From NCBI GenBank assembly GCA_003577165.1, contig QEUM01000007.1, positions 1-64,000 of the forward strand: DNA of 64,000 nucleotides, in the 5' to 3' direction. Position numbers and translations under genes: made by a program. The notes beneath the pieces were generated by a model that worked only from the letters and a program-made list of their open reading frames with translations, was not told the origin of the DNA and did no database searches. Positions 1 to 64,000 of this stretch are shown here, piece by piece. Each line of letters opens with the position of its first letter. Position 1 is the stretch's first letter. The stretch comes from Armatimonadota bacterium (GTDB lineage Bacteria; Armatimonadota; Fimbriimonadia; Fimbriimonadales; ATM1).

Positions 1-65
1 GCCCACCCCTTGCCTCCCGCCCGACTCGCCCCGGTATCCTCCCCCTCGACGGAGGTGATCTCACC

Positions 66-341
66 ATGCCGAAATACGTAATCGAAAGGACCATCCCGGG
101 AGCCGGGAAACTCTCGCCTGCGGAACTCACATCCATCTCGCAAAAGTCCTGCTCAGTGCTGAACGAGATGGGGCCCAAAGTCCAATGGCTCCACAGTTAC
201 GTGACCGACGACAAGATCTATTGCGTCTACATCGCGGAAAACGAAGACCTGGTTCGTGAACACGCCAAGCGCGGCGGGTTCCCAACCGACGCCGTCTCCG
301 CCGTGCACGCGGTGATCGATCCTACGACGGCCGAAGCGTAA
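66..341 (+). CDS. DUF4242 domain protein
   Basis: A 91-residue cytosolic protein that matches the DUF4242 (SCO4226-like, ferredoxin-like fold) family by length and pattern: an N-terminal MPKYVIERTIPGAG strand, a central WLHSYVTDDKIYCVYIAE block, and the EHAKRGGFP motif. Some family members bind nickel, but no substrate or partner is known for this one. A strong Shine-Dalgarno GGAGGTGAT sits just upstream of the ATG, so the start is secure. It is the first gene in the window and stands alone, with a minus-strand gene behind it. Confidence 0.8.
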   Translation: MPKYVIERTIPGAGKLSPAELTSISQKSCSVLNEMGPKVQWLHSYVTDDKIYCVYIAENEDLVREHAKRGGFPTDAVSAVHAVIDPTTAEA

Positions 342-445
342 CGCTCCAACTTCGTCTTTCGTGCTGCGTCGCGGCAACCGGAATTGACCCTCCGAAGACG
401 AGCCGCCGGGGGGGCGCATTACAGCGCGCGCCCCACCCCCTCTTA

Positions 446-1015
446 TCAAAGCGGCCCGCGAGCCGAACCCATCACTTCGGAGGAATCGGAGCCGACTTCA
501 TCCCCATCAACTCCTTCTCGATTCCAGGCCCGTTCTTGCCGAGCCACTCGCTCATCGCATTCCCCGCCTTCGTCCCATACACGCGGTGCGAATACACGAT
601 GGACACGCCGCGCGCCCCCCTCTATGCGAAACCGGGCGAACGCCGCCTCGATGAACTCCTTCCGCGGGAACAATACGACGATCAAATGCTCCGCCTCCCG
701 CTTCTCCGTCCGCGGAACGGAATCCGTGCGCACAACCATCGCCTGATTCGCCTTATATGTCTCGAGCACTCCGTTCGCCGTCGCGGCAAGCCCCTCCCCA
801 TCCTTCACGTTTCGATACACGTTCACCGTCACCATGTCCGCCCACTTCTCCAAACTCGGCTTGCCCTTCGGAGTGTATTCGTGCAAATCGTCCTTGCTGT
901 ACCGATGCACGTACCCCACCCCCCGAAACGTAAACGCCACCTTCTCCTCGACAGGCAACCCAACAACGCCACCCACCGCCAACGCGACACAAGAAACCCC
1001 AACAACGAACCTCAT
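446..1015 (-). CDS. Secreted hypothetical protein with apparent homopolymer frameshift
   Basis: The start is placed at ATG 1015 because it begins a signal peptide (MRFVVGVSCVALAVGG, hydrophobic to about residue 20); a longer reading from 1093 has an implausible N-terminus. The first two-thirds look like an ordinary exported protein. After the run of six G (plus-strand C run 615-620) the annotated frame becomes Arg/Glu/Gly-rich. Dropping one G from the run instead gives a normal-looking tail (YSHRVYGTKAGNAM, then EWLGKNGPGIEKELM) ending at a TGA at 472-474. I infer a one-base insertion, either a sequencing error or a real lesion. No known family was recognised. Confidence 0.55.
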   Translation of the reverse strand: MRFVVGVSCVALAVGGVVGLPVEEKVAFTFRGVGYVHRYSKDDLHEYTPKGKPSLEKWADMVTVNVYRNVKDGEGLAATANGVLETYKANQAMVVRTDSVPRTEKREAEHLIVVLFPRKEFIEAAFARFRIEGGARRVHRVFAPRVWDEGGECDERVARQERAWNREGVDGDEVGSDSSEVMGSARGPL

Positions 1016-1106
1016 ACCGCCACAAATCATACTCCCTGCCGACGCATTGCAGCCCAAGAACGCATGCCAACCACCCCCGTCGGAGGTGTCCATCCTCGAT
1101 CGCCGC

Positions 1107-3566
1107 CTACAGGTGCATGATCTGGCTCACGATCGTGGGGTCCTTGATGTTGGTGTCGTTCGCGAGCATGAACGCCTTGCTTAGGATGATTGCAAGCGTG
1201 GTATCCCCTTCAAACGGCAAGTAGACCAGCTGATGTGAGATCTCAGCCGCGCTCTGTCTTGTGACGATGCAAAGGTATTGATCGTTAGGCGACATAAGAA
1301 CGTGCCCGCTGCCCAGGTGGATCTTATAGGTTCGCAGCTTCCCCCTCACGACGAGATATCGTCCGTCAATGTGAGCCTTGTCGGAGATAGAGAGGCGCGG
1401 CAAAAGCCGCCGAAGGACGGCTTCTCGCGTATGGGCGCTTTCAGACAGCATGCCGAATGCGAACGAGTTCCAGTACTCGCCAAACCTGTCGGGTTCGGGA
1501 TGATCCTGCCAGGTCGGATCATTTCCTATGCTCGTCACACTCACGAATAGGTCGATGTCCCGCATCACTTCCGAGAATAGCCGGGGGGGGACTTCCTCAA
1601 GTGGAACGGGAGCAGAACCATCCTGCTGCTCGAATCGTACTTGGTCCGTCACCACGTAGAAAGCGATGCCGGTATCGCTTACGTAGTTCGCATCCTGCCC
1701 GCCGTCGAAGTACGGCACATCCACCGCAAACCGAGCCACTAAGCCTGCAGACGGCAAACTGAGACTGGGCGTGTTAATGGAGTCGAAATAGCCCTGCAGC
1801 GAGTACCTCCACCCGCGCTGCCTCATTAGCGCAGCACACTGATACTGCTTTAGAATGTGTGCCGCGAATCGGTTGGAATAAGTGCGCGTTACTCGCTCCG
1901 CGTCGGTGATGATGTACACCTCGCGGTAGGCTTGCTTGAACGGCTGCTGAATCTCGTGGGAAACGAGGTACTCCCTCCACGCCTCGATCGCAGACAGACC
2001 GGAATCCAGGGGATGCCAAAGGCGAACTGCTGTGTTGTCGTCGAGCCCGTGGATCGTCCGGTCCTCGATGTCAACGGGTTTGCCGTCAGGAGCAATTCCG
2101 AGCACATCGAAGCCACTTCCCTGAAATCTCCAGATGAGTCGTCGAGCCAGGCTCGAAATCAGCGGGTGATCGAGGTACCGATCTCTCCAAACCGAGAACG
2201 GCCACGACCGTTCAAGAAGGAACAAGGATTCGAGTCGCGCTTTCTGCGAGCGAAGCGCCGCCTCAATGGCTTTCTTTGTCGCAGTGATCTCTGAAGCTGC
2301 ACGCTTATCTCCGTCGGAGAACTTCGGTTTGGACTTCAGCGCCTTGCCCTGTTTCCGCCATTCGATGCTAACCGCCCCAGTCGGTTCGATCGAAAGTTCC
2401 GACTCGACGTCACCAATCTTGAATGTGCGGCGACTGGATGCATCGAGGCCGCAAGTGGGTACGACGGCTTCCTCCACTTCTGCGATCGAGATGCCTTGTG
2501 AGGCTGCCGCTCGCTCAAGCGTGTCCTCCAACGCGGTAAGAAGCACATGAGTCTTCACCTTCGGCCTCGCCAGAGCGAGTTGGGATAACGCATCGAAAGT
2601 TCCGATCGTTTCGAGTGCAGTCAAACAACTCGTAAATCCCTTCTGACTGCGTGCGCCCACCCCCGGCAGCTTCTGGCCGCACACAAGCAGCATCTCCCCG
2701 AGCAGTCGCGTCGCGCGATCCCCCCCAGAGAGTCCCGCCATCCAACAGAATCCGCGCAGCATATCCGACCTGTGGCCCTCGACTGGTTCGTCCTGCTTCC
2801 TCAGCGCATCAACCGCCTTCTCAAAGGCATCCAAGAATTGCTCACGCCCGTCTTTCAGAAGCGGATCCACCTTGTTTCGCCAAGCGGGAGACGGGCACTT
2901 GCCCTTCGCGCCTGCTGCGGCTTCTGCGAAGGGATACAGATCGTTCGATTCGAATACGATCTGCCAGTTCTCATCGAGGCGGATCGCCTTGGGGTCCTCA
3001 CCCCGCAGCGCACGCTCAAGGTCCAGTCGAGCCCGCTGGGTGCTTGCGTCGAACTTGCGAGCCAGGCGCCTCACCAGCGCGCTGCCGACTGAAGCGATCT
3101 TCGGGTTCAGACCATCTTTGGCGATCTTCCGAGTCACGATCCTCGCAAACCTCTCATCATCGAGCGGCGACATCGGCCATGACATGCCCTCCGTGTACTC
3201 GAGGAGAGCGACCAGTTGATCGTCGGTAAACGTCGGCCTGTATCGGAGAATCTCCTCGCAGGTCCTGCAGTAGAATCTCCCTTCAGGAGTGGCATGCTCC
3301 GACAAGAACCCCCCCCTGCGCTTCTTCCCCAACTTGCGCGCCTCTTGCTTGACTCTCCTTGCCAGCTCTACGAAAACCTCGGCGCCGATATCCCCCCCGC
3401 GAATTACATCATTGGCGTGCGGAAGATCCATCGGCTGGAACCGAAGCCACGCGTACTGCCGAAAGTCTCGCCTGGCGAGTTCCTCGCCTGCGTCGAGGAA
3501 CCGCGCGAGCGCAGACGAAACTTCCGGAGAAATCCGGGGTTCGCTCTTGCTCCAGGGCAGGCGCAC
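1107..3566 (-). CDS. DUF4132 domain-containing protein
   Basis: An 819-residue soluble protein with no signal peptide or membrane segment. The block at roughly residues 445-560 (LESLFLLERSWPFSVW, then HPLISSLARRLIW and LWHPLD) is the pattern of the DUF4132 family, which is often found with WGR/MolR-type regulators. The last part, ending in LVYLPFEGDTTLAIILSKA, matches the conserved C-terminal block of such proteins. A CxxC pair near residue 100 (FYCRTCEEILRYRP) may bind a metal. It directly follows the 3568-3960 gene with one base between, so the two form a two-gene unit. The molecular function is unknown. Confidence 0.7.
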   Translation of the reverse strand: MRLPWSKSEPRISPEVSSALARFLDAGEELARRDFRQYAWLRFQPMDLPHANDVIRGGDIGAEVFVELARRVKQEARKLGKKRRGGFLSEHATPEGRFYCRTCEEILRYRPTFTDDQLVALLEYTEGMSWPMSPLDDERFARIVTRKIAKDGLNPKIASVGSALVRRLARKFDASTQRARLDLERALRGEDPKAIRLDENWQIVFESNDLYPFAEAAAGAKGKCPSPAWRNKVDPLLKDGREQFLDAFEKAVDALRKQDEPVEGHRSDMLRGFCWMAGLSGGDRATRLLGEMLLVCGQKLPGVGARSQKGFTSCLTALETIGTFDALSQLALARPKVKTHVLLTALEDTLERAAASQGISIAEVEEAVVPTCGLDASSRRTFKIGDVESELSIEPTGAVSIEWRKQGKALKSKPKFSDGDKRAASEITATKKAIEAALRSQKARLESLFLLERSWPFSVWRDRYLDHPLISSLARRLIWRFQGSGFDVLGIAPDGKPVDIEDRTIHGLDDNTAVRLWHPLDSGLSAIEAWREYLVSHEIQQPFKQAYREVYIITDAERVTRTYSNRFAAHILKQYQCAALMRQRGWRYSLQGYFDSINTPSLSLPSAGLVARFAVDVPYFDGGQDANYVSDTGIAFYVVTDQVRFEQQDGSAPVPLEEVPPRLFSEVMRDIDLFVSVTSIGNDPTWQDHPEPDRFGEYWNSFAFGMLSESAHTREAVLRRLLPRLSISDKAHIDGRYLVVRGKLRTYKIHLGSGHVLMSPNDQYLCIVTRQSAAEISHQLVYLPFEGDTTLAIILSKAFMLANDTNIKDPTIVSQIMHL

Positions 3567-3567
3567 T

Positions 3568-3960
3568 CTAACCCCCGACTAAAGGTACAAGTCGAAGGAA
3601 ACTGACTTCGTCGTTCTCATTCAATCGAACGATTTGGTCAACCGACTCTGCTTGCCCTCCGGGCAACAGCACGAGAATCTGTTGCTTCCGGAACGCCTCC
3701 AACGCGATCTCGACCTGTCGCTCCGGATCAACCGGCTTGAACCGTCGAGTCACAGGCCCGTTGAGCAGCACCTCCGTGTCGGTGGGCTGAATCAGGCCGT
3801 AGTACGTCCCCGGCTTCTCTCGATTGTAGCGGTCCACCTCTTGGCGCACCCTCGACTCGATCAACTCTCGAACCGAAACCTCGAACGACGGCAGTTCCAC
3901 GGTCGGACCTTCGAGCCTTCTGCCTGTAGTGAATTCATCGATAGTACGAACCGAAACCAT
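3568..3960 (-). CDS. Hypothetical protein, partner of the DUF4132 gene
   Basis: A 130-residue protein not assigned to a named family. It has a stretch of ordinary mixed composition (VRQEVDRYNREKPGTYYGLI), a helical middle (VEIALEAFRKQQILVLLPGG) and a short C-terminal strand region (DEVSFLRLVPLVGG). It lies one base upstream of the DUF4132 gene, in the same direction, which implies co-translation and a shared role. The upstream gap (3961-4109) is AT-richer (CCTAATAATTATCC near the start) and presumably holds the promoter. Confidence 0.6.
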   Translation of the reverse strand: MVSVRTIDEFTTGRRLEGPTVELPSFEVSVRELIESRVRQEVDRYNREKPGTYYGLIQPTDTEVLLNGPVTRRFKPVDPERQVEIALEAFRKQQILVLLPGGQAESVDQIVRLNENDEVSFLRLVPLVGG

Positions 3961-4109
3961 GCCTAATAATTATCCTCACGGCCGGCCAAAGTTCCAACCC
4001 CCCTCGCCGCCACCTCCGCCGGCTCCTGGTCTAACGCCCACCGCCGACCGTTGCTCCAGTTGCCCTACGCGCAATCCCCCTTGACCCCACGGGTACCATT
4101 CCTCGTCCT

Positions 4110-4409
4110 ATGCCGGCAAAGCCGAAGGGGGCTCGCAGGTCTGCCAAGGGCAGCACAGCCCTCGGATTCGAAGCCGAAATCTTCAAAGCCGCCGACAAGC
4201 TTCGGATGAACATTGACGCGGCTCTCTACAAGCACGTCGTCTCGGGCCCCATCTTCCTAAAACACGTCGGCGCAGATTCCACCGACCTCGACGAGAGAAC
4301 CTTCGAAGAATCATTCACCCGACTCAGAACCGAACTCAAAGCCCAGTTCGAAGAGTCCGACCAGCTTCAAGACCAGATAGCGAGGAACTTGGCAAATTTC
4401 AGGCACTAA
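4110..4409 (+). pseudogene. Internally deleted HsdM (type I methyltransferase) remnant
   Basis: This 99-codon ORF joins the two ends of a type I restriction-modification methyltransferase. Residues 16-55 (GFEAEIFKAADKLRMNID, then YKHVVSGPIFLKH) match the HsdM N-terminal helical domain. Residues 68-99 (FTRLRTELKAQFEESDQLQD) match the extreme HsdM C-terminus. The whole catalytic core, including the AdoMet and NPPF motifs, is missing, so it cannot methylate DNA. I infer a large in-frame internal deletion of an old hsdM copy. It could still be expressed as a small helical protein. A separate full-length hsdM lies at 57209-58840. Confidence 0.65.
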
Positions 4410-4428
4410 TCTCAAACGGACGAGAAGC

Positions 4429-4641
4429 ATGAAAGATCTTGAGAACACAATTTCGAATTACAAAGCGGAGATCGTGCCACTGCCTGCGGAAAATGGGGGC
4501 GGGTACCTGGCCGTGTTTCCCCAACTCGGCCACGTGATCACGGGCGTCGGGGAAACCCGCGAGGAAGCCCTGCAAGACCTCCTCGCAAGTGTCCCAACGC
4601 TGATACAATCTCTTTTGGAACACAGGGACGAGCTACCGTGA
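4429..4641 (+). CDS. HicB-like antitoxin, orphan
   Basis: A 70-residue protein with the HicB partial RNase H-like fold pattern: KAEIVPLPAENGGGYLAVFP followed by QLGHVITGVGETREEALQDL. In HicAB systems HicB neutralises the HicA mRNA interferase. No HicA-like ORF (about 60-80 residues, double-stranded-RNA-binding fold) is seen on either side. The upstream neighbour is the hsdM remnant and the downstream one is an XRE/ImmA protein. There is also no C-terminal DNA-binding domain, so it may be an orphan or a solitary HicB-like protein. Confidence 0.7.
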   Translation: MKDLENTISNYKAEIVPLPAENGGGYLAVFPQLGHVITGVGETREEALQDLLASVPTLIQSLLEHRDELP

Positions 4642-4692
4642 AGCCCGGGGTCCTCTGATCATGAATAGAACCTCTGCCGAGCAGATCCATCA

Positions 4693-5847
4693 ATGCCAGT
4701 AGAAGTAGACGCCAAACCCGATGTCCTCCGATGGGCCAGAGAACGCGTATCTCTGTCCCCGTCCGAACTCGCGTCTCGGCTCGGCTGGAAGAAAGCCGAT
4801 CGCATCATCATCTGGGAACAGAGCGGTCGAATTCAATTGAAGCACCTCGAAAGACTCGCGGAGAAAACGTACACCCCGATTGGTTACCTGTTCCTCGATA
4901 CACCTCCAGAAGAACGATTGCCTATCCCGGACTTCCGGACTGTGGCGGGCCATCCTCCCGAAAGGCCGAGTCCAAACCTGCTCGACACGGTCTACCAAGC
5001 GCAACTGCGGCAGTCCTGGTTCCGCGAGCACTTGTTGCAATACGACGAGGAACCTTTACCGTTCGTCGGCAGAGCCACTCTCAACTCGAATCCTGAATCG
5101 GTGGGTGCCGAGATTCGCGATGCCATAGCTTTTGACACTACCCAAAGGGCACAAATGGCAACCTGGGAGGAAGCTCTGCGAACCATGTTCGACAATGCAG
5201 AGTCGGCTGGAGTGCTCATCATGCGCAACGGAATTGTCGGCAACAACACTCATCGCAAACTCGATGTCACCGAATTCCGTGGCTTTACAATTAGCGACGA
5301 GTTTGCTCCGCTCATTTTTGTGAATGCTGCCGACACGAAGGCGGCCCAAATGTTCACTCTTGCGCACGAACTGGCGCACGTGTGGCTGAACGTGTCCGGA
5401 GTTTCGAACTGGCGCCTACAAACAAGCGAAAAGGTCGAGCGCTTCTGCAATGCGGTCGCAGCCGAAGTGCTTGTGCCCATGGCCGAGTTCAAGACCAAGT
5501 GGGATCCTGCCAAGGAGCCCATAGAAGAAGCTAGGCGACTCGCGCGACGATACAAAACGAGTAGCCTTGTTCTTATAATCCGAGCGTATGAAGCCGCATT
5601 CCTGTCTCGCAGCGAGTTTGACGAACTGTACGACGCGGAGAAGGCAAGATTCACGGATCGTGTTTCCGGCGGGGGCGGTGATTTCTACCTCACTCAAAGG
5701 AGTCGCATCGGACGCAGGTTCGCCCGCGCGGTCATTGCGGGAGCGTTAGAGGGCAGTGTGCCCTTCAAAGAGGCGTTCCAACTTCTTGGACTGAAAAGGT
5801 CCGAGACGTTCATGGAACTCGCTAAATCGTTAGGGGTGGCTTCGTAA
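4693..5847 (+). CDS. XRE-family HTH / ImmA-IrrE metallopeptidase
   Basis: A 384-residue protein with an N-terminal XRE helix-turn-helix (about residues 8-65: VLRWARERVSLSPSELASRL) and a central zinc peptidase domain with the gluzincin motif HELAHVW near residue 226 (FTLAHELAHVWLNVSG). This is the COG2856 architecture, in which the peptidase cleaves a repressor or antitoxin and the HTH autoregulates. The stop codon TAA at 5845-5847 is immediately followed by the GTG start of a DUF4411 PIN-like gene, so the two are translationally coupled. In known loci this pairing is treated as toxin-antitoxin-like, with the HTH-peptidase as the putative antitoxin or regulator. Confidence 0.85.
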   Translation: MPVEVDAKPDVLRWARERVSLSPSELASRLGWKKADRIIIWEQSGRIQLKHLERLAEKTYTPIGYLFLDTPPEERLPIPDFRTVAGHPPERPSPNLLDTVYQAQLRQSWFREHLLQYDEEPLPFVGRATLNSNPESVGAEIRDAIAFDTTQRAQMATWEEALRTMFDNAESAGVLIMRNGIVGNNTHRKLDVTEFRGFTISDEFAPLIFVNAADTKAAQMFTLAHELAHVWLNVSGVSNWRLQTSEKVERFCNAVAAEVLVPMAEFKTKWDPAKEPIEEARRLARRYKTSSLVLIIRAYEAAFLSRSEFDELYDAEKARFTDRVSGGGGDFYLTQRSRIGRRFARAVIAGALEGSVPFKEAFQLLGLKRSETFMELAKSLGVAS

Positions 5848-6333
5848 GTGCGTTACCTGCTCGATGCCAACATCTTCATCGAAGCCAAGAATCTCTTCTA
5901 TCGCTTCGCGGTGTGCCCGGGTTTCTGGGACTGGCTGGCCCAGGCGAATGTTGACGGAGTCGTGTTCAGCGTTGACCAGGTCCGAACCGACCTGCTGGTT
6001 GGAACCGACGACCTCGCCATATGGGCTAGCCACCAGACAGCTGCGTTCTTCCTCCCCGTTGACGGGGCGGTAACTAAGGCGACAGTGCCAGTCAGCGCAT
6101 GGGTGCAGGGCCAACCGTTCGCCGATGCGGCCAAGGCCGCATTCTTTGCTTCGTCCGATTACTGGCTAATCGCTCATGCCCTCGCTTATGGTTTCGTCGT
6201 TGTCACAAGAGAGACACCTGATCCAAAGTCTCGCAGGCGCGTAAAGATCCCGGATGTGTGTCGAGCCGTCGGGGTTAACTTCACAAACCCGTTCGACATG
6301 CTGGAAAGCGAGGGTGCACGCTTTGTTCTTTGA
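5848..6333 (+). CDS. DUF4411 PIN-like protein (putative toxin)
   Basis: A 161-residue protein starting at a GTG directly after the stop of the XRE/ImmA gene. The opening MRYLLDANIFIEAKN supplies the first PIN-type acidic residue. Later acidic and basic positions (SSDYWLIAHALAYGF, then VVTRETPDPKSRRRVKIPDV) match the DUF4411 family of PIN-fold predicted ribonucleases. PIN toxins use a cluster of Asp/Glu residues to cut RNA. Coupling to an HTH-peptidase suggests a toxin-antitoxin role; that role is inference. Confidence 0.8.
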   Translation: MRYLLDANIFIEAKNLFYRFAVCPGFWDWLAQANVDGVVFSVDQVRTDLLVGTDDLAIWASHQTAAFFLPVDGAVTKATVPVSAWVQGQPFADAAKAAFFASSDYWLIAHALAYGFVVVTRETPDPKSRRRVKIPDVCRAVGVNFTNPFDMLESEGARFVL

Positions 6334-6372
6334 TCTACTAATCAACGAAAACATAGCGGAGGTTCGACGACT

Positions 6373-6708
6373 ATGACATCACATGCAGGCAGTGGCTTTG
6401 GTGGCTCCCGGGGGAGTCTCGGCGGCGATTCTCATCAAAGAACAGTTCGCGGCGTTTTTGTCAGCCACGCATCGGAAGGCTTGCCGCTGGCCGCCGCGTT
6501 TTGCGAACTCATTCATGACGCGTCGGCGGGCCTCATATCAACATACTCATCGTTCACTCAAGACCCGACATCCGGCATCGCCTGGTTGGCGCGATTTGTG
6601 TCGTACCGCTCAAGTCTGCCCCCTGCGTCGTTAGCGAGATCCTGGCCCCGGAATCTGCACTGGAAAAGTCCCACTCCGTGGAGTCCGGGTGCTTGCGGAC
6701 GGTGCTAG
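6373..6708 (+). pseudogene. TIR-domain protein fragment
   Basis: The ORF has a good ribosome-binding site (GGAGG) before ATG 6373. Residues 28-70 look like the start of a TIR domain: VFVSHASEGLPLAAAFCELI followed by a GLISTYSS segment, resembling the strand-helix-strand opening of bacterial TIR proteins. After about residue 72 the sequence becomes low quality (SYRSSLPPASLARSWPRN) and no catalytic Glu helix is visible in any frame. I read it as a decayed or truncated TIR effector. TIR domains in defence systems cleave NAD or make signalling nucleotides, but this fragment lacks the required core. Confidence 0.5.
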
Positions 6709-6739
6709 ATCCGCTGCTACCGCTTCCTGTGTCGCGCAG

Positions 6740-6883
6740 ATGAAACTGCTAATTGACACTAACATCCTCATCCCACTCGAGCCAACTGCTGCCTCGGAGA
6801 TTACACGCGAATCCGAACGCGCGGTTCACCTCAGCCAGCTAGCTTCCCTTGCGAAGTGCACCCTCTGGCTTCACCCAGCCTAG
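6740..6883 (+). pseudogene. N-terminal PIN-domain piece cut off by in-frame amber
   Basis: The reading MKLLIDTNILIPLEPTAASE is a canonical PIN-domain opening with the first catalytic Asp at residue 6. Codon 48 is TAG (6881-6883), and the same frame continues without another stop to 8191 with the rest of the PIN domain (TEDKRLARKA) and a GNAT domain. In this context HPA-stop-RVDIAQD reads naturally as HPAQRVDIAQD, so a single CAG to TAG change would explain the break. Other longer starts exist upstream (6689), but ATG 6740 fits the domain. Confidence 0.55.
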
Positions 6884-6886
6884 CGC

Positions 6887-8191
6887 GTGGACATTGCACA
6901 AGACGCCACCGATGAACGACGCAACGCGCGCATGCTTCTGTTTCAGAAGTACCCTACGCTTCCAATTTCTCCCGGGGTGCCCCCAGAAGGAGCCACGAAC
7001 GATTGGGTGGACGAGCAGCTCATCGAGGCTCTCTCTCGGAATGCCGTGAATGCTATCGTCACCGAGGACAAGCGCCTGGCGCGCAAGGCTGTGGCCAAAC
7101 TTGGGCCTGATAGAATCCTCTCGCTGTCTGACGCGATTGTGCAGCTATCTGGCCTCGTCGACACCCCTGTTCAACCGCCTCCGGTCGTTCGTGCGGTGCA
7201 CGCACTCGACCTTGATCCTCGCGATCCCATTTGGCAGTCCTTTCGTGAGGATTACCTTTGCTTTGACGACTGGTTCAGGAAGTATCAATTGGAACATCGA
7301 AAAGCCTGGGTCATACCGAGCGAGGACAACACACATATCGCCGGTGTTGTTATCGTAAACCACGAAACAGCCGAGCCTATCGGTTCAAAGACGCTCAAGG
7401 TGTGCAGCCTGAAGGTTGAAGCTCACCATGGTGGCAAGCGGTACGGAGAACTTCTAATGAAAGCGCTGTTTACCTATGCCTTGGCGAATCAATACGATAG
7501 CCTTCTGATAACCGCGTTTCCGAAATACGATGCCCTGCTCGCCCTCCTGGGCGAGTTTGGATTTCGTATCGAGCCTGAGTTGAGATCGACAGGAGAACTC
7601 GTCCTAACCAAGCGGCTCCGTGTTGGCATTTGCTCTGAGGCAACGAATGATGCTCTCGATTATCATGTAGGGTATGGCCCTGCTGCGGTGGATATCCTTG
7701 GCCCGCCAGTATACGTGGTCCCGATTATTCCGCAGTACCATCGCATGCTCTTTCCCGACCTTGAGCGTTCGCCTACTTTGTTCCCTGGGCGAGAAGCATA
7801 TGGGAACAGCATCCGTAAGGCGTATCTTAGCCGTTCGGCAATCGCCGTCCCAGAGCCGGGTGCCGTTCTGCTCTTCTACAGGAGCGAAGACGAACAAGCA
7901 GTCCGGTGCCTCGGAGTAACTGAGGGAGCAATTCGAAGTCGGGATCCTCAGAAAATCGGCACGTTTGTGATAGCTCGAACCGTCTATACCCCTGATGAGA
8001 TCGCATCCATGTGCCTTGACAGGGAAGTCCTCGCGATCCGGTTTCGACAGTGCTTGCTCCCGATCACTCTGCCGATTACCCGAGATGAGTTGGTCAAAGC
8101 GGGCGTCATTGCCGCACCGCCTCAGTCCATTACTAAGGTCAAAGAGGACTGCAAGCCATGGCTAATCGAGAGACTGAGGAGGCCGTCCTAG
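6887..8191 (+). CDS. PIN (C-terminal part)-GNAT acetyltransferase fusion
   Basis: The ORF continues the frame of the PIN piece at 6740-6883 after one amber codon; alone it would need to start at GTG 6887. Residues 1-85 carry the remaining PIN core (NAIVTEDKRLARKAV). Residues of about 100-200 form a GNAT fold with the acetyl-CoA loop region (KVEAHHGGKRYGELLMKALF). The last 230 residues are an additional domain I do not recognise (PPVYVVPIIPQYHRMLFPD). GNAT enzymes acetylate amines, and several toxin GNATs modify aminoacyl-tRNA. The 3' end overlaps the next gene, an ASCH protein, by 34 bases. I infer an RNA-directed module; whether it is still functional depends on the amber codon. Confidence 0.65.
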   Translation: MDIAQDATDERRNARMLLFQKYPTLPISPGVPPEGATNDWVDEQLIEALSRNAVNAIVTEDKRLARKAVAKLGPDRILSLSDAIVQLSGLVDTPVQPPPVVRAVHALDLDPRDPIWQSFREDYLCFDDWFRKYQLEHRKAWVIPSEDNTHIAGVVIVNHETAEPIGSKTLKVCSLKVEAHHGGKRYGELLMKALFTYALANQYDSLLITAFPKYDALLALLGEFGFRIEPELRSTGELVLTKRLRVGICSEATNDALDYHVGYGPAAVDILGPPVYVVPIIPQYHRMLFPDLERSPTLFPGREAYGNSIRKAYLSRSAIAVPEPGAVLLFYRSEDEQAVRCLGVTEGAIRSRDPQKIGTFVIARTVYTPDEIASMCLDREVLAIRFRQCLLPITLPITRDELVKAGVIAAPPQSITKVKEDCKPWLIERLRRPS

Positions 8192-8601
8192 TTTCTGTTC
8201 ATCCCCGTTACGTGCGAGCGATATTGGAGGGCAAGAAGCGATTTGAGTTTAGGAAAGTCAAATTCCAGCGAGATGTGCGCATAATAGTGGTTTACGCCAC
8301 AGCACCTATCTCCGCAATCGTTGCCGTCATTGAGATCGCAAACCTACACGAAGACACACCTCCCAACATCTGGAAGAAGTGTGCGAGTGCCGGCGCGATC
8401 CGTGCCGACTGGTTCTTTGACTACTTCGGCGCGTGCGACATCGCGGTGGCTATTGAGCTGGCGCGTGTTGCACCGTTGAGCCAGCCTGTCCCGCTCCGGG
8501 ATGTATTGCCGGGCGCAACAGCTCCGCGAAGTTTCCGTTATCTGTCCGGGCAAAGCGCGCAGTGGGCACGATCTGCACTCGAGGCCCACGCAATTGGCTA
8601 A
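8158..8601 (+). CDS. ASCH / PUA-like domain protein
   Basis: A 147-residue protein beginning with a COG4933-like ASCH pattern: LVSVHPRYVRAILEGKKRFE followed by FRKVKF, then YATAPISAIVAVIEI. ASCH domains share the PUA fold and are predicted to bind RNA or modified nucleosides. The gene overlaps the end of the PIN-GNAT gene by 34 bases, so the two are almost surely expressed together. The C-terminus (PRSFRYLSGQ) also matches related ASCH proteins. Its ligand and exact role are unknown. Confidence 0.75.
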   Translation: MANRETEEAVLVSVHPRYVRAILEGKKRFEFRKVKFQRDVRIIVVYATAPISAIVAVIEIANLHEDTPPNIWKKCASAGAIRADWFFDYFGACDIAVAIELARVAPLSQPVPLRDVLPGATAPRSFRYLSGQSAQWARSALEAHAIG

Positions 8602-8915
8602 GATGTCGGACGGAATGTCATCTTGGAGCTGCCACCTTCCGGCTCCCGGATTGGCAGAGCCTCCACGGTCACGGCATCGCCCCAGACTCCGCGAAATCCC
8701 CGAACTCGGAACGTGTGTCAATTCGGGCGTAGTCCTCGTCCCCTTCCCCCGAAGCGCCGGCCAACGCACATTCGCCCAATCCGGCTACCCGCCGAAACTC
8801 CAGCCAGCCGCCGTCGAACCTGTTCGCAAGCGAACCGATCTCCTTGCGGCCTGAGTCCGTAGAAATCCCCACGCTCCCCACCTTGACTACCACCCGCCCC
8901 CCGTCCCAAAGACAC
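8602..8915. other. Intergenic stretch without a recognised gene
   Basis: These 314 bases are C-rich on the plus strand. The only sizeable open frame is on the minus strand (8669-8917, 82 codons from ATG 8917, ending EFGDFAESGAMP). It has high GC at third positions and a plausible composition, but it matches no family I know and its start overlaps the CATG used by the gene on the other strand. I see no tRNA, no repeat array and no clear promoter here. Confidence 0.35.
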
Positions 8916-10049
8916 ATGCCCGAAGACCCCCTCGCCTTCGTCCTCCGCAAAGAGGCCCGATACAGGGAAGAAGACAACCACCGCCTCAAACAAGCCCACG
9001 AAGACCACCTCCGCTCCTACTTCGCCCTCCCCTCCCCAGAAGACGCCCGCGAGATCTTTCGCCCCCGATGGCTCGTCGAAGGCCTCCTCCCCATCGGCTA
9101 CCTCGTCGTCCTCGGCGGCGCCCCCAAGGCCGGAAAGACCAGCCTCGCGAACGCCATCGCCTTCGCCGTTGCCTCCGGCCAACCCTTCGCTAACCGCCCC
9201 ACCCGACAGGCGCCCGTCCTCTGGTGCGCATACGAAGAAAACGAATTCGAACGCGCCTTCTTCGTCTCCCGAATGCCGGTGCACCAAGACGGATCCCCGG
9301 TCCCCTTCTACGCCTCTCGCCGCAAACCCCACCTCGATTCCGAAATCGCGCTGGAAGCGCTCGACTTCTGGATCTCCGAAACCAAAGCGCGCCTGCTCGT
9401 CATAGACTCCCTCCACGGCAGCATCACGAAAGGCTCACTCGCCGACAACACCACCGCGCGCCGCGTCATGACTTGCCTCAAAGACATTGCGACCGAACGA
9501 AACCTCGTCGTCCTCGTGCTTCACCACCTCACCAAATCCGAAACACGAGGTCGCGACGCCGATCGCTTTGCAGACAGCGCGCAAATACTCGCGACCGCAA
9601 GCATGCACATCCACATGAGGCCGAGAGAAGCTCCCGACGGTTCACGCGCCATCAGGCTCGTGTGCGCCGGAAGAGGCGCGTTTGCGAACTGCGACATCAC
9701 GCTCCTCTCGTCAGACCCCCTTGACTATCGCGAAGCCCCCCCCGAAGAGGTGGCGAGATGGGAATACGAAGCGCATTCGAGTTCCGCATGCAAGGATGCA
9801 AAACGGCGCGGCAGCGAAACGACGGCGCAGGCCATCCTCAGGTGCCTGCGAACCGCCCCCGCGACAGCGAGGCAGATCGCCTCCAGAACTGGCAAGCACC
9901 ACGGCCGGGTGCGAAACCTCCTCGCCCAACTCAGAAGAAGAAACCTCGTCGAGCCGGTTGACCCCTCCGCCTCCCCTGTCCTATATAGGTTGACCGCGCC
10001 GCTGCGCGAGCGAGAGGACAGAGAATGCCCCACAGACCTGCCGCCCTAA
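8916..10049 (+). CDS. RepA-like AAA ATPase with C-terminal winged helix
   Basis: A 377-residue protein from ATG 8916 (a TTG at 8844 would add 24 residues of low-complexity sequence). It has a RecA/RepA-type P-loop GGAPKAGKTS at residues 67-76, a Walker B segment (ARLLVIDSLHG) near residue 165, and a conserved LVVLVLHHLTKS strand typical of AAA_25 plasmid/phage replicative helicases. The last 80 residues (AILRCLRTAPATARQIASRT) look like a winged-helix DNA-binding domain. It has no replication neighbours. Codon choice is strongly C-ending compared with flanking genes, so it may have been acquired. A role in plasmid or prophage replication is inference. Confidence 0.7.
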   Translation: MPEDPLAFVLRKEARYREEDNHRLKQAHEDHLRSYFALPSPEDAREIFRPRWLVEGLLPIGYLVVLGGAPKAGKTSLANAIAFAVASGQPFANRPTRQAPVLWCAYEENEFERAFFVSRMPVHQDGSPVPFYASRRKPHLDSEIALEALDFWISETKARLLVIDSLHGSITKGSLADNTTARRVMTCLKDIATERNLVVLVLHHLTKSETRGRDADRFADSAQILATASMHIHMRPREAPDGSRAIRLVCAGRGAFANCDITLLSSDPLDYREAPPEEVARWEYEAHSSSACKDAKRRGSETTAQAILRCLRTAPATARQIASRTGKHHGRVRNLLAQLRRRNLVEPVDPSASPVLYRLTAPLREREDRECPTDLPP

Positions 10050-10066
10050 ACCCGCCCGCCACCTCC

Positions 10067-10120
10067 GAACCTGCACGCTTTCCCTCACCGGGAGCGTGCA
10101 CCGTGCACCCGTGCACCCCC
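10067..10120 (+). repeat. GTGCAC-rich hairpin repeat, copy 1
   Basis: The copy starts GAACCTGCACGCTTTCCCTC and contains a perfect 7-bp stem GCACGCT (10073-10079) with AGCGTGC (10093-10099) around a 13-base loop. The stem is followed by a GTGCACCGTGCAC-type tract. A near-identical copy begins 126 bases further on, and two inverted relatives occur at 56817-56970. Confidence 0.85.
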
Positions 10121-10192
10121 GCCTCGAGTCGACCGCTATTGAGTTCAATTCAGTCCCCTCCGCCCCTTGCTTACCGCCGTCGGATCCGCCGC

Positions 10193-10250
10193 GAACCTGC
10201 ACGCTTTCCCTCACCCGGAGCGTGCACCGTGCACCCGTGCAACCCCCGCC
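10193..10250 (+). repeat. GTGCAC-rich hairpin repeat, copy 2
   Basis: Almost base-for-base the same as the copy at 10067 over about 50 bases; the differences are small, such as an extra C in the loop and GCAACCCCC against GCACCCCC at the end. The spacer between the two copies (10121-10192) is unrelated sequence. No ORF is interrupted. A mobile REP-like or site-specific recombination element is possible. Confidence 0.85.
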
Positions 10251-10304
10251 CGAATCCAAATGTCCCTTAGGTCCCTTCCGTCTCTCGCTCTGGCCCAGCC
10301 CGCC

Positions 10305-11294
10305 TCACCGAGACGTCAGGGCCTCGAGCGTCGCGGCCAGGATCGCCTCCGTCTGCGCCGACACCGAAAACACGATCGCCTCGCGATACACCCGCTGCGC
10401 GGGCGAACTCATCGAGTTCCCGCTGCCCGACGAAGCGACCACGCACGCGTGCGCGCACAGGCCCGCCATCCGAATCGCTTCGGCGCGCGCGCGAAGCGCC
10501 CGCTCCTTGTCGGAAGGATCGCTCATACACGCGTACGCCTCGTCCCGAACGCAATCCAGTTCACGCTCCAACTTCTCCGCAGCGACGCGAATCGCTTCGA
10601 TCGGCTTCTTCTCGAATGCGCTTCGCAAAACGTCGATCCCCGCCCGCGCGCACCCAAGCGCGAACGGAGACTGCAGCGCGATGTTTAACTCGTCGCTCTC
10701 ATGGATCCACCCGGGGGGGCGATGATAAAGCAATAGCTAACTTCCAACGAAACCGTCTGAGTGGACTCCATCGCTGCAAGCCTCATCGGCGCCGATGCGC
10801 GAATGGCATCGTGGTTGCACACGTCAACGAGCGCCCACACCGACGACCGATCCGGCAACTCGGCGGCGAACACGCACGAATCGAAAAGCCCCCACCCGGT
10901 GAACCAGGGAGCCGTGCCATCCAGGACGAACCCACCCTCGTCGTCGAAGTTGCGCGAATGCGATGCCCGCCCGCATCTTCCCCGATGCGAGCGCCGGAAG
11001 CGCCTCCGCGCGGAGCGATTCGTTGGGAGATTTCGCGACAAACGAGCACGCGCTCTGATGCTGAGTCTGAAGAAACGCCCACGCTCCGCTCCGCCTGGCG
11101 CAATGCTCCTGGTACTCGCGGAACCGCTCGTCGGACCAGCCCTCGCCGCCGAACTCCGTCGGAGCCCGCAGTCCGAGCAGCCCCCGGGCCGCCGCCTCGT
11201 CCAGCGCGGCGCGGAGCGCCTCAGGGCCAGAATCCAGGTCGGCGGCTCTCGGCGCAATGTACTCGTCCAGGAATATCCGGGCCTCCTCGGTCAT
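10305..11294 (-). pseudogene. Acyl-CoA dehydrogenase-like gene with two frame breaks
   Basis: Three adjoining frames together spell an acyl-CoA dehydrogenase-like protein. The first frame (start ATG 11294) gives ARGLLGLRAPTEFGGEGWSD and ends its good stretch at AGIAFAQL. The second gives NFDDEGGFVLDGTAPWFTGW. The third gives HESDELNIALQSPFALGCAR to the stop at 10305. The first break, near 10948-10957, appears to have lost about a dozen residues and is not a simple indel. The second falls in a run of seven C on the coding strand (10708-10714), and restoring one C rejoins the frames. Such enzymes are FAD-dependent flavoproteins. As sequenced, no full-length product can be made. Confidence 0.75.
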
Positions 11295-11353
11295 GCCTGG
11301 GATTCTACGCTCGGCGCCTGCGTAGAAGGAGACGGACTCCGAACCGCCGAAAG

Positions 11354-12568
11354 GTGACTTCTCTGCAAACCCCTCTCCGACTCGCGACGCTCTTTGCCCT
11401 CGGGCTCACCCTGGGCCTGTTCGGCTGCAAGCGGCCCGATGCCGACGCAGCCACCAACGGCGCGCCTCAGCCCGCCGAGACCCTGACGGCTGGCCAACTC
11501 ATCTCCCAGGCCCTCGACCTGACGAAGACCGCCGCCGTCGCCGAACCGCCCCTTGAGCGAACCTCGACCCGGACGGACCGCGAGAAGTACCTCGAAGCCG
11601 TCGGCCTCGCGCTCGAAAAACTGCGCAACGTCCCGGCAGGCTCCCGCTTCGCTGGCGACCCCCCGGTCTCCATGTTCCCCATCGAGCGGGCTCCGGAGGT
11701 TCTCCGCCTCGGCCGCCTTTTCGCCGTGGACCTCGCCGACGCGGTGGACCGGAACGAGCCGGAGCGGGCAGCCGCGGTCCTGAGAGCGGCATTCAACTCC
11801 TCCGACTACCTTTCGACCGAGTCCGTATCGGCCTCCGTTGCCGCGGCGGGCGTTGCCGACATGCTTGGAACGGGTCTCGTCTCCGTGGGGAAGCAGTTGG
11901 ACTCGCATCTGTCCGAACGCCTCGTTCATGAACTGGACCGCTTGGAGAGCGTCACGCAATCGGCCACGGCCGCGCTCGACAACGAAAGGGCGCGCCTCGC
12001 CGCGTGGTGCAAGTCCCTGTCGGAGTCCAAGGAATCAAAGCAGATCGACGAATTGGTCCAAGGGGTAACCGGCCAGTCGAGCGGCCGATTTCAAGCCGAC
12101 GAGCAATTGCTCCGGGATTTGCGACAATTCGCAAAACGCACCTCAGGGGAATCCGATTCGATTCCTGCAGACGTCATAGCCCAGGAGTGCGAGTTGGCCG
12201 TCTCGACCGCGACACAAGTCCTGGACGCCGCGAGCGAGGGCCGAGCGGCGCCCCTCGTCCTGCCGGATCCGGCTCAGCATCCACTCGCCGTTCTGTACTT
12301 ATCCGTCATGCGGCCCTGGCTCGAAGCCGCGCCTACGATCGCAGCGCTTCGGCTCGAAAGCCTTCGGCTCCTGAAACTGCACATCCAGATTCTCGCCCTC
12401 GGACTTCCGGACACCCTCGATTCATTCGGCGAAACGGCGAAGAGTCCCGTGAACGGCCAACCGTTCCAATATCGCAAGAGCGACACCGAGTACGAACTAT
12501 TGCGTCCGCGACTGGCTCCGCCGAAGGCGGGTACAACCACCTCGAATGATCGCTCTATTAAGGGGTGA
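11354..12568 (+). CDS. Predicted lipoprotein of unknown function
   Basis: A 404-residue protein from GTG 11354, chosen because a lipoprotein signal begins there (hydrophobic segment LATLFALGLTLGLFGC, lipobox LFGC, with Cys about residue 25); a longer in-frame reading upstream is antisense to the broken dehydrogenase and lacks a signal. The mature part is helical and rich in Ala/Leu/Glu with no recognised domain. The 3' end overlaps ruvA by 23 bases, so the two are co-transcribed. This is an unusual neighbour for ruvA, and no role in recombination is implied by sequence. Confidence 0.7.
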   Translation: MTSLQTPLRLATLFALGLTLGLFGCKRPDADAATNGAPQPAETLTAGQLISQALDLTKTAAVAEPPLERTSTRTDREKYLEAVGLALEKLRNVPAGSRFAGDPPVSMFPIERAPEVLRLGRLFAVDLADAVDRNEPERAAAVLRAAFNSSDYLSTESVSASVAAAGVADMLGTGLVSVGKQLDSHLSERLVHELDRLESVTQSATAALDNERARLAAWCKSLSESKESKQIDELVQGVTGQSSGRFQADEQLLRDLRQFAKRTSGESDSIPADVIAQECELAVSTATQVLDAASEGRAAPLVLPDPAQHPLAVLYLSVMRPWLEAAPTIAALRLESLRLLKLHIQILALGLPDTLDSFGETAKSPVNGQPFQYRKSDTEYELLRPRLAPPKAGTTTSNDRSIKG

Positions 12569-13136
12569 GATCGCGGACACGTCTCCCGGCTCGATTATCG
12601 TCGAGTGCGGTGGTGTCGGTTATCAGGTGTTCGTCAGCGAATCCGCACTCGCGCTTCTTCCGCCTCGAGGCGCGCACGTGGAATTGCACACCAGGCAGAT
12701 CGTTCGCGAAAACGAAATCTCGCTCTATGGATTCCAATCCATACACGAGCGCAATCTCTTCGATGCGCTGCTCACCGTGAGCGGGCTCGGTCCGAAGATC
12801 GCGATGGCCCTCATTGGCCGCGTGGGCGAGGAGGCAGCAGTCGCTGCCATCTTGTCCGATGATTGGAAGTCCCTCACGCGCGCGCCCGGCGTGGGCTCGA
12901 AGCTGGCGCAACGAGTTTGCATCGAACTAAAGGAGAAGGTCCGCGAAGACTCTCTGCTCGGAAAGGTCGCTCCTCGCCGCGCGGCCGTCGAACAGGACGA
13001 AGTCGTGGAAGCCCTCGTCGCTTTGGGCCACAAGCGAAACGACGCGGAACGCGCCGCGACGAAGGCGCGCGAAGAGGCTCAGTCTTCGGATGCAAGGACT
13101 CTCATTCCGCTCGCTCTGAAGCACGCAGGCAGGTAG
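12546..13136 (+). CDS. ruvA: Holliday junction branch migration protein RuvA
   Basis: A 196-residue protein of usual length. Residues 1-62 form the OB-fold ([20 protein letters not shown]). The tandem helix-hairpin-helix motifs follow ([17 protein letters not shown] and [19 protein letters not shown]). The C-terminal domain III, around residues 150-196 ([18 protein letters not shown]), contacts RuvB. RuvA tetramers grip Holliday junctions while RuvB motors drive migration. It overlaps the preceding lipoprotein gene by 23 bases, and ruvB follows four bases after its stop. Confidence 0.97.
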
Positions 13137-13140
13137 CCGT

Positions 13141-14160
13141 ATGGAAGATCGAATCGTAACCTCCGCCGCAATCGCAGATGAAGCGCAATTGGATCTCACC
13201 TTGCGCCCGCGCCGCCTGGATCAGTTCATCGGTCAGGAGAAGATTCGCGCCAACCTCGCCATCTTCATCGCCGCCGCTCTGCAGCGCCGCGAACCACTCG
13301 ACCACGTCTTGCTCAAAGGCCCCCCCGGACTCGGGAAGACGACTCTCGCAAACATCATTGCGGAGGAGATGGGAACGCCGATCCGCATCACGAGCGGCCC
13401 CGCAATCGAAAGGCCCGCCGACCTTGCGGCGATCCTAACGAATGTCGAATCCGGCACCGTGCTCTTCATCGACGAGATTCACAGGCTGAGCCGACCGGTC
13501 GAGGAAATCCTCTACCCCGCGATGGAGGATTTTAAACTCGACATCGTCATCGGCAAGGGCCCGGGCGCGCAAAGCATCCGGTTGGATTTGCCGAGGTTCA
13601 CCATCGTCGGCGCGACCACGCGCGCGGGACTGCTCACCGGGCCGCTGCGCGATCGCTTCGGAATCGTCCACGACTTCGAGTATTACGATCAGCCGTCTCT
13701 CGAGCGAATCGTCGTTCGTTCCGCAGGGATCTTGGGAATCGAACTGGACTCGGAAGGCGCAACGGAACTGTCGCGACGAAGCCGGGGGACGCCGCGCATC
13801 GTCAACAGGCTGTTGCGGCGCACTCGCGACTTCGCTCAACACCTCGGACGAAGCGCAATTGACAGGGAAGTCGCGTCCTTTGCGCTGACGCAGCTGGAGA
13901 TTGACGAGCGAGGTCTGGATCGAATTGACCGAGCGCTGCTTCGCGCGATTATTGAGAACTACGGGGGGGGACCGGTCGGCGCCGACACGCTCGCAGCAGC
14001 CATCAGCGAAGACACGCGAACGATCGAAGACGTCTACGAGCCATACCTCCTGCAGCAAGGTTTCCTCCAGAGAACCCCCCGAGGCCGGATGGCGACGGAG
14101 AGGGCTTACGAAGCCCTCGGCCTGCCACCGAACTCGAAGGGCAGCAACCTGTTCTCCTAA
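13141..14160 (+). CDS. ruvB: Holliday junction helicase motor RuvB
   Basis: A 339-residue AAA+ ATPase. It has the RuvB signature [19 protein letters not shown], a Walker [10 protein letters not shown] at residues 60-68, a Walker B with DEIH (LFIDEIHRL), the sensor region [19 protein letters not shown], and a C-terminal winged helix ([20 protein letters not shown]). It works as a hexameric ring with RuvA on Holliday junctions in the nucleoid. ruvC is not adjacent. ruvA lies four bases upstream in the same direction. Confidence 0.97.
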
Positions 14161-14198
14161 ACTCGCGTCGCGAGCGGTCCGACTGATAGAATGTCGGT

Positions 14199-15890
14199 AT
14201 GCAAGCCGTAGCGAACGTGGTCGAGCAGTTGCTCCAGTCCTCGGGCCCAGTTGAAGTTCGGGCGCCGCGCGGCGCACAACTTCACTGCAAGGGCTGGATT
14301 CAGGAAGCGGCCCTGCGCATGCTTCTCAACAACCTCGATCCCGAAGTGGCCGAGCGCCCACAGGATCTCGTGGTCTACGGCGGCATCGGAAAAGCTGCGC
14401 GAAACTGGGACGCCCTTCGCGCGACGGTTCGAGCCCTCACCGAACTTGAGAACGACGAGACGCTATTAATGCAAAGCGGCAAGCCCGTGGGAATCCTCAG
14501 AAGTCACGAGAATGCGCCGCGCGTTCTGCTCGCCAACAGCAACCTCGTTCCGAAATGGGCGACATGGGAAGTGTTTCGGGAACTCGACAAGCGCGGTCTC
14601 ATCATGTTCGGTCAAATGACCGCAGGCAGTTGGATCTACATCGGCAGCCAGGGCATCCTGCAAGGCACGTACGAGACGTTTGCCGCCGTCGCGCGCAAGT
14701 CGTTCGGCGAGTCGCTTCGCGGAACGCTTACTGTCACTGCAGGGCTGGGCGGAATGGGGGGTGCTCAACCCCTCGCCGTAACGATGAACGAAGGCGTGGC
14801 TCTCTGCATCGAGGTAGACGAGAGACGAATCCAGAAGCGACTGGACACGAAGTACATTGACCGTTCGACCCACAGCGTTCGCGAAGCCCTCGAGTGGTGT
14901 TTGGATGCGAAGGAGAAGGGCGTTGCGCTGAGCGTGGCTCTTTGCGCAAACGCGGCCGACGTCCTCCCGGAGTTAATCGAATCCGGTGTAACGCCTGACG
15001 TGCTCACCGATCAGACCAGCGCGCACGACGTATTGAACGGCTATGTGCCCAGCGGGTTCTCCGTCGCGCAAGCCGAGGAATTGAGGAAGTCCGATCCGGC
15101 GAAGTATGTCGGTTTGGCGACGGAGTCCATCGTTAGCCACGTTCAAGCGATGTTGGAACTCCTCCGTCGCGGTTCTGTGACGTTCGACTATGGCAACAAC
15201 ATACGGCAGGTCGCCTTCGATGCCGGCGTTGCGGACGCGTTCGATTTCCCAGGTTTCGTGCCTGCGTACATCCGGCCTTTGTTCTGCGAAGGGAAGGGTC
15301 CGTTCCGTTGGGCCGCTCTCTCCGGTGATCCGGCGGACATCGCGGCGATAGACAATGAGGTCCTTTCGATCTTTCCGGATAACGAATCTCTGCGACGATG
15401 GATTCACATGGCCTCGGAGCGCGTTGCGTTTCAAGGTCTCCCGGCGCGCATCTGCTGGCTCGGCCTCGGCGAGCGGAAGGCGCTCGGCATCGCAATCAAC
15501 AACATGGTCGCAAGCGGGAAGGTCAGGGGGCCGGTCGTCATCGGACGGGATCACTTGGACACGGGATCCGTCGCCTCACCCAACCGTGAGACGGAAGCGA
15601 TGCGAGACGGAAGCGACGCCATTAGCGATTGGGTCTTCCTGAACGCGCTCATCAATGCCGTCAACGGCGCGTCATGGGTGTCGGTGCACCACGGAGGCGG
15701 CGTTGGGATGGGCTACTCGCAGCACGCGGGCATGGTCATCGTCGCTGACGGCACGCCCGAGGCTGCACAACGCCTCGGCCGAGTCCTCGACTCAGACCCC
15801 GGGATCGGCGTACTGAGGCACGCGGATGCGGGCTACGAGTCGGCCGTCGAAGCCGCGAAGCAGTACGGCCTCAGACGCCCGATGCCTTAG
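14199..15890 (+). CDS. hutU: Urocanate hydratase
   Basis: A 563-residue enzyme of typical length that uses tightly bound NAD+ to convert urocanate to imidazolone propionate in histidine degradation. Visible signatures include [18 protein letters not shown] (Rossmann-type glycine-rich segment), [20 protein letters not shown] and [18 protein letters not shown], with the conserved Cys in [11 protein letters not shown]. No hutH, hutI or hutG lies next to it, so it is separated from the rest of a hut pathway. It sits 38 bases after ruvB and may be read through from it. Confidence 0.96.
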
Positions 15891-15919
15891 GGCTGCGGAA
15901 CTAAATCCCTGCTCCGACC

Positions 15920-15945
15920 GTCTACTATAGTAGACGTATATCTAC
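15920..15945. promoter_or_regulatory. Palindromic operator overlapping the polymerase start region
   Basis: A perfect 16-bp palindrome GTCTACTATAGTAGAC (15920-15935) is followed by a third TCTAC half-site at 15941-15945, spaced six bases from the previous GTAGA. The ATG of the Y-family polymerase begins only five bases after this array. The TACTAT core could be the -10 element. A dimeric repressor, possibly an SOS-type regulator, could block transcription; the sequence does not match the Escherichia coli or Bacillus LexA boxes. Confidence 0.6.
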
Positions 15946-15949
15946 ATCT

Positions 15950-17176
15950 ATGGATGGGAGCGCCCCTTACCGCTGGCTGTTCCTCGACCTGAACTCGTTC
16001 TTCGCTTCGGTCGAGCAGCAGGAGAACGCCGAACTGCGAGGCGTGCCCATCGCCGTCGTCCCAGTGGAGGCAGACTCCTCCTTCGTCATCGCCGCGAGTT
16101 ACGAGGCGAAGAGATACGGCGTCAAGACTGGCACTCGGATCGGGGACGCGAAGGCGATGTGCCCGAATTTGAGGCTCATCAAGGGCAATCACAAGGTCTA
16201 CGTCCGATATCACGACCGGATTCTGGAGGCCGTGGAGAGCGTCGCTCCGATCGACTCGGTCTGCTCCATCGACGAGTTGCGGGTCCGGCTGCTGAAGTCA
16301 GAGGCGAGTGAGGAGGCATCGCGGCAGGTCGCCCTGCGCATCAAGAGAGCGATTCGCGACGCGGTCGGGCCATGCCTCACGAGTTCGATCGGGCTGGCGC
16401 CCAACCCGTTCCTCGCCAAACTTGCGACTGAACTGCAGAAGCCGGACGGGCTCGTGCATCTCCTTCCCGAAGACCTGCCCGAACGCCTCTGCGGACTCAA
16501 GCTAACGGACCTTCCGGGCATCAATCGGAGGCTCGCCGTGCGACTGAACCTGGCGGGCATCTTCACCACAGCACACCTTCTCGCCGCTGATCAGCGGACC
16601 CTGCGTCGGGCGTTCGGAGGCGTGCTGGGCGCACGCTGGTGGCATCTGCTTCGGGGCCATGACATCCCGGACCCGGCCGGCCCTCGAAGGTCTTTGAGCA
16701 ACAGCCATGTGCTTCCGCCAGAGTTCAGGAGCCGGGACGGCGCGTACAAGGTCATGCTCCGCCTGATCGAGAAGGCCACGGCCCGGCTTAGGAGCGAGGG
16801 CCTCACCAGCCGGCGGGTGCACTACTCGATCCGATGCCGGTCGGGAGACTGGGAAGCGGAGGCGATCCTGCCCCCGACTTCGGACACCGTTCAGGTTTTC
16901 GAGGCGTTCAGGGACCTGTATCGCAAGGGGGTGATCGAAGCCCCCCATCAGGTGGCGGTCACCTTTAGCGACCTCACGCCCCGGGCAGAGGTCCCGCGAT
17001 CCCTCTTCGAGTCGAACGACTCCCGGGAGAGGCTGTGCCGCGCGATCGACGAAATCAACCGGAAATACGGGAAGCACACGGTGCTTCCGGCAGGTCTTGT
17101 GCAGGCAGAGCACACAGCCGAGGAGAGGATCGCGTTCTCGAAGACGAGCCTGTTCGACGAGGGCAGCGCGGCGTAA
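15950..17176 (+). CDS. dinB: Y-family DNA polymerase (DinB/UmuC type)
   Basis: A 408-residue translesion polymerase. The first metal ligand is in LFLDLNSFFASVEQ, and the catalytic acidic pair in CSIDELRVRL. The steric-gate region FFASVE and the fingers segment YEAKRYGVKTGTRIGDAK are present, as are the thumb helix-hairpin-helix (TDLPGINRRLAVRLNLAGIF) and a little-finger domain ending with LFDEG. It copies past damaged bases. The ATG lies five bases after a palindromic operator, so the mRNA may be leaderless and damage-inducible. DinB versus UmuC cannot be settled by eye. Confidence 0.88.
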   Translation: MDGSAPYRWLFLDLNSFFASVEQQENAELRGVPIAVVPVEADSSFVIAASYEAKRYGVKTGTRIGDAKAMCPNLRLIKGNHKVYVRYHDRILEAVESVAPIDSVCSIDELRVRLLKSEASEEASRQVALRIKRAIRDAVGPCLTSSIGLAPNPFLAKLATELQKPDGLVHLLPEDLPERLCGLKLTDLPGINRRLAVRLNLAGIFTTAHLLAADQRTLRRAFGGVLGARWWHLLRGHDIPDPAGPRRSLSNSHVLPPEFRSRDGAYKVMLRLIEKATARLRSEGLTSRRVHYSIRCRSGDWEAEAILPPTSDTVQVFEAFRDLYRKGVIEAPHQVAVTFSDLTPRAEVPRSLFESNDSRERLCRAIDEINRKYGKHTVLPAGLVQAEHTAEERIAFSKTSLFDEGSAA

Positions 17177-17265
17177 CCGGATTTCCCGCGAAACTCCACT
17201 GATTCCGGCCGTCCGCCCTCCCGATAATCAGAGGGACTAACCTGTTTTCGCGCCACGGAGGACAC

Positions 17266-18603
17266 ATGGCCAAGGGCAACCATCAGCGGCTCGGAGAGCT
17301 GCTCGTCGATCAAGGGATCATTTCGAATCTGCAACTCGCTGTCGCGTTGGCAGCGCAGAAGACCCTGCAATGCCGGCTCGGCGAGGTCATCGTCGAACGC
17401 GGCTTCGCGGACGAAGAGCAGATCGCAAAGTGCTTAGCCGAGCAATACGGCTACGAGTACACGGACTTGCACGGACTTCAGCCGGAGTCTTCTGCTCTCG
17501 ACCTGGTGGACGCAGAGATCGCCGTCCAGGCGGAAATCCTGCCGGTCCAAGTCGAGTCTGGCGTACTCCACTGCGTGTCGGCTGATCCGCTCGACGTCTT
17601 GGCGACCGACGCGATTCGCCATGCATCGGGCGTGCGAATCGAGATGATGATTGCGCCGCGGTCTTCGCTCCTCTCCGCGATTCGCAGGTGGTATCGGTTG
17701 GATGCTGAAGGGGCTCCTCCCTCCGCCGCTGGAATGCGAACCCCCCCCGAAAGATTCAGCCGGGTGTGGCCGAGGTTCGCTACTGCAGACGGCATGTTGG
17801 CGGATGCATACGACAACACGCTCGGTCGCGAAGTCAGTCTGCTTTTCGGTCAGGCCCTGGCCGACGAGGGATCGGAGGCGTTCACGCGGATTCGTTCGTT
17901 CGCGGGCTGCAACGGCAGCGGGCTGCTCCGCATTTACGACTGGTTCGACTTCGAAGGCTGCGGGTGGGTGGTCATGGAGCCTGTTAGAGGCGAATCGGTT
18001 GCGAACATCGTGCGAACGCGAGGCAATCGCACTCCCGCACAAGCCGCTGCAATCGTTTCGCAACTTGCGGTGGGCGTCGATCAACTTGTGCAAGCCGGCC
18101 AAGGCGCGACGGTCATCGGTCCGGAGAACGTGCTAGTGGGCCGAGGCGGAGTGTGTTGCATCGCGCCTTTGGAAGCGATCGGATCCGAGTTTCGACTGCC
18201 GCCCGGAGTCGCGACCAATCACGAACTGTCCGAACACGTGTACGCTCTCGGTGCTCTCCTGCATTTTCTGCTGACTGGCCGCGCTCCGGCGAAGGCCTCG
18301 GCTCACATGCCGACGGAAGCGGCGCTATCGGGTCTGTTCGAATCGGAGGGCATTTGGATACCGTCCGCGATGGTCGAGATCCTGTTCCGCTGTCTATGCG
18401 CCGATCCGCCAGTTGGCTACTCCTCGACCCTGCAACTCAAACTCGCGCTTGAGTCTTGTTCGTGGCGTTGCGCGACGACGCAGGTCACGAGTCCGGCAGA
18501 AGTCGGTCGGGACCGCGAGCAACTGCTCGATAGCCTTGAAGAGGGGCCAGCGACTGCACGGCGCAGAGGTTTCCTGAGTTTTCTATTTCGTAAGAGCGCA
18601 TAG
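17266..18603 (+). CDS. MshEN domain fused to protein kinase-like (pseudokinase) domain
   Basis: A 445-residue protein. Residues 1-145 are a GspE N-terminal (MshEN) pattern (RLGELLVDQGIISNLQLAVA, then EQIAKCLAEQYGYEYTDL), a fold that can bind cyclic di-GMP. Residues of about 160-405 resemble a serine/threonine kinase fold: a hinge-like GWVVMEPVRGESV, a catalytic-loop equivalent VIGPENVLVGRGGV where HRDxKxxN is expected, and no DFG (APLEAIG in its place). The catalytic Asp and Mg-binding Asp are therefore absent, so it is most likely a pseudokinase. Next downstream is a FlhG/MinD-like ATPase, suggesting a motility or surface-structure context. The function is unknown. Confidence 0.65.
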   Translation: MAKGNHQRLGELLVDQGIISNLQLAVALAAQKTLQCRLGEVIVERGFADEEQIAKCLAEQYGYEYTDLHGLQPESSALDLVDAEIAVQAEILPVQVESGVLHCVSADPLDVLATDAIRHASGVRIEMMIAPRSSLLSAIRRWYRLDAEGAPPSAAGMRTPPERFSRVWPRFATADGMLADAYDNTLGREVSLLFGQALADEGSEAFTRIRSFAGCNGSGLLRIYDWFDFEGCGWVVMEPVRGESVANIVRTRGNRTPAQAAAIVSQLAVGVDQLVQAGQGATVIGPENVLVGRGGVCCIAPLEAIGSEFRLPPGVATNHELSEHVYALGALLHFLLTGRAPAKASAHMPTEAALSGLFESEGIWIPSAMVEILFRCLCADPPVGYSSTLQLKLALESCSWRCATTQVTSPAEVGRDREQLLDSLEEGPATARRRGFLSFLFRKSA

Positions 18604-18639
18604 GGCCGTCCGCACTCAAGTCACGTAGGTGAATAATCC

Positions 18640-19452
18640 ATGAAGAGCATCGCCATCACAAGCGGCAAGGGTGGGGTCGGAAAGACAAACCTGTCCGCAA
18701 ATCTCGGAATCGCGCTTTCGCAACTCGGCAGACGTGTGACCGTCTTCGACGCAGACCTCGGCCTGGCCAACCTCGACGTCGTGCTCGGGGCGCGTGCGCC
18801 TTACACGCTGCAGCATGTGCTTTCTGGGGAGAAGCAGCTGTCGGAAATCGTCATGAGCGGGCCTGGCGGCATTGGGCTGGTTGCAGGCGGTTCAGGTGTG
18901 GAGGCGCTCGTCAACATGAACGGTCCTCAGTTGGATCGGTTCTTGACGGCGATCGCCGGACTTGCCGACGATTGCGACCTGCTCATCTTCGACACAGGCG
19001 CCGGAGTTGACGACGCGGTCATGGCGTTCTGCGAAGCCGCAGATGAGGTCGTTCTGATTGCGACTCCCGACCCGACGAGCGTCGTGGACGCCTACGCTGC
19101 CGCAAAGACACTTTGGTGTCGGAAGCCGAATGCAAAGATCCAACTCGTCATGAATATGGCGGAGTCTGCCGCTCAGGCCGAGCAAGTCGCAAACCGGTTG
19201 ATGGGCATCTGCCAACAGTTTCTGAACAAAGCGCCAACATACTTCGGATTCGTGCGGCATGATTCGAAGGCGATTCAGTGCATTCGAACCAGGAAGCCCT
19301 TCTTGTTGGCCGCTCCAACGAGCATGGCCGCAAGCGACGTTCGCGCTCTCGCCAAATCGCTTCTTACGTCCGAACCGGCGCGCAAAGAACCGACGTCTTT
19401 CCTCGATCGGCTGCGGAGCGTTTTCGGCGGGCAGCTGAAGGAATCAGCCTAA
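18640..19452 (+). CDS. flhG: MinD/ParA-family ATPase, FlhG-like
   Basis: A 270-residue ATPase with the deviant Walker A SGKGGVGKTNLSANLG at the N-terminus, switch region DADLGLANLDVVLG and Walker B-like LLIFDTGAGVDDAVM. This spelling (FDADLGLANLDV) is characteristic of FlhG/YlxH, which sets flagellar number and position, more than of MinD. A flagellin (55246) and a FliA-type sigma (26745) in the same window support a flagellar role. It converges with divIVA, overlapping by nine bases. Confidence 0.75.
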   Translation: MKSIAITSGKGGVGKTNLSANLGIALSQLGRRVTVFDADLGLANLDVVLGARAPYTLQHVLSGEKQLSEIVMSGPGGIGLVAGGSGVEALVNMNGPQLDRFLTAIAGLADDCDLLIFDTGAGVDDAVMAFCEAADEVVLIATPDPTSVVDAYAAAKTLWCRKPNAKIQLVMNMAESAAQAEQVANRLMGICQQFLNKAPTYFGFVRHDSKAIQCIRTRKPFLLAAPTSMAASDVRALAKSLLTSEPARKEPTSFLDRLRSVFGGQLKESA

Positions 19453-19995
19453 GAAGGGGTCGCGCGTTTCGCTCAACTTGCGTTGGAAAGACAACGACAG
19501 CTGCCTTGCGGATTCCAGGAAGTCATGGAATTCGCGCTTCGTGCGTTCGTACCTTTCGTTGAGTTCCTGCTGCCGCTCGCGCATTTCCGTGTAGATGGTC
19601 TCGACTCGGCGCTCTGCGTCGAGAACTAACTGTTTCGACTTCTGTTCCGCCTCTTCGATCATCTTCGTCGCGGCATCATGGGCCGCGCGGAGGATGTCAT
19701 CCGTGGAAGTCGCCGATCGCCGCAGTTCGTTGAGTTCCATCTGCGTCTTGTGGGCCTCAGTGTGCGCGGACTCAAGGGCCGCCTCCAAAGCGGCGACCTT
19801 GTCTTGGAGAATCGCTCGCTCTTCCTTAAGGGCAGCCAACTCGGCGTTCAAGCCATCACGCTCGGCCCTGAGTATCTTCAGGTCCGTGCGCAGCTGATCG
19901 AATTCCTTCGCGCTGTCTCGAAGGAATTCGTCTACGTCCTCCGGCGAGTAGCCCCGGAAGGCGCGTCTGAAATTGGGTGTCCCACTATCTGGCAT
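19444..19995 (-). CDS. divIVA: DivIVA-domain protein
   Basis: A 183-residue protein whose N-terminal FRRAFRGYSPEDVDEFLRD is the DivIVA membrane-curvature segment, followed by a long coiled coil (ERDGLNAELAALKEERAILQ onward). ATG 19995 is preferred because the N-terminal extension to 20139 does not resemble the family. DivIVA localises to poles or septa and recruits division or polar factors. It is the last gene of the minus-strand run that starts at the Fur-family gene. A short N-terminal MPDSGTPN precedes the domain. Confidence 0.85.
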   Translation of the reverse strand: MPDSGTPNFRRAFRGYSPEDVDEFLRDSAKEFDQLRTDLKILRAERDGLNAELAALKEERAILQDKVAALEAALESAHTEAHKTQMELNELRRSATSTDDILRAAHDAATKMIEEAEQKSKQLVLDAERRVETIYTEMRERQQELNERYERTKREFHDFLESARQLSLSFQRKLSETRDPFLG

Positions 19996-20114
19996 GGCTG
20001 CACCTTGGATCGTGTACTTGTCCTTCGCCGCTTGCAGGGAAGGGGGCAGAATGCATGCCAATGCGGCGTGGGGTGCGGCACAGTCCGGCGAAATTGCTGG
20101 GGAGTCTTGAAGCG

Positions 20115-21317
20115 TCAGACATATTCCGACGCGAACCACAGCCTCGCCTCCCGGTCTGCTGCGAGCACGGAATCAAGCGTTGCTTCGCCGACCGGGTGCT
20201 TCGCGAGCGATCTTTCGCACGCCCGTTGGATGTCGAGAAAGCGAATCCGTCCGCGTAAAAATGCGTGAACGGCCTCTTCATTGACAGCGTTGAGAAATGC
20301 GGGGCTCGTTCCGCCCTGGATGAACGCCGCCCGAGCCAGCGAAGGACAGATGAACACCGACTCATCGTAGGGCTCGAATGTCAAGGAGGGCGTGTGGTTC
20401 GGTTCCCAAGGTTTTGCCGGGGAGGGCATTCGAGCCGGCGCGGTCAGTGCGAACTGGATCGGCAGTTTCATGTCCGGATGGCCCATCTGCGCCAAGATGC
20501 TTCCGTCTCGGAACTTGATCATCGAATGGATCACGCTCTGCGGATGAACTGCGATCTGGACAACGTCTGGGCTCACGTCATACAGCCAGCAGGCTTCGAT
20601 TAACTCGAGGCCTTTGTTCATGAGGGTGGCCGAGTCGATCGTGATCTTGCCGCCCATTCGCCACGTCGGATGATTCAGCGCCTGATCCACCGACACGGTT
20701 TCCAATTCGGCCAGTGTCCAGTTTCGGAACGGCCCACCACTCGAAGTGATGTAAATGCGCTCGACGCCTTCAGCGAGGTTTCCGCCGCGAGGAACGGACG
20801 ACGTGAGGCTCGGAGAGCCGAGGAGACATTGCAGGATCGCCGAGTGCTCGGAGTCAATCGGCAAGAGTGTGCCCCTTCCCGATCGCACGCGGGGCATGAC
20901 GATCGCCCCCCCGGAGACTAGAACCTCTTTGCTAGCGAGGGCGATGTGCTTCCCGGCGTCGAGAGCGGCAAGAGTCGGCAGAAGGCCGACCACTCCGTTC
21001 ACGCAGACGACCACGATGTCGATGTCGTCGGACGCTGCGACTTCTGTCGCGGCATCGATTCCTGAGTCAACGCGAATACCGAGTTTTGATGCGAGACTTC
21101 GGGCGGCATCTTCCTCGAACATCGCGACGCGACTGGGCCGAAACTCCTCGACCTGCGCTCCCAGGAGTTCCACGTTGGAGTTGGCCGTCAACGCGGCAAC
21201 CTCGAAGCGTTCGGAGTGCATCCGCAACACTTCAAGCGTTTGCTTTCCGATCGACCCGGTTGATCCGAGGACTGCGACCCGCTTCTTCTGCGTCTGTGCC
21301 GTTGCGGCGCTGCTCAC
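20115..21317 (-). CDS. dxr: 1-deoxy-D-xylulose 5-phosphate reductoisomerase
   Basis: The NADPH-dependent enzyme of the MEP isoprenoid pathway. It shows the nucleotide-binding KRVAVLGSTGSIGKQTLEVL, the SKEVLVSGG segment, the metal-binding PIDSEHSAI motif and the catalytic-loop region TSSGGPFRNW. The C-terminal EEAVHAFLRGRIRFLDIQRA matches the Dxr helical domain. GTG 21317 is preferred as the start: it begins one base after the glutamate dehydrogenase stop, suggesting translational coupling. ATG 21350, overlapping that gene, is the alternative. Confidence 0.93.
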   Translation of the reverse strand: MSSAATAQTQKKRVAVLGSTGSIGKQTLEVLRMHSERFEVAALTANSNVELLGAQVEEFRPSRVAMFEEDAARSLASKLGIRVDSGIDAATEVAASDDIDIVVVCVNGVVGLLPTLAALDAGKHIALASKEVLVSGGAIVMPRVRSGRGTLLPIDSEHSAILQCLLGSPSLTSSVPRGGNLAEGVERIYITSSGGPFRNWTLAELETVSVDQALNHPTWRMGGKITIDSATLMNKGLELIEACWLYDVSPDVVQIAVHPQSVIHSMIKFRDGSILAQMGHPDMKLPIQFALTAPARMPSPAKPWEPNHTPSLTFEPYDESVFICPSLARAAFIQGGTSPAFLNAVNEEAVHAFLRGRIRFLDIQRACERSLAKHPVGEATLDSVLAADREARLWFASEYV

Positions 21318-21318
21318 G

Positions 21319-22590
21319 CTACGGGTAGATGCCTCGGGTGATCGTCGCATCCGCGACGCGCTTGACTCCGATGATGTACGCAGCCGTGCGCATGTCGGTC
21401 TTGTGTTGATGCATCGTCGTCAAGACGTTATGGAAACTGTTCCGCATGATGCGCTCGAGTTTGGCGTTCACTTCATGCTCTTCCCAGAAGAAGGCGGCAA
21501 GGTCCTGCACCCACTCGAAGTAACTGACGATCACACCGCCCGCGTTCGCCAGAACGTCGGGCACGACAAAAACACCCTTGCCGCTCAGAATCGAGTCTGC
21601 GGCCGGCGTGGTCGGTCCGTTGGCTCCTTCCACGACAAGCCTCGCTTTCAACCTGTTCGCATTCCCTTCGTGGATCTGCTCTGCGGTAGCCGCTGGGATG
21701 AGGATGTCGCAATCCAGTTCGAGAAGTTCTTCGTTGGTGATCTTGTCGCACTCCGCGAACTCGCGAATGCCGCCCTCTCGATGAGCATATCGCGAGATTA
21801 AGGTGTGGATCGGCAGGCCACCGGGGTTGTAGATCGCGCCAGTGGCGTCTGATACGGCGATTACCTTTGCGCCCTTCTCCTCGATGAGCCGCGCTGCGTG
21901 GCTACCAACATTGCCGAATCCTTGGACTACGACTCGCGCGCCGTCCATGCTGATGTTGAGGAACTTGCAGGCTTCCTCTGCGCTGGTGACGACACCGCGT
22001 CCTGTCGCCTCTTCACGTCCTAAAGAGCCGCCGAGTGGAATCGGTTTACCGGTGACTACGCCCGTGTAGGTGGCGCCTCTCTGCATGGAGTAGGTGTCCA
22101 TGATCCATGCCATCGTCTGGGCATTCGTCCCCATGTCGGGCGCGGGGATGTCCTCGTTTGGGCCGATGATGATGCCGATTTCCGAGACGTAGCGCCGAGT
22201 CAGTTTCTCAAGTTCTCGCCGACTCAGTTTCTTCGTGTTCACCTTGACTGCGCCCTTCGCGCCGCCGTAGGGGATGTCGGCGATTGCGCACTTCCATGTC
22301 ATCCACATGGCCAGCGCGGTCGTTTCGTCGATGTCCACATCGGGGTGATATCGGATGCCGCCTTTAGTCGGCCCTCTGCTGAGATTGTGCTGAACTCGAT
22401 AACCCTGAAACACTTCCACCGTTCCGTTGTCCATTACGACGGGGAAGTTAACGATGAGTTGGCGTTTCGGCACAGCCAGGGCTGCGTGGAGCCCTTCATC
22501 GAGGTCGAGGTGTTTGGCTGCGACTGCGAGTTGCTGCCTCGCCATGTCGAGCACGTTTGGCTTGTTCGGGTCGCTTGTACCGGATGACAT
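21319..22590 (-). CDS. gdhA: Glutamate dehydrogenase (Glu/Leu/Phe/Val family)
   Basis: A 423-residue enzyme interconverting glutamate and 2-oxoglutarate plus ammonium with NAD(P). The catalytic Lys lies in PYGGAKGAVKVN. The substrate-binding VFQGYRVQHNLSRGPTKGG and the Rossmann GxGxxG-type VVVQGFGNVGSHAARLIEE are clear. ATG 22590 is chosen because a good AGGAG site precedes it and the family normally begins near there; the longer reading is unlike the family. Coenzyme preference is not certain from sequence alone, since a related amino-acid dehydrogenase is possible. Confidence 0.9.
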   Translation of the reverse strand: MSSGTSDPNKPNVLDMARQQLAVAAKHLDLDEGLHAALAVPKRQLIVNFPVVMDNGTVEVFQGYRVQHNLSRGPTKGGIRYHPDVDIDETTALAMWMTWKCAIADIPYGGAKGAVKVNTKKLSRRELEKLTRRYVSEIGIIIGPNEDIPAPDMGTNAQTMAWIMDTYSMQRGATYTGVVTGKPIPLGGSLGREEATGRGVVTSAEEACKFLNISMDGARVVVQGFGNVGSHAARLIEEKGAKVIAVSDATGAIYNPGGLPIHTLISRYAHREGGIREFAECDKITNEELLELDCDILIPAATAEQIHEGNANRLKARLVVEGANGPTTPAADSILSGKGVFVVPDVLANAGGVIVSYFEWVQDLAAFFWEEHEVNAKLERIMRNSFHNVLTTMHQHKTDMRTAAYIIGVKRVADATITRGIYP

Positions 22591-22616
22591 TGATTGAGAA
22601 TCTCCTGACTTCTTTG

Positions 22617-23093
22617 TCAGCCCCTTGCCCCGGCTCTCGCCGTTCGCACGGTGAGCCAGTACACTGGGACGGCGAGAACTGCGTTGTAAATCGCCGTTCC
22701 TATTGTAGCCGCCAGATGTCCGAGAATGTTCTGCGGACTCCCCAGGAAGAGAGCGAGGATGCCGGCGAAAAGAGAGCACGCCCCGACGACGAGCGCCGCC
22801 GTGAACGGCCCCGGGTCGATGAGGGCGGAGAAGAGTTTCGACGCGATCACTGCGGTGAGCGTCCTCGACGCAACCAGCATTCCAAGCGAAGCGTTGAGAA
22901 CCGCGCCGTGCAGGAATCCGGCAAAGAACCCGACGGCCGCGGCGCCGTTGATCTCGCTTCGGAGCGACAGGAAAATCGAGCAGAGGAGCAAGAAGTCCGG
23001 CCGCGCAAAGCCGAGGCCGATCCGTTCGCTAAGCGCGATTTGGGCGCTCGCGGCGGCCACCAGCCAGATCGCGGGCGCGAGCGCTTGCCTCAT
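22617..23093 (-). CDS. mreD: Rod-shape protein MreD
   Basis: A 158-residue integral membrane protein with about five hydrophobic segments (WLVAAASAQIAL, then DFLLLCSIFLSL and others). It directly follows mreC with a four-base overlap at 23090-23093, and that context plus the hydrophobic layout identifies it. MreD works with MreC, MreB and the RodA/PBP2 machinery in elongating rod-shaped cells. Sequence conservation is low, as usual for this subunit. Confidence 0.8.
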   Translation of the reverse strand: MRQALAPAIWLVAAASAQIALSERIGLGFARPDFLLLCSIFLSLRSEINGAAAVGFFAGFLHGAVLNASLGMLVASRTLTAVIASKLFSALIDPGPFTAALVVGACSLFAGILALFLGSPQNILGHLAATIGTAIYNAVLAVPVYWLTVRTARAGARG

Positions 23094-23902
23094 GGCCGAA
23101 TCAACACCCGCACTTCACGCACCTTCGCCATGTTCGCAGAAGGAATCACTCGCGCTTGGCGGATGCCGTAGTTCCGATCGACCGAGACCTCCAGGACAGT
23201 ACCGATGAGGATCCCCTCAGGATATGTTGCGCTGATCCCCGAAGTGATGAGCCGATCGTTGACTTGAGCGTCGGCCGTTTCGGGATAGACTTCCAGGATC
23301 AAGATGTCGTCCCCCCTCCCCCGAACTATGCCGACCACCTGCGACTCCGTGCGAGCCACTCTCGCGCCGACGCTGAATTCAGGGTTCGTGATTAGGTTCG
23401 CATAGCAGATCGTCTTCGACGTTTCGACGACTTGGCCGAGCAAACCGCGCGGGGCGACAACCGGCGCGCCCGGTTTGACTCCGTCATTCTCACCGACGTT
23501 CAGTTGAATTCTGTGTTGGTCCGGGAAATATCCGATGATGTCCGCCCCGACGGATTTCTCCATCAGCCGCGCGGGCATGCCCATCAGACTTCGCAGTCGG
23601 GTGTTCTCTCGCTCGAGGCGCGCCATTCGCTCCGGGATCGAGGACTTCAGTCGAGCAACTTCGTTTTCGAGTTCGTTGACGCGGCGCGTCAGCGCGGGCG
23701 CCCTCCAGACACCCGACGCGAGACCTCCGGTCCAGTCGGCCACGTAGGTCAAGAAGGCGGCGCCTGGGCGGCAGATTCCCTGTGCGACCCGCGAAAAGAG
23801 GTCGACGCCCCCGGCGTCTTTCGCCCGCGTCTGGATCAAGCCGATTCCATAGCCCAACACGATGAGGGCTGTGATGACCATCCAGGGGGGGCGATTCTTC
23901 AT
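23090..23902 (-). CDS. mreC: Rod-shape protein MreC
   Basis: A 270-residue bitopic protein. It has a short cytoplasmic tip, a transmembrane segment ([15 protein letters not shown]), then a coiled coil ([20 protein letters not shown]) and the two beta-barrel-like MreC domain ([20 protein letters not shown]). It bridges periplasmic cell-wall synthases and MreB. Overlaps of four bases with both mreB and mreD show one operon. It lies between the two in the usual mreBCD order. Confidence 0.92.
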
Positions 23903-24957
23903 TCCCGATTCGCTTGGCTGAGAACTTTCTCAAGTTGCCGGTTGTGCTGGATTTCCTCCAAGACCCGACCTGTGCCGATGACGACGCAACTCAGCGGGTC
24001 GTGCGCCACGAGAACCGGGATGCCGGTTTCATCCGCAATCAGCCTGTCGATCCCGCGAAGCAGTGCGCCGCCGCCTGCCAGAACGATGCCGCGATGGATG
24101 ATGTCGGCGGAAAGTTCCGGGGGGGCTGACTCCAGCGTCAACTTGACGGCATCAACGATGGCGTACAGTTGTTCTTGAATCGCAAGTCGGACGTCCTCGC
24201 TGCTGATGATCGCGCTGCGGGGTAGACCGGTGAGTAGGTCTCGTCCACGCACTTCCGTCGTAAGGTCCTCTTCAAGGGGATAAGCCGCGCCGACTTCGAT
24301 CTTCGCCTTCTCCGCGCTGCGCTCCCCGATATAGAGGTTGAAGGCTCGGCGCACGTAATTCGAAATCGCCTCGTCAATTTCATCTCCCGCGACGCGAACG
24401 CTGCGACTGCTGACAATGCCTGCGAGAGAGATGATGGCGACTTCCGTTGTGCCCCCCCCAATGTCCACGATCATTGAGCCGGTCGGCTCAGCCACCGGGA
24501 GTCCGGCCCCGATCGCCGCCGCCATGGGCTCCTCGATGACGTAGGCGCGCGTCGCGCCTGCGCGGAGGCATGCCTCGATAACCGCTCGCTGTTCGACTTC
24601 CGTGACTCCGCTCGGAACTCCAACGACGACTTTGTGGAGCGCCCACTTTCGCTGCTCCGCCTTGCCGATGTAGTAGCGAAGCATCGCCTGAGTCTGGTCG
24701 TAGTCTGCGATCACCCCGTCCTTGAGCGGACGTATCGCTTTAATCGAGGCGGGTGTGCGCCCGAGCATCCTCTGGGCCTCTTCGCCCACGGCAAGCACCG
24801 CCCCCGAATCGTTGTCCACGGCCACGACGCTGGGCTCGCGAAGCACGATCCCGCGGCCCTCGGCGTACACGAGGGTGTTTGCCGTCCCAAGATCGATCCC
24901 GAGGTCTTCCGTGATGTATCCGAGAAGTTTCTCGATCAACTCTCGAATTCGCTTCAC
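23899..24957 (-). CDS. mreB: Actin-like cell-shape protein MreB
   Basis: A 352-residue actin homologue. It shows the phosphate 1 loop in [13 protein letters not shown], phosphate 2 in [18 protein letters not shown], and the adenosine region [15 protein letters not shown]. It polymerises under the membrane and guides the elongasome. It is upstream of mreC with a four-base overlap and itself overlaps the end of remA by four bases, so remA-mreB-mreC-mreD are one transcription unit. Confidence 0.97.
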
Positions 24958-25220
24958 TCTTCCTCCGGCGCCATCTCAGCGCTGAGAAGCCGCTTGGCCA
25001 GGGTCTCCTGGGAGATCGCCGAAAGCACAACGTGGGCGCCGGAGGTGAAGATCACGCACTTCGTCTTTCGGCCCTGGGTCGCGTCAATCAGGTGGTCGGT
25101 CTCGCGCATCCTCTGGACGAGCCGCCGCATGGGCGCGGACTCGCTGCTCACGAGGGCCACGATCTGACTGGACACGACGTAGTTGTAGAACCCGACGTTG
25201 ATGACGGAGGGCATCGGCAT
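24954..25220 (-). CDS. remA: RemA family (DUF370) regulator
   Basis: An 88-residue protein with the RemA pattern: [20 protein letters not shown], then [12 protein letters not shown] and [15 protein letters not shown]. In Bacillus, RemA is a ring-forming DNA-binding activator of matrix and osmoprotection genes. Here it heads the mreBCD operon, which is an unusual position and could link it to envelope growth. There are two possible in-frame ATGs (25220 and 25214); an AGGAG site lies upstream of both. A GC hairpin with stem GCGGC/GCCGC precedes the ribosome-binding site (25240-25254). Confidence 0.85.
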
Positions 25221-25293
25221 CGGTAGAAAACGCTCCTAAAGCGGCGAAAAGCCGCAAAACTGAGCCGAGTCTATCACGGATGGGGCGTCGCTG

Positions 25294-25797
25294 TCAGTTT
25301 TGCCTGGTCTTCCGGCCCTGGGCGCGGGCCGATTGGCAGTGGTCGCAGACCCCCTGGACCTCGACTCGGGTGACGCGGGATTCGAAGCCTGTGCCACCCA
25401 GGGCGGCGTCGATGGCTCGGCTGACCGAGGAGGGCATGGAGAGCTCCTCGACGCATCCGCAGTCCTCGCAGATGAGGTGCTGGATCTCGCCCTCGACGTG
25501 AGGGGAACTGCAGGCGAGGTAGCCGTCTACCGCCCCAATGTGGTGGGCGAGGTGGCTCTCGACGAGGCTGGCGAGGATTCGGTAGACGCTGGCGACGTCG
25601 ATCCGCCCCCCGCTCTCGAGGACCCTATCCCGGATCTGGTAGGCGCCGAGAGGCTTGCGCGTCGTGGCCAGCACTTTCAGGACCATCCGCCTGGGTTCGG
25701 TGATCCTCATGCCCAACTGCTTGAGCCGCTCGACCGCCCGGAGGACGAATGCTTCGGCCTCCTCCGGGGCCACGACGTTACAAGCGAGCCTGTCCAC
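25294..25797 (-). CDS. Fur-family metalloregulator (Zur/Fur/PerR type)
   Basis: A 167-residue protein with the Fur winged helix at residues 25-95 (MRITEPRRMVLKVLATTRKP then VASVYRILASLVESHLAHHI). The structural zinc site is formed by CEDC and CDHC pairs (near HLICEDCGCVEEL and QGVCDHCQS). These traits fit Zur or Fur; the metal sensed cannot be read from sequence. It lies just upstream of remA-mreBCD in the same direction, and a separate minus-strand promoter is likely in 25798-25860. Confidence 0.88.
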   Translation of the reverse strand: MDRLACNVVAPEEAEAFVLRAVERLKQLGMRITEPRRMVLKVLATTRKPLGAYQIRDRVLESGGRIDVASVYRILASLVESHLAHHIGAVDGYLACSSPHVEGEIQHLICEDCGCVEELSMPSSVSRAIDAALGGTGFESRVTRVEVQGVCDHCQSARAQGRKTRQN

Positions 25798-25864
25798 TCT
25801 CCCCCAAATTATGTCGTTTGAGGCCGTTTTTCCGCCCTCGGAGGTTCTTTCTTAGGCGTAAAAT

Positions 25865-25993
25865 CGTCTCGTGTGTAGGCTGAGCGACCGCCGGGGCCCG
25901 CCCCGGTAAGTCAGGCCGACGACGAATCGTACGCGAACTCATGAAATCAGCGACGCGGCCGGTCCGCACCGGCCAAGCGAATGGGAGGAATCA
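25865..25993 (+). promoter_or_regulatory. Structured leader before the small basic protein
   Basis: About 130 bases between a TAAAAT -10-like element (25859-25864) and the ATG at 25994. Two strong hairpins can form: CCGGGGCCCGCCCCGG at 25891-25906 and GGCCGGTCCGCACCGGCC at 25957-25974. The second ends only a few bases before the GGGAGG ribosome-binding site (25983-25988). I recognise no known riboswitch class; translational control is inference. Confidence 0.35.
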
Positions 25994-26200
25994 ATGATCG
26001 AATTTTACGATGTGAAGAGCCGCTCCAAGGTCAAGGTGCCTGAAGCGAATATCGTCAAGAAGAAGACGACTCGAAAGACGAAAAGCGGAGCGACCCAGAC
26101 TCGATATCAGTTCGTTGCCGAGTACAACGGCATGAAGCTCTTCAAGTTCATCAACGAAGAGACCTTCAACAAGGCTACGGACATCAAAGAAGGCAAGTAG
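25994..26200 (+). CDS. Small conserved basic protein, function unknown
   Basis: A 68-residue protein (MIEFYDVKSRSKVKVPEANI...), lysine-rich, with an IVKKKTTRKTKSGATQTRYQ block. I have seen this pattern as a short uncharacterised family in several bacterial phyla, but no function is established. A strong GGGAGG site precedes the ATG, and an intrinsic terminator follows at 26229, so it is a monocistronic, probably well expressed gene. The composition suggests nucleic-acid contact, which is inference only. Confidence 0.7.
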   Translation: MIEFYDVKSRSKVKVPEANIVKKKTTRKTKSGATQTRYQFVAEYNGMKLFKFINEETFNKATDIKEGK

Positions 26201-26228
26201 CCTCAGCGGCTTGCCCGAAGCAGGGGGG

Positions 26229-26270
26229 GCGAAGGAGGGCACGACCCGCCTTCGCTCTTCGTTCCTTATT
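26229..26270 (+). terminator. Intrinsic terminator after the small basic protein gene
   Basis: Stem GCGAAGG (26229-26235) pairs with CCTTCGC (26249-26255), and a further GGG/CCC pairing encloses loop CACGA. A T-rich tail (TCTTCGTTCCTTATT) follows. It is placed 28 bases after the stop at 26200. Confidence 0.75.
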
Positions 26271-26284
26271 GGCTCTGGCCGCGC

Positions 26285-26452
26285 TTAGCGGCCCTGATTC
26301 GGCGCTTCCGTCTTCTGGACGTCGGATGCCGATCGCACCTTCTGCCCCTCGGTTGTAAAGCCTGAGCCGGAGAAGTAGTACGCGAGAGCGATTCCGATCG
26401 CCAGCAGGACGATGATCACAATCCATCGGTTGATGCCCAGGTCTCGATTCAT
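26285..26452 (-). CDS. Small single-pass membrane protein
   Basis: A 55-residue ORF (168 bases) starting MNRDLGINRW and followed by one hydrophobic segment (IVIIVLLAIGIALAYYF), then a short polar tail ending APNQGR. The composition is that of a bona fide small membrane protein. It has no obvious Shine-Dalgarno beyond GTGAGG-like bases (CCTCACCG on the coding strand is weak). It lies downstream of the 77-residue gene and the sigma factor gene, in the same direction. No family is known to me. Confidence 0.6.
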   Translation of the reverse strand: MNRDLGINRWIVIIVLLAIGIALAYYFSGSGFTTEGQKVRSASDVQKTEAPNQGR

Positions 26453-26491
26453 CGGTGAGGAAAGATTACCCCCGGCAACCGTGGGGCCACC

Positions 26492-26725
26492 TTAGATGGA
26501 GATGTCGAGGTCAGTTTTCGCCTCGCCGTCGTCGGGTTCAGACTGCGAGGAATCCTCGTCTTCGGGTGGGGCGGGGTCGTGCAGTTCCACGACGTCCGTC
26601 GGCTCATCTTGGGACTCTTGGTCGTGTCGGCGACGACGGTCGCGCTGATGCTCCGTCGGGGCGACGCGATCCGCCATTCTGCTGTAGGGGTCGACTCGCT
26701 GGATGTTCGGTGAATCAAAGGCCAT
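26492..26725 (-). CDS. Small acidic disordered protein
   Basis: A 77-residue protein from ATG 26725, with GGAGG upstream. It begins MAFDSPNIQRVDPYSRMADR and then turns into a charged Asp/Glu/Arg-rich tail (DRRRRHDQESQDEP). It is placed 19 bases after the FliA-type sigma gene in the same direction, so it is part of that operon. There are no cysteine or membrane motifs. It is shorter than a typical FlgM anti-sigma factor and does not show the FlgM pattern, though the position would suit one; function unknown. Confidence 0.6.
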   Translation of the reverse strand: MAFDSPNIQRVDPYSRMADRVAPTEHQRDRRRRHDQESQDEPTDVVELHDPAPPEDEDSSQSEPDDGEAKTDLDISI

Positions 26726-26744
26726 GGTTGGCCTCCGGTCGGGA

Positions 26745-27530
26745 TTAGAAGGCGGCGTAGATGCCGCCTTGGGCATGAATATGGGCTTTGACTCTCGTCA
26801 TCGCCTGGGTGTGCAATTGGTAGACGCGACTTTCGCTCACCCCCAGCACCTGACCGATTTCACGGAACGTTAGACCTTCGTAGTAGTACAGGGCGACCAC
26901 GAGGCGCTCGCGCTCCGGCAGTTTGTCCACTCCTTCGCAGAGAATCCTGCGAACCTCTCGGCCTTCCGTTTCCTGCTCCGGGTTGGAGTTCTCATCCACG
27001 ATGAGATCAATAAAGTGAATGTGTTCTTCGCCGTCGACGCTCGCCATTACATCGTCGAGCGACAGCACGCCTGTCCTGGATGCCTGCTGAATGATGATCG
27101 AGAGTTCGTCTTCGGTGACACCCATCGACTCAGCGATTTCGGTTTCGGTGGGGGCGCGTCCCAACTTGCCTTCCAACTCGATAAGCGTTCGATCGAGAAG
27201 TTTGAGTTTTTCGCGTATCGAGCGGGGTACCCAATCCTCTCCTCGGAGCATCTCCAGGATCGCTCCGCGGATCAGCGCAATCGCGTAGGTTTCGAATTTG
27301 ACATCTCGGCCGGGATCGAACTGGTCAACCGCCTTGATTAGTCCAAATGCTCCGGCGCTGTATAAGTCCTCTCGGTCGAGTCCGTTCGGCATCGAACTCA
27401 CGACGCGCCCAGCGGTGATCTTAACCAGGTGGGCGTAGTTGCCGATGATTTCTTCCCGAGCGGTCGAATCGCCCTGCTCCTTGAACGCTATCCACAAACG
27501 GTCGAGATGTTCTTTCGCCAAGCCGGGCAT
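26745..27530 (-). CDS. fliA: FliA/WhiG-type alternative sigma factor (sigma-28)
   Basis: A 261-residue group 3 sigma factor. Region 2 is seen at LVKITAGRVVSSMP through DREDLYSAGAFGLIKAVDQF, with the FETYAIALIRGAILEMLR segment. Region 3 follows (RDLTEIAESMGVT-like TETEIAESMGVTEDELSII). Region 4 contains the HTH (LTFREIGQVLGVSESRVYQL). The family directs RNA polymerase to flagellar or sporulation-type promoters. A flagellin gene with a GCCGAGAA -10-like element lies at 55246-56697. A predicted sigma-28 promoter sits upstream of the operon at 27904-27931. Confidence 0.9.
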   Translation of the reverse strand: MPGLAKEHLDRLWIAFKEQGDSTAREEIIGNYAHLVKITAGRVVSSMPNGLDREDLYSAGAFGLIKAVDQFDPGRDVKFETYAIALIRGAILEMLRGEDWVPRSIREKLKLLDRTLIELEGKLGRAPTETEIAESMGVTEDELSIIIQQASRTGVLSLDDVMASVDGEEHIHFIDLIVDENSNPEQETEGREVRRILCEGVDKLPERERLVVALYYYEGLTFREIGQVLGVSESRVYQLHTQAMTRVKAHIHAQGGIYAAF

Positions 27531-27545
27531 TCGTATCTCTCCTTG

Positions 27546-27791
27546 CTACGCTGCCTTTTCCTCTGCTTCCGCTTCGGGAGATGGTGCTTCTTCCGTATCC
27601 ATTGTAGTTTGCAGTAGTTCGGTTGCGGAAGTGATCCTCGCGGCTAAGAAGACGTACCAGAACTGGGTCAAGAGGCTGCCGGCCACAAAGGCGATCGCCG
27701 CTCTGAGCAGGGCCGTGCCCGGCTCAACGTGCGCGACGATACCACCTGCCAGCGCCACCAGGGCGCAGCACAGTCCGATTAGCTTCGGCAA
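27546..27791 (-). CDS. Small two-pass membrane protein upstream of fliA
   Basis: An 81-residue protein from TTG 27791, chosen because a GGAGGAG Shine-Dalgarno sits seven bases upstream; an ATG-led extension lacks one. It has two hydrophobic segments (LIGLCCALVALAGGIVAHV and ALLRAAIAFVAGSLLTQFWY) and an acidic C-tail (TEEAPSPEAEAEEKAA). It lies 15 bases before fliA, in the same operon behind a sigma-28-like promoter. It may be flagellum-related. No family was recognised. Confidence 0.6.
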   Translation of the reverse strand: MPKLIGLCCALVALAGGIVAHVEPGTALLRAAIAFVAGSLLTQFWYVFLAARITSATELLQTTMDTEEAPSPEAEAEEKAA

Positions 27792-27903
27792 AGTGGCTCC
27801 TCCACTGGGTGTGCGTCCTCGCAATCGGAGCGACTCATATCCAACCATCCGTCGACGACAAGGGCATGCCGCTCGGCTCGCCCCGGTACTCCTCCTCTTT
27901 TCA

Positions 27904-27931
27904 TTTGCGGCAAATCGCAAGTACTTCTTTA
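27904..27931 (-). promoter_or_regulatory. Predicted sigma-28 promoter of the fliA operon
   Basis: On the minus strand TAAAGAAG (-35) is followed after 12 bases by GCCGCAAA (-10), close to the sigma-28 consensus TAAA-N15-GCCGATAA. It lies about 110 bases before the TTG start of the small membrane protein gene that precedes fliA, consistent with autoregulation. Transcript mapping is not available. Confidence 0.5.
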
Positions 27932-27938
27932 GGGATTT

Positions 27939-28730
27939 CTATGAACTTCCTTGAGAATGGCCGCCCGCGACCGGGATCCTCAGTCCGTCGAAAGCGAGAC
28001 GCTGGCCGTGCGGGAGTCTCGCGGACGTCTCCTCGTAGCCGAAGTCGTGCGAGAGGTGGGTGAAGTAGGTGGTCACGGCCCCGATCTCCTGCGCCAGTTC
28101 CATGGCTTCCGACAGACAAAGGTGAGACGGGTGAGGGGCCTCGCGCGTCGCATCCAGCACCAAAGTTCCGAGGCCTGTCAGAAGGTCACGGGCCTCGGCA
28201 GGGATTCGGCTGACGTCCGTGATGTAGGCGAAGTCGCCGGCCCGGATTCCGAGCACAGGAAGGGAGCCGTGCAGAACGAGAAAGGTCTCGATATGGATGT
28301 CGCCGACCTGGAGATGTTGAGAGACGGGTCTGAGGTCGTAACTGGGGAGGCCGCCCCCTGGCTGGTCCGGAGGGGCGAAGGCGTACCGGAAGACCCGCTC
28401 CACGTCCCTCAGGACTGACTCCTGGGCGAATAGGGGGATCGGCCCGCCCTGCAACTCATTGAAGCGGCGGACGTCGTCCAGGCCCATGATGTGGTCGGCG
28501 TGGGAGTGAGTGATCAGGATCGCGTCCAGGCGGGTCACCCTCTCCCGGACGAGTTGCAGCCTGAGTTCCGGCGGGGCGTCCACCAGGACCGTCGTCGTGG
28601 GGGACCGGAGGATGAGGCCGCACCTTGTTCGTTTGTCTCGGGGGTCGTCGCTCCGGCAGACGTCGCACCCGCAGCCCACCATGGGCACACCGTGGCTCGT
28701 GCCACAGCCCAGGATGACAGCCTCGATCAA
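27939..28730 (-). CDS. MBL-fold metallohydrolase (PhnP/Z-type phosphodiesterase)
   Basis: A 263-residue beta-lactamase-fold hydrolase. TTG 28730 is chosen because its TTGA overlaps the stop of the upstream gene. The metal-binding HxHxDH is in ITHSHADHIMGLDDV; further ligands lie in VLHGSLPVLG and TYFTHLSHDFG. The N-terminal GCGTSHGVPMVGC and CDVC segment match the PhnP-like family of cyclic or nucleotide phosphodiesterases that also bind a structural zinc. The exact substrate is unknown. It is translationally coupled to the 28727-29329 gene. Confidence 0.82.
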   Translation of the reverse strand: MIEAVILGCGTSHGVPMVGCGCDVCRSDDPRDKRTRCGLILRSPTTTVLVDAPPELRLQLVRERVTRLDAILITHSHADHIMGLDDVRRFNELQGGPIPLFAQESVLRDVERVFRYAFAPPDQPGGGLPSYDLRPVSQHLQVGDIHIETFLVLHGSLPVLGIRAGDFAYITDVSRIPAEARDLLTGLGTLVLDATREAPHPSHLCLSEAMELAQEIGAVTTYFTHLSHDFGYEETSARLPHGQRLAFDGLRIPVAGGHSQGSS

Positions 28731-29329
28731 GAGTTGCCGGTTCGTTCGAGGACGAGCCGCGCGACGATGGCAGAGGGGACGTCGCAGTACTGGCCGATTC
28801 GGTCGAGGCACCGGGCGAAGTTGCGATGCTCGGCGTCATCCAGTTCGCGGGCTCCCACCGCTTCAGCGCAGATGCGTATGCAGCGCTCGAGGAGGTCAGC
28901 CTTGAACTGGGGCATGGCCTTGTTTTGGGTTGCAGCGTACTCACGGCTCAGCGACTCGTATACGTCCTCCCAGGCCTGGGCCGACATGCGCTCGTGCGTG
29001 TAGCGCTCCGAGTCGCGGGCGCGCACCTTCTCGGCTTCGGCCTCTCGCCTTTTCTTCGCCTCCCAGTCGTTGATCGTGATGCCCTCGATCAGGTCGAGGC
29101 GCACGGTCGAACCGATCCGCTTGGACAACTCCGACTCGATGATGCGCTGAGTGCCCGCCATCCGAAGGTGTCCGATGAGGGTCGCATCCTGTCGGGGGAA
29201 TCCGAGGACGAATACTCCGTCATCCAGGGCGACGGGGACCGCGACGTTGAGGGCTGTCCAGGTGTTGACGCCTGTCACTTGGCGCTTTATCTCTTCGAGT
29301 GATTCGTTCCAGGCGTCGTAGATGTCCAT
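28727..29329 (-). CDS. DnaA N-terminal-domain-like protein
   Basis: A 200-residue protein whose first 85 residues (WNESLEEIKRQVTGVNTWTA, then LDDGVFVLGFPRQDATLIGH) follow the pattern of the DnaA N-terminal/type II KH-like domain. The rest is a helical region (KKRREAEAEKVRARDSERYT) and a further helical C-terminus. No AAA+ core is present. This is a fold-level resemblance by eye, not a proven homology. Its stop overlaps the TTG start of the MBL hydrolase by four bases. Confidence 0.5.
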   Translation of the reverse strand: MDIYDAWNESLEEIKRQVTGVNTWTALNVAVPVALDDGVFVLGFPRQDATLIGHLRMAGTQRIIESELSKRIGSTVRLDLIEGITINDWEAKKRREAEAEKVRARDSERYTHERMSAQAWEDVYESLSREYAATQNKAMPQFKADLLERCIRICAEAVGARELDDAEHRNFARCLDRIGQYCDVPSAIVARLVLERTGNS

Positions 29330-29387
29330 CGGGCTCTGATTATAGTTTGCCTGGAAGTTCGCGGGCGCCCCGCGTCAGAATCGGACA

Positions 29388-29867
29388 GTGAGCCCGTACA
29401 TCAGGGTCGGCATGGAGGTCACACCGAAACTGATCGAGAGGCTTCTCGTGAGATTCGGCGAGGACCGCTACGACGAGCGCCTTCCGGACCGGTTCTCCGT
29501 TCGTGAAGTGATGGCCCACTTGGCCGATTGGGAGCCGATCATGCGGGACCGCATTCGAACGGCCGTGGAGAGTCCCGAGTCGGCGGTCGAAGCGTATGAC
29601 GAGGTCGCCCGAGCGGAGGAGAAGGGATACTCCTCGACCGACCCGAAGCAGTCCCTCGAGACGTGGAAATCGGAGCGGGCGAAGACGATCGAGTACGTCG
29701 CGTCGCTCCCCGAGGAGGCTTGGCACCGAAGGGCGCGCCACCCCGAGCGCGGGTGGCTTACCGCCTCCGACTTCGCTGCGATGATTCCCCTCCACGACAT
29801 CTATCACGTCGAGCAGTTGGACGCAATGCTGGGGGAAGGCGAGGATCGGGTCATTCCCGTTTGGTGA
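29388..29867 (+). CDS. DinB-family (DUF664-like) protein
   Basis: A 159-residue four-helix-bundle protein. The DinB-superfamily signals are present: SVREVMAHLADWEPIMRDRI (first His) and IPLHDIYHVEQLDAMLG with the HxxxHVEQ motif. Members bind a metal through three His and often act as bacillithiol- or mycothiol-type transferases; the thiol used here is unknown. The GTG at 29388 could be replaced by ATG 29412, which also fits. It is followed by the nuo operon in the same direction. Confidence 0.82.
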   Translation: MSPYIRVGMEVTPKLIERLLVRFGEDRYDERLPDRFSVREVMAHLADWEPIMRDRIRTAVESPESAVEAYDEVARAEEKGYSSTDPKQSLETWKSERAKTIEYVASLPEEAWHRRARHPERGWLTASDFAAMIPLHDIYHVEQLDAMLGEGEDRVIPVW

Positions 29868-29960
29868 TTTGCCTGCCGTGGGTAAACTCGATTCCGCAAA
29901 AGTGGTCGGAATTCGCGCCTTCAGTTCGTCCTGCGCGACCGTCCGCATGAGGCTCTTCGA

Positions 29961-30428
29961 GTGAACCCGTATCTGCCGATCGTCTTGCTGCTCGCCGTTG
30001 CAGGCTTGGTCTGCACGGCGATGGTGACTCTCTCGTGGGTTCTTGGTCCGAAGAAGGTCACGCCTTATAAGCAGGCTCCGTACGAATGCGGAGTGGCTCC
30101 GATCGGCAATGCGCGCGAGCGATTTCCAGTCAAGTTCTATCTCGTCGCGATGATGTTCATTCTCTTCGACGTCGAAGTCGTCTTCCTCTGGAGTTGGATG
30201 GCCGTCTTCAAAGATTGGGTCGAAGCAGGAAGTCCGGCCGCCGCATACAGTTTTTGGGGCGTGATGGTTTACATGGCCCTGTGGTTCTTGGGAGACGCAT
30301 ACGTGATTCGGAGCGGCGCGTTGGAATGGGAAGAGAGCAAGACGCTCGCACCCGAAAAACTGGGCCCTGTTCGTCCGAGCGACACTGAGGAGATCGCGCT
30401 CGAGCCCGACTTAGCGAGGGGCGCTTAG
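29961..30428 (+). CDS. nuoA: NADH-quinone oxidoreductase subunit A
   Basis: A 155-residue membrane subunit. It has the three transmembrane segments typical of NuoA, with the conserved YECGVAPIG segment (residues about 40-48) and the acidic FILFDVEVVFLWSW stretch. The GTG start is the only reasonable one. It forms part of the membrane arm of complex I, coupling NADH oxidation to proton pumping. nuoC follows two bases later; nuoB, which usually stands between, is absent. Confidence 0.93.
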   Translation: MNPYLPIVLLLAVAGLVCTAMVTLSWVLGPKKVTPYKQAPYECGVAPIGNARERFPVKFYLVAMMFILFDVEVVFLWSWMAVFKDWVEAGSPAAAYSFWGVMVYMALWFLGDAYVIRSGALEWEESKTLAPEKLGPVRPSDTEEIALEPDLARGA

Positions 30429-30430
30429 GG

Positions 30431-31033
30431 ATGCCGATACCGATTTACCAGGGCGAACGCTTGGAAGTCGTCTGCGTTCGCGAGCGGTTTCCGAATGCGA
30501 TCATAAGGGTCAAAGAGTATCGCGACGACACGTTTATCTGCGTCGATCGGGAATCGATTGCCGATGTTGCGACGTTCCTGCGGGACGATGAGAGGCTCCA
30601 ATACACCTACTTCGTCGAATGCACTTGCGTGGACTATTCGAGTTGGCCGCATGAGCGTGATCTGCCTGGCCGCTTCGAGGTGATTTACAATCTCTATTCG
30701 CTGAAATACCGCTCGCGAATCTTCCTGAAGATCGGCGTGGATGACGGACAGGAAGTCCCAACGCTCGTGGGCGTTTATCCTGGCGCGGAGTATCCGGAGC
30801 GCGAAGTGTGGGACCTTTACGGTGTGCGCTTCCGAGGACATCCGAAACTGCATCGCTTCCTCCTTCCGGACGACTGGGTGGGACATCCGCTGCGGAAGGA
30901 CTTTCCCCTCGGGGGCGAAGACGTCGTTTTCGCTCAGAACACCGTGGGTCCTGCCGTCGAAGATGAGTCGGTTCCGCATGCCGGGGAGAGTTTCGAAGGA
31001 CGAACCGGCTCGGAGGACGTGAGCGGACGATAG
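30431..31033 (+). CDS. nuoC: NADH-quinone oxidoreductase subunit C
   Basis: A 200-residue peripheral-arm subunit showing the NuoC/30-kDa signatures: ADVATFLRDDERLQYTYFVE, then FEVIYNLYSLKYRSRIFLKI and REVWDLYGVRFRGHPKLHRF. It binds at the interface with NuoD. Its ATG begins two bases after the nuoA stop. The 17-base gap to nuoD and the same direction show one operon. The region includes an antisense open frame that is not a gene. Confidence 0.94.
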   Translation: MPIPIYQGERLEVVCVRERFPNAIIRVKEYRDDTFICVDRESIADVATFLRDDERLQYTYFVECTCVDYSSWPHERDLPGRFEVIYNLYSLKYRSRIFLKIGVDDGQEVPTLVGVYPGAEYPEREVWDLYGVRFRGHPKLHRFLLPDDWVGHPLRKDFPLGGEDVVFAQNTVGPAVEDESVPHAGESFEGRTGSEDVSGR

Positions 31034-31049
31034 TCGCAACGAGAATTCG

Positions 31050-32267
31050 ATGAAAGAACAAACCTTCATGCCGTCGACCGAAACACTGTTCGAAAGAACG
31101 AGTGACACGACGATGATCATGAATATGGGGCCGCAGCACCCCAGCACACACGGCGTGCTGCGGGTCGTCCTCGAATTGGAGGGCGAGACCGTCGTCAACC
31201 TGGATTGCCAAATTGGCTACCTCCACACGGGGATGGAGAAGGAGGGCGAGTACCAGCAATATCTGAAGTGCGTGACGATGACCGACCGCATGGACTACTT
31301 GTCCGCCAACGGCAACAACCTCGTGTACTCGCTCGCCGTCGAGAAACTTCTCGACATCGAAATTCCGCCGCGAGGTCAGGCCCTTCGCGTGATGCTGGCC
31401 GAATTGAGCCGTATCGCGAGCCACTGTGTTTGGCTCGGAACGCACGCTCTCGACCTCGGAGCAATGACGCCCTTCTTCTGGATATTCCGTGAGAGAGAAA
31501 AAATCCTCGACATGTTCGAGATGTTCTCCGGCGTGCGCATGATGCCGTCGTGGATCGTGCCCGGCGGTTTGCGGGGTGACATGCCGGAAGGCTTCGAAGA
31601 GAAGTTGCGTGCGTTCCTGAAGGAATTCTCCCCGGCTTTGGAAGAGGTGGAGGGATTGCTCGTCAGCAACCCGATCTGGAAGGAAAGGACCATCGGAGTC
31701 GGGGTGATGACGGCCGAAGAGGCGCTTGCATACGGGTGCAGCGGGCCGATCGCCAGGGCAGCAGGTCTCGCCTTCGACCTCAGGAAGTCGAACCCGTACT
31801 GCGGATACGAATTGTATGATTTTGCGATCCCTGTGGCCAGCAACGGCGACGTGTACGACCGATTCTTGGTGCGGCTCGCGGAGATGCGGGAGTCGGTGAA
31901 GATCCTCCAGCAGGTCATTGACGGATTGCCGGAGGGGCCATGGTCGAGTTCCGATAGAAAGGTCGTTCCGCCCCCCCGCGAGGAACTCGACACCTCCATG
32001 GAGTCGCTGATTCACCACTTCAAACTTTGGACGGAGGGATTCGCGCCGCCTGTAGGCGAAGCGTATGCTGCGATCGAGGGGCCGAAAGGCGAACTCGGTT
32101 GTTACATCGTGAGCGACGGGTCGAACAAACCGTATCGCTTCCACATGAGGCCGAGCAGTTTTATGAACCTGCAGGCTCTGCGTCCGATGTCGATCGGGCA
32201 TCTGATCGCCGACGTCGTGGCGATCATCGGCAGCATCGACATCGTCTTAGGGGAGATCGATCGATAA
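31050..32267 (+). CDS. nuoD: NADH-quinone oxidoreductase subunit D
   Basis: A 405-residue subunit with the 49-kDa signatures MGPQHPSTHGVLRVVLELE, GYLHTGMEKEGEYQQYL and SHCVWLGTHALDLGAMTPFF. The C-terminal GELGCYIVSDGSNKPYRFHM is diagnostic. It carries the quinone-site residues in cooperation with NuoB. ATG 31050 gives the usual length, although an internal ATG (VVIMNMGPQH) is another option. It overlaps nuoE by one base (TAATG). Confidence 0.97.
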   Translation: MKEQTFMPSTETLFERTSDTTMIMNMGPQHPSTHGVLRVVLELEGETVVNLDCQIGYLHTGMEKEGEYQQYLKCVTMTDRMDYLSANGNNLVYSLAVEKLLDIEIPPRGQALRVMLAELSRIASHCVWLGTHALDLGAMTPFFWIFREREKILDMFEMFSGVRMMPSWIVPGGLRGDMPEGFEEKLRAFLKEFSPALEEVEGLLVSNPIWKERTIGVGVMTAEEALAYGCSGPIARAAGLAFDLRKSNPYCGYELYDFAIPVASNGDVYDRFLVRLAEMRESVKILQQVIDGLPEGPWSSSDRKVVPPPREELDTSMESLIHHFKLWTEGFAPPVGEAYAAIEGPKGELGCYIVSDGSNKPYRFHMRPSSFMNLQALRPMSIGHLIADVVAIIGSIDIVLGEIDR

Positions 32268-32896
32268 TGGACATCATCCAGATCAATTACCGTGACAGCC
32301 GGCCCAAAGCGCCACCACCCGAAAATGTGGAGTTGAAGTTTTCTGAGCGAGCGGTGCGCGAACTGGAGCAGTTGCTCACGCACTATCCCGACAAGAAGTC
32401 GGCGATGCTGCCTGCGCTTTGGATCGCGCAGAGAGAGTACGGTGGGTGGCTCCCGTCGAACGCGATCGCCGAGGTTGCGGTTCGCTTGGACCGAAGTTAC
32501 GCCGAGGTGGAGGGCGTGGCGACCTTCTATACGATGTATCACCCCGGGCATCCAGTAGGGAAGCACCTGATCGAAGTCTGCACCTGCCTCACTTGCAGCG
32601 TTTGCGGCGCCTATCGCATCGCGGACTACCTCAAGCAGAAGCTTGGAGTGGACTACGGCGAGACGACAGAGGACGGAATGTTCACGCTGGAAGAGGTCGA
32701 GTGCCTCGACGCCTGCGACCGGGCTCCCGTTCTGCAAGTTGGCGATCAATACATCGGCCCTGTGACACGCGAAGACGTTGATAAACTCCTGGAGCGTTTG
32801 AGAAACACAGCCGAACCGACGTCCGTCAAGCTCGCCGACGAGATCGTGCAGACGCAACTGCACGCGTCGGATCAGGAGAAAGTCCGAAAGGGCTAA
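32267..32896 (+). CDS. nuoE: NADH-quinone oxidoreductase subunit E
   Basis: A 209-residue [2Fe-2S] subunit. The N-terminal helical part (LTHYPDKKSAMLPALWIAQR) leads to the cluster-binding region VCTCLTCSVCGAYRIADYL and CLDACDRAPVLQVGD, which supply the four Cys. It passes electrons from NuoF. ATG 32267 overlaps the nuoD stop by one base, which fixes the start. nuoF and later subunits do not follow; the convergent gene overlaps its end by four bases. Confidence 0.95.
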   Translation: MDIIQINYRDSRPKAPPPENVELKFSERAVRELEQLLTHYPDKKSAMLPALWIAQREYGGWLPSNAIAEVAVRLDRSYAEVEGVATFYTMYHPGHPVGKHLIEVCTCLTCSVCGAYRIADYLKQKLGVDYGETTEDGMFTLEEVECLDACDRAPVLQVGDQYIGPVTREDVDKLLERLRNTAEPTSVKLADEIVQTQLHASDQEKVRKG

Positions 32897-34617
32897 CGCT
32901 CGACGGCTTCGCGCGAAACTCCAGGCATGATGACCACAGCGACCGCGAAGGAGCGCCGGATGTCCTGCAGCGACACCTTGACGCAAGTCCCGAGATACGG
33001 CTCGCCGTCGAGTAGTTCGATGTAGTATCCGTCGTCCGTCCAACCGACCGCTTTCGAGACTCCATCGTAGGTGCTCCATCGCACATTGCATTCGACGACC
33101 TGGGCGCGGCGATAGCCCATGACCTCTCGCTCGAATTCCTCGATGGTGCCGGATCGAATCTTGTACTCTTCGAAGGGGAGCAGCGGGTTCGCTCGAATGT
33201 ACAGGCCACGACGCAGGATGTGCTCCAGTTCCTCGACGTTCTCGCCGTCGGTTCCAATGAGCGCTTCACAAACCGGGGGGGCGCACTCGACCAGGAACGC
33301 GTCGCCCGGCTCGTGGAGCCCGCGACGAAGGTCGCGCTCGACCCAAAGGGACACAGTCTCGTTGCTGGGCACGCGCCCTTTGCCTTGGCAACTGGGGCAC
33401 GTCGTCGTAAGCGCCTCCGTCACCGACTCATCGGTTCGCTTGCGCGTGAGTTCCACGAGGCCGAGGCTGCTCACTTTTCCGACGCGCGTTCGCGCTCGGT
33501 CTCGCTTCAGAATCTCCGTGAAGTGCTGCAAGAGCTTCTTGCGGTCAGACGCGCCGGTCATGTCGATGAAGTCCACGACGATGATGCCGCCGATGTCGCG
33601 CAGCCGCAACTGCCGTCCGACCTCTTCCGCCGCTTCCAAGTTGGCCCTGAGAATTGTGTCCGCGAGATTGGTGGATCCGACGTTTTTGCCAGTGTTGACG
33701 TCGATCGCCGTGATCGCTTCCATCTCGTCGATGATAAGGTGGCTGCCGGACTTGAGCCAGACCTTTTTCTTCAGCAACTTCTCGAGTTCGCGTTCGATCG
33801 GGAAGTAATCGAAGATGGGCTGCTCTTCGTCGTATAGGAAAACCCTCTCCTTGAGGGCAGGGAGCACCATGTCCACGACCGCGTGCACCTTTTCGTATTC
33901 GTCGGGGTCGTCGATGACCATCCGGTTTACGTTCTCGTCAAGCATGTCGCGAACGGTCCGGTACAGCAGCGTTTGGTCCCTAAAGAGGCACGCAGGGGAG
34001 CGAAGTCGTTTCGAATTTTCGATGATTTTCTGCCAACTGGCGACGAGGTACTTCACGTCTGCGCGAAGTTCACGTTCGGTTCGATGCTCGCACTCGGTTC
34101 GTAGGACGAGGCCGTAGCTCTCCGGACGAATCCTCTCGCCGATCCTCTTCAGTCGCTCGCGCTCTTCCCGACTCTCGATTTTTCGGCTGACTCCGAGGTG
34201 GTTGCCCGTCGGCATCAAGACGACATATCTTCCAGGGAGCGCAATGCGGCTGGAAACGCGCGCGCCCTTCGTGCTGCGCGGCCCCTTCATAACCTGCACC
34301 ATGATCTCTTGACCAGGTTTGAGCAGGTCTTTGATCTGCCGCCTCCTTAATTCGGATCGCTTAATGCTCGCCGGGCTCTCGCCGCCCGTGTCCTCATCCG
34401 GCAGGATGTCGGCTACGTACAGGAACGCATTTCGTTCGAGCCCAATGTCCACAAACGCCGCATCCATTCCTGGCAGGACGTTCTGGACGATTCCTTTGTA
34501 AATGCTGCCAACGACGCGCTCTTCGCGTTCGACCCGCAACTCCATGAGTTGGCCGTCTTCGAGTACGGCGATTCGAGTCTCGCGCGGCGTGACGTTGACG
34601 ATGATTTCTTTATTCAT
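32893..34617 (-). CDS. rng: Rne/Rng-family ribonuclease (RNase G/E type)
   Basis: A 574-residue endoribonuclease. It has an N-terminal S1-type RNA-binding domain (VGSIYKGIVQNVLPGMDAAF, then GLERNAFLYVADILPD), and a catalytic region with DVNTGKNVGSTNLADTILRA and IIVVDFIDMTGASDRKKLLQ (metal-binding Asp). The zinc-link CPSCQGKGR is clear. It makes single-strand cuts for mRNA turnover and rRNA processing. There is no long C-terminal degradosome scaffold, so RNase G is the closer name. It converges with nuoE, overlapping by four bases. Confidence 0.93.
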   Translation of the reverse strand: MNKEIIVNVTPRETRIAVLEDGQLMELRVEREERVVGSIYKGIVQNVLPGMDAAFVDIGLERNAFLYVADILPDEDTGGESPASIKRSELRRRQIKDLLKPGQEIMVQVMKGPRSTKGARVSSRIALPGRYVVLMPTGNHLGVSRKIESREERERLKRIGERIRPESYGLVLRTECEHRTERELRADVKYLVASWQKIIENSKRLRSPACLFRDQTLLYRTVRDMLDENVNRMVIDDPDEYEKVHAVVDMVLPALKERVFLYDEEQPIFDYFPIERELEKLLKKKVWLKSGSHLIIDEMEAITAIDVNTGKNVGSTNLADTILRANLEAAEEVGRQLRLRDIGGIIVVDFIDMTGASDRKKLLQHFTEILKRDRARTRVGKVSSLGLVELTRKRTDESVTEALTTTCPSCQGKGRVPSNETVSLWVERDLRRGLHEPGDAFLVECAPPVCEALIGTDGENVEELEHILRRGLYIRANPLLPFEEYKIRSGTIEEFEREVMGYRRAQVVECNVRWSTYDGVSKAVGWTDDGYYIELLDGEPYLGTCVKVSLQDIRRSFAVAVVIMPGVSREAVER

Positions 34618-34792
34618 CGGTCACCGCTTGGGAGAGGATGCCAGCGCTTCTTTCGCTCGCCGCAGAATTGAGTGCGGTCTCAGGTCGAAAGTGAGTGGGT
34701 TGAAAATCGTATGTCAGGAAAGAGGCCTGGACCTTGTCTCCACGAATTGTGTCCATAAGGATACCGCACGGCCGGACGGTCCTGGGGCATGA

Positions 34793-35710
34793 TTGACGGC
34801 CGTGGTCATTGGCTACCGGCGGGTGCCACCCAGCCGGATCGAGTTCGGAGTCGCCCTCAGGCTGTACGACGAGGACCGGGTCACAGAGGCGTACAACGCG
34901 GCCCTCGACGCCGGTTTGGGCGAGGAAGGGGAGTATGCCCTCTGGTTCCGGCAGATCGAGGCTGAAGCCGTCACGCGAGCGCGGTCTACCGTTCGGAAAA
35001 TCGACGACTACCTCGAGGTCGAGTTCATCCCCGCCGAGGCTTGGATGGGAGTGGACAGCCTGACCGGGCTCGCTCAGGGCTCCATACAAGCCGTGTGCGA
35101 CCGTCTCGCTTGGAAGTCGCAGGCGCGAACTCGCGTCACGGTTCTTGCAAAGGACGTGGATACCCCGTTCGCGACGAACCCCGACGGCTACTGCGTTCGG
35201 AAGAACGAATTCTTTAAGATCTGCATTCCCGCTTACGTACTCGAAGACGAAGTCGAATTGTCCGCAGCCATCAGCCACGAGTACGTCCACGTGGTGAGCA
35301 TGCTTACGGGGGGGGAGTATGTTGAGCCATGGTTCGACGAAGGTGTGGCCGTACACCTCGCAGGGGAGAGGGACGATGAAATACTCCAAGAGATACGCCT
35401 TGGACGGTGGCCCTGGCTGTCTCCGAGGGAACTCAACTTCAAGGTCCGAAGCGACGAAGCCGACTTCGAGGACGCGGACAGCGTGCTCGCAGCCTACCAG
35501 CAGGCTGGCCTCGTCGTGGGTGAGGTCGTTTCCGTCGTTGGCGAACCTGCGCTTCTCAAAGTCTTCGAGCGCTCGCAGAAGCACTCCTTCTGGCGGATGC
35601 TCCTGCTCACTGCAACGGGAACCACCGCGTTCGACAGCGCATTGAAGAGCGTCACAGGTAAGAGCAAACCGTGGTTCTTCGAACAGGCGCGGAGGCGACT
35701 CTTCGGTTGA
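34793..35710 (+). CDS. Peptidase MA-like zinc metallopeptidase
   Basis: A 305-residue protein with the gluzincin motif SHEYVHVVSM (HExxH at about 164-168) and, 16 residues later, WFDEGVAVHLAGE, which supplies the Glu third ligand. This is the pattern of the peptidase MA superfamily. No signal peptide is evident from the TTG start at 34793, although one could be hidden if the true start is further in. It overlaps aat by four bases. Substrate and location are unknown. Confidence 0.75.
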   Translation: MTAVVIGYRRVPPSRIEFGVALRLYDEDRVTEAYNAALDAGLGEEGEYALWFRQIEAEAVTRARSTVRKIDDYLEVEFIPAEAWMGVDSLTGLAQGSIQAVCDRLAWKSQARTRVTVLAKDVDTPFATNPDGYCVRKNEFFKICIPAYVLEDEVELSAAISHEYVHVVSMLTGGEYVEPWFDEGVAVHLAGERDDEILQEIRLGRWPWLSPRELNFKVRSDEADFEDADSVLAAYQQAGLVVGEVVSVVGEPALLKVFERSQKHSFWRMLLLTATGTTAFDSALKSVTGKSKPWFFEQARRRLFG

Positions 35711-36273
35711 ACGACGACCTCGCTCCTGAACTTCTCTTAAGCGCATACGCGCAGGGCGTCTTCCCGATGGACTGCGACGGGGAAGTCTGCTGGTTCCGGC
35801 CGTTGCGGCGGGCAATCCTGCCGGTCGGCGGGTTTCGAGCGTCCAGGAGCCTGAAGCGGAGCGCAAAGAGATACGAAATCACTTTCGACAAGGGGTACAC
35901 CGACGTGATAAGGGCCTGCGCCGACAGGGAGGAGACTTGGATCTCCGAGGAGTTCGTTCGCGCATACACCGGCCTCTTCGAGCGCGGCTTCGGACATTCG
36001 TGCGAGGCATGGGTGGGGGAACAGTTAGTAGGGGGCGTGTACGGGGTTGCTTTGTGCGGCGCATTCATGGCCGAGTCCATGTTTCATAGGGCTACGGACG
36101 CCGGCAAGGTTGCGCTCTGGCGGCTCGTCGAGCGCCTCGAGTCCTCAGGCTATGCGCTCATCGACGTCCAATACATCACGCCGCATCTGGAGGCCCTGGG
36201 AGCAATTGAGATCTCTCGCAGGGAATATGAAGAGAGGCTTGCGGAAGCGCTCAAACTGCTGCCGCGTTGGTGA
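35707..36273 (+). CDS. aat: Leucyl/phenylalanyl-tRNA-protein transferase
   Basis: A 188-residue enzyme that adds Leu or Phe to proteins with N-terminal Lys or Arg, marking them for ClpAP degradation (N-degron pathway). Signatures include LLLSAYAQGVFPMDCDGEVC, WFRPLRRAILPVGGF, CEAWVGEQLVGGVYGVALCG and DVQYITPHLEALGAIEISRR. TTG 35707 overlaps the stop of the preceding gene (TTGA), which fixes the start. Confidence 0.95.
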   Translation: MNDDLAPELLLSAYAQGVFPMDCDGEVCWFRPLRRAILPVGGFRASRSLKRSAKRYEITFDKGYTDVIRACADREETWISEEFVRAYTGLFERGFGHSCEAWVGEQLVGGVYGVALCGAFMAESMFHRATDAGKVALWRLVERLESSGYALIDVQYITPHLEALGAIEISRREYEERLAEALKLLPRW

Positions 36274-36282
36274 GCGGAGCCG

Positions 36283-38481
36283 TCAGGCCTTCTCAAGTCT
36301 TGCGTACCGATTCATCAACTTCTTCGTACCGTGAATTCCAGGGAACGCGACCGTGATTTCGCTATCGTCCTGCACGGGAATGCAGTGCACGACGAACCCA
36401 ACTCCAAACTCCGGGTGCCGCACCTGGGTGCCCACTTCGAACGGAGGATTCCAAGCCGTCTCCGTGTTCGCCGACGGGACGCGCCCGTGCTGGGCGCGCT
36501 GATACTCATAGGCGGAAACTGATTGAGTGCGAGGGCGCGCGCTTTCCAATTTCGTGCGCTCCACCAGAGTGGTCAGAAGTTCGGTGGGAATCTGTTGCAC
36601 GAACTGACTGAGTTGAGGCGACGTGGAGAATCCCATTTGCTGTCGGTGCACGCACCAGGTGAGGTGCAATTGCTCTCTTGCGCGAGTCATCGCAACGTAG
36701 CAGAGCCTTCTCTCTTCCTCGATTCCTCGCACAGCCGACAGAGAGCGGGAGTGAGGGAAGACCCCTTCTTCGAGTCCTGCGACGAAGACGATCGGGAATT
36801 CCAGGCCCTTGGCGGAGTGGGCGGTCATCAGCGACACCGCGTCCTCCGATTCGATCAACTGGTCGATGTCCGAGAGCAGTGAGATCTCTTGCAGGTAGGT
36901 GACCAGGTCATGCTCGCCCGGCTCCTCGTCGTATCGCTGTGCTGCGTTGAGCAGTTCCTGCAAGTTTTCAAGGCGTGCTCTCGACTCGTGCGTGTCTTCT
37001 GCGCGGAGCGCGTCGGCGTAACCGCTCCCCTTCTGCAATTCGAAGAGCACAGGCGCGACGCGCCCAGACTCCGCGATCTCCCTTGCGCGCTGAATGCACC
37101 GGATGAATTTCTTGATGGCATCCGCCTGCTTCTGGTTGAGGGCCTGCTGAAATTCTCCGCTCTGCAGGGCATCCCAGAGCGGAATCGCCTGTGCGTGTTC
37201 CTCCAACTTGGTGAGAGTGACGGTCCCAATCCCGCGAGGCGGCTCGTTGACGACGCGCAGCAGGCTGACGGTGTCGTTCGGGTTGGCTGTGACTTTCAAG
37301 TAGGCCAGCATGTCCTTGATCTCTTTGCGTTCGTAGAATCTCTGGCCCCCGATGACAACGTGAGGAATGCGCGCGGAGCGGAACACTTCCTCAAACTCGC
37401 GGCTCTGAGCATTTGTGCGGAACAGGATCGCGTAGTGGCCGTACTTCCGTCCGCCCTCTGCGACGCCTGTTTGAATGACGTTTGCGATGAGCATCGCCTC
37501 ATCCCGTGGAGTACCGACCTCGGTGAGCGTCACCGGAACACCCGCCTCGTTATCCGTCCGAAGGATCTTGGGCGCGCGACTGCGATTATGCTTGATCACC
37601 TCGTGCGCCGCCTGCAGTATGCGCTTGGTGCTGCGATAGTTCCGTTCGAGAGTGACGACCGTCACATCCGGCAGCTGTTTTGAAAACTGGAGGATAAGCG
37701 ACACATCGGCTCCGCGCCAGGAATAGATGGACTGGTCGTCATCGCCGACGATTGTTATGTTCTTGTGCTCCTCACCTAATAGCATCACGAGGCCGTACTG
37801 GGACTGGTTCACGTCCTGAAATTCGTCGACCAAGATGTGCTGGAACCTCTGCTGGTATGCCTGTCTGGCATCCGCCCGTTCCTTGAGCAATTTGAGAGCG
37901 AAGAGCACCATGTCATCGAAGTCGAGGGCGCGATTCTTCCTCAGTTGCTCGACGTACTCGGGATAGATGTCGGCAACGAAGGACTCGAATCCACTCATCG
38001 CGTCCTTCGCGTACGCCTCCGGGCTGATCTGCTTCTCTTTGGCTCGACTGATTTCGCTCAGCACCGCCCGTGGCGTGATCGAGCGATCCGAAATGTCCAA
38101 CTTCTTGATGATCGCCCGCACAAGAGAGACTTGATCGGAATCGTCATAAATCGTGAAGTTGCGATCCACGCCGATGAGCTGTCCGCTTTCCCGCAATATG
38201 CGGCCGCACATACTGTGAAACGTTCCAAGCCAGATTCCGCGCGCCGAGTCGCCGACTAAGGACTCAACCCTTTCCCTCATCTCCCTCGCAGCCTTGTTTG
38301 TGAACGTCACGGCGAAGATGCTCGACGGGCGAACGCCTCGCTCGATCAGGTGGGCGATTCTGTACGTGATAACCCTCGTCTTGCCGCTGCCGGCGCCGGC
38401 GAAGATGGCGAGCGGCCCGCCTTCGTGCAGGACTGCCGATCTTTGTTCTGGGTTCAGTGAATCGTAATCAATGCGCTGCAT
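36283..38481 (-). CDS. pcrA: ATP-dependent DNA helicase UvrD/PcrA
   Basis: A 732-residue superfamily 1A helicase. It has Q motif and Walker A (SAVLHEGGPLAIFAGAGSGKT), motif Ia (ITYRIAHLIERGVRPSSIFA), motif II DEFQDVNQSQ, motif III ITIVGDDDQSIYSWRGAD, and motif VI CYVAMTRAREQLHLT. It unwinds DNA in nucleotide excision and mismatch repair and clears RecA. The C-terminal tail resembles the PcrA/UvrD Tudor-like end (VGTQVRHPEFGVGFVV). It sits alone, convergent to aat. Confidence 0.94.
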   Translation of the reverse strand: MQRIDYDSLNPEQRSAVLHEGGPLAIFAGAGSGKTRVITYRIAHLIERGVRPSSIFAVTFTNKAAREMRERVESLVGDSARGIWLGTFHSMCGRILRESGQLIGVDRNFTIYDDSDQVSLVRAIIKKLDISDRSITPRAVLSEISRAKEKQISPEAYAKDAMSGFESFVADIYPEYVEQLRKNRALDFDDMVLFALKLLKERADARQAYQQRFQHILVDEFQDVNQSQYGLVMLLGEEHKNITIVGDDDQSIYSWRGADVSLILQFSKQLPDVTVVTLERNYRSTKRILQAAHEVIKHNRSRAPKILRTDNEAGVPVTLTEVGTPRDEAMLIANVIQTGVAEGGRKYGHYAILFRTNAQSREFEEVFRSARIPHVVIGGQRFYERKEIKDMLAYLKVTANPNDTVSLLRVVNEPPRGIGTVTLTKLEEHAQAIPLWDALQSGEFQQALNQKQADAIKKFIRCIQRAREIAESGRVAPVLFELQKGSGYADALRAEDTHESRARLENLQELLNAAQRYDEEPGEHDLVTYLQEISLLSDIDQLIESEDAVSLMTAHSAKGLEFPIVFVAGLEEGVFPHSRSLSAVRGIEEERRLCYVAMTRAREQLHLTWCVHRQQMGFSTSPQLSQFVQQIPTELLTTLVERTKLESARPRTQSVSAYEYQRAQHGRVPSANTETAWNPPFEVGTQVRHPEFGVGFVVHCIPVQDDSEITVAFPGIHGTKKLMNRYARLEKA

Positions 38482-38506
38482 TGAGGAGGTCGCGAATTGT
38501 ACCTTC

Positions 38507-39529
38507 CTAAGCCCAGGCAGAGGGAACGAAAAGGGCTTCGTACTGTCGAATTGCGAAACGATCCGTCATGCCGGATAGATAATCAATCGCGCCCTGAAAC
38601 CCCGTGTAGGCTTCCGGCATGCTGTCCTCATGCTCCACGTAGTAACGGAAGAGAGATGTGACCACGTGCTGCGCCTTCTTCACATCGGGCACTTCTTTTG
38701 AATAGGTCAAGTAGACGTTCTCGAAAAGGTACTCCTTCATCGAGTTCAAACGCCGAGCCATCACTGCGCTGAACTCCACCGCCGGCCTCGATGCGCTCGT
38801 TTCGATGATGTCCGAGACCATTGCTGAAATTCGCTGCGAGTGGCTGGCTCCCAGATCCTGAAAGTCCTTAGGTAGCGCCTCGAGCGACATCCATCCGGCT
38901 CGGACGGCATCGTCCAAGTCGTGATTCAAGTACGCGATTCGGTCGCAGAGGCGGACGACGGCGGCTTCGAGCGACGGCGTTTCGCTTGGATCGAATTCGC
39001 CGATGTCCGTTCTGCCCTTGCTGTGCCCCGCCACGCCCTCAATCGTCTCGACACATAGATTCAGGCCCTGTCCGTCGCGCTCGAGCTGTTGCAGCACCCG
39101 CACGCTCTGTTCGTAGTGCTTGAATCCCGAATTCGGGCGCAGACTGCGCACCGCTTCGTCGAGCGCGTGCTCGCCGGCGTGGCCGAACGGCGTGTGCCCG
39201 ACGTCATGCCCAAGCGCGATCGCCTCGGTCAGATCTTCGTTGAGCCTCAAAGCACGCGCGACGGTTCTCGATATCTGCGCCACCTCGAGCGTGTGGGTGA
39301 GTCGAGTGCGATAGTGATCCTGCTCCGGCCGAATGAAGACCTGAGTCTTGTGCATCAACCTGCGAAAACTCTTGCTGTGCAGGATGCGATCGCGATCTCG
39401 TTGAAAGCAGGTGCGAACCGAATCGGGTTGCTCCTCTACTGCTCGCCCGCGACTCTCTGCCGAAAGCGACGCATAGGGGGCGAGCGTCTCCCGCTCGATC
39501 TGCTCAGTGCGTGATCTGATGGAGTTCAT
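38507..39529 (-). CDS. dgt: Deoxyguanosinetriphosphate triphosphohydrolase-like (dGTPase)
   Basis: A 340-residue HD-domain dNTPase. The HD motif is in EDLTEAIALGHDVGHTPFGH, with the flanking HTLEVAQISRTVARALRLNE and the N-terminal RDRILHSKSFRRLMHKTQVF. It hydrolyses dNTPs to nucleosides and tripolyphosphate. The last Met-rich part (DSMPEAYTGFQGAIDYLSGM) matches the family. The start ATG 39529 overlaps the upstream glycosyltransferase end by 26 bases, so it is in an operon with it. Confidence 0.94.
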   Translation of the reverse strand: MNSIRSRTEQIERETLAPYASLSAESRGRAVEEQPDSVRTCFQRDRDRILHSKSFRRLMHKTQVFIRPEQDHYRTRLTHTLEVAQISRTVARALRLNEDLTEAIALGHDVGHTPFGHAGEHALDEAVRSLRPNSGFKHYEQSVRVLQQLERDGQGLNLCVETIEGVAGHSKGRTDIGEFDPSETPSLEAAVVRLCDRIAYLNHDLDDAVRAGWMSLEALPKDFQDLGASHSQRISAMVSDIIETSASRPAVEFSAVMARRLNSMKEYLFENVYLTYSKEVPDVKKAQHVVTSLFRYYVEHEDSMPEAYTGFQGAIDYLSGMTDRFAIRQYEALFVPSAWA

Positions 39530-40697
39530 CTGACGGTGTGGATAGGCCTGTCGGCAATGCCCGCTGGCGGATCGCAGATTCGTAGACCTCGAGAACCTGG
39601 TTGCACATGTCGGACATGGAGAACGCCTTTGCGCTCCTCTTTGCGCCCTCGCTCAAGCGCCCGTGAAGGCTGGGATTGGAGAGGATCCTGAGGACGCACT
39701 CCGCGAAATCACGCGGGCTGTTCGGCACTACGAAGCCATTGACATCCTCTTCGACGGCCAGGCTTGCCCCACCCCCGTGCACGGCGACTGCGGGCACTCC
39801 GTGCGCCATCGCTTCCCCAATCACCAAGCCCTGGGTCTCGGTCATGCTCGTGAACACGAACATGTCCGACGCGATGTAGTATTGACTCACCTCGCTCCTC
39901 GGAACGAACCCTGTGAAGAGCACACGGTCGCCGATTCCGAGGTTTCGGACGAGCATCTGGCATTGCGCACGGTAGGGCCCGTCCCCGACGATCCAAAGCC
40001 TCGCATCGTCGCGCGCGTCGAGAATGAGTTTCGCCGCATGCACGAGCACGTCCATGTTCTTCTCTTTCGCAATGCGGCCGACGTAGAGCAGCATCTTCTC
40101 GTCTTGACGCGCGCCGACTCGCAGCCTCGCCTCCTGCTGAGTGACCTTCGGATTCAGCCGTATCCCCGTTGGAATGATCGTGATCGGCGTGCGAATCTCG
40201 TTCCGCCGCAATGAGCGTAACGCCGCCTCACTCGGGACGATCACATGATCGCACAGGTTGTAGTAGTACCGTGTGTGCTTGCGAATCTTGTTGAACGTGT
40301 ACCACTTCGGGAAGTACGGAATGTAGTGGGCATACTTCTCGTACAGCGTGTGGTACGTGCTTACGATCGGCAGGTCATGCGATTCAGCCCATCGGAGCCC
40401 GACGAACCCGACTGTGAACGGCGTGTGCGTGTGGATGATGTCGAACGTGTGCCTGCGAAACTGCCGCAGCGTCCCATAGAAGGGTGGAACCGCCAGCGGA
40501 TAGTCGCGGGTGAACGGCGTCCGAATGGACCGCATCCTGTAAACGTTGGCGTCTCTGTCCTTGTGACGCGGAAAGGCCGACGTGAAGATGTGCACCGAAT
40601 GGCCCCTCGCACGCAACTCTTCCACCAGGGCCTCGATGCTGATCGACACCCCGTTGACGATGGGCGTGTAACTGTCGGAAAAGACCGCGACGCGCAA
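39504..40697 (-). CDS. Glycosyltransferase family 4
   Basis: A 397-residue GT-B transferase. TTG 40697 is chosen: it starts one base after the upstream gene's stop, with GAGG in front, and begins LRVAVFSDSYTPIVNGVSIS as in this family. The C-terminal donor-binding pattern is clear (VGRIAKEKNMDVLVHAAKLI, then SMTETQGLVIGEAMAHGVPA). Enzymes with this N-terminus include PimB-like and glycolipid mannosyl- or glucosyltransferases. Donor and acceptor are not readable from sequence. Confidence 0.87.
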   Translation of the reverse strand: MRVAVFSDSYTPIVNGVSISIEALVEELRARGHSVHIFTSAFPRHKDRDANVYRMRSIRTPFTRDYPLAVPPFYGTLRQFRRHTFDIIHTHTPFTVGFVGLRWAESHDLPIVSTYHTLYEKYAHYIPYFPKWYTFNKIRKHTRYYYNLCDHVIVPSEAALRSLRRNEIRTPITIIPTGIRLNPKVTQQEARLRVGARQDEKMLLYVGRIAKEKNMDVLVHAAKLILDARDDARLWIVGDGPYRAQCQMLVRNLGIGDRVLFTGFVPRSEVSQYYIASDMFVFTSMTETQGLVIGEAMAHGVPAVAVHGGGASLAVEEDVNGFVVPNSPRDFAECVLRILSNPSLHGRLSEGAKRSAKAFSMSDMCNQVLEVYESAIRQRALPTGLSTPSDELHQITH

Positions 40698-40698
40698 A

Positions 40699-41337
40699 CT
40701 ACCCCTCAGGATTCCTCCCGTACTTCTCGACAAACTCTACGACGCCCGACAGCCGAAACCTCCTCTGGTTGCCCTTCGTCCGGTGGTGCGAGAGCCAACC
40801 GCGGTTTGTGTAGCGCCGGACCGTCGCAGGACACACGCCCAGGAGACGGGAAGCGTCTTCGAGCGTGAGTTCCGGGTCGACCATGTTTCGGATCAGGTCC
40901 TCCCGAGACTGCCGAAACTTCTTCGTGTAGTACTTCTGAGTGACGGTGTCGTCGTATACACCGGCAAGAAACTTCAAGTTCTTCGGCACAGCCTGCCAAA
41001 GTTTCTCCATCTCATCTGTCAGAACTGGTTTCCTCGGCTTCGTCCTTCTCTGCCGGGGCCTCGGCGCTTCCATGCTCGTTCGCTTGAGCCGCTTTTTGTC
41101 GGTGGGCTCGCCGGCGGTCACGGCAACGGCTTCTTTCTGACGCGCGCCGGAAGTTCGGATCGCCTCGACGAGCGCGCTTGCAGAGTTCTTGGCCTTCGGC
41201 CGATTCGCAGGCTTTGGCGTCGAAGCGGCCTCGCCTGAAGTGAGCTTCGGCTCCTTCTTCGATTCCGTCTTGCCCGAAGGAAGGTCGCGAAACGCCTGCT
41301 CGATATACTCGTAAGGGTCGAAATCACCTTTTCTCAT
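40699..41337 (-). CDS. Helix-turn-helix regulator with disordered N-terminus
   Basis: A 212-residue protein from ATG 41337, preceded by AAGGAGG. The C-terminal 55 residues form a MerR/excisionase-type HTH (LTLEDASRLLGVCPATVRRY, then TNRGWLSHHRTKGNQRRFRL). Residues 20-100 are charged and low complexity (KTESKKEPKLTSGEAAST), so probably disordered. It is in an operon with the GT4 gene downstream and overlaps queA upstream by 14 bases. The target promoter is unknown. Confidence 0.75.
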   Translation of the reverse strand: MRKGDFDPYEYIEQAFRDLPSGKTESKKEPKLTSGEAASTPKPANRPKAKNSASALVEAIRTSGARQKEAVAVTAGEPTDKKRLKRTSMEAPRPRQRRTKPRKPVLTDEMEKLWQAVPKNLKFLAGVYDDTVTQKYYTKKFRQSREDLIRNMVDPELTLEDASRLLGVCPATVRRYTNRGWLSHHRTKGNQRRFRLSGVVEFVEKYGRNPEG

Positions 41338-42361
41338 GTGTCCTCCTTGGTTTGATGAACATCGAATCTCCGAAACTGAGGAAGCGATACCCTTCGCTGA
41401 GCGCGGTTTCATATGACGCCATCAGCATCTCCCGTCCGCAGAGGGCCGCCACCAAGAGCAGCATCGTAGTTCGAGGCATGTGGAAATTCGTGATCAGGCC
41501 GTCCACGGCCTGAAACTCGTAGCCCGGCGTGATGAATAGAGTTGTGACTCCCGATCCTGCGGCCACGCGCCTCGTGTCCACCGCCGCGGATTCGAGGGTC
41601 CGAACCGATGTCGTGCCCACGGCGATCACGGAGCCTTTGCAGTCGTTGATCGTCTCCGCGGCCTCCTCGCTCACCGTCCATCTCTCCCCGTGCATCTTGT
41701 GGTCGGCTGGGTCTTCCGAGCGGATCGGTCGGAAAGTGTCGAGACTGACGTCGAGGGTCACGCGAGCGATGCGAACTCCCTTCTCCCGGATGCGCTCCAA
41801 CACCTCTTCGGTGAAGTGGAGCCCGGCGGTTGGAGCAGCGGAACTTCCGGGTATTGCCGAGTAAACGGTCTGATATCGGTCCGGATCTGCAGTTCGGTCG
41901 TGGATGTATGGCGGAAGGGGAGTTTCGCCCAGTTGAGCCAAGGCCTCTCGCCAGGGAGTGGCATCGTCGAAGCGCACGATTCGCCGTCCGTCCGGCTTTA
42001 CGTCCTCGACGATCGCCCGCCCGCCACCGATTCGAATCACTGCGCCCGGCTGCAGCCTCCTGCCCGGAGACACGAGCGCCTCGAACGCGCTGTCCCCGAT
42101 GTTCTGCATGAGCAGGAGCTCCACCCGCCCGCCGGTCGCCTTCGTTCCGTAGACGCGGAGCGCAGACACCCGAGTGTCGTTCACAACCAGAACGTCGTCA
42201 GGCTCGAGTTCGTGGACGATGTCGCGGAAGATTCGATGCTCGACACGCTTTTCGTACGGGTCGATCACCATCAGACGGCTCGAATCGCGAGGCTCCGCGG
42301 GTGCCTGCGCGATCGCCTCTTCGGGAAGGTCGTAGTCGAAGTCCGACAGGGTCAGTCTCAT
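41324..42361 (-). CDS. queA: S-adenosylmethionine:tRNA ribosyltransferase-isomerase QueA
   Basis: A 345-residue enzyme that forms epoxyqueuosine on tRNA from AdoMet. Signatures include MRLTLSDFDYDLPEEAIAQA, VVNDTRVSALRVYGTKATGG, TAGLHFTEEVLERIREKGVR and ETALSEGYRFLSFGDSMFI. The start ATG 42361 overlaps the HAD gene's stop as ATGA; a longer N-terminal extension to 42655 lies antisense-like and does not fit. Other queuosine genes are not seen nearby. Confidence 0.96.
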   Translation of the reverse strand: MRLTLSDFDYDLPEEAIAQAPAEPRDSSRLMVIDPYEKRVEHRIFRDIVHELEPDDVLVVNDTRVSALRVYGTKATGGRVELLLMQNIGDSAFEALVSPGRRLQPGAVIRIGGGRAIVEDVKPDGRRIVRFDDATPWREALAQLGETPLPPYIHDRTADPDRYQTVYSAIPGSSAAPTAGLHFTEEVLERIREKGVRIARVTLDVSLDTFRPIRSEDPADHKMHGERWTVSEEAAETINDCKGSVIAVGTTSVRTLESAAVDTRRVAAGSGVTTLFITPGYEFQAVDGLITNFHMPRTTMLLLVAALCGREMLMASYETALSEGYRFLSFGDSMFIKPRRTHEKR

Positions 42362-43044
42362 AGGGCTTCCTGAACCTCGATGAGAGTGCAGATGCGGTTC
42401 GCAGACCGATCCGAAGGGGAGAACCGATCCAGATGAAGAGACTGGAGCCCCGCGTCGGTCGCGCCGAGGTAGTCGTCTTCGTAACTGTCTCCTACGTGAA
42501 GCAGTTGCGACGGTGAGACGCCGGACCTTCGGACGGCCTCTTCGAAAATCCTCCGGTCGGGCTTTTCGACGCCGAACTCCAGCGAAGCGATCACGAAATC
42601 GAATCGGTCGTGTATTCCCAGGTTCTTGAGTACGGTGTGCAGCGACGAATCCCAATTGCTGATGATGCCTGCGCGCACGTTGCCGAGCGAGTCGAGAGTC
42701 GGAACGACGTCGTCATAGAGGCTCCACAAATCGCTCTCCGGCCCTAACACGGTCGAAGAGCACAGTTCGAACATCGCCCGACCCAGAGCAGGATCGGATC
42801 CCATGTCGATCAGCCAGTCTTCGAGAAGGCCTTGCCAAAACCGGCGAATCTCCGCCGGGTCACCCCTGCGCTCCACTTCGACGTGCTTCTCACGTGCCGC
42901 AGAGTGCAGGCGCGCATAACGCTCCCTCGCGTCTACCGGGAGTTCGATGCCGAGACGCTTCGCGGAACTCACGGCAACGCCAGCTGGATCCCATCGGTGA
43001 TCCACGATCGTGCCTGCAGCGTCGAAAGTAACAACCTGAATCAT
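42358..43044 (-). CDS. HAD-family hydrolase
   Basis: A 228-residue HAD phosphatase-like enzyme with motif I VVTFDAAGTIVD (DxAGT variant, Ala in the usual second Asp position, as in HDHD3-type members), motif II in IISNWDSSLHTVL, and motif IV in LLHVGDSYEDDYLGATDAGL. ATG 43044 is chosen, forming an ATGA overlap with the preceding gene's stop; it also overlaps queA by ATGA. The Ala may lower phosphatase activity. Substrate unknown. Confidence 0.85.
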   Translation of the reverse strand: MIQVVTFDAAGTIVDHRWDPAGVAVSSAKRLGIELPVDARERYARLHSAAREKHVEVERRGDPAEIRRFWQGLLEDWLIDMGSDPALGRAMFELCSSTVLGPESDLWSLYDDVVPTLDSLGNVRAGIISNWDSSLHTVLKNLGIHDRFDFVIASLEFGVEKPDRRIFEEAVRRSGVSPSQLLHVGDSYEDDYLGATDAGLQSLHLDRFSPSDRSANRICTLIEVQEAL

Positions 43045-43313
43045 CGTCGCAACCAGCCTGCGATCCACAAGATCAGCGTCAGGAGTGCGCTGAGAAGGAG
43101 CATCGAAGTGATGGGAAAGAAGAAAGTGAAGTTGTCCCTTTCGACACGCACGTCACCGGGAAGCGAGAACAGCCTCAGCCAGGGAATTCGAGAGCCCGCC
43201 ATCATGAGCAGCCCCAACCCGGCCATGCCGAGGCCGGCGATGAGGAGGAACTTGCCGATGCCGGTGGCGTCGCCCACGGTTGAATCTTGGCCGATGGGTC
43301 CATAAAAATGCAA
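43041..43313 (-). CDS. DUF2905 family membrane protein
   Basis: A 90-residue protein with two hydrophobic segments (IGKFLLIAGLGMAGLGLLMM and the C-terminal MLLLSALLTLILWIAGW), joined by the family signature RLFSLPGDVRVERDNFTFFF. These match DUF2905, a small inner-membrane family of unknown function. The ATG at 43313 gives an N-tail of MHFYGPIGQDSTVGDATG. It overlaps the downstream HAD gene by four bases and belongs to that operon. Confidence 0.82.
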   Translation of the reverse strand: MHFYGPIGQDSTVGDATGIGKFLLIAGLGMAGLGLLMMAGSRIPWLRLFSLPGDVRVERDNFTFFFPITSMLLLSALLTLILWIAGWLRR

Positions 43314-43340
43314 GTTTATAGACGATAACTGTACGAAGGT

Positions 43341-44930
43341 CTACTTCTCGCCCGGCAGAATCAGGCCTCGGAGAATGACTCGCTGCGCGGCCAAAAAGAC
43401 CGCAAGCGTCGGAATCGCCGCCAACGTGAGCGCCGCCATCATCACGTACTTCGGCGCGCGGCTCTGCAACTGATAAATCCACACCATGAGCGTCCACATC
43501 CGCTGATCCTGCGCAACGAGAAACGCGAACAGAAACGCTCCGTACGCAGCCATAAATGCATGGAGCGCGATGACTGCGAGAACGGGTTTGCTCATCGGCA
43601 GAGTGATCTTCGCGAACAGCGTCGTCTCCTTCGCACCCTCGATAGAACCGCTCTCATATAGATCGCGAGGCAAACTGTCGAAGAACCCCTTCAGCAAGTA
43701 AATGGAATAGCCGCTCGCGGCCATCGGCAGAACGAGCGCTGCGAATGTGTTCAGGAGCCCGAGGTCGCGCAACAACAGAAATCCCGGGATCATCGTCACC
43801 TCGGCGGGAAAGGCCATCGTAGCAAGGAGAAACAGCAGCACCTTGCCCGTCGCTTTGATCGGATACCTGGACAGCGCGTAGGCCGCGAGCGGGTTGACGA
43901 TCAGTTGTGTGACGATGGCCAGAAAACAGAACAGCGCGGTGTTCCAAATCGCGCGACCGTGGATCAAAATGTAATCGAGCACGAACGAGTAGTTGCGCGA
44001 GGAGAACTCCCGCTTGAGCCGCTCGGCGTTTTGTTCGACGAAGTGCCGGTCATAGGCGGCCGCAGGGAGTTGAGTCGATCCGCTCACGGCGAGCCACCGT
44101 GCGTCCGCGCTGTCCCCGCGATAGATTTCGGGGATTCCCTCCGCCATCCACGTCCGGTAAGCCGGGTTCGCCTCATCGGGCTCGATTTGGGCGAACTCCT
44201 TCGCGCCCCCCCGGATGTCCGGAGGGACGTTTTCAATCCGGTTTCGATAGGTGGAACGAAGGTAGTACTGCCATAAGCCGCGCTTCGTAATGGGGATTCG
44301 AAACTCCGCCGGAAGCGTCTTCTTGAACTCCGTCCAGTCCATCCACTTTTGATCGTTGGACGGCTTCCAATCTTTGCTGGCATACCTTTCGGTCGGCGGA
44401 ACGACCGTCTGAAACACCAGATTCTCCTCGAGGTAAGCCTGATTCAACTCCTCGATGCTCGAGAACTTCGTGCGCAGAAAGTCGAGGTACTTCAGCGTGA
44501 GGCGAGAATGAATCCTCCCCGCCCCGAGTCGGAATCCCGGCTCCCAAAGGTGGTTTGGCAGGGAAAGGAGGAACTTCTCGTACATCTGCGCATCCGCGGA
44601 GTCCAGCGCATTTGGCTTGAGCGGCTCGGTGAGTTTCGTGGGCGAGAAGGCTCTCAGCGCTTCGGCTTCTCCGTAAAACGGCGCGGCGAGATCAACGTTT
44701 CCGAAGTACTTGTCGTCGACGTACTTCTTGAAAAGTTCTTCGCGATCACTCCAGAACTCGGGAACGATCTTGTTGTCCTGATAGTCCGTGGGCCCCTTCA
44801 TCCCCGTCGCAGCCATCAGCAGGAATGGATAAACCATCGTGAGCCCGCCGACGACGAGAATCACGTAGACGGTCGCGAGCGCGAACAGCGCGCGCGGGCG
44901 TTTGCGTCCAACCTTTGAAATTAGCGGCAC
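43341..44930 (-). CDS. ABC sugar-type permease with a large extracytoplasmic insertion
   Basis: A 529-residue protein whose ends look like a MalG/LacG-type binding-protein-dependent permease. TM1 is at residues 15-40 (LFALATVYVILVVGGLTMVY). The EAA loop is GSIEGAKETTLFAKITLP near 430-447, and the C-terminal helices follow from about 327. Between residues 45 and 315 lies an insertion absent from typical family members (length about 280 for the whole protein). Part of it (YLDFLRTKFSSIEELNQAYL) resembles a segment of glycoside hydrolase 42-type enzymes. No companion permease, ATPase or binding protein is adjacent. Confidence 0.75.
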   Translation of the reverse strand: MPLISKVGRKRPRALFALATVYVILVVGGLTMVYPFLLMAATGMKGPTDYQDNKIVPEFWSDREELFKKYVDDKYFGNVDLAAPFYGEAEALRAFSPTKLTEPLKPNALDSADAQMYEKFLLSLPNHLWEPGFRLGAGRIHSRLTLKYLDFLRTKFSSIEELNQAYLEENLVFQTVVPPTERYASKDWKPSNDQKWMDWTEFKKTLPAEFRIPITKRGLWQYYLRSTYRNRIENVPPDIRGGAKEFAQIEPDEANPAYRTWMAEGIPEIYRGDSADARWLAVSGSTQLPAAAYDRHFVEQNAERLKREFSSRNYSFVLDYILIHGRAIWNTALFCFLAIVTQLIVNPLAAYALSRYPIKATGKVLLFLLATMAFPAEVTMIPGFLLLRDLGLLNTFAALVLPMAASGYSIYLLKGFFDSLPRDLYESGSIEGAKETTLFAKITLPMSKPVLAVIALHAFMAAYGAFLFAFLVAQDQRMWTLMVWIYQLQSRAPKYVMMAALTLAAIPTLAVFLAAQRVILRGLILPGEK

Positions 44931-45019
44931 GCCTCTTCCATCGTCTCCACCGGCTTCTTACCTCGTTTCTCTGCAAGGCTCGGTAGACGACCCGGCGGCT
45001 CAGCGGTATCCTCGCCTTC

Positions 45020-45994
45020 GTGTCCATCGATCCCGTAAAGTGGGAGTCCGGAGAATTGGCGATTCTCGACCAAAGGCAATTGCCGCAAAAGGAGGAGTGG
45101 ATCGTTGCGGAAGAGTGGGAGCAGGTCGCCGAGGCGATTCGGTCCATGGCCGTTCGCGGCGCTCCTCTCATCGGGATCGCAGCGGCCTACGGCCTCGCCC
45201 TCGCCCATTTCAAGGGGAGGGACATGGTGATCGCCAAGGCCGGCTTAGCGGCCACTCGTCCCACTGCGGTCAACCTGTTTCATGCTCTGGATCGCGTGTT
45301 CGCAGCGGAGGATCCGCTCGCGGAGGCTCACGCCCTCTTGCAGGAAGAAGCCGACGCCAACGACCGCATCGCCGCCAACGGCGCATCTCTCCTTTCTGAG
45401 AATGCGACCGTGATGACGATTTGCAACACCGGAGGGCTTGCGACAGTCGGCGTTGGGACGGCTCTCGGAGTAATAAGAAAGGCGCACGCGCTCGGGAAAC
45501 TGAAGGAAGCCGTGCTGCTTGAGACCCGTCCGAGACAGCAAGGGATGAAACTGTCCGCTTGGGAACTGCAGAGGGACGGCATCCCTTTCCGCGTAATCGC
45601 GGACGGCGCGGCGGCGTGGTTCATGAAGACTCACCGAGCGGACATGGCGATCGCCGGCGCAGATCGAATCGCTCGAAACGGAGACACCGCGAACAAGATC
45701 GGCACATACGGGCTCGCACTCCTCGCAAGAGCGCACGACGTGCGGTTCGTCGTGGCGGCCCCGACATCAACCGTGGATCCTCGCATCGAATCGGGCAGAG
45801 AGATACCGATCGAGGAACGCGAACCAGCGGAACTAACGCACGTTGGATCGGAGCAAATCGCGCCGCGCGATTGTCCTGTGTGGAATCCGGCGTTCGACGT
45901 CACGCCCGCTGCGCTGATTGACGCGATCGTGACCGATGCGGGAATTCACTCGCCGCCGTTCGACTTCGGCGTGTTGGCGAGAAGCCACTCGTAG
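45020..45994 (+). CDS. mtnA: Methylthioribose-1-phosphate isomerase
   Basis: A 324-residue enzyme converting MTR-1-P to MTRu-1-P in the methionine salvage pathway. The eIF2B-like fold has the catalytic Cys region VMTICNTGGLATVGVG and the Asp in IAGADRIARNGDTANKIGTY, with the N-terminal GAPLIGIAAAYGLAL. GTG 45020 gives the standard length. No other mtn gene is adjacent. The 3' end overlaps the convergent hydrolase gene by 49 bases. Confidence 0.94.
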   Translation: MSIDPVKWESGELAILDQRQLPQKEEWIVAEEWEQVAEAIRSMAVRGAPLIGIAAAYGLALAHFKGRDMVIAKAGLAATRPTAVNLFHALDRVFAAEDPLAEAHALLQEEADANDRIAANGASLLSENATVMTICNTGGLATVGVGTALGVIRKAHALGKLKEAVLLETRPRQQGMKLSAWELQRDGIPFRVIADGAAAWFMKTHRADMAIAGADRIARNGDTANKIGTYGLALLARAHDVRFVVAAPTSTVDPRIESGREIPIEEREPAELTHVGSEQIAPRDCPVWNPAFDVTPAALIDAIVTDAGIHSPPFDFGVLARSHS

Positions 45995-46872
45995 ATCTTC
46001 GGCATCGTCGTCGGCGACACGGAGTGCCCCACGTTGTCCCAGATGACGGTTTTCGGTTCGCGGGCCGCAGCGATGAGAGCCAGAGCGCACTTCTCCGGCA
46101 CGATGTCATCTAACTTCCCGTTCACGAACAGCAGCGGACGGGCTCGGCCCTTCCCGATCCACTGGACTGGATCAATGTCGTTCAAGAGGGTATCCGCATC
46201 TGTTTTCGGAACGGCTTCGATTGCTTTCTTGAGTTCTGGCGCGATCGGATGCTTGCTCGTCTCCGCGAGCAAACGTAAATCGCCACCCGCCACGATCAGC
46301 GCAGCCGCGTCGATTCTTTCTTCGCTGCCGCAGAGGAGCGCGCCCATCATTCCTCCCATGCTTGCTCCGAGTAGGACGACTCTCGTCGTGTCCACGTCGG
46401 TTCGCGACTCAAGGTAATCGAGGGTTCGCCTGTAGTCGACGACCGCGTCAACCCAACGCTCGCGCATCACTTTGAGATCGCCGGCCATCATGCTGCCGTC
46501 CTTCGCCGCCCGCTCTCCGTGCAGGGGCGCATCGAGGGCGACTGTCGCGTAACCGGCTGCAACCGCCATGGCAGAGATCGCTTTCGTCTGCTCTTTGTTG
46601 CCGCCGAGGCCGTGGAGCAGCACGAGGAGCGGCGGCTTCTTAGACGTCGCCTTCGGTAGGCAGAGCAACGCTGGGACCGCTTCGCTTCTCCCCCGAATCG
46701 TGAAAGAGAGTTCGACGCCACCGGGGATCGACTTCGGGGTCTCGACCTTCGCCTCCAGCGGCTTGGACTTGTCGTAGTCGAACGGCGACTTGGCGGAGCC
46801 GGTCCCCGTGGCGGCCGTGCATCCGCCCAGCAGACATCCAAAGCCAACGAGCGCGACCCATCTGCGGAGCAT
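45946..46872 (-). CDS. Lipoprotein alpha/beta-hydrolase
   Basis: A 308-residue protein with a lipobox (FGCLLGGC, Cys about residue 18). The mature domain is an alpha/beta hydrolase: oxyanion region LLVLLHGLGGNKEQTK, nucleophile elbow VVLLGASMGGMMGALL, catalytic Asp in FVNGKLDDIVPEK and His in DNVGHSVSPTTMPK. It resembles dienelactone-hydrolase and acyl-peptidase-like esterases. The substrate is unknown. The envelope location follows from the lipobox. Its stop lies 49 bases inside mtnA. Confidence 0.85.
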   Translation of the reverse strand: MLRRWVALVGFGCLLGGCTAATGTGSAKSPFDYDKSKPLEAKVETPKSIPGGVELSFTIRGRSEAVPALLCLPKATSKKPPLLVLLHGLGGNKEQTKAISAMAVAAGYATVALDAPLHGERAAKDGSMMAGDLKVMRERWVDAVVDYRRTLDYLESRTDVDTTRVVLLGASMGGMMGALLCGSEERIDAAALIVAGGDLRLLAETSKHPIAPELKKAIEAVPKTDADTLLNDIDPVQWIGKGRARPLLFVNGKLDDIVPEKCALALIAAAREPKTVIWDNVGHSVSPTTMPKIYEWLLANTPKSNGGE

Positions 46873-46919
46873 GATTGCTACGATACCGACTCTCTACCGG
46901 CCCGAAGTAAACTCGCCGC

Positions 46920-47573
46920 GTGCGACGTTGGTGGCGACGAATCCAGCCGGCCGTCTTCGCCACCGTCGTCTACTGCGTTGCCCGCCTCATCGGGTTCACG
47001 CTTCGGCTGAAAGTGGTGGGGGAAGAAAACCTCCTGAGCGGCGCGCGCGGTCGCATCCTCGCAGGCTGGCATGGCCGGACGTTTCTTGCGGCCCTTCACT
47101 TCAGAAACCGGGACTACTGGGCGCTCATCAGCCACTCACGGGATGGCGAAATGCAGAACCGCATCTTTAGGCGGTTCGGCTTCCAAACGATCCGAGGGAG
47201 CACGGGGAGGGGCGGAGTCCGAGCTGCGATCGAGTGCTCTCGCGTTCTCAAACGGGGAGAGGTGTTCGTGTTTACGCCGGACGGACCGCGGGGCCCGTCG
47301 CAGGTCGTGCAGCGTGGAATCCTGTTTCTCGCTCAGAAGGGAAACGCGGACATCATCCCTGCGGCTGCGAGTGCGCGGCCCCGCAAACTCTTCAACAGTT
47401 GGGATCGATACATGATCCCCTATCCTTTTGCTAAATGCTTGATCCTCATCGGATCTCCGATCTCGGTTCCGGAAGAGGCGTCCGAAGATCAGATGGAAGA
47501 GATTCGGCAAAGGTGTGAGAACGAACTCAACCGACTGCAGGACGAAGCCGAGCGCGCGATGGGTTACGCATGA
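46920..47573 (+). CDS. DUF374 lysophospholipid/lipid A-type acyltransferase
   Basis: A 217-residue protein of the DUF374 group. The acyltransferase-like HxxxxD/E core is GRILAGWHGRTFLAALHF, followed by SRDGEMQNRIFRRFGFQTIR. The family hallmark VFVFTPDGPRGPSQVVQRG is present. Such genes often stand before Kdo transferase and are thought to act in lipid A or glycolipid biosynthesis. It overlaps waaA by four bases. GTG 46920 is the natural start. Confidence 0.85.
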   Translation: MRRWWRRIQPAVFATVVYCVARLIGFTLRLKVVGEENLLSGARGRILAGWHGRTFLAALHFRNRDYWALISHSRDGEMQNRIFRRFGFQTIRGSTGRGGVRAAIECSRVLKRGEVFVFTPDGPRGPSQVVQRGILFLAQKGNADIIPAAASARPRKLFNSWDRYMIPYPFAKCLILIGSPISVPEEASEDQMEEIRQRCENELNRLQDEAERAMGYA

Positions 47574-48832
47574 TCCGGCTCCTCTATAGCCTGCTGCTTA
47601 CGCTTCTGATTCCTGTCTGGCTGCCTGGGCACGTGAAGCGGACGAAGCGGCGGGCCGAGGCGCCGAACTGGGCCGAGCGCTGGGGTAAGTACGACATTCC
47701 GCCCCCCACCCGGCCGCGTATCTGGATTCACGCGGTGAGCGTGGGCGAAGTGATGGCGGCCAAGCCCATCCTCTCCAAGTTGAGAGAGTCATCGCCGGAT
47801 TGCGAGATATTGCTCACCACGACAACCTCGACGGGCCAGGAGATCGCATTGGGTCTCAAGAATTCGTTGGTGGATTATGTCGCTTACTTCCCGTTCGACC
47901 TCCCGTGGGCTTGCAAGCGCGCTGTCGCGCAAGCGAGGCCCGACATCGTGGTGATGATGGAGACGGAGTTGTGGTTCAACTTCCTTCACTTCGCCAAGAG
48001 ATTTGGCGCAAAGACGTTCATCGCAAACGGGCGCATTTCAGATCACAGTTTCGTCAAAGCCATGCGCTGGGCATTCTTCTACCGCCGCGTGCTCGCGAAC
48101 GTGGACGAATGTTGGATGCAGTCGGACCTTGACAAAGAGCGGATCACCGCGCTCGGTGGAAAACACGTTCTGGTGCTCGGCAATACGAAGTTCGACGAGC
48201 CGTTGCCCTCGACACCCCCGACGGACTGGCGATCGGTTTTCGAAGATTCCAGCGACTTGCCGATCGTCGTCATCGGCAGCATCCGCGGAGAGGGGGAAGA
48301 AGACTTCGTGCTTCGCGCCATTGCAGGTCTGCGGGCCAAAGTCATCATCGCGCCTCGCCACGTCGACCGCGCGGGGCAGATCGCTGCGCTTGCGAAGGCG
48401 TTGGGCTGGAATCCCGTCGTGCGTTCCGCCGGCGACAGGGCAAGGGACCTCTTGATTCTCGACACCTACGGCGAGCTCTCGTCCATCTACGCCGTTGCGG
48501 ACCTCGCCATCATCGGAGGAGGATTCGAGGATCTGGGGGGCCAGAACCTCATCCAGCCTCTCGCCGCTGGCTGTCCCGTGGTCTGCGGCACGCACATGCA
48601 GAACTTTCGCGAGGCCTACGAGGCGGCGTTGGAGTCGGGAGCAGCGGTCGCCGTTTCGACCCGCGAGGAGTTAAGGGCAGAAGTGGATCGGCTTCTGGGC
48701 GACGCCGAGAAGAGGGCCGCCATGGGCCGGACCGGGAGGGCGCTCGTCGAGGGCCATAGCGGGGCTTCGACGAGGATCGCCACGAAGATTCTCGAGGCCC
48801 TGCAAACACTGAGAGGGGCCGATGGCCGTTAA
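47570..48832 (+). CDS. waaA: 3-deoxy-D-manno-octulosonic-acid transferase (Kdo transferase)
   Basis: A 420-residue GT30 enzyme that transfers Kdo from CMP-Kdo to lipid IVA, the first core-sugar step of LPS. An N-terminal hydrophobic segment (LLYSLLLTLLIPVWLPGH) anchors it. The active-site signatures are WIHAVSVGEVMAAKPILSKL, MMETELWFNFLHFAKRFGAK and GGGFEDLGGQNLIQPLAAGC. Its presence implies a diderm cell with Kdo-containing lipid. It overlaps the upstream DUF374 gene by four bases. Confidence 0.94.
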   Translation: MIRLLYSLLLTLLIPVWLPGHVKRTKRRAEAPNWAERWGKYDIPPPTRPRIWIHAVSVGEVMAAKPILSKLRESSPDCEILLTTTTSTGQEIALGLKNSLVDYVAYFPFDLPWACKRAVAQARPDIVVMMETELWFNFLHFAKRFGAKTFIANGRISDHSFVKAMRWAFFYRRVLANVDECWMQSDLDKERITALGGKHVLVLGNTKFDEPLPSTPPTDWRSVFEDSSDLPIVVIGSIRGEGEEDFVLRAIAGLRAKVIIAPRHVDRAGQIAALAKALGWNPVVRSAGDRARDLLILDTYGELSSIYAVADLAIIGGGFEDLGGQNLIQPLAAGCPVVCGTHMQNFREAYEAALESGAAVAVSTREELRAEVDRLLGDAEKRAAMGRTGRALVEGHSGASTRIATKILEALQTLRGADGR

Positions 48833-48989
48833 CACAGTGTGGACGGTACGGGCGAAGAGATCGGGGGCAGCCGGCTGGGCGGCCCGGCAGGAATCGGCGC
48901 CAGCGTCGGCGAAAACTCAAGTGCGGGTGAACTCTTGGCTCGAGAGGACCTGCGGAGGAGCCGTCGTCGAGACCGCCGAGTGAGGCTGA

Positions 48990-49823
48990 ATGATTAAGGA
49001 CGTCATCGAACTGCTGCGTTGCCCGGAAACCGGGTCGGCGTTCGAATTGACGGCTACATCTCAACAGGACGAGCGCGTCTTGGAGGGAACGCTCACATGC
49101 GTCGCCACCGGTCGGCAGTTTAAGATCGAAGACGGCATTGCGAATTTCCTACCGCAGGATCCGGTGGAGCCCGACGCCCTGGCGATGCCCGACGTGCGAG
49201 CCTGGGAAGCGAGGCGGCGCGAACTCGGCTCCGGCTTTTTGGAGAGGATGTTCAAGCCGTTTGAGATTTCGGCTTTTCGCAACGCCATCGACCTCTCCGC
49301 CGAAGATTGGCTTTTGGAAGTTGCTTCCGGCAGGGGACGGCTCAGCGTACACTTCGCAGGTATTCCGCGCCGCATGGTTTGCGTTGATCCGAGCCTCGAG
49401 AACCTGCGAGTTTGTCAGCGAGCGATTGCGGACTCCGGTTTTCGATACACAAGTTTCATTCTCGCCGATCCGTTAAAACTTCCTTTCGAGCGCGACAGTT
49501 TCACGAAGGTGGTTTGCTCGCAATTGCTGCAGCATGTGATGGACAGCGAGAAGCGTTCGATGATCGTAAAGGAACTGTCGCGGGTCTGCAAAACGACGGG
49601 TCGAATCTGCGTTTCCTGCTACTCGTACGACCTCTTCGCACAGTTGCGCAAGGACAAGCAGGGCGTACACAAGAGCCGACTTCCTTACTTCAGATTCACC
49701 AAAGAGGAGTTCACCAAACTACTGCACGAGGGGATGCTCGTCGAAGAGGTCACGCAGAAACTTCAGTATATGTGGGTCGGTAGCGGCGTTCCGATGAAGG
49801 AACACAGTCTCATTCTGACTTAG
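48990..49823 (+). CDS. Class I methyltransferase with Trm112-like N-terminus
   Basis: A 277-residue protein. Residues 1-55 are a Trm112-like zinc-less domain (VIELLRCPETGSAFELTATS then EDGIANFLP), followed by an AdoMet-dependent methyltransferase domain with motif I LLEVASGRGRLSVHFA and motif IV-like FTKVVCSQLLQHVMDSEKRS. Substrates may be small lipophilic molecules or quinones, but no call is justified. It overlaps the convergent DUF554 gene by 14 bases. Confidence 0.75.
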   Translation: MIKDVIELLRCPETGSAFELTATSQQDERVLEGTLTCVATGRQFKIEDGIANFLPQDPVEPDALAMPDVRAWEARRRELGSGFLERMFKPFEISAFRNAIDLSAEDWLLEVASGRGRLSVHFAGIPRRMVCVDPSLENLRVCQRAIADSGFRYTSFILADPLKLPFERDSFTKVVCSQLLQHVMDSEKRSMIVKELSRVCKTTGRICVSCYSYDLFAQLRKDKQGVHKSRLPYFRFTKEEFTKLLHEGMLVEEVTQKLQYMWVGSGVPMKEHSLILT

Positions 49824-50541
49824 GCTTTAACCGCGAAGCGACGTATCCCGCCAGCAGCAGCCCCGGAAGAAAGTCCGCTGAGGGGAGCGATCTTAGTTCC
49901 AACAGACCGAGTCCGATCACCATCAAGATCAGTCCCCCCACCGACGTCACTTCGTTGAGGATCTCTTTGCGATCTGCGAGGGGCCTCAGTTTCGAAGCCG
50001 CGAGAGTCAGAGGCATCTGCACAACCAAAACTGTTCCCACCGTCAGCAGCACCCCAGGTCCCAAACTCGCTGCAAAGAAAATCGAAGAGACTCCGTCCAG
50101 CAGCGACTTGATCGACAGCAGATCGATCTTTTTTCTCAGTCCATCCTCCAGACAGCCGAGGAGAGTCATCGGCCCCACACAGAACAGAACGCTCGAACTC
50201 ACGAACGCTTCTTGAAATCGGCCGCCGGCGCCTAAGCGATCCTTGGCGTAACCGCCCAACGCATCCAACCCGGCCTGAATCCCGATCAGATGCCCAATCG
50301 CCCCCCCAACGATGAGCGAGAGGATCGGAATCAGCGAATTCCCAGTGCCCAGGAACATCCGGATGCCCATGGCGATCGTTCCGATTCCGATCGCCGCTTG
50401 GGCAAGCGTTTTGTAATCCGATGGCAGCGAGTTGCCGACAGCGAGCCCCAACAACCCGCCCCCGAGAACCGTTGCCGCATTCAGGTAAGTGCCGCGAATG
50501 GGTCGGATTCTACACCGGGTGATAGGGTAAACCCATTCCAT
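49810..50541 (-). CDS. DUF554 family membrane protein
   Basis: A protein of about 243 residues from ATG 50541 with seven or so hydrophobic segments. The family pattern is seen (NAATVLGGGLLGLAVGNSLP, then AQAAIGIGTIAMGIRMFLGT and ASVLFCVGPMTLLG-like). Family proteins normally begin right at GTYLNAATV, so the true start may be an ATT at 50499 (RGTYLNA...), since no ATG, GTG or TTG stands there. ATG 50541 shares its CATG with the plus-strand gene's start. It is divergent from 50540-51154. Function unknown. Confidence 0.8.
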   Translation of the reverse strand: MEWVYPITRCRIRPIRGTYLNAATVLGGGLLGLAVGNSLPSDYKTLAQAAIGIGTIAMGIRMFLGTGNSLIPILSLIVGGAIGHLIGIQAGLDALGGYAKDRLGAGGRFQEAFVSSSVLFCVGPMTLLGCLEDGLRKKIDLLSIKSLLDGVSSIFFAASLGPGVLLTVGTVLVVQMPLTLAASKLRPLADRKEILNEVTSVGGLILMVIGLGLLELRSLPSADFLPGLLLAGYVASRLKPKSE

Positions 50542-51154
50542 GGTTTGGGTCGCCGCTGTCGCCGTCGTCCAGGCTACGACAAGGAACGCGACGTTGGACA
50601 TCCTGGTCGAGGGGAAGCCTGTGGGAACGGCGGTGGTCCAAGTGACGTTGCTCCCTCAGGGCGGCATCCGGAACAAGATGCGGACGGAGATCGGCGAGGG
50701 CGCCAATCGCGTCGTGATCGAGCAGGAAAGTGAGTACGGCAAAACAGCCGCGCCCACGCGCAAGTACCTGCGACGATTTCACAAGAACCCGATGATGGTG
50801 GTCGTTACCTTCACTGGGTCCACGGCGAATGCCGTCATAGAAGAGGGCAGAAGCCGACAACTCAAATCCGTCGTCGCGCCTCCCGGCGCCCAGATTGCAG
50901 CAGAAAGCGAGTTCTGGTTCTTTACTTTCAAGCCGAAGGTCGGAGCAGTCTCGTCTTACTTTCGCTTCGACGTGGACAAACTCGAATGGGTCAAGACCGA
51001 GGCGAAGTACGAGGGCGAGGTGAGGCTCGAGATCGGTGGCAAGACCCTCAACGCGCACAAGATCAGTAGCGGCGCATATACAGTTTGGCAAGATGCCGGC
51101 GGGATGCCGCTGAGGATCGACTCGGCCGCTGCGACGTTTAGGAGGAGATTCTGA
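50540..51154 (+). CDS. Hypothetical protein with weak N-terminal signal
   Basis: A 204-residue mainly beta-sheet-like protein (LDILVEGKPVGTAVVQVTLL, then FWFFTFKPKVGAVSSYFRFD and YTVWQDAGGMPLRID). The first residues (MVWVAAVAVVQATT) may be a short signal peptide, suggesting periplasmic export. The YTVWxDxxGxPLRI end is reminiscent of DUF3108-type proteins, but this is weak. Its stop overlaps the dapB ATG, so they are co-transcribed. Confidence 0.6.
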   Translation: MVWVAAVAVVQATTRNATLDILVEGKPVGTAVVQVTLLPQGGIRNKMRTEIGEGANRVVIEQESEYGKTAAPTRKYLRRFHKNPMMVVVTFTGSTANAVIEEGRSRQLKSVVAPPGAQIAAESEFWFFTFKPKVGAVSSYFRFDVDKLEWVKTEAKYEGEVRLEIGGKTLNAHKISSGAYTVWQDAGGMPLRIDSAAATFRRRF

Positions 51155-51930
51155 TGAAAGTGGGAGTGATCGGTGCAAGCGGCAGAATGGGGCGCGAGAC
51201 CTGCGCGACGATTCTCGCGGCGCAGGACATGGAACTCGTCTTTGGCGTGGACCACAAGAACTCAGGCAACCCAGTTGCTGGAACGGATCTGCGGCTTACG
51301 AACGACCTCGCTGGAGAACTCGCGCGGACGAAGCCGGACGCGGTTGTGGACTTCACTCACCCTTCCAGCGCCGCAGCGCACGCAGTGGACGCGCTTCGCA
51401 CAGGATCGATTCCGATCATTGGAACGAGCGGACTTAGCGACAGCGCGTTGGAAGCGGTTCGAAACGCATCGAACGACACCGGCCTCCCAGCGCTGTACAT
51501 TCCTAACTTCGCAATCGGCGCCGTTCTGATGATGAAATTCGCGGCCGAAGCGGCCAAGCATCTTCCCGAGGCGCAGATCATCGAAATGCACCACGATCGC
51601 AAGGTGGACGCGCCGAGCGGCACAGCGATCCGCACGGCCGAGCTAATCGCCTCGAACCGCACGCGACCTCCGAAGCAGCCAGCAACGGAGGTGATAAAGG
51701 TGGACGGAGCAGTCGGCGGCACGTACCGCGACACGCCCATCCACAGCGTGAGGCTCCCCGGCTTGGTGGCCCACCAACTCGTCCTGTTCGGGGGCCCTGG
51801 GGAAGTGCTCACCATTCGTCACGACAGCCTGGATCGAACTTCGTTCATGCAAGGCGTGTTGCTCGCGCTCCGAAAGTGCAAATCGCTGACGGGGCTTGTG
51901 ATCGGACTTGAGAACCTGCTCGACAATTAG
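51154..51930 (+). CDS. dapB: 4-hydroxy-tetrahydrodipicolinate reductase
   Basis: A 258-residue NAD(P)H enzyme of the diaminopimelate/lysine pathway. The nucleotide-binding KVGVIGASGRMGRETCATI is at the N-terminus. The catalytic motif is EMHHDRKVDAPSGTAIRTAE, and the conserved FTHPSSAAAH and GTSGLSD-type segments are clear. ATG 51154 overlaps the stop of the preceding gene. It converges with hemW, overlapping by four bases. Confidence 0.95.
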   Translation: MKVGVIGASGRMGRETCATILAAQDMELVFGVDHKNSGNPVAGTDLRLTNDLAGELARTKPDAVVDFTHPSSAAAHAVDALRTGSIPIIGTSGLSDSALEAVRNASNDTGLPALYIPNFAIGAVLMMKFAAEAAKHLPEAQIIEMHHDRKVDAPSGTAIRTAELIASNRTRPPKQPATEVIKVDGAVGGTYRDTPIHSVRLPGLVAHQLVLFGGPGEVLTIRHDSLDRTSFMQGVLLALRKCKSLTGLVIGLENLLDN

Positions 51931-53036
51931 CACAATTCCAGCGCAACTTGATTGCAGAAGTTTCTGCCCATTGCGGTGAGCGCGATCCTTCCGTCTTCGA
52001 TTGCAATCCATCCCTTGGCTTCGCACTTCTCCGCACCCTCGCGGTTGACGTCGCAATCGTCCGCGCGCAGTCCCTCGGTCGTCCGAATTCCGAGCATGAT
52101 CCTCTCGAGTCGCAGCTGGGCTTCGGAGAGCGTTTCCCGTTCGCATGCAAGGTCGGCGCCGTGCTCAACGGCGTCGCAATAGGCGACCGGGTGTTTGATG
52201 TGCGTCCACCTCGCGTTCCCTACGCGCTGCACGGCGCCCGGGCCGTATGCGATGTACTCTTCGCATCGCCAATAGCAGAGATTATGCCGGCACTCGAAGC
52301 CAGGTCGTGCGTAGTTGCTAATCTCATACTGCCGATATCCTGCGGCCTCGGCAATGCATGACGCATCCTCGAAGAAGGTGACTTGCTCGTCTTCGGAAGG
52401 AAGCATGAGTTCGCCGCGCTGCGCCAGTTTGGCGAACCGGGTGTTCGGTTCGAGCGTGAGGCAGTAAAGGCTGAGATGCGCCGGATCCAGTTCGATCGCA
52501 GATTCGAGACTGCGTCGCCAACGAGATCGAGAGTGCTCCGGCAAAGCGAACATGAGGTCGAGGTTGATGTTCTCGAACCCAGCATCGCGCGCGGCGCAAA
52601 CTGCGCTCCGCGTCTCCTTCGCGGAATGAACGCGATCGAGTCTCAGCAACTCATCGTCATGGAAACTCTGGGCGCCGATGCTGAGCCGGTTGAATCCAGC
52701 GATCCTCATCCGTTTGAATTTCTCGCTGTCCACCGTGCCAGGGTTCGCTTCTGACGTAATCTCGCAACCCTCGATCGGCGGATGCACTTCCAACACCGCA
52801 TGAAGAATGGCTGCGAGCGAATCGGCGGGGATAAACGTGGGCGTTCCGCCGCCGAAGAAGATGGTCTTCGCAGGAGTTCCCGCGTGAGGAGACCTCCGGA
52901 TTTCAGCTTCGATGGCGCGAGCGGTGCGCTCCACGATGTCTCCCGACATCGCAAAACTGTTGAAGTCGCAGTAGCCGCACTTCGACGGACAGAACGGGAT
53001 GTGGACGTAGACTGCGGTGGGCTGCAAGCGAGTCAA
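51927..53036 (-). CDS. hemW: HemW-like radical SAM protein
   Basis: A 369-residue radical SAM protein with the CxxxCxxC cluster motif CPSKCGYCDF near the N-terminus (AVYVHIPFCPSKCGYCDFNS) and the HemW-specific HNLCYWRCEEYIAYGPGA motif. HemW is a heme chaperone that evolved from the coproporphyrinogen oxidase HemN. Whether it has enzyme activity cannot be told. It stands alone between dapB (convergent) and an oxidoreductase (divergent). Confidence 0.9.
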   Translation of the reverse strand: MTRLQPTAVYVHIPFCPSKCGYCDFNSFAMSGDIVERTARAIEAEIRRSPHAGTPAKTIFFGGGTPTFIPADSLAAILHAVLEVHPPIEGCEITSEANPGTVDSEKFKRMRIAGFNRLSIGAQSFHDDELLRLDRVHSAKETRSAVCAARDAGFENINLDLMFALPEHSRSRWRRSLESAIELDPAHLSLYCLTLEPNTRFAKLAQRGELMLPSEDEQVTFFEDASCIAEAAGYRQYEISNYARPGFECRHNLCYWRCEEYIAYGPGAVQRVGNARWTHIKHPVAYCDAVEHGADLACERETLSEAQLRLERIMLGIRTTEGLRADDCDVNREGAEKCEAKGWIAIEDGRIALTAMGRNFCNQVALELC

Positions 53037-53059
53037 TTGTACCGAGATATACTCACGCC

Positions 53060-54097
53060 GTGGATTGGTCGGTCAGCGATGAGAGGCTCGCGCCACAGCC
53101 TCCGAAGGACAAGTCGCTCGGCATCGCCATCGTCGGCTGTGGCGAGATTGCGAACATCGCTCACCTGCCCGCCTACAGAGCGGCGGGTTTGAGAGTCGTG
53201 AGTTGCTTCGATCTCGATCGCCAAGCCGCAGAGCGCACAGCCGAAAAGTTCGAGATCGACGAGGTGGCCGAATCGCTCGATACACTTCTCAGCAACCCTG
53301 AGGTCGCAATCGTGGACATCGCGATTCACATGTACGGAAGACGCGAGGTGTTCCGCCGCGCGTGCGAAGCAGGGAAGCACATTCTGCTGCAAAAGCCCGT
53401 CGCGCATACGATGGAGCAGGCGCAGGAGTACGTGCGCCGAGCCAGGGAGTCCGGCGTGAAGTACCAAGTGAATCAGCAGGCGCGATGGGCGGGCACTCAC
53501 CGGCAGATCAAGACGTGGATCGAAGGCGGCGCGATCGGCCGCCTCAACTACCTGCGGTTGGACATGCGTGGCTGGCAGGATGATCCCGAGAAGTGGTACG
53601 TGCGACAAGAGAACATGACCCTCGTGGATCACGGCATCCACTACTTCGATCTGCTTCGCTACTTCTCAGGCAAGGAAGCGAGGCGAGTTGCGGCGATGCA
53701 TGCGTTTGTGCCAGGTCAACTCCACATCAGCCCCGTGATCTACGCTGCCATCGTGGACTTCGGAGACGGCCTCATCGCGGAACATAACTTCAACAACAAA
53801 GTGATGACGGACAGTCCGTGGGACATGTGCTTGTATGCTGACGGCGAAGAGGGCAGCGCTTGGTGCGATTTCGAACGCGTTCGGTTGGAGCGTCGCGACG
53901 GCACGCGCATCGAGGCGAAGCCCACGGCGAAGTGGTTCCCCGATGGGTTCCTCGGGCCGATGGCCGACCTCATGGATGCGATCGCGGACGACCGAGAGCC
54001 GGCCTGTTCCGGAGAGATCAACCTCGGAACGATGAGGCTCGTCCTCGGCGCGCTCGAGTCCGCGCAGCAGGGGATCGTTCGCCAGTGGGCCGACTAA
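53060..54097 (+). CDS. Gfo/Idh/MocA family oxidoreductase
   Basis: A 345-residue NAD(P)-dependent oxidoreductase. The Rossmann motif LGIAIVGCGEIANIAHLPAY is at residues 17-36. The lysine-containing LLQKPVAHTMEQAQEYVRRA is the family active-site region, with Gln in the position of the usual Glu. A C-terminal alpha/beta domain binds a sugar-like substrate. GTG 53060 is the start. Substrate unknown; members reduce or oxidise sugars and inositols. It is divergent from hemW. Confidence 0.88.
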   Translation: MDWSVSDERLAPQPPKDKSLGIAIVGCGEIANIAHLPAYRAAGLRVVSCFDLDRQAAERTAEKFEIDEVAESLDTLLSNPEVAIVDIAIHMYGRREVFRRACEAGKHILLQKPVAHTMEQAQEYVRRARESGVKYQVNQQARWAGTHRQIKTWIEGGAIGRLNYLRLDMRGWQDDPEKWYVRQENMTLVDHGIHYFDLLRYFSGKEARRVAAMHAFVPGQLHISPVIYAAIVDFGDGLIAEHNFNNKVMTDSPWDMCLYADGEEGSAWCDFERVRLERRDGTRIEAKPTAKWFPDGFLGPMADLMDAIADDREPACSGEINLGTMRLVLGALESAQQGIVRQWAD

Positions 54098-54119
54098 CTG
54101 GTATCCTTAAAGCTCCCCA

Positions 54120-55190
54120 ATGTGGAAGCGCCTTCAGGAAATCGAAGAACGCTATGAGGAACTGCAGCGAGATTACGAGAATCCCGAAATCGTCGCAGAT
54201 CCGGCGAACATCCAGAGAATCGGAAAGCTAAGCGCCGAACTGGAGCCGATCGTTCGCGCGTACAAGGAACTCAAATCGCTTCAAAAGGCGCTGGACGACG
54301 CAGAGTCCGCGCTGTCCGATCCCGAACTCAAAGAACTCGCTCAGGAAGAAATCCCTTGCCTGAAAGAGCAGATTGAGAACAAAGAGCAGGCGCTCAAACT
54401 GATGCTGCTTCCGAAAGACCCGAACGACGAGAAGAGCGTCATCATCGAGATCAAACCGGGAACCGGCGGAGACGAAGCCGGGCTGTTCGCCGCGGAACTG
54501 CTGCGAATGTACGCGAGATTCGCCGAACGCAAGGGTTGGAAATACGAAATCCTGGACAAACTGGAGACCGGCATCAACGGCATCTCCTATGCTTCGATGT
54601 CTGTGAACGCGCCGGGAGCCTATTCGGTGCTCAAGCACGAGACTGGAGTGCATCGAGTGCAGCGCGTTCCGAAAACGGAAGCGCAGGGGCGCATCCACAC
54701 GAGCGCGGCGTCCGTCGTCGTGATGCCTGAAATCGAAGAGGTGGACATCGACATCAAGCCCGAGGAGTTGGAGATCGACACCTTCCGCTCGAGCAGCGCG
54801 GGAGGACAGCACGTCAACAAAACCGAATCCGCGGTGCGGATCAAGCACAAGCCGTCCGGCATCATCGTCAGTTGCCAAGACGAACGCAGTCAGATCCAGA
54901 ACCGAGAGCGGGCGATGCGCATGCTTCGAACCAAACTGTACGATCTTCGCGAACAAGAGCGGATGGCGGAGCAGGGCGCGGCGCGCCGCGCGGCCGGCGG
55001 CGGAGACCGCAGCGAGAAGATTCGAACTTACAACTTTCCGCAAAGCCGGGTTACGGATCATCGGATCAAAGTAGACATGCACAATCTCCAAGCCTTCCTC
55101 GATGGCGAGTTGGACGAAATGCTCGATGCGCTGACTCAAGACGAGCAGATGCGCAAGCTCGCCGAGCATGTCAGTCAAAACGGCGACTGA
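54120..55190 (+). CDS. prfA: Peptide chain release factor 1
   Basis: A 356-residue class I release factor reading UAA and UAG. The GGQ motif is in RSSSAGGQHVNKTESAVRIK. The RF1-type codon-recognition region is HRVQRVPKTEAQGRIHTSAA, with a Pro-x-Thr anticodon tripeptide (PKT), distinguishing it from RF2. The N-terminal helical domain (LQEIEERYEELQRDYENPEI) is complete. A 23-base gap separates it from the preceding oxidoreductase. Confidence 0.97.
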   Translation: MWKRLQEIEERYEELQRDYENPEIVADPANIQRIGKLSAELEPIVRAYKELKSLQKALDDAESALSDPELKELAQEEIPCLKEQIENKEQALKLMLLPKDPNDEKSVIIEIKPGTGGDEAGLFAAELLRMYARFAERKGWKYEILDKLETGINGISYASMSVNAPGAYSVLKHETGVHRVQRVPKTEAQGRIHTSAASVVVMPEIEEVDIDIKPEELEIDTFRSSSAGGQHVNKTESAVRIKHKPSGIIVSCQDERSQIQNRERAMRMLRTKLYDLREQERMAEQGAARRAAGGGDRSEKIRTYNFPQSRVTDHRIKVDMHNLQAFLDGELDEMLDALTQDEQMRKLAEHVSQNGD

Positions 55191-55221
55191 AAAAGAGAGC
55201 CGGACCCTGGCGGGCCCGGCT
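55188..55221 (-). terminator. Intrinsic terminator of the flagellin gene
   Basis: On the minus strand, AGCCGGGCCC GCCA GGGTCCGGCT forms a 10-bp stem (one G-T pair) with loop GCCA at plus positions 55198-55221. It is followed by the U-rich tail CTCTTTTT. It lies 25 bases after the flagellin stop and just beyond the convergent prfA stop. Confidence 0.85.
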
Positions 55222-55245
55222 TACGCTACTACTGAGGACGGGAGG

Positions 55246-56697
55246 TTAGGCTCCGTTGAGGAGCTGCAAAACGCTCTGAGGGATGTGGTTCGCTTGGGCA
55301 AGAACCGCCATTCCGGATTGCTGGAGTATCTGGAGCTTCGTGTACTCCGTGATCTCCATCGCCATGTCGGCGTCGCGAATCGTGGACTCGGTCGCCGCGA
55401 GATTCTCACGCGAGATGGAGAGGCTTCGCACGTTGCTTTCGAGGAAGTCCTTCTGAAAACTGCCGATCTGGCCGCGGATGCCGGAGAGTTGGCGAATGGC
55501 GTCGTCAATGATGCGAATCGCATTCTCCGCCCCCCCTGGAGTCGTGACGTCGAGAGTCGCGATCGACTCGCCGGGCACTGCGCCCGTTCCGAGGTCCTTC
55601 GCAAAGAGGCTCGGAATCGAAAGTTGTACGGCCTGGTTCTCGTTCGGACCGAACTGAATCTGAATCGCGCCGGCCGTGACGACGCCAACCTGCGTCGGGC
55701 CGGACATGTTGAGGTTGCCGTCCTCCGTGAGACGAATCGCGTTGCCGTAGGAGTCGGTCAGCCTGAGTCCGCTGTCGCCGAATCCTCGACCGCCGCGGAA
55801 CTGCACGGTTTCCGGCCCATCGCTCGTTGTGACGGTGACATCGGCGACGGCGTCCACTCCCGCTGCGGTGGAGTAACTCGTCGAGTTGATGAGCCCTGCC
55901 GTGTCGAAGAGTTGAATTCGGAAGTTCGCTCCGTACTCGTTCTGCGTCAAGGTGATCGAGACGGGCCCCCCACCCGTGATCGAAGCCGTGACGCCTGTCG
56001 TTCCGGACATCTGATTGATTCGCGTAACGAGGTCCTGCAGGGTGTCGGAGCCTGACGAGATGAACGTCATGCCGTTGAGGGTGATCGTTCCCGGCGGGAC
56101 GATCGAGTTCGCGTCAGCATAGGTGACGTCGGTTGCGATCACGGCTCGCGCAGCCTGCGTGATGACGTCGACGGTGATGGCGCCGTTCGCGACGGGATGC
56201 CCGTTGAACGATCCGCCCATGTAGATGCTGTCCACGTACGATGGCGCCGTCACGGCGGCTTGCGCGCCGGACGTGCCGTCGAGCAGTTTCTTGTTGCCGA
56301 ACGCCGTGTGCGAGGCGATTCGGTCGATGGATTGGATCACCGAACGGATTTGCGATTGGTTCGCGTTGAGGACGTTCGAGTCCACCACGCCGCTGTTGGC
56401 GGAGTGCACCGCGAGAGCGCGGATGCTGCGTAGCAGAGTCTGCACTTCGTTGAGCGCGCCCTCGGCGGTCTTCGTCATGTTGATGGCGTCTTGCGAGTTG
56501 CGCATCGCCTGGTCGATCGCCAGGACCTGGGTGCGGAGGTTCTCGCTGATGACGAGTCCGGCGGGGTCGTCGGCCGCGCTGGTGATGCGGAGCCCCGTGG
56601 AGAGGCGGTTGATGGACTTGCCCAACTCCTCGTTGGTCGAGGTCAGGTTCCTCAGCGCGTTCATCGCCGGGAGGTTCGTGTTGATGCGAATGCTCAT
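55246..56697 (-). CDS. fliC: Flagellin
   Basis: A 483-residue filament protein. N-terminal D0/D1 helices (residues 1-150) carry MSIRINTNLPAMNALRNLTS and TGLRITSAADDPAGLVISEN. The C-terminal D1/D0 (residues 390-483) has ISRENLAATESTIRDADMAM and LQQSGMAVLAQANHIPQSVL. The variable D2/D3 middle (150-390) is Thr/Val-rich. It is expected to be secreted through the flagellar type III system. A sigma-28-like -10 (GCCGAGAA) lies upstream and a strong terminator downstream. No chaperone or fliD gene is adjacent. Confidence 0.96.
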   Translation of the reverse strand: MSIRINTNLPAMNALRNLTSTNEELGKSINRLSTGLRITSAADDPAGLVISENLRTQVLAIDQAMRNSQDAINMTKTAEGALNEVQTLLRSIRALAVHSANSGVVDSNVLNANQSQIRSVIQSIDRIASHTAFGNKKLLDGTSGAQAAVTAPSYVDSIYMGGSFNGHPVANGAITVDVITQAARAVIATDVTYADANSIVPPGTITLNGMTFISSGSDTLQDLVTRINQMSGTTGVTASITGGGPVSITLTQNEYGANFRIQLFDTAGLINSTSYSTAAGVDAVADVTVTTSDGPETVQFRGGRGFGDSGLRLTDSYGNAIRLTEDGNLNMSGPTQVGVVTAGAIQIQFGPNENQAVQLSIPSLFAKDLGTGAVPGESIATLDVTTPGGAENAIRIIDDAIRQLSGIRGQIGSFQKDFLESNVRSLSISRENLAATESTIRDADMAMEITEYTKLQILQQSGMAVLAQANHIPQSVLQLLNGA

Positions 56698-56709
56698 TCA
56701 AAGCCACCT

Positions 56710-56731
56710 TGCGGGGGGTCGAATCCCCGCA
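56710..56731 (-). promoter_or_regulatory. 5' UTR hairpin before the flagellin start
   Basis: On the minus strand TGCGGGG pairs with CCCCGCA around an eight-base loop (ATTCGACC), ending five bases upstream of the AAGGTGG ribosome-binding site. This is a stable 7-bp GC stem that could control flagellin translation or mRNA stability. No protein factor can be assigned. Confidence 0.5.
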
Positions 56732-56746
56732 GAATCGTCATGTGAA

Positions 56747-56754
56747 TTCTCGGC
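56747..56754 (-). promoter_or_regulatory. Candidate sigma-28 -10 element of flagellin
   Basis: GCCGAGAA on the minus strand matches the sigma-28 -10 consensus GCCGATAA at seven of eight positions. The -35 position 19 bases upstream (TACTGAGA) matches TAAAGTTT only partly. It lies about 50 bases before the flagellin ATG at 56697. A FliA-type sigma factor is encoded at 26745-27530. Confidence 0.5.
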
Positions 56755-56816
56755 TGAATATGGAATCTCAGTAGGCTTGCCTGGGCCGGTGGGCCGCCGT
56801 GGGCTGCCGTGGGCCG

Positions 56817-56868
56817 GGGGTGCACTCTTGCACGCTGCACGCCCCGCGCAAGGGAGGGCGTGCAGGTT
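56817..56868 (-). repeat. GTGCAC-rich hairpin repeat, copy 3 (inverted)
   Basis: This copy reads GTGCACTCTTGCACGCTGCA on the plus strand and ends GGGCGTGCAGGTT, the reverse of the 10067-type copies. It is more diverged than copy 4. The outer stem is GCACGCC with GGCGTGC. Confidence 0.7.
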
Positions 56869-56918
56869 GGGTCCGCCCGCTGGTCCCCTGCAGTCCCTCG
56901 TTCCGCCGCCTGTGCGCC

Positions 56919-56970
56919 GAGGGTGCACGGTTGCACGGTGCACGCTCCGCGCGTGGAAAAGCGTGCATGT
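56919..56970 (-). repeat. GTGCAC-rich hairpin repeat, copy 4 (inverted)
   Basis: The plus strand reads GTGCACGGTTGCACGGTGCA then CGCTCC, with GCACGCT at 56940-56946 pairing with AGCGTGC at 56960-56966. This is the reverse complement of the 10067 element with few changes. It starts 102 bases after copy 3, so this is again a pair. Confidence 0.8.
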
Positions 56971-57022
56971 GAGGGCGTGCAACCCGCGGGTTTTCCACAG
57001 GGTTCCTCGGCCGGTGCAGGGG

Positions 57023-57088
57023 CCCCCTCCCCCAACCCCCTCCCCCTGTCGCTCCGCGCCCCGGGGGAGGAGGGAGTCGCCGGGGGGC
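57023..57088. repeat. GC-rich hairpin (REP-like) upstream of hsdM
   Basis: A pyrimidine-rich arm (CCCCTCCCCCAACCCCCTCC) is followed by GCTCCGCGCC and a purine-rich arm (GGGGGAGGAGGGAG), able to fold as a long imperfect hairpin. The same layout (C/T arm, GAGCG-type loop, G/A arm) recurs inside hsdM at 58473. It could block read-through between the flagellin side and the restriction locus. It is possible chance; it lies in a 511-base gap with no gene. Confidence 0.45.
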
Positions 57089-57208
57089 GTGCGGGGCGTC
57101 GGAGGCTGTCTTGCGGCGGGTCATGCCTCTTAGGCCATCTCAGCCGGGATCGTCAAGGCCGGGAGGCGGTCTTTTCGGGGAGCCAAACCATAGACTAAAC
57201 TGTTAGCA

Positions 57209-58840
57209 ATGGCCACCCGTAGAGTCAGAGAGAAAGTCAAGCCTTATCTGCCAGGGGCGAAAACCCTTGACCTTTCCACGCTCCGGAATTGGCTCTGGGA
57301 CGCCGCCTGCAAGATTCGTGGGCCGGTGGACGCGCCGCGCTACAAGGACTACATCCTTCCCCTCATCTTCATCAAGCGAGTCTCGGACGTGTTCGAGGAC
57401 GAAGTTGAACGCCTGGCGAAGGAACTGATGCAAACAAAAGAGAAAGCCGCCCAGATTGCAGAGAACGACCACTCCCTCGTTCGTTTCTTCCTTCCCAAAG
57501 AGTCGCGATGGAGCGAGCTCATCAAGGTGCGATCCGGGCTCGGCCAGCGACTCACCGACGCGATGCGCGCCTTCGTGAAGCAGAACCCTTCCCTCGAAGG
57601 CGTGCTGGATACAATTGATTTCAATGCCACTGCCGCGGGACAGCGCGTTGTAACCGACGATCATCTCGCGGAAGTCATGCAAGTGCTCAATAAGCATCGG
57701 CTGGGTCTATACGACGTACAGCCCGATATCATCGGCGACGCGTACGAGTACCTCATCGCGAAATTCCAAGCCGGCAGCGGCCAAAGCGCCGGCGAATACT
57801 ACACTCCGCGACAAGTCGCTCGTCTCATGGCCAAACTCCTCGATGTTCAGCCGGGCATGGAAGTTTACGACCCGTGCTGTGGCTCTTTCTCCCTCGCGAT
57901 CAAAGCGCACCTCGAATTGCTCGAAAGGTGTGGTAAAGAAAGGAACGGACATTGGGAACTTCCTGCGAAGGTGCCGCCGGTCAAGCTGCATGGTCAGGAG
58001 ATTCTCGCTGCCACGTATGCGATGGCGAAAATGAACGCGTTCATCCACCAGGTCGAGGCGGACATTCGCCTGGGAGATACGATGAACCACCCCAGATTCC
58101 TGGAAACGGATGGCGGACTCAAAAAGTTCGACCGCGTCATCGCGAACCCGATGTGGAATCAGGACGCATTTCGACAGCAGACGTACGAGAACGACACTTA
58201 CGGCCGGTTCATCTACGGCATACCGCCGAATTCGACCGCCGATTGGGGCTGGATCCAGCACATGCTGGCTTCGCTCAAACCGAACGGCAGGACGGTCGTG
58301 ATCATCGATACCGGCGCCGCGTCGCGCGGCAGCGGCAACCAGGGTTCGGACCGCGAGCGGGACATCCGCAAGAAGATCGTCGAGGCGAACTTGGTGGAGA
58401 TGGTCATTCTGATGCCGAGCAACATCTTCGCGAACATGTCCGGCCCCAGCGTGATTATGGTGCTGCACAAATCCCCCCCTCCTCTTGGAGCGAAGCGAGA
58501 GGAAGAGGGAGCAGGTGGTGGAGGTTCGGTCCTCATGATTAACGCCAGCCGCGAGTGCGAGAAAGGAAGGCCGAAGAACGAACTGACCGAGAAGAACATA
58601 GAGCGGATCGCGGAGGCGGGGCTTTCGCGAGGGGAGATTGAAGCGTTCTCCAAACTCGTGCCCCTTTTCGAGATTGCGAAGAACGACTTCAACCTCTCGC
58701 CGAGCCGCTACGTTTCGAACGGCGCAGCCGAAGATATTCTTCCTTTGGAAGAGGCGGTCGTGCTGTTGAAGGAGGCGGAAGAAGAGCGGGCGGAAGCGGA
58801 TGAACGGCTCCGCAATCTTCTAGGCGCGCTTGGTCTATGA
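57209..58840 (+). CDS. hsdM: Type I restriction-modification methyltransferase subunit HsdM
   Basis: A 543-residue N6-adenine methyltransferase subunit. It has the HsdM N-terminal helical domain (KIRGPVDAPRYKDYILPLIF) and AdoMet-binding motif region (SAGEYYTPRQVARLMAKLLD), with motif I DPCCGSFSL at about residue 221. Motif IV is NPMW at about residue 313, in place of the usual NPPF/Y/W. The usual motif I ends GSG, so the F in GSF is odd. At 424-438 a low-complexity PPPLGAKREEEGAGGGGS corresponds to a REP-like sequence in the DNA. It is the first gene of the locus, with a TAAACT -10-like box before it. Confidence 0.92.
   Translation: MATRRVREKVKPYLPGAKTLDLSTLRNWLWDAACKIRGPVDAPRYKDYILPLIFIKRVSDVFEDEVERLAKELMQTKEKAAQIAENDHSLVRFFLPKESRWSELIKVRSGLGQRLTDAMRAFVKQNPSLEGVLDTIDFNATAAGQRVVTDDHLAEVMQVLNKHRLGLYDVQPDIIGDAYEYLIAKFQAGSGQSAGEYYTPRQVARLMAKLLDVQPGMEVYDPCCGSFSLAIKAHLELLERCGKERNGHWELPAKVPPVKLHGQEILAATYAMAKMNAFIHQVEADIRLGDTMNHPRFLETDGGLKKFDRVIANPMWNQDAFRQQTYENDTYGRFIYGIPPNSTADWGWIQHMLASLKPNGRTVVIIDTGAASRGSGNQGSDRERDIRKKIVEANLVEMVILMPSNIFANMSGPSVIMVLHKSPPPLGAKREEEGAGGGGSVLMINASRECEKGRPKNELTEKNIERIAEAGLSRGEIEAFSKLVPLFEIAKNDFNLSPSRYVSNGAAEDILPLEEAVVLLKEAEEERAEADERLRNLLGALGL
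58473..58526 (+). repeat. REP-like palindromic insertion inside hsdM
   Basis: A C/T-rich arm (CCCCCCCTCCTCTTGGAG) faces a G/A-rich arm (AGAGGAAGAGGGAGCAGGTG) around CGAAGCG. The insertion stays in frame, and the encoded PPPLGAKREEEGAGGGG is unlike other HsdM proteins. A similar arrangement is seen just before hsdM (57023-57088). Confidence 0.5.
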
Positions 58841-58842
58841 GA

Positions 58843-59046
58843 CTATTTCTTCCGCCGGTTATATGGCGATTGGTTGGTTGGCTTAAGGCTAATGCCCTCA
58901 TGGGTCGCCTTGGACTGCACTGCGTCGGCAGTCCGGCCCAACTTAATCGCGATGACCCGCGTCGGCGTGTTCTCCTTCGCCAGGTCTTTGAGTTGATTAA
59001 CGTCGGAAGGAGACCAGTCCTTTCCGTGGTTCTTCGGTCTCGGCAT
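58843..59046 (-). CDS. Small SANT/HTH-like protein antisense within the R-M locus
   Basis: A 67-residue protein from ATG 59046, encoded opposite to hsdM and hsdS. It carries DWSPSDVNQLKDLAKENTPT followed by VIAIKLGRTADAVQSKA, a helix-turn-helix layout of Myb/SANT or GcrA-like type. Similar small proteins occur beside type I R-M genes. Its ATG shares the CATG with the hsdS start (59045). A role in regulating the locus is likely, but inference. Confidence 0.65.
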   Translation of the reverse strand: MPRPKNHGKDWSPSDVNQLKDLAKENTPTRVIAIKLGRTADAVQSKATHEGISLKPTNQSPYNRRKK

Positions 59047-60373
59047 GATTGTTAACATAGACGAAATGGGCTCGGAAATTGTCGCGGAATGTCTTCCGGA
59101 TCGGGCCGGATGGCCCACCGCGAGACTAGGGGATCTCTTCGACATCACTCAGGGCAAGGCCTTGAACCGAAGGGACCGGAACGGCCAGCCTTTGCCGTTT
59201 CTCCGAACTGCGAATGTCTTCTGGGGTCGGCTGGACCTGACGAACGTAGATTCAATGTACTTTTCACCGGCGGAGGCAGCGCGTTTGCAGCTTCAGCCAG
59301 GTGATCTTCTTACATGCGAGGGCGGTGACATCGGCCGAACGGCCATTTGGGAAGAAGAATTTTCCCGCTGCCTCTACCAAAACCATATTCACCGGTTGCG
59401 AGCCCGCAACGACAATGTCGATCCGCGGTTCTACATGTTCTGGATGCAGGCAGCGTTTACCCTGTGGGGCCGCATGGAGGGTCAGGGTAATAACAGTACG
59501 ATCCCCAATCTCTCCAAGGAGCGCCTGGCGTCATTTGAGGTTCCGTTGCCGCCCCTAAAAGAGCAGCGGGCGATTGCGGATGTGCTGATGACTGTGCAGC
59601 GGGCGAAGGAGGCGACCGAGAAGGTCATCGCCGCCACCAAAGAGCTCAGAAAGAGCCTAATGCGCCACCTCTTCACCTACGGCCCCGTCCCCATCCACGA
59701 AGCTCCGAACGTGAAGCTCAAACAAACCGAAATCGGCGAAATCCCCGAGCATTGGGAGGTGAGAATGCTCGGCGACGGTGTCGCATCTTTCGTCCGCGGA
59801 ACCTCCTGGAGGAGGAGCGAGGAGGATCAAAGCGGTATCCCAGTTATCGCGATCCCCAACATTCGCGGTGGCTCTGTGAACTACGACATCAAGTACCGAA
59901 TCCGCCGAAAAATCGGAAGGGACAAACACGTATCAAACGGTGATTGTCTGATAGTTGGCTCAAGCGGCTCTGTCGGAAACGTTGGTCGACTCGCCGTTGT
60001 CTCAAACTTACCATTCGACGAGGCGACATTCGCCTCCTTTGCTCTCAAAGCAGTTCCCGGCGGACTGGTGGTTCCCGCTTACCTCCGCTTAGTGTTGACT
60101 TCCACCTTCGTGGACTTTCCGTCGTGCTGCAAGCATGCTGCGGATGGGAAGTTCAACTTGCAGGTTGATGTTCTGCGGCAGACGAAAGTTCCAGTGCCTC
60201 CGCTTGACGAACAGTCGGCGATTGCGGAACAAGTGTTGTCCATCGAGGCAAAGTCAGCAAAGGAGCAAAGGAGGCATCAGGCGCTCGATTCGCTCTTTCA
60301 ATGCCTCCTTCACCACCTCATGAGCGGCCAAGTACGCGTCCGGCAGTATGATGAGCCTCACGATGAAACATAG
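59045..60373 (+). CDS. hsdS: Type I restriction-modification specificity subunit HsdS
   Basis: A 442-residue DNA-specificity subunit with two target-recognition domains separated by conserved helices. TRD1 spans about 22-175 (LFDITQGKALNRRD). The central spacer is VPLPPLKEQRAIADVLMTVQ. TRD2 spans about 220-390 (IGEIPEHWEVRMLGDGVASF). The second conserved region is VPPLDEQSAIAEQVLSIEAK. It determines the bipartite recognition sequence, which cannot be read by eye. ATG 59066 is an alternative start. It overlaps the next gene by 11-26 bases. Confidence 0.92.
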   Translation: MIVNIDEMGSEIVAECLPDRAGWPTARLGDLFDITQGKALNRRDRNGQPLPFLRTANVFWGRLDLTNVDSMYFSPAEAARLQLQPGDLLTCEGGDIGRTAIWEEEFSRCLYQNHIHRLRARNDNVDPRFYMFWMQAAFTLWGRMEGQGNNSTIPNLSKERLASFEVPLPPLKEQRAIADVLMTVQRAKEATEKVIAATKELRKSLMRHLFTYGPVPIHEAPNVKLKQTEIGEIPEHWEVRMLGDGVASFVRGTSWRRSEEDQSGIPVIAIPNIRGGSVNYDIKYRIRRKIGRDKHVSNGDCLIVGSSGSVGNVGRLAVVSNLPFDEATFASFALKAVPGGLVVPAYLRLVLTSTFVDFPSCCKHAADGKFNLQVDVLRQTKVPVPPLDEQSAIAEQVLSIEAKSAKEQRRHQALDSLFQCLLHHLMSGQVRVRQYDEPHDET

Positions 60374-61967
60374 AGTCAAGACTCGACATCTATCGATTTA
60401 CCTTCTTAAGAATGCAGGGGGTTTACCGCGTACCGCGCTGAAAATGCCGGATAGTCTACAACATTACGAGGTGCCAAGGGCGGTCGGCTTCGAAGGGCAT
60501 CTGTATGTGCGACCCTCGAATTCCAATGAACCTAAGTGGGTGAGGTTTGTATCGGATGGGTTCGGCAGCGATATCAAGGGTGTTTACAATGCTAGTAGTT
60601 CGGCAGTTCTGTTCGTTCATGCGAGCGGTCGGTGGTTTGCCCTAATCTTCGGATATGGTCGTTCTCTGCTTCATCCAGACGCTTATGAGCGAGACTTCGG
60701 CCTCAAGGTGTGCCTAAACGTCGTGGATCCCGACAAGCTAAGGAGTGTCGACGTAAAGACATTCGAAGACTTGGTCGTTCAAAGGCGAACGCAAACGAGC
60801 GCAGGTTCTTCGCTTGCTGCATTTGGCTTAGATCCCATGCAAGATCTCCTCAGCGCCGTCACCGGAGTACCACGAGATGAGTCGTTCGCGAAGAGAGTGG
60901 CAGGCTCTGACACGCTCGTCATTGTCGCGAAGGTTGAGTTCAATGACATTGCAGATACGTGTGTCCGTGCCCTTGAAGTGTACACGAAGGAAGATTACAA
61001 AGAACGCTTCGGATTCGTGGACCATCTGCACCCTGTTCGTGATCCCCAAGATATCGCTTCGTTAGATCAACGTCTCATCGCAAGCGTGAACGAGGGCTTG
61101 AGCGACGTTACACTTGCCGCTCCAGAAGTCGTGGACTGGGAACGAGTCGAGGGTTTCACCTTCTCATCTCGCGCGCAGGCGCGGGCCTTCCCAGAGTTGG
61201 AACTCAGCAACTTCTTTCAAGAACGCGAGTCGCGACAGCGCCAAGATGCTATGCAACCGGTGACTATCGAGGACCTGAAGAGATGCCACGTCGGAGTACG
61301 GTACGCGGGTGCCCAGCAGAGCGAGGACCGCTGGTCACTGTACGAATGTCTCATTTGGCAGACGCCAGTAGACAGCCGCGTCTACATCTTAACAGCAGGA
61401 AAGTGGTTCGAAGTAGAGCAGGATTTCGCAAGCCGGACTGCCGGAAAAGTAGGTCAGCTCGCTAAAGGCGCGCCAGTCTTTCCCGATGCGAAGCCCGGCG
61501 AGCGCGAGGGACCATACAATCTGCGCGTGGCGCAAGAGCGCGGCTATGCACATTTCGATTCCGCGAACAAACTAATCCGTGTAGGCAACTCCCGTGTCGA
61601 GTTCTGCGACCTGTTCACCAAAGGCAGGCAATTCGTGCACGTCAAGCGGCGCACAAGATCGGCAACTTTGAGCCACCTGTTCGCGCAAGGTGCTGTCTCA
61701 GGAGAAACATTTCTCTATGACTCAGGGTTTCGAGCGGCGGCCAAAAAGTTATGCTCGAACCCTCACAGCGATCTCATTCCCGAAGCGCACCCGACGGCTG
61801 GAGACTACCAGGTCGTGTTCGCTATCATCACAAATCGGAATGGGAACTGGCCTGCATCACTTCCGTTCTTCGCGCAACTCAATCTTACGCAAGCGGCGGA
61901 GAGACTTCAGAGGTTTGGCTACCGAGTGGCATTGAGCCGGGTGCGTGAGCTGGCGGAGGAAGACTAG
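60348..61967 (+). CDS. TIGR04141/DUF6119 family protein
   Basis: A 539-residue protein that I recognise as the sporadically distributed TIGR04141/DUF6119 family (RHLSIYLLKNA, then FGYGRSLLHPDAYERDFGLK and LKVCLNVVDPDKLRSVDVKT). ATG 60363 (MKHRVKTRHLSIYL) is a likely start. The family often neighbours restriction or phage-defence genes, but no biochemical function is known to me. It has no transmembrane or signal segments. It is translationally coupled to hsdS by overlap. Confidence 0.75.
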   Translation: MMSLTMKHRVKTRHLSIYLLKNAGGLPRTALKMPDSLQHYEVPRAVGFEGHLYVRPSNSNEPKWVRFVSDGFGSDIKGVYNASSSAVLFVHASGRWFALIFGYGRSLLHPDAYERDFGLKVCLNVVDPDKLRSVDVKTFEDLVVQRRTQTSAGSSLAAFGLDPMQDLLSAVTGVPRDESFAKRVAGSDTLVIVAKVEFNDIADTCVRALEVYTKEDYKERFGFVDHLHPVRDPQDIASLDQRLIASVNEGLSDVTLAAPEVVDWERVEGFTFSSRAQARAFPELELSNFFQERESRQRQDAMQPVTIEDLKRCHVGVRYAGAQQSEDRWSLYECLIWQTPVDSRVYILTAGKWFEVEQDFASRTAGKVGQLAKGAPVFPDAKPGEREGPYNLRVAQERGYAHFDSANKLIRVGNSRVEFCDLFTKGRQFVHVKRRTRSATLSHLFAQGAVSGETFLYDSGFRAAAKKLCSNPHSDLIPEAHPTAGDYQVVFAIITNRNGNWPASLPFFAQLNLTQAAERLQRFGYRVALSRVRELAEED

Positions 61968-62087
61968 ACGTACATGGTGGCGGAGCACGGGTCGGCTCGG
62001 AACTCGAGTGTGCAGCACGCGAACCCTCTCATGACCAGCGTGGCCCGCGTCACACAATTCCGGCAAGAATCTGTAAAATAGAGGTCC

Positions 62088-62390
62088 ATGATCGAGTTGC
62101 CCAGAGAGAAGATCGCCGAACTTTGCCGCAAGTACGCGGTGAAGCGCCTGTGGGTCTTCGGCTCCGCGGTGAGCGGCAAGTTTGCCCTTGAAACGAGCGA
62201 TGTGGACTTCGTCGTCGAGTTCTTGCCCCCGCCACCAGGCCTTAGCCTGCCCGCACAATACTTCGACTTTTGGGAAGATCTTAGAGCCTTGCTCAAGCGT
62301 GAAGTGGACTTAGTTGAACGTTGCGCCATCAAGAACCCATACTTCAAGCGAAACATTGAGGAGCAGGAGGTACTGCTCTTTGCTGCCTGA
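62088..62390 (+). CDS. MNT-type nucleotidyltransferase antitoxin
   Basis: A 100-residue minimal nucleotidyltransferase with the GSxxxG-type signature LWVFGSAVSGKFALETSDVD followed by FVVEF (DxD). A TAAAAT -10-like box and GAGGTCC lie before the ATG. In MNT/HEPN modules the MNT protein AMPylates and inactivates the HEPN toxin. The HEPN gene starts inside its 3' end at TTG 62380. Confidence 0.82.
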   Translation: MIELPREKIAELCRKYAVKRLWVFGSAVSGKFALETSDVDFVVEFLPPPPGLSLPAQYFDFWEDLRALLKREVDLVERCAIKNPYFKRNIEEQEVLLFAA

Positions 62391-62724
62391 AGCAAAGAAG
62401 TTGGTTCTCGACGCGCTGCAGGCAGCGGAGGCCGTGAATCAATTCATCGAGGGCAAGACCGAAGCCGACTACTTGTCGGATCTGTTTCTTCGTTCAGCGG
62501 TAGAGAGGCAACTGTTCGTCGTTGGAGAAGCAATCACACAATTACGGCAGGTAGACCGCGATCTGTTCAATGCCCTTGCAGAGTCTCGAAGGCTCGTCGG
62601 CTTCAGAAACCTTCTCGCTCACGGGTATGGAAGTGTGGACGATAGACGTGTCTGGGCATTGATACACGAAGAGTTGCCGACCACGGTTGAGCAACTGCAG
62701 CATCTTATGAAGGGGCCGGATTGA
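62380..62724 (+). CDS. HEPN-domain (DUF86) toxin
   Basis: A 114-residue helical protein from TTG 62380, selected since an AGGAGG lies nine bases upstream and it overlaps the MNT gene by 11 bases. The HEPN RNase motif Rx4H is in FRNLLAHGYGSVD, with the family YLSDLFLRSAVERQLFVVGE. HEPN toxins cut RNA; MNT protects by modifying them. It sits right before hsdR, overlapping its ATG by one base. Confidence 0.82.
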   Translation: MLPEAKKLVLDALQAAEAVNQFIEGKTEADYLSDLFLRSAVERQLFVVGEAITQLRQVDRDLFNALAESRRLVGFRNLLAHGYGSVDDRRVWALIHEELPTTVEQLQHLMKGPD

Positions 62725-64000
62725 TGCCAATCGGCTCGGAAGGCGGCTCGGTTCAACGCCCTTTCATAGAGTACGCGCAAGAGGTCGGGTGGACGTATCT
62801 CGAGCCCGCCAAGGCGTCTGAACTTCGGTGCGGCGAGAACGGCCTGCTTCTTTACGAAATCTTCAAGCAGCAGGCTTGCGCGATGAATCCCGGTTGGCTT
62901 ACCGACGAAATGGCGGAGAACTTGGCCGCGCGGCTCGAGCGGGTACGCCCGAACATTGAAGGCAACCAGGACGCGTGGCTCTATCTTCGTGGACAGAAGA
63001 CCATGTTCGATCCCGACGCGAAGAGGGAGCGAAACGTCACGCTGCTGGACGTGTACGACCCGAGCAACAACGTGTTTCACATCACTCAGGAACTTCGATT
63101 CGACAACGGAGGGGGCCAGCCGAACCGGTTCGACATCACGCTCTTCGTCAACGGCATTCCGGTTCTCTTAACCGAAGCGAAAGCGCCACACGTTCAGGAC
63201 GCAATGAGCATGGCGCTCGACCAGATAGAGCGCTATCATCGCGAATCGCCCGAATTCGTCGCGTTGACCCAGGTTTATGCGGCGACTCATCTCATCCGAT
63301 TCTTATATGGCCCCACGTGGAACCTCTCGGCGAGGGCGCGGCTGAACTGGAAGGACGAGACCGCTGGAGACTACGAGACGCTCGTCAAGCACTTCCTCGC
63401 GCCACCGAGAACAGTTCGTGTGCTTAACGACTACGTGAAGTTCGTAAGGAAAGAGGACGAACTGTCAAAGATCGTCCTCGCGCCGCACCAAATGCGGGCA
63501 GCGGAGAGAAGCATCGGCCGTGCGCGCGAGCAGAAGACTCGTGGTCTTATCTGGCATACGCAAGGCTCCGGCAAGACCCATACCATGATGGTGATAGCCA
63601 AGCGGCTCACAGAGGAGCCCGCTTTCGAAAACCCCACCGTGCTCCTCATCGTGGACCGCCTGGAATTGCTCGATCAACTTTCTAAGAACTTAGACGCCAT
63701 AGGTTGTTTTTACAAGATCGGGGAGGGCATTAGGCATTTGCAGGGGATGTTGGAGTCAGACGAGCGCGGCATCATCCTTACAATGATCCATCGCTTCGAT
63801 GAGATGCCGGCTAACATGAGTGCGCGTAGCAACATTGTCGTCCTCATAGATGAAGCACACCGCACGATGGGCGGAACCTTGGGCAGTTACCTGATGGGAG
63901 CGTTTCCCAACGCTACATTTCTCGGCTTCACCGGCACGCCCATAGACAAAACCGCATACGGAAAGGGCACGTTCAAAACCTTCGGCACAGACGACGAGAA
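62724..64000 (+). CDS. hsdR: Type I restriction endonuclease subunit HsdR (partial, runs off window)
   Basis: At least 425 residues are seen, and the gene is open at the right edge. The ATG 62724 overlaps the HEPN stop (TGATG), which fixes the start. A PD-(D/E)xK nuclease domain is at FDITLFVNGIPVLLTEAKAP (residues 133-152). Then the SF2 motor starts: Walker A IWHTQGSGKTHTMMVIA near 275, DEAH box VVLIDEAHRTMGG near 372, motif III GFTGTPIDK near 402. HsdR translocates and cuts DNA with HsdM2S. Confidence 0.95.
   Translation, partial: MPIGSEGGSVQRPFIEYAQEVGWTYLEPAKASELRCGENGLLLYEIFKQQACAMNPGWLTDEMAENLAARLERVRPNIEGNQDAWLYLRGQKTMFDPDAKRERNVTLLDVYDPSNNVFHITQELRFDNGGGQPNRFDITLFVNGIPVLLTEAKAPHVQDAMSMALDQIERYHRESPEFVALTQVYAATHLIRFLYGPTWNLSARARLNWKDETAGDYETLVKHFLAPPRTVRVLNDYVKFVRKEDELSKIVLAPHQMRAAERSIGRAREQKTRGLIWHTQGSGKTHTMMVIAKRLTEEPAFENPTVLLIVDRLELLDQLSKNLDAIGCFYKIGEGIRHLQGMLESDERGIILTMIHRFDEMPANMSARSNIVVLIDEAHRTMGGTLGSYLMGAFPNATFLGFTGTPIDKTAYGKGTFKTFGTDDE

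Follow-up and report, generated by a model that had tools for sequence, protein, structure and literature searches.

A conserved MshEN-pseudokinase fusion encoded beside an FlhG-type ATPase in Fimbriimonadales: a candidate link between c-di-GMP and flagellation

The window analysed here is a stretch of 64,000 nucleotides from an Armatimonadota bacterium of the order Fimbriimonadales (assembly GCA_003577165.1, contig QEUM01000007.1, positions 1 to 64,000). At 17266..18603 on the forward strand it carries a gene for an MshEN domain joined to a kinase-like domain, 445 amino acids plus the stop codon, delimited by its open reading frame, by Pfam and NCBIfam matches and by homologues; a GGAGG lies directly 5′ of the ATG start. 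The next gene (18640..19452, +) encodes an ATPase of the FlhG/FleN type of 270 amino acids, in which the deviant Walker A motif KGGVGKT and the motifs DADLG and DTGAG are intact, and convergent with it lies a DivIVA-like coiled-coil gene (19444..20139, −; Pfam DivIVA, E=2.4e-13). On the other side, a urocanase-like gene (14199-15890) and a Y-family DNA polymerase gene (15950-17176) sit between ruvAB and the pair, and their position next to it is not conserved elsewhere.

A preliminary description of this DNA had recognised in the N-terminal part a GspE/PilB-type MshEN domain, known to sense cyclic di-GMP. Profile searches agree, with the 53-residue c-di-GMP motif of MshEN_N at residues 8-60 (17287..17445, +; NCBIfam, E=2.6e-16) and the MshEN_C subdomain at residues 61-146 (17446..17703, +; Pfam PF05157, E=1.9e-18). 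The best solved relatives of this part are PilF/PilB and MshE, and in Foldseek the structure of MshE with c-di-GMP (5htl) matches the model with a target TM of 0.87, an rmsd of 2.0 and 33% identity. The consensus of Wang et al. 2016 (PMC5013675), RLGxx(LVI)(LVI)xxG(LVI)(LVI)xxxxLxxxLxxQ, occurring twice with a five-residue spacer, is found in the window protein as RLGxxLVxxGIIxxxxLxxxLxxQ, a linker of five amino acids and RLGxxIVxxGFAxxxxIxxxLxxQ. Residue by residue, the two 24-residue copies occupy positions 8-31 and 37-60, with the linker at 32-36, and the only deviations are F47, A48 and I53. The contacts with c-di-GMP defined in the same study, proposed earlier as a check, are kept at R8, L9, G10, L24, L28 and Q31 of the first copy and at R37, L38, G39, I53, L57 and Q60 of the second, I53 being the sole departing contact position and a conservative change. 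The domain is apparently intact and is a predicted c-di-GMP receptor. Furthermore, both motif glutamines are kept in 14/14 long forms, conservation within the family is highest in MshEN_N (64% mean pairwise identity vs 32-36% in the kinase lobes), and the same genome encodes five GGDEF domains. A GspE/PilB identity for the whole protein was rejected, given that it has no match to the T2SSE ATPase and that its C-terminal half has a kinase fold.

That second half (residues ~160-401; 17743..18468, +) was delimited by AlphaFold2 and Foldseek and by homologues that match Pkinase. In the window copy the Pfam Pkinase match is weak (E=4e-4, below the cut-off), and eight of the 14 long-form homologues match it, the best with E=1.4e-15. 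The AlphaFold2 model, built from a shallow alignment of eight family members, has a mean pLDDT of 77, with residues 160-400 mostly at 80-92; its pTM of 0.57 and the shallow alignment mean that it says nothing reliable on the relative placement of the MshEN and kinase domains. When the model was compared with the PDB by Foldseek, bacterial Ser/Thr kinases ranked first (PknE, E=4e-12, target TM 0.70; PknB; Stk1). By predicted fold and by homology the C-terminal part belongs to the protein kinase superfamily, so that the pseudokinase proposal of the preliminary description, which would have fallen had this part not folded as a kinase, stands.

The same description had read the aspartates of the catalytic loop and of the DFG motif as replaced, and both changes lie where it placed them: VIGPEN (283-288; 18112..18129, +) replaces HRDLKPEN, the HRD aspartate becoming Val283 while Asn288 is kept, and APL (300-302; 18163..18171, +) replaces the ADF of the DFG region, the aspartate becoming Pro301. 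In addition, VSLL (190-193; 17833..17844, +) replaces the VA(I/L)K of strand beta3, with loss of the ATP-binding lysine (Leu193). The three catalytic residues are absent from 14/14 long forms (the window protein and 13 others), and the assignment as an active Ser/Thr kinase failed on this ground; Asn288 of the catalytic loop and Pro301 at the position of the DFG aspartate are invariant across the 14. Pseudokinases in which all three catalytic motifs are lost nearly always lack ATP binding (PMC12599244). A degenerate single copy or pseudogene was rejected because the 13 homologues share identical catalytic losses. Judged by sequence, this is a conserved and maintained pseudokinase and not one decaying copy, since its members, at 30-47% identity to the window protein, show the same losses and most of them retain structural landmarks of the C-lobe such as SDVFALGTLL.

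The full-length fusion is present in 13 other genomes of the Fimbriimonadales (Armatimonadota), with E-values from 7e-108 to 8e-49, and is therefore not a chance finding; a scan of genome contigs with the single sequence gave no match, and an alignment-based scan gave seven relatives. One contig that carries the fusion (L037, JADZEW010000035.1) is titled as a Methanoregulaceae archaeon, a title that is probably wrong. Many related genomes encode MshEN-only proteins of about 200 amino acids. In many of these short forms the first motif glutamine (Gln31, in motif I) is K, R or A, and in many the position of Leu38 is F; with Gln31 lost there, binding of c-di-GMP may be dispensable in some members. 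The fusion ends in a tail with the short conserved motif DREQLL (416-421; 18511..18528, +), and a DRxxLL motif likewise lies near the ends of the MshEN-only short forms. Beyond it, the basic and aromatic C-terminal end RRGFLSFLFRKSA (18562..18600, +), FW+RLFGRR in relatives, resembles the membrane-targeting end of MinD-type proteins, a resemblance only; the hydrophobic moment of the last residues is not above the family background, and membrane targeting by this C-terminus is kept as no more than a lead.

The partner ATPase is, by sequence and ancestry, FlhG/FleN rather than MinD, as the preliminary description had supposed in calling it FlhG-like. Among solved structures it comes closest to FleN (E=1.5e-51) and FlhG (4rz2, 5e-49), well ahead of archaeal MinD (3e-34); homologues elsewhere in the phylum directly follow flhA and an SRP-type GTPase gene, i.e., the flhA-flhF-flhG order, and in the tree the ATPases of the Fimbriimonadales form a supported group (99/96) among these operon homologues. 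The nodes between partners of long forms and partners of short forms are weak, so that the tree does not tell whether the pseudokinase was gained or lost. The window ATPase, the only hit at E<=1e-12 in its genome, ends in FLDRLRSVFGG, which resembles a membrane-targeting end. As a trend, a C-terminal helix of this MinD-like kind is lacking in the partners of the main short-form clade (L128-L136 and L140) and is retained in those of long forms (L116-L127).

A search for the same fusion and its neighbours, another of the checks proposed earlier, found the fusion again with the same FlhG neighbour. Besides the window, 29 loci spread over 26 genomes and four families have an MshEN gene immediately followed by an FlhG-like gene on the same strand. 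The order holds for long and short MshEN forms while the other flanking genes vary, and the spacing ranges from an overlap to 34 nt, larger negative gaps being an artefact of over-long ORF starts. The pseudokinase is not essential to the pairing, since the short forms lack it. No comparable pair was found among 73 MshEN loci of other phyla, a sample that leans to PilB. Additional associations exist. Genome G176 has a second pair, likewise of an MshEN-pseudokinase (with YKALSPSN) and an FlhG; in G121 an FlhG paralogue of 383 amino acids (L170:5145-6293) is fused to an MshEN_C subdomain and ends in WFKRLFARDAA; and in G208, outside the order, an MshEN-pseudokinase and an FlhG lie in the opposite gene order with a 239-nt gap. 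The G208 protein (714 aa) comprises an MshEN domain, a kinase fold in which HGAVRPDN replaces HRDLKPEN, and a hydrophobic, transmembrane-like stretch. This genome has three FlhG paralogues (L137, L157, L158), one in the flagellar operon, one beside the MshEN-pseudokinase and one separate from both.

The setting of the pair is flagellar. Of the 88 good-quality genomes in the order, 79 have FliP, and 45 of these carry an FlhG homologue that is strong (E<=1e-40), vs 0 of the 9 that lack FliP (Fisher p=0.001, without correction for kinship). A single genus accounts for eight of these nine, and the co-occurrence rests mostly on genus g12, not on many independent events. A pairing independent of flagella had been suggested by three genomes (G107, G128, G102) that bear the pair but in which no FlhA turned up; it was rejected as FliP is present in all three. 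The flagellar locus of the window's own genome reads fliF, fliG, fliH, fliI, flhA and then a sigma factor; flhF and flhG are absent from it, the sigma factor standing where they could be expected, and this genome lacks the common, though not universal, arrangement of flhG beside flhF in a flagellar operon. FlhF is missing from most carriers of the MshEN-FlhG pair; it exceeds the cut-off only in family f3 and in G177, and the TIGR03499 match of the window's own genome lies below it.

The sensor motif, the dead kinase fold, the conserved pairing and the flagellar setting are thus what sequence and structure prediction support, and it is probable, if by no means assured, that the fusion is a c-di-GMP receptor with a catalytically dead Ser/Thr-kinase-fold output whose client is the FlhG encoded immediately downstream. 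From these observations we infer that the fusion would bind FlhG directly and that c-di-GMP would control this binding. The adjoining gene for FlhG, the ATPase that determines how many flagella form and where, suggests a direct c-di-GMP route to flagellum building. In such a route, c-di-GMP binding would change the MshEN domain, the pseudokinase and a DRDxLL tail would serve as the FlhG-binding scaffold, and dimerisation, ATPase activity or membrane cycling of FlhG would be altered in a c-di-GMP-dependent manner. The number or placement of flagella would change through FlhG, probably as a restraint at high c-di-GMP, and in most carriers the fusion-FlhG pair would take the place of the usual FlhF-FlhG partnership. 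The full version of this proposal, in which the pseudokinase is a scaffold gated by c-di-GMP that makes direct contact with FlhG, replaces FlhF and sets flagellum number or position via the ATPase and membrane cycle of FlhG and not via transcription, is put forward tentatively, as a possibility less likely than not.

Known systems offer partial parallels. Ser/Thr protein kinase was listed, and not studied, among the partner domains of MshEN by Wang et al. 2016 (PMC5013675); the fusions share an MshEN receptor joined to a kinase-type domain, whereas in the present family every member has a dead kinase and the pairing is with FlhG. An FlhG/FleN ATPase is also at work in the control of flagellar number by FlhF-FlhG and FleQ-FleN (PMC10723142, PMC7226244), and in Pseudomonas the c-di-GMP input to FleN control comes via its partner FleQ (PMC10723142, PMC7226244). 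Unlike in FleQ-FleN, the partner is here an MshEN-pseudokinase and not an enhancer-binding protein, and unlike in FlhF-FlhG, FlhF is mostly missing and flhG lies outside the flagellar operon. In the cellulose secretion system BcsE-BcsR-BcsQ of E. coli, a c-di-GMP sensor with a dead enzyme domain binds and recruits a MinD-family ATPase (PMC7439463), though its domains are unrelated (degenerate REC-GGDEF) and its output is another, so that it makes an analogy and not a family. For the proposed mechanism, both BcsE-BcsQ and FleQ-FleN are analogies. Moreover, the bacterial pseudokinases ActPs1-3, GLW, CP1 and MviN have likewise lost all three catalytic motifs, and a scaffold role has been proposed for bacterial Ser/Thr pseudokinases (PMC12599244); in contrast to them, the present family has its own CPxN and APF/APL motifs, and the Fimbriimonadales form has no obvious transmembrane segment. 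The 2025 review of bacterial pseudokinases makes no mention of MshEN, GspE or c-di-GMP (PMC12599244). MshEN-kinase fusions are known already; no report of the pairing of MshEN with FlhG was found in open-access papers.

Among other explanations, the one that survives best, while still unlikely, is that the pair controls placement or assembly of type IV pili, with an MshEN domain borrowed from PilB and an FlhG-like ATPase that positions the pilus machine. MshEN is typical of PilB, MinD-like ATPases are able to place other machines, type IV pilus genes are present in the same genomes as the pair, and the window's own genome encodes another four MshEN proteins, of which two have the length expected of PilB (about 600 amino acids). 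However, the partner is an FlhG by sequence and ancestry, all good-quality genomes that have a strong FlhG homologue also have flagellar export genes, and the C-terminal half of the fusion is no pilus ATPase. The preliminary description had left flagellar and pilus placement side by side; its flagellar half is supported, as the neighbour tracks flagella, and its pilus half finds no positive support.

A link of c-di-GMP to cell division or polarity, with FlhG as a substitute for MinD acting together with the DivIVA-like protein, seems improbable. A convergent DivIVA-like gene adjoins the pair at five loci, the window and L117, L120, L121 and L125, but such a neighbour was not detected at most pair loci. 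MinC is the usual effector of MinD, and no MinC_C match above the cut-off was found in 113 genomes of the order, for which reason a Min system was rejected; in addition, the flagella-less genomes divide without a strong homologue of the ATPase.

It is equally improbable that the two genes share an operon as a matter of convenience, their products not interacting directly, and that the fusion acts on another flagellar or surface protein. Operon neighbours do not have to bind each other, and G100 and G133 retain FlhG without a recognisable adjoining MshEN gene; yet the pair is conserved at its 29 further loci in four families despite changing flanks, and the separate pairings and the MshEN_C-FlhG fusion described above argue likewise. 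In G133, a genome of 1.5 Mb, a lysine/serine-rich protein of 443 amino acids without a Pfam match (L148:5742-7070) precedes FlhG in place of MshEN. Lastly, a kinase fold still alive, capable of c-di-GMP-gated phosphotransfer, AMPylation or nucleotide binding via unusual residues with FlhG as the substrate, could appeal to the invariant Asn288 and to the atypical activities that exist among some pseudokinase folds, but is very hard to credit with the beta3 lysine and the HRD and DFG aspartates replaced in every member.

A c-di-GMP receptor with a pseudokinase output and FlhG as its client would give a bacterial pseudokinase family a concrete candidate client and input. The pair constitutes a compact two-gene module, spread over a flagellated order, that lends itself to tests of ligand binding, of protein interaction and of flagellation, and it bears on two questions, how FlhG functions when FlhF is absent and whether FlhG is a direct target of c-di-GMP. 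As to family f3, most of its genomes (G158-G175) carry FlhA and FlhF without an FlhG homologue at E<=1e-12, a pattern that is the reverse of that of the window's family.
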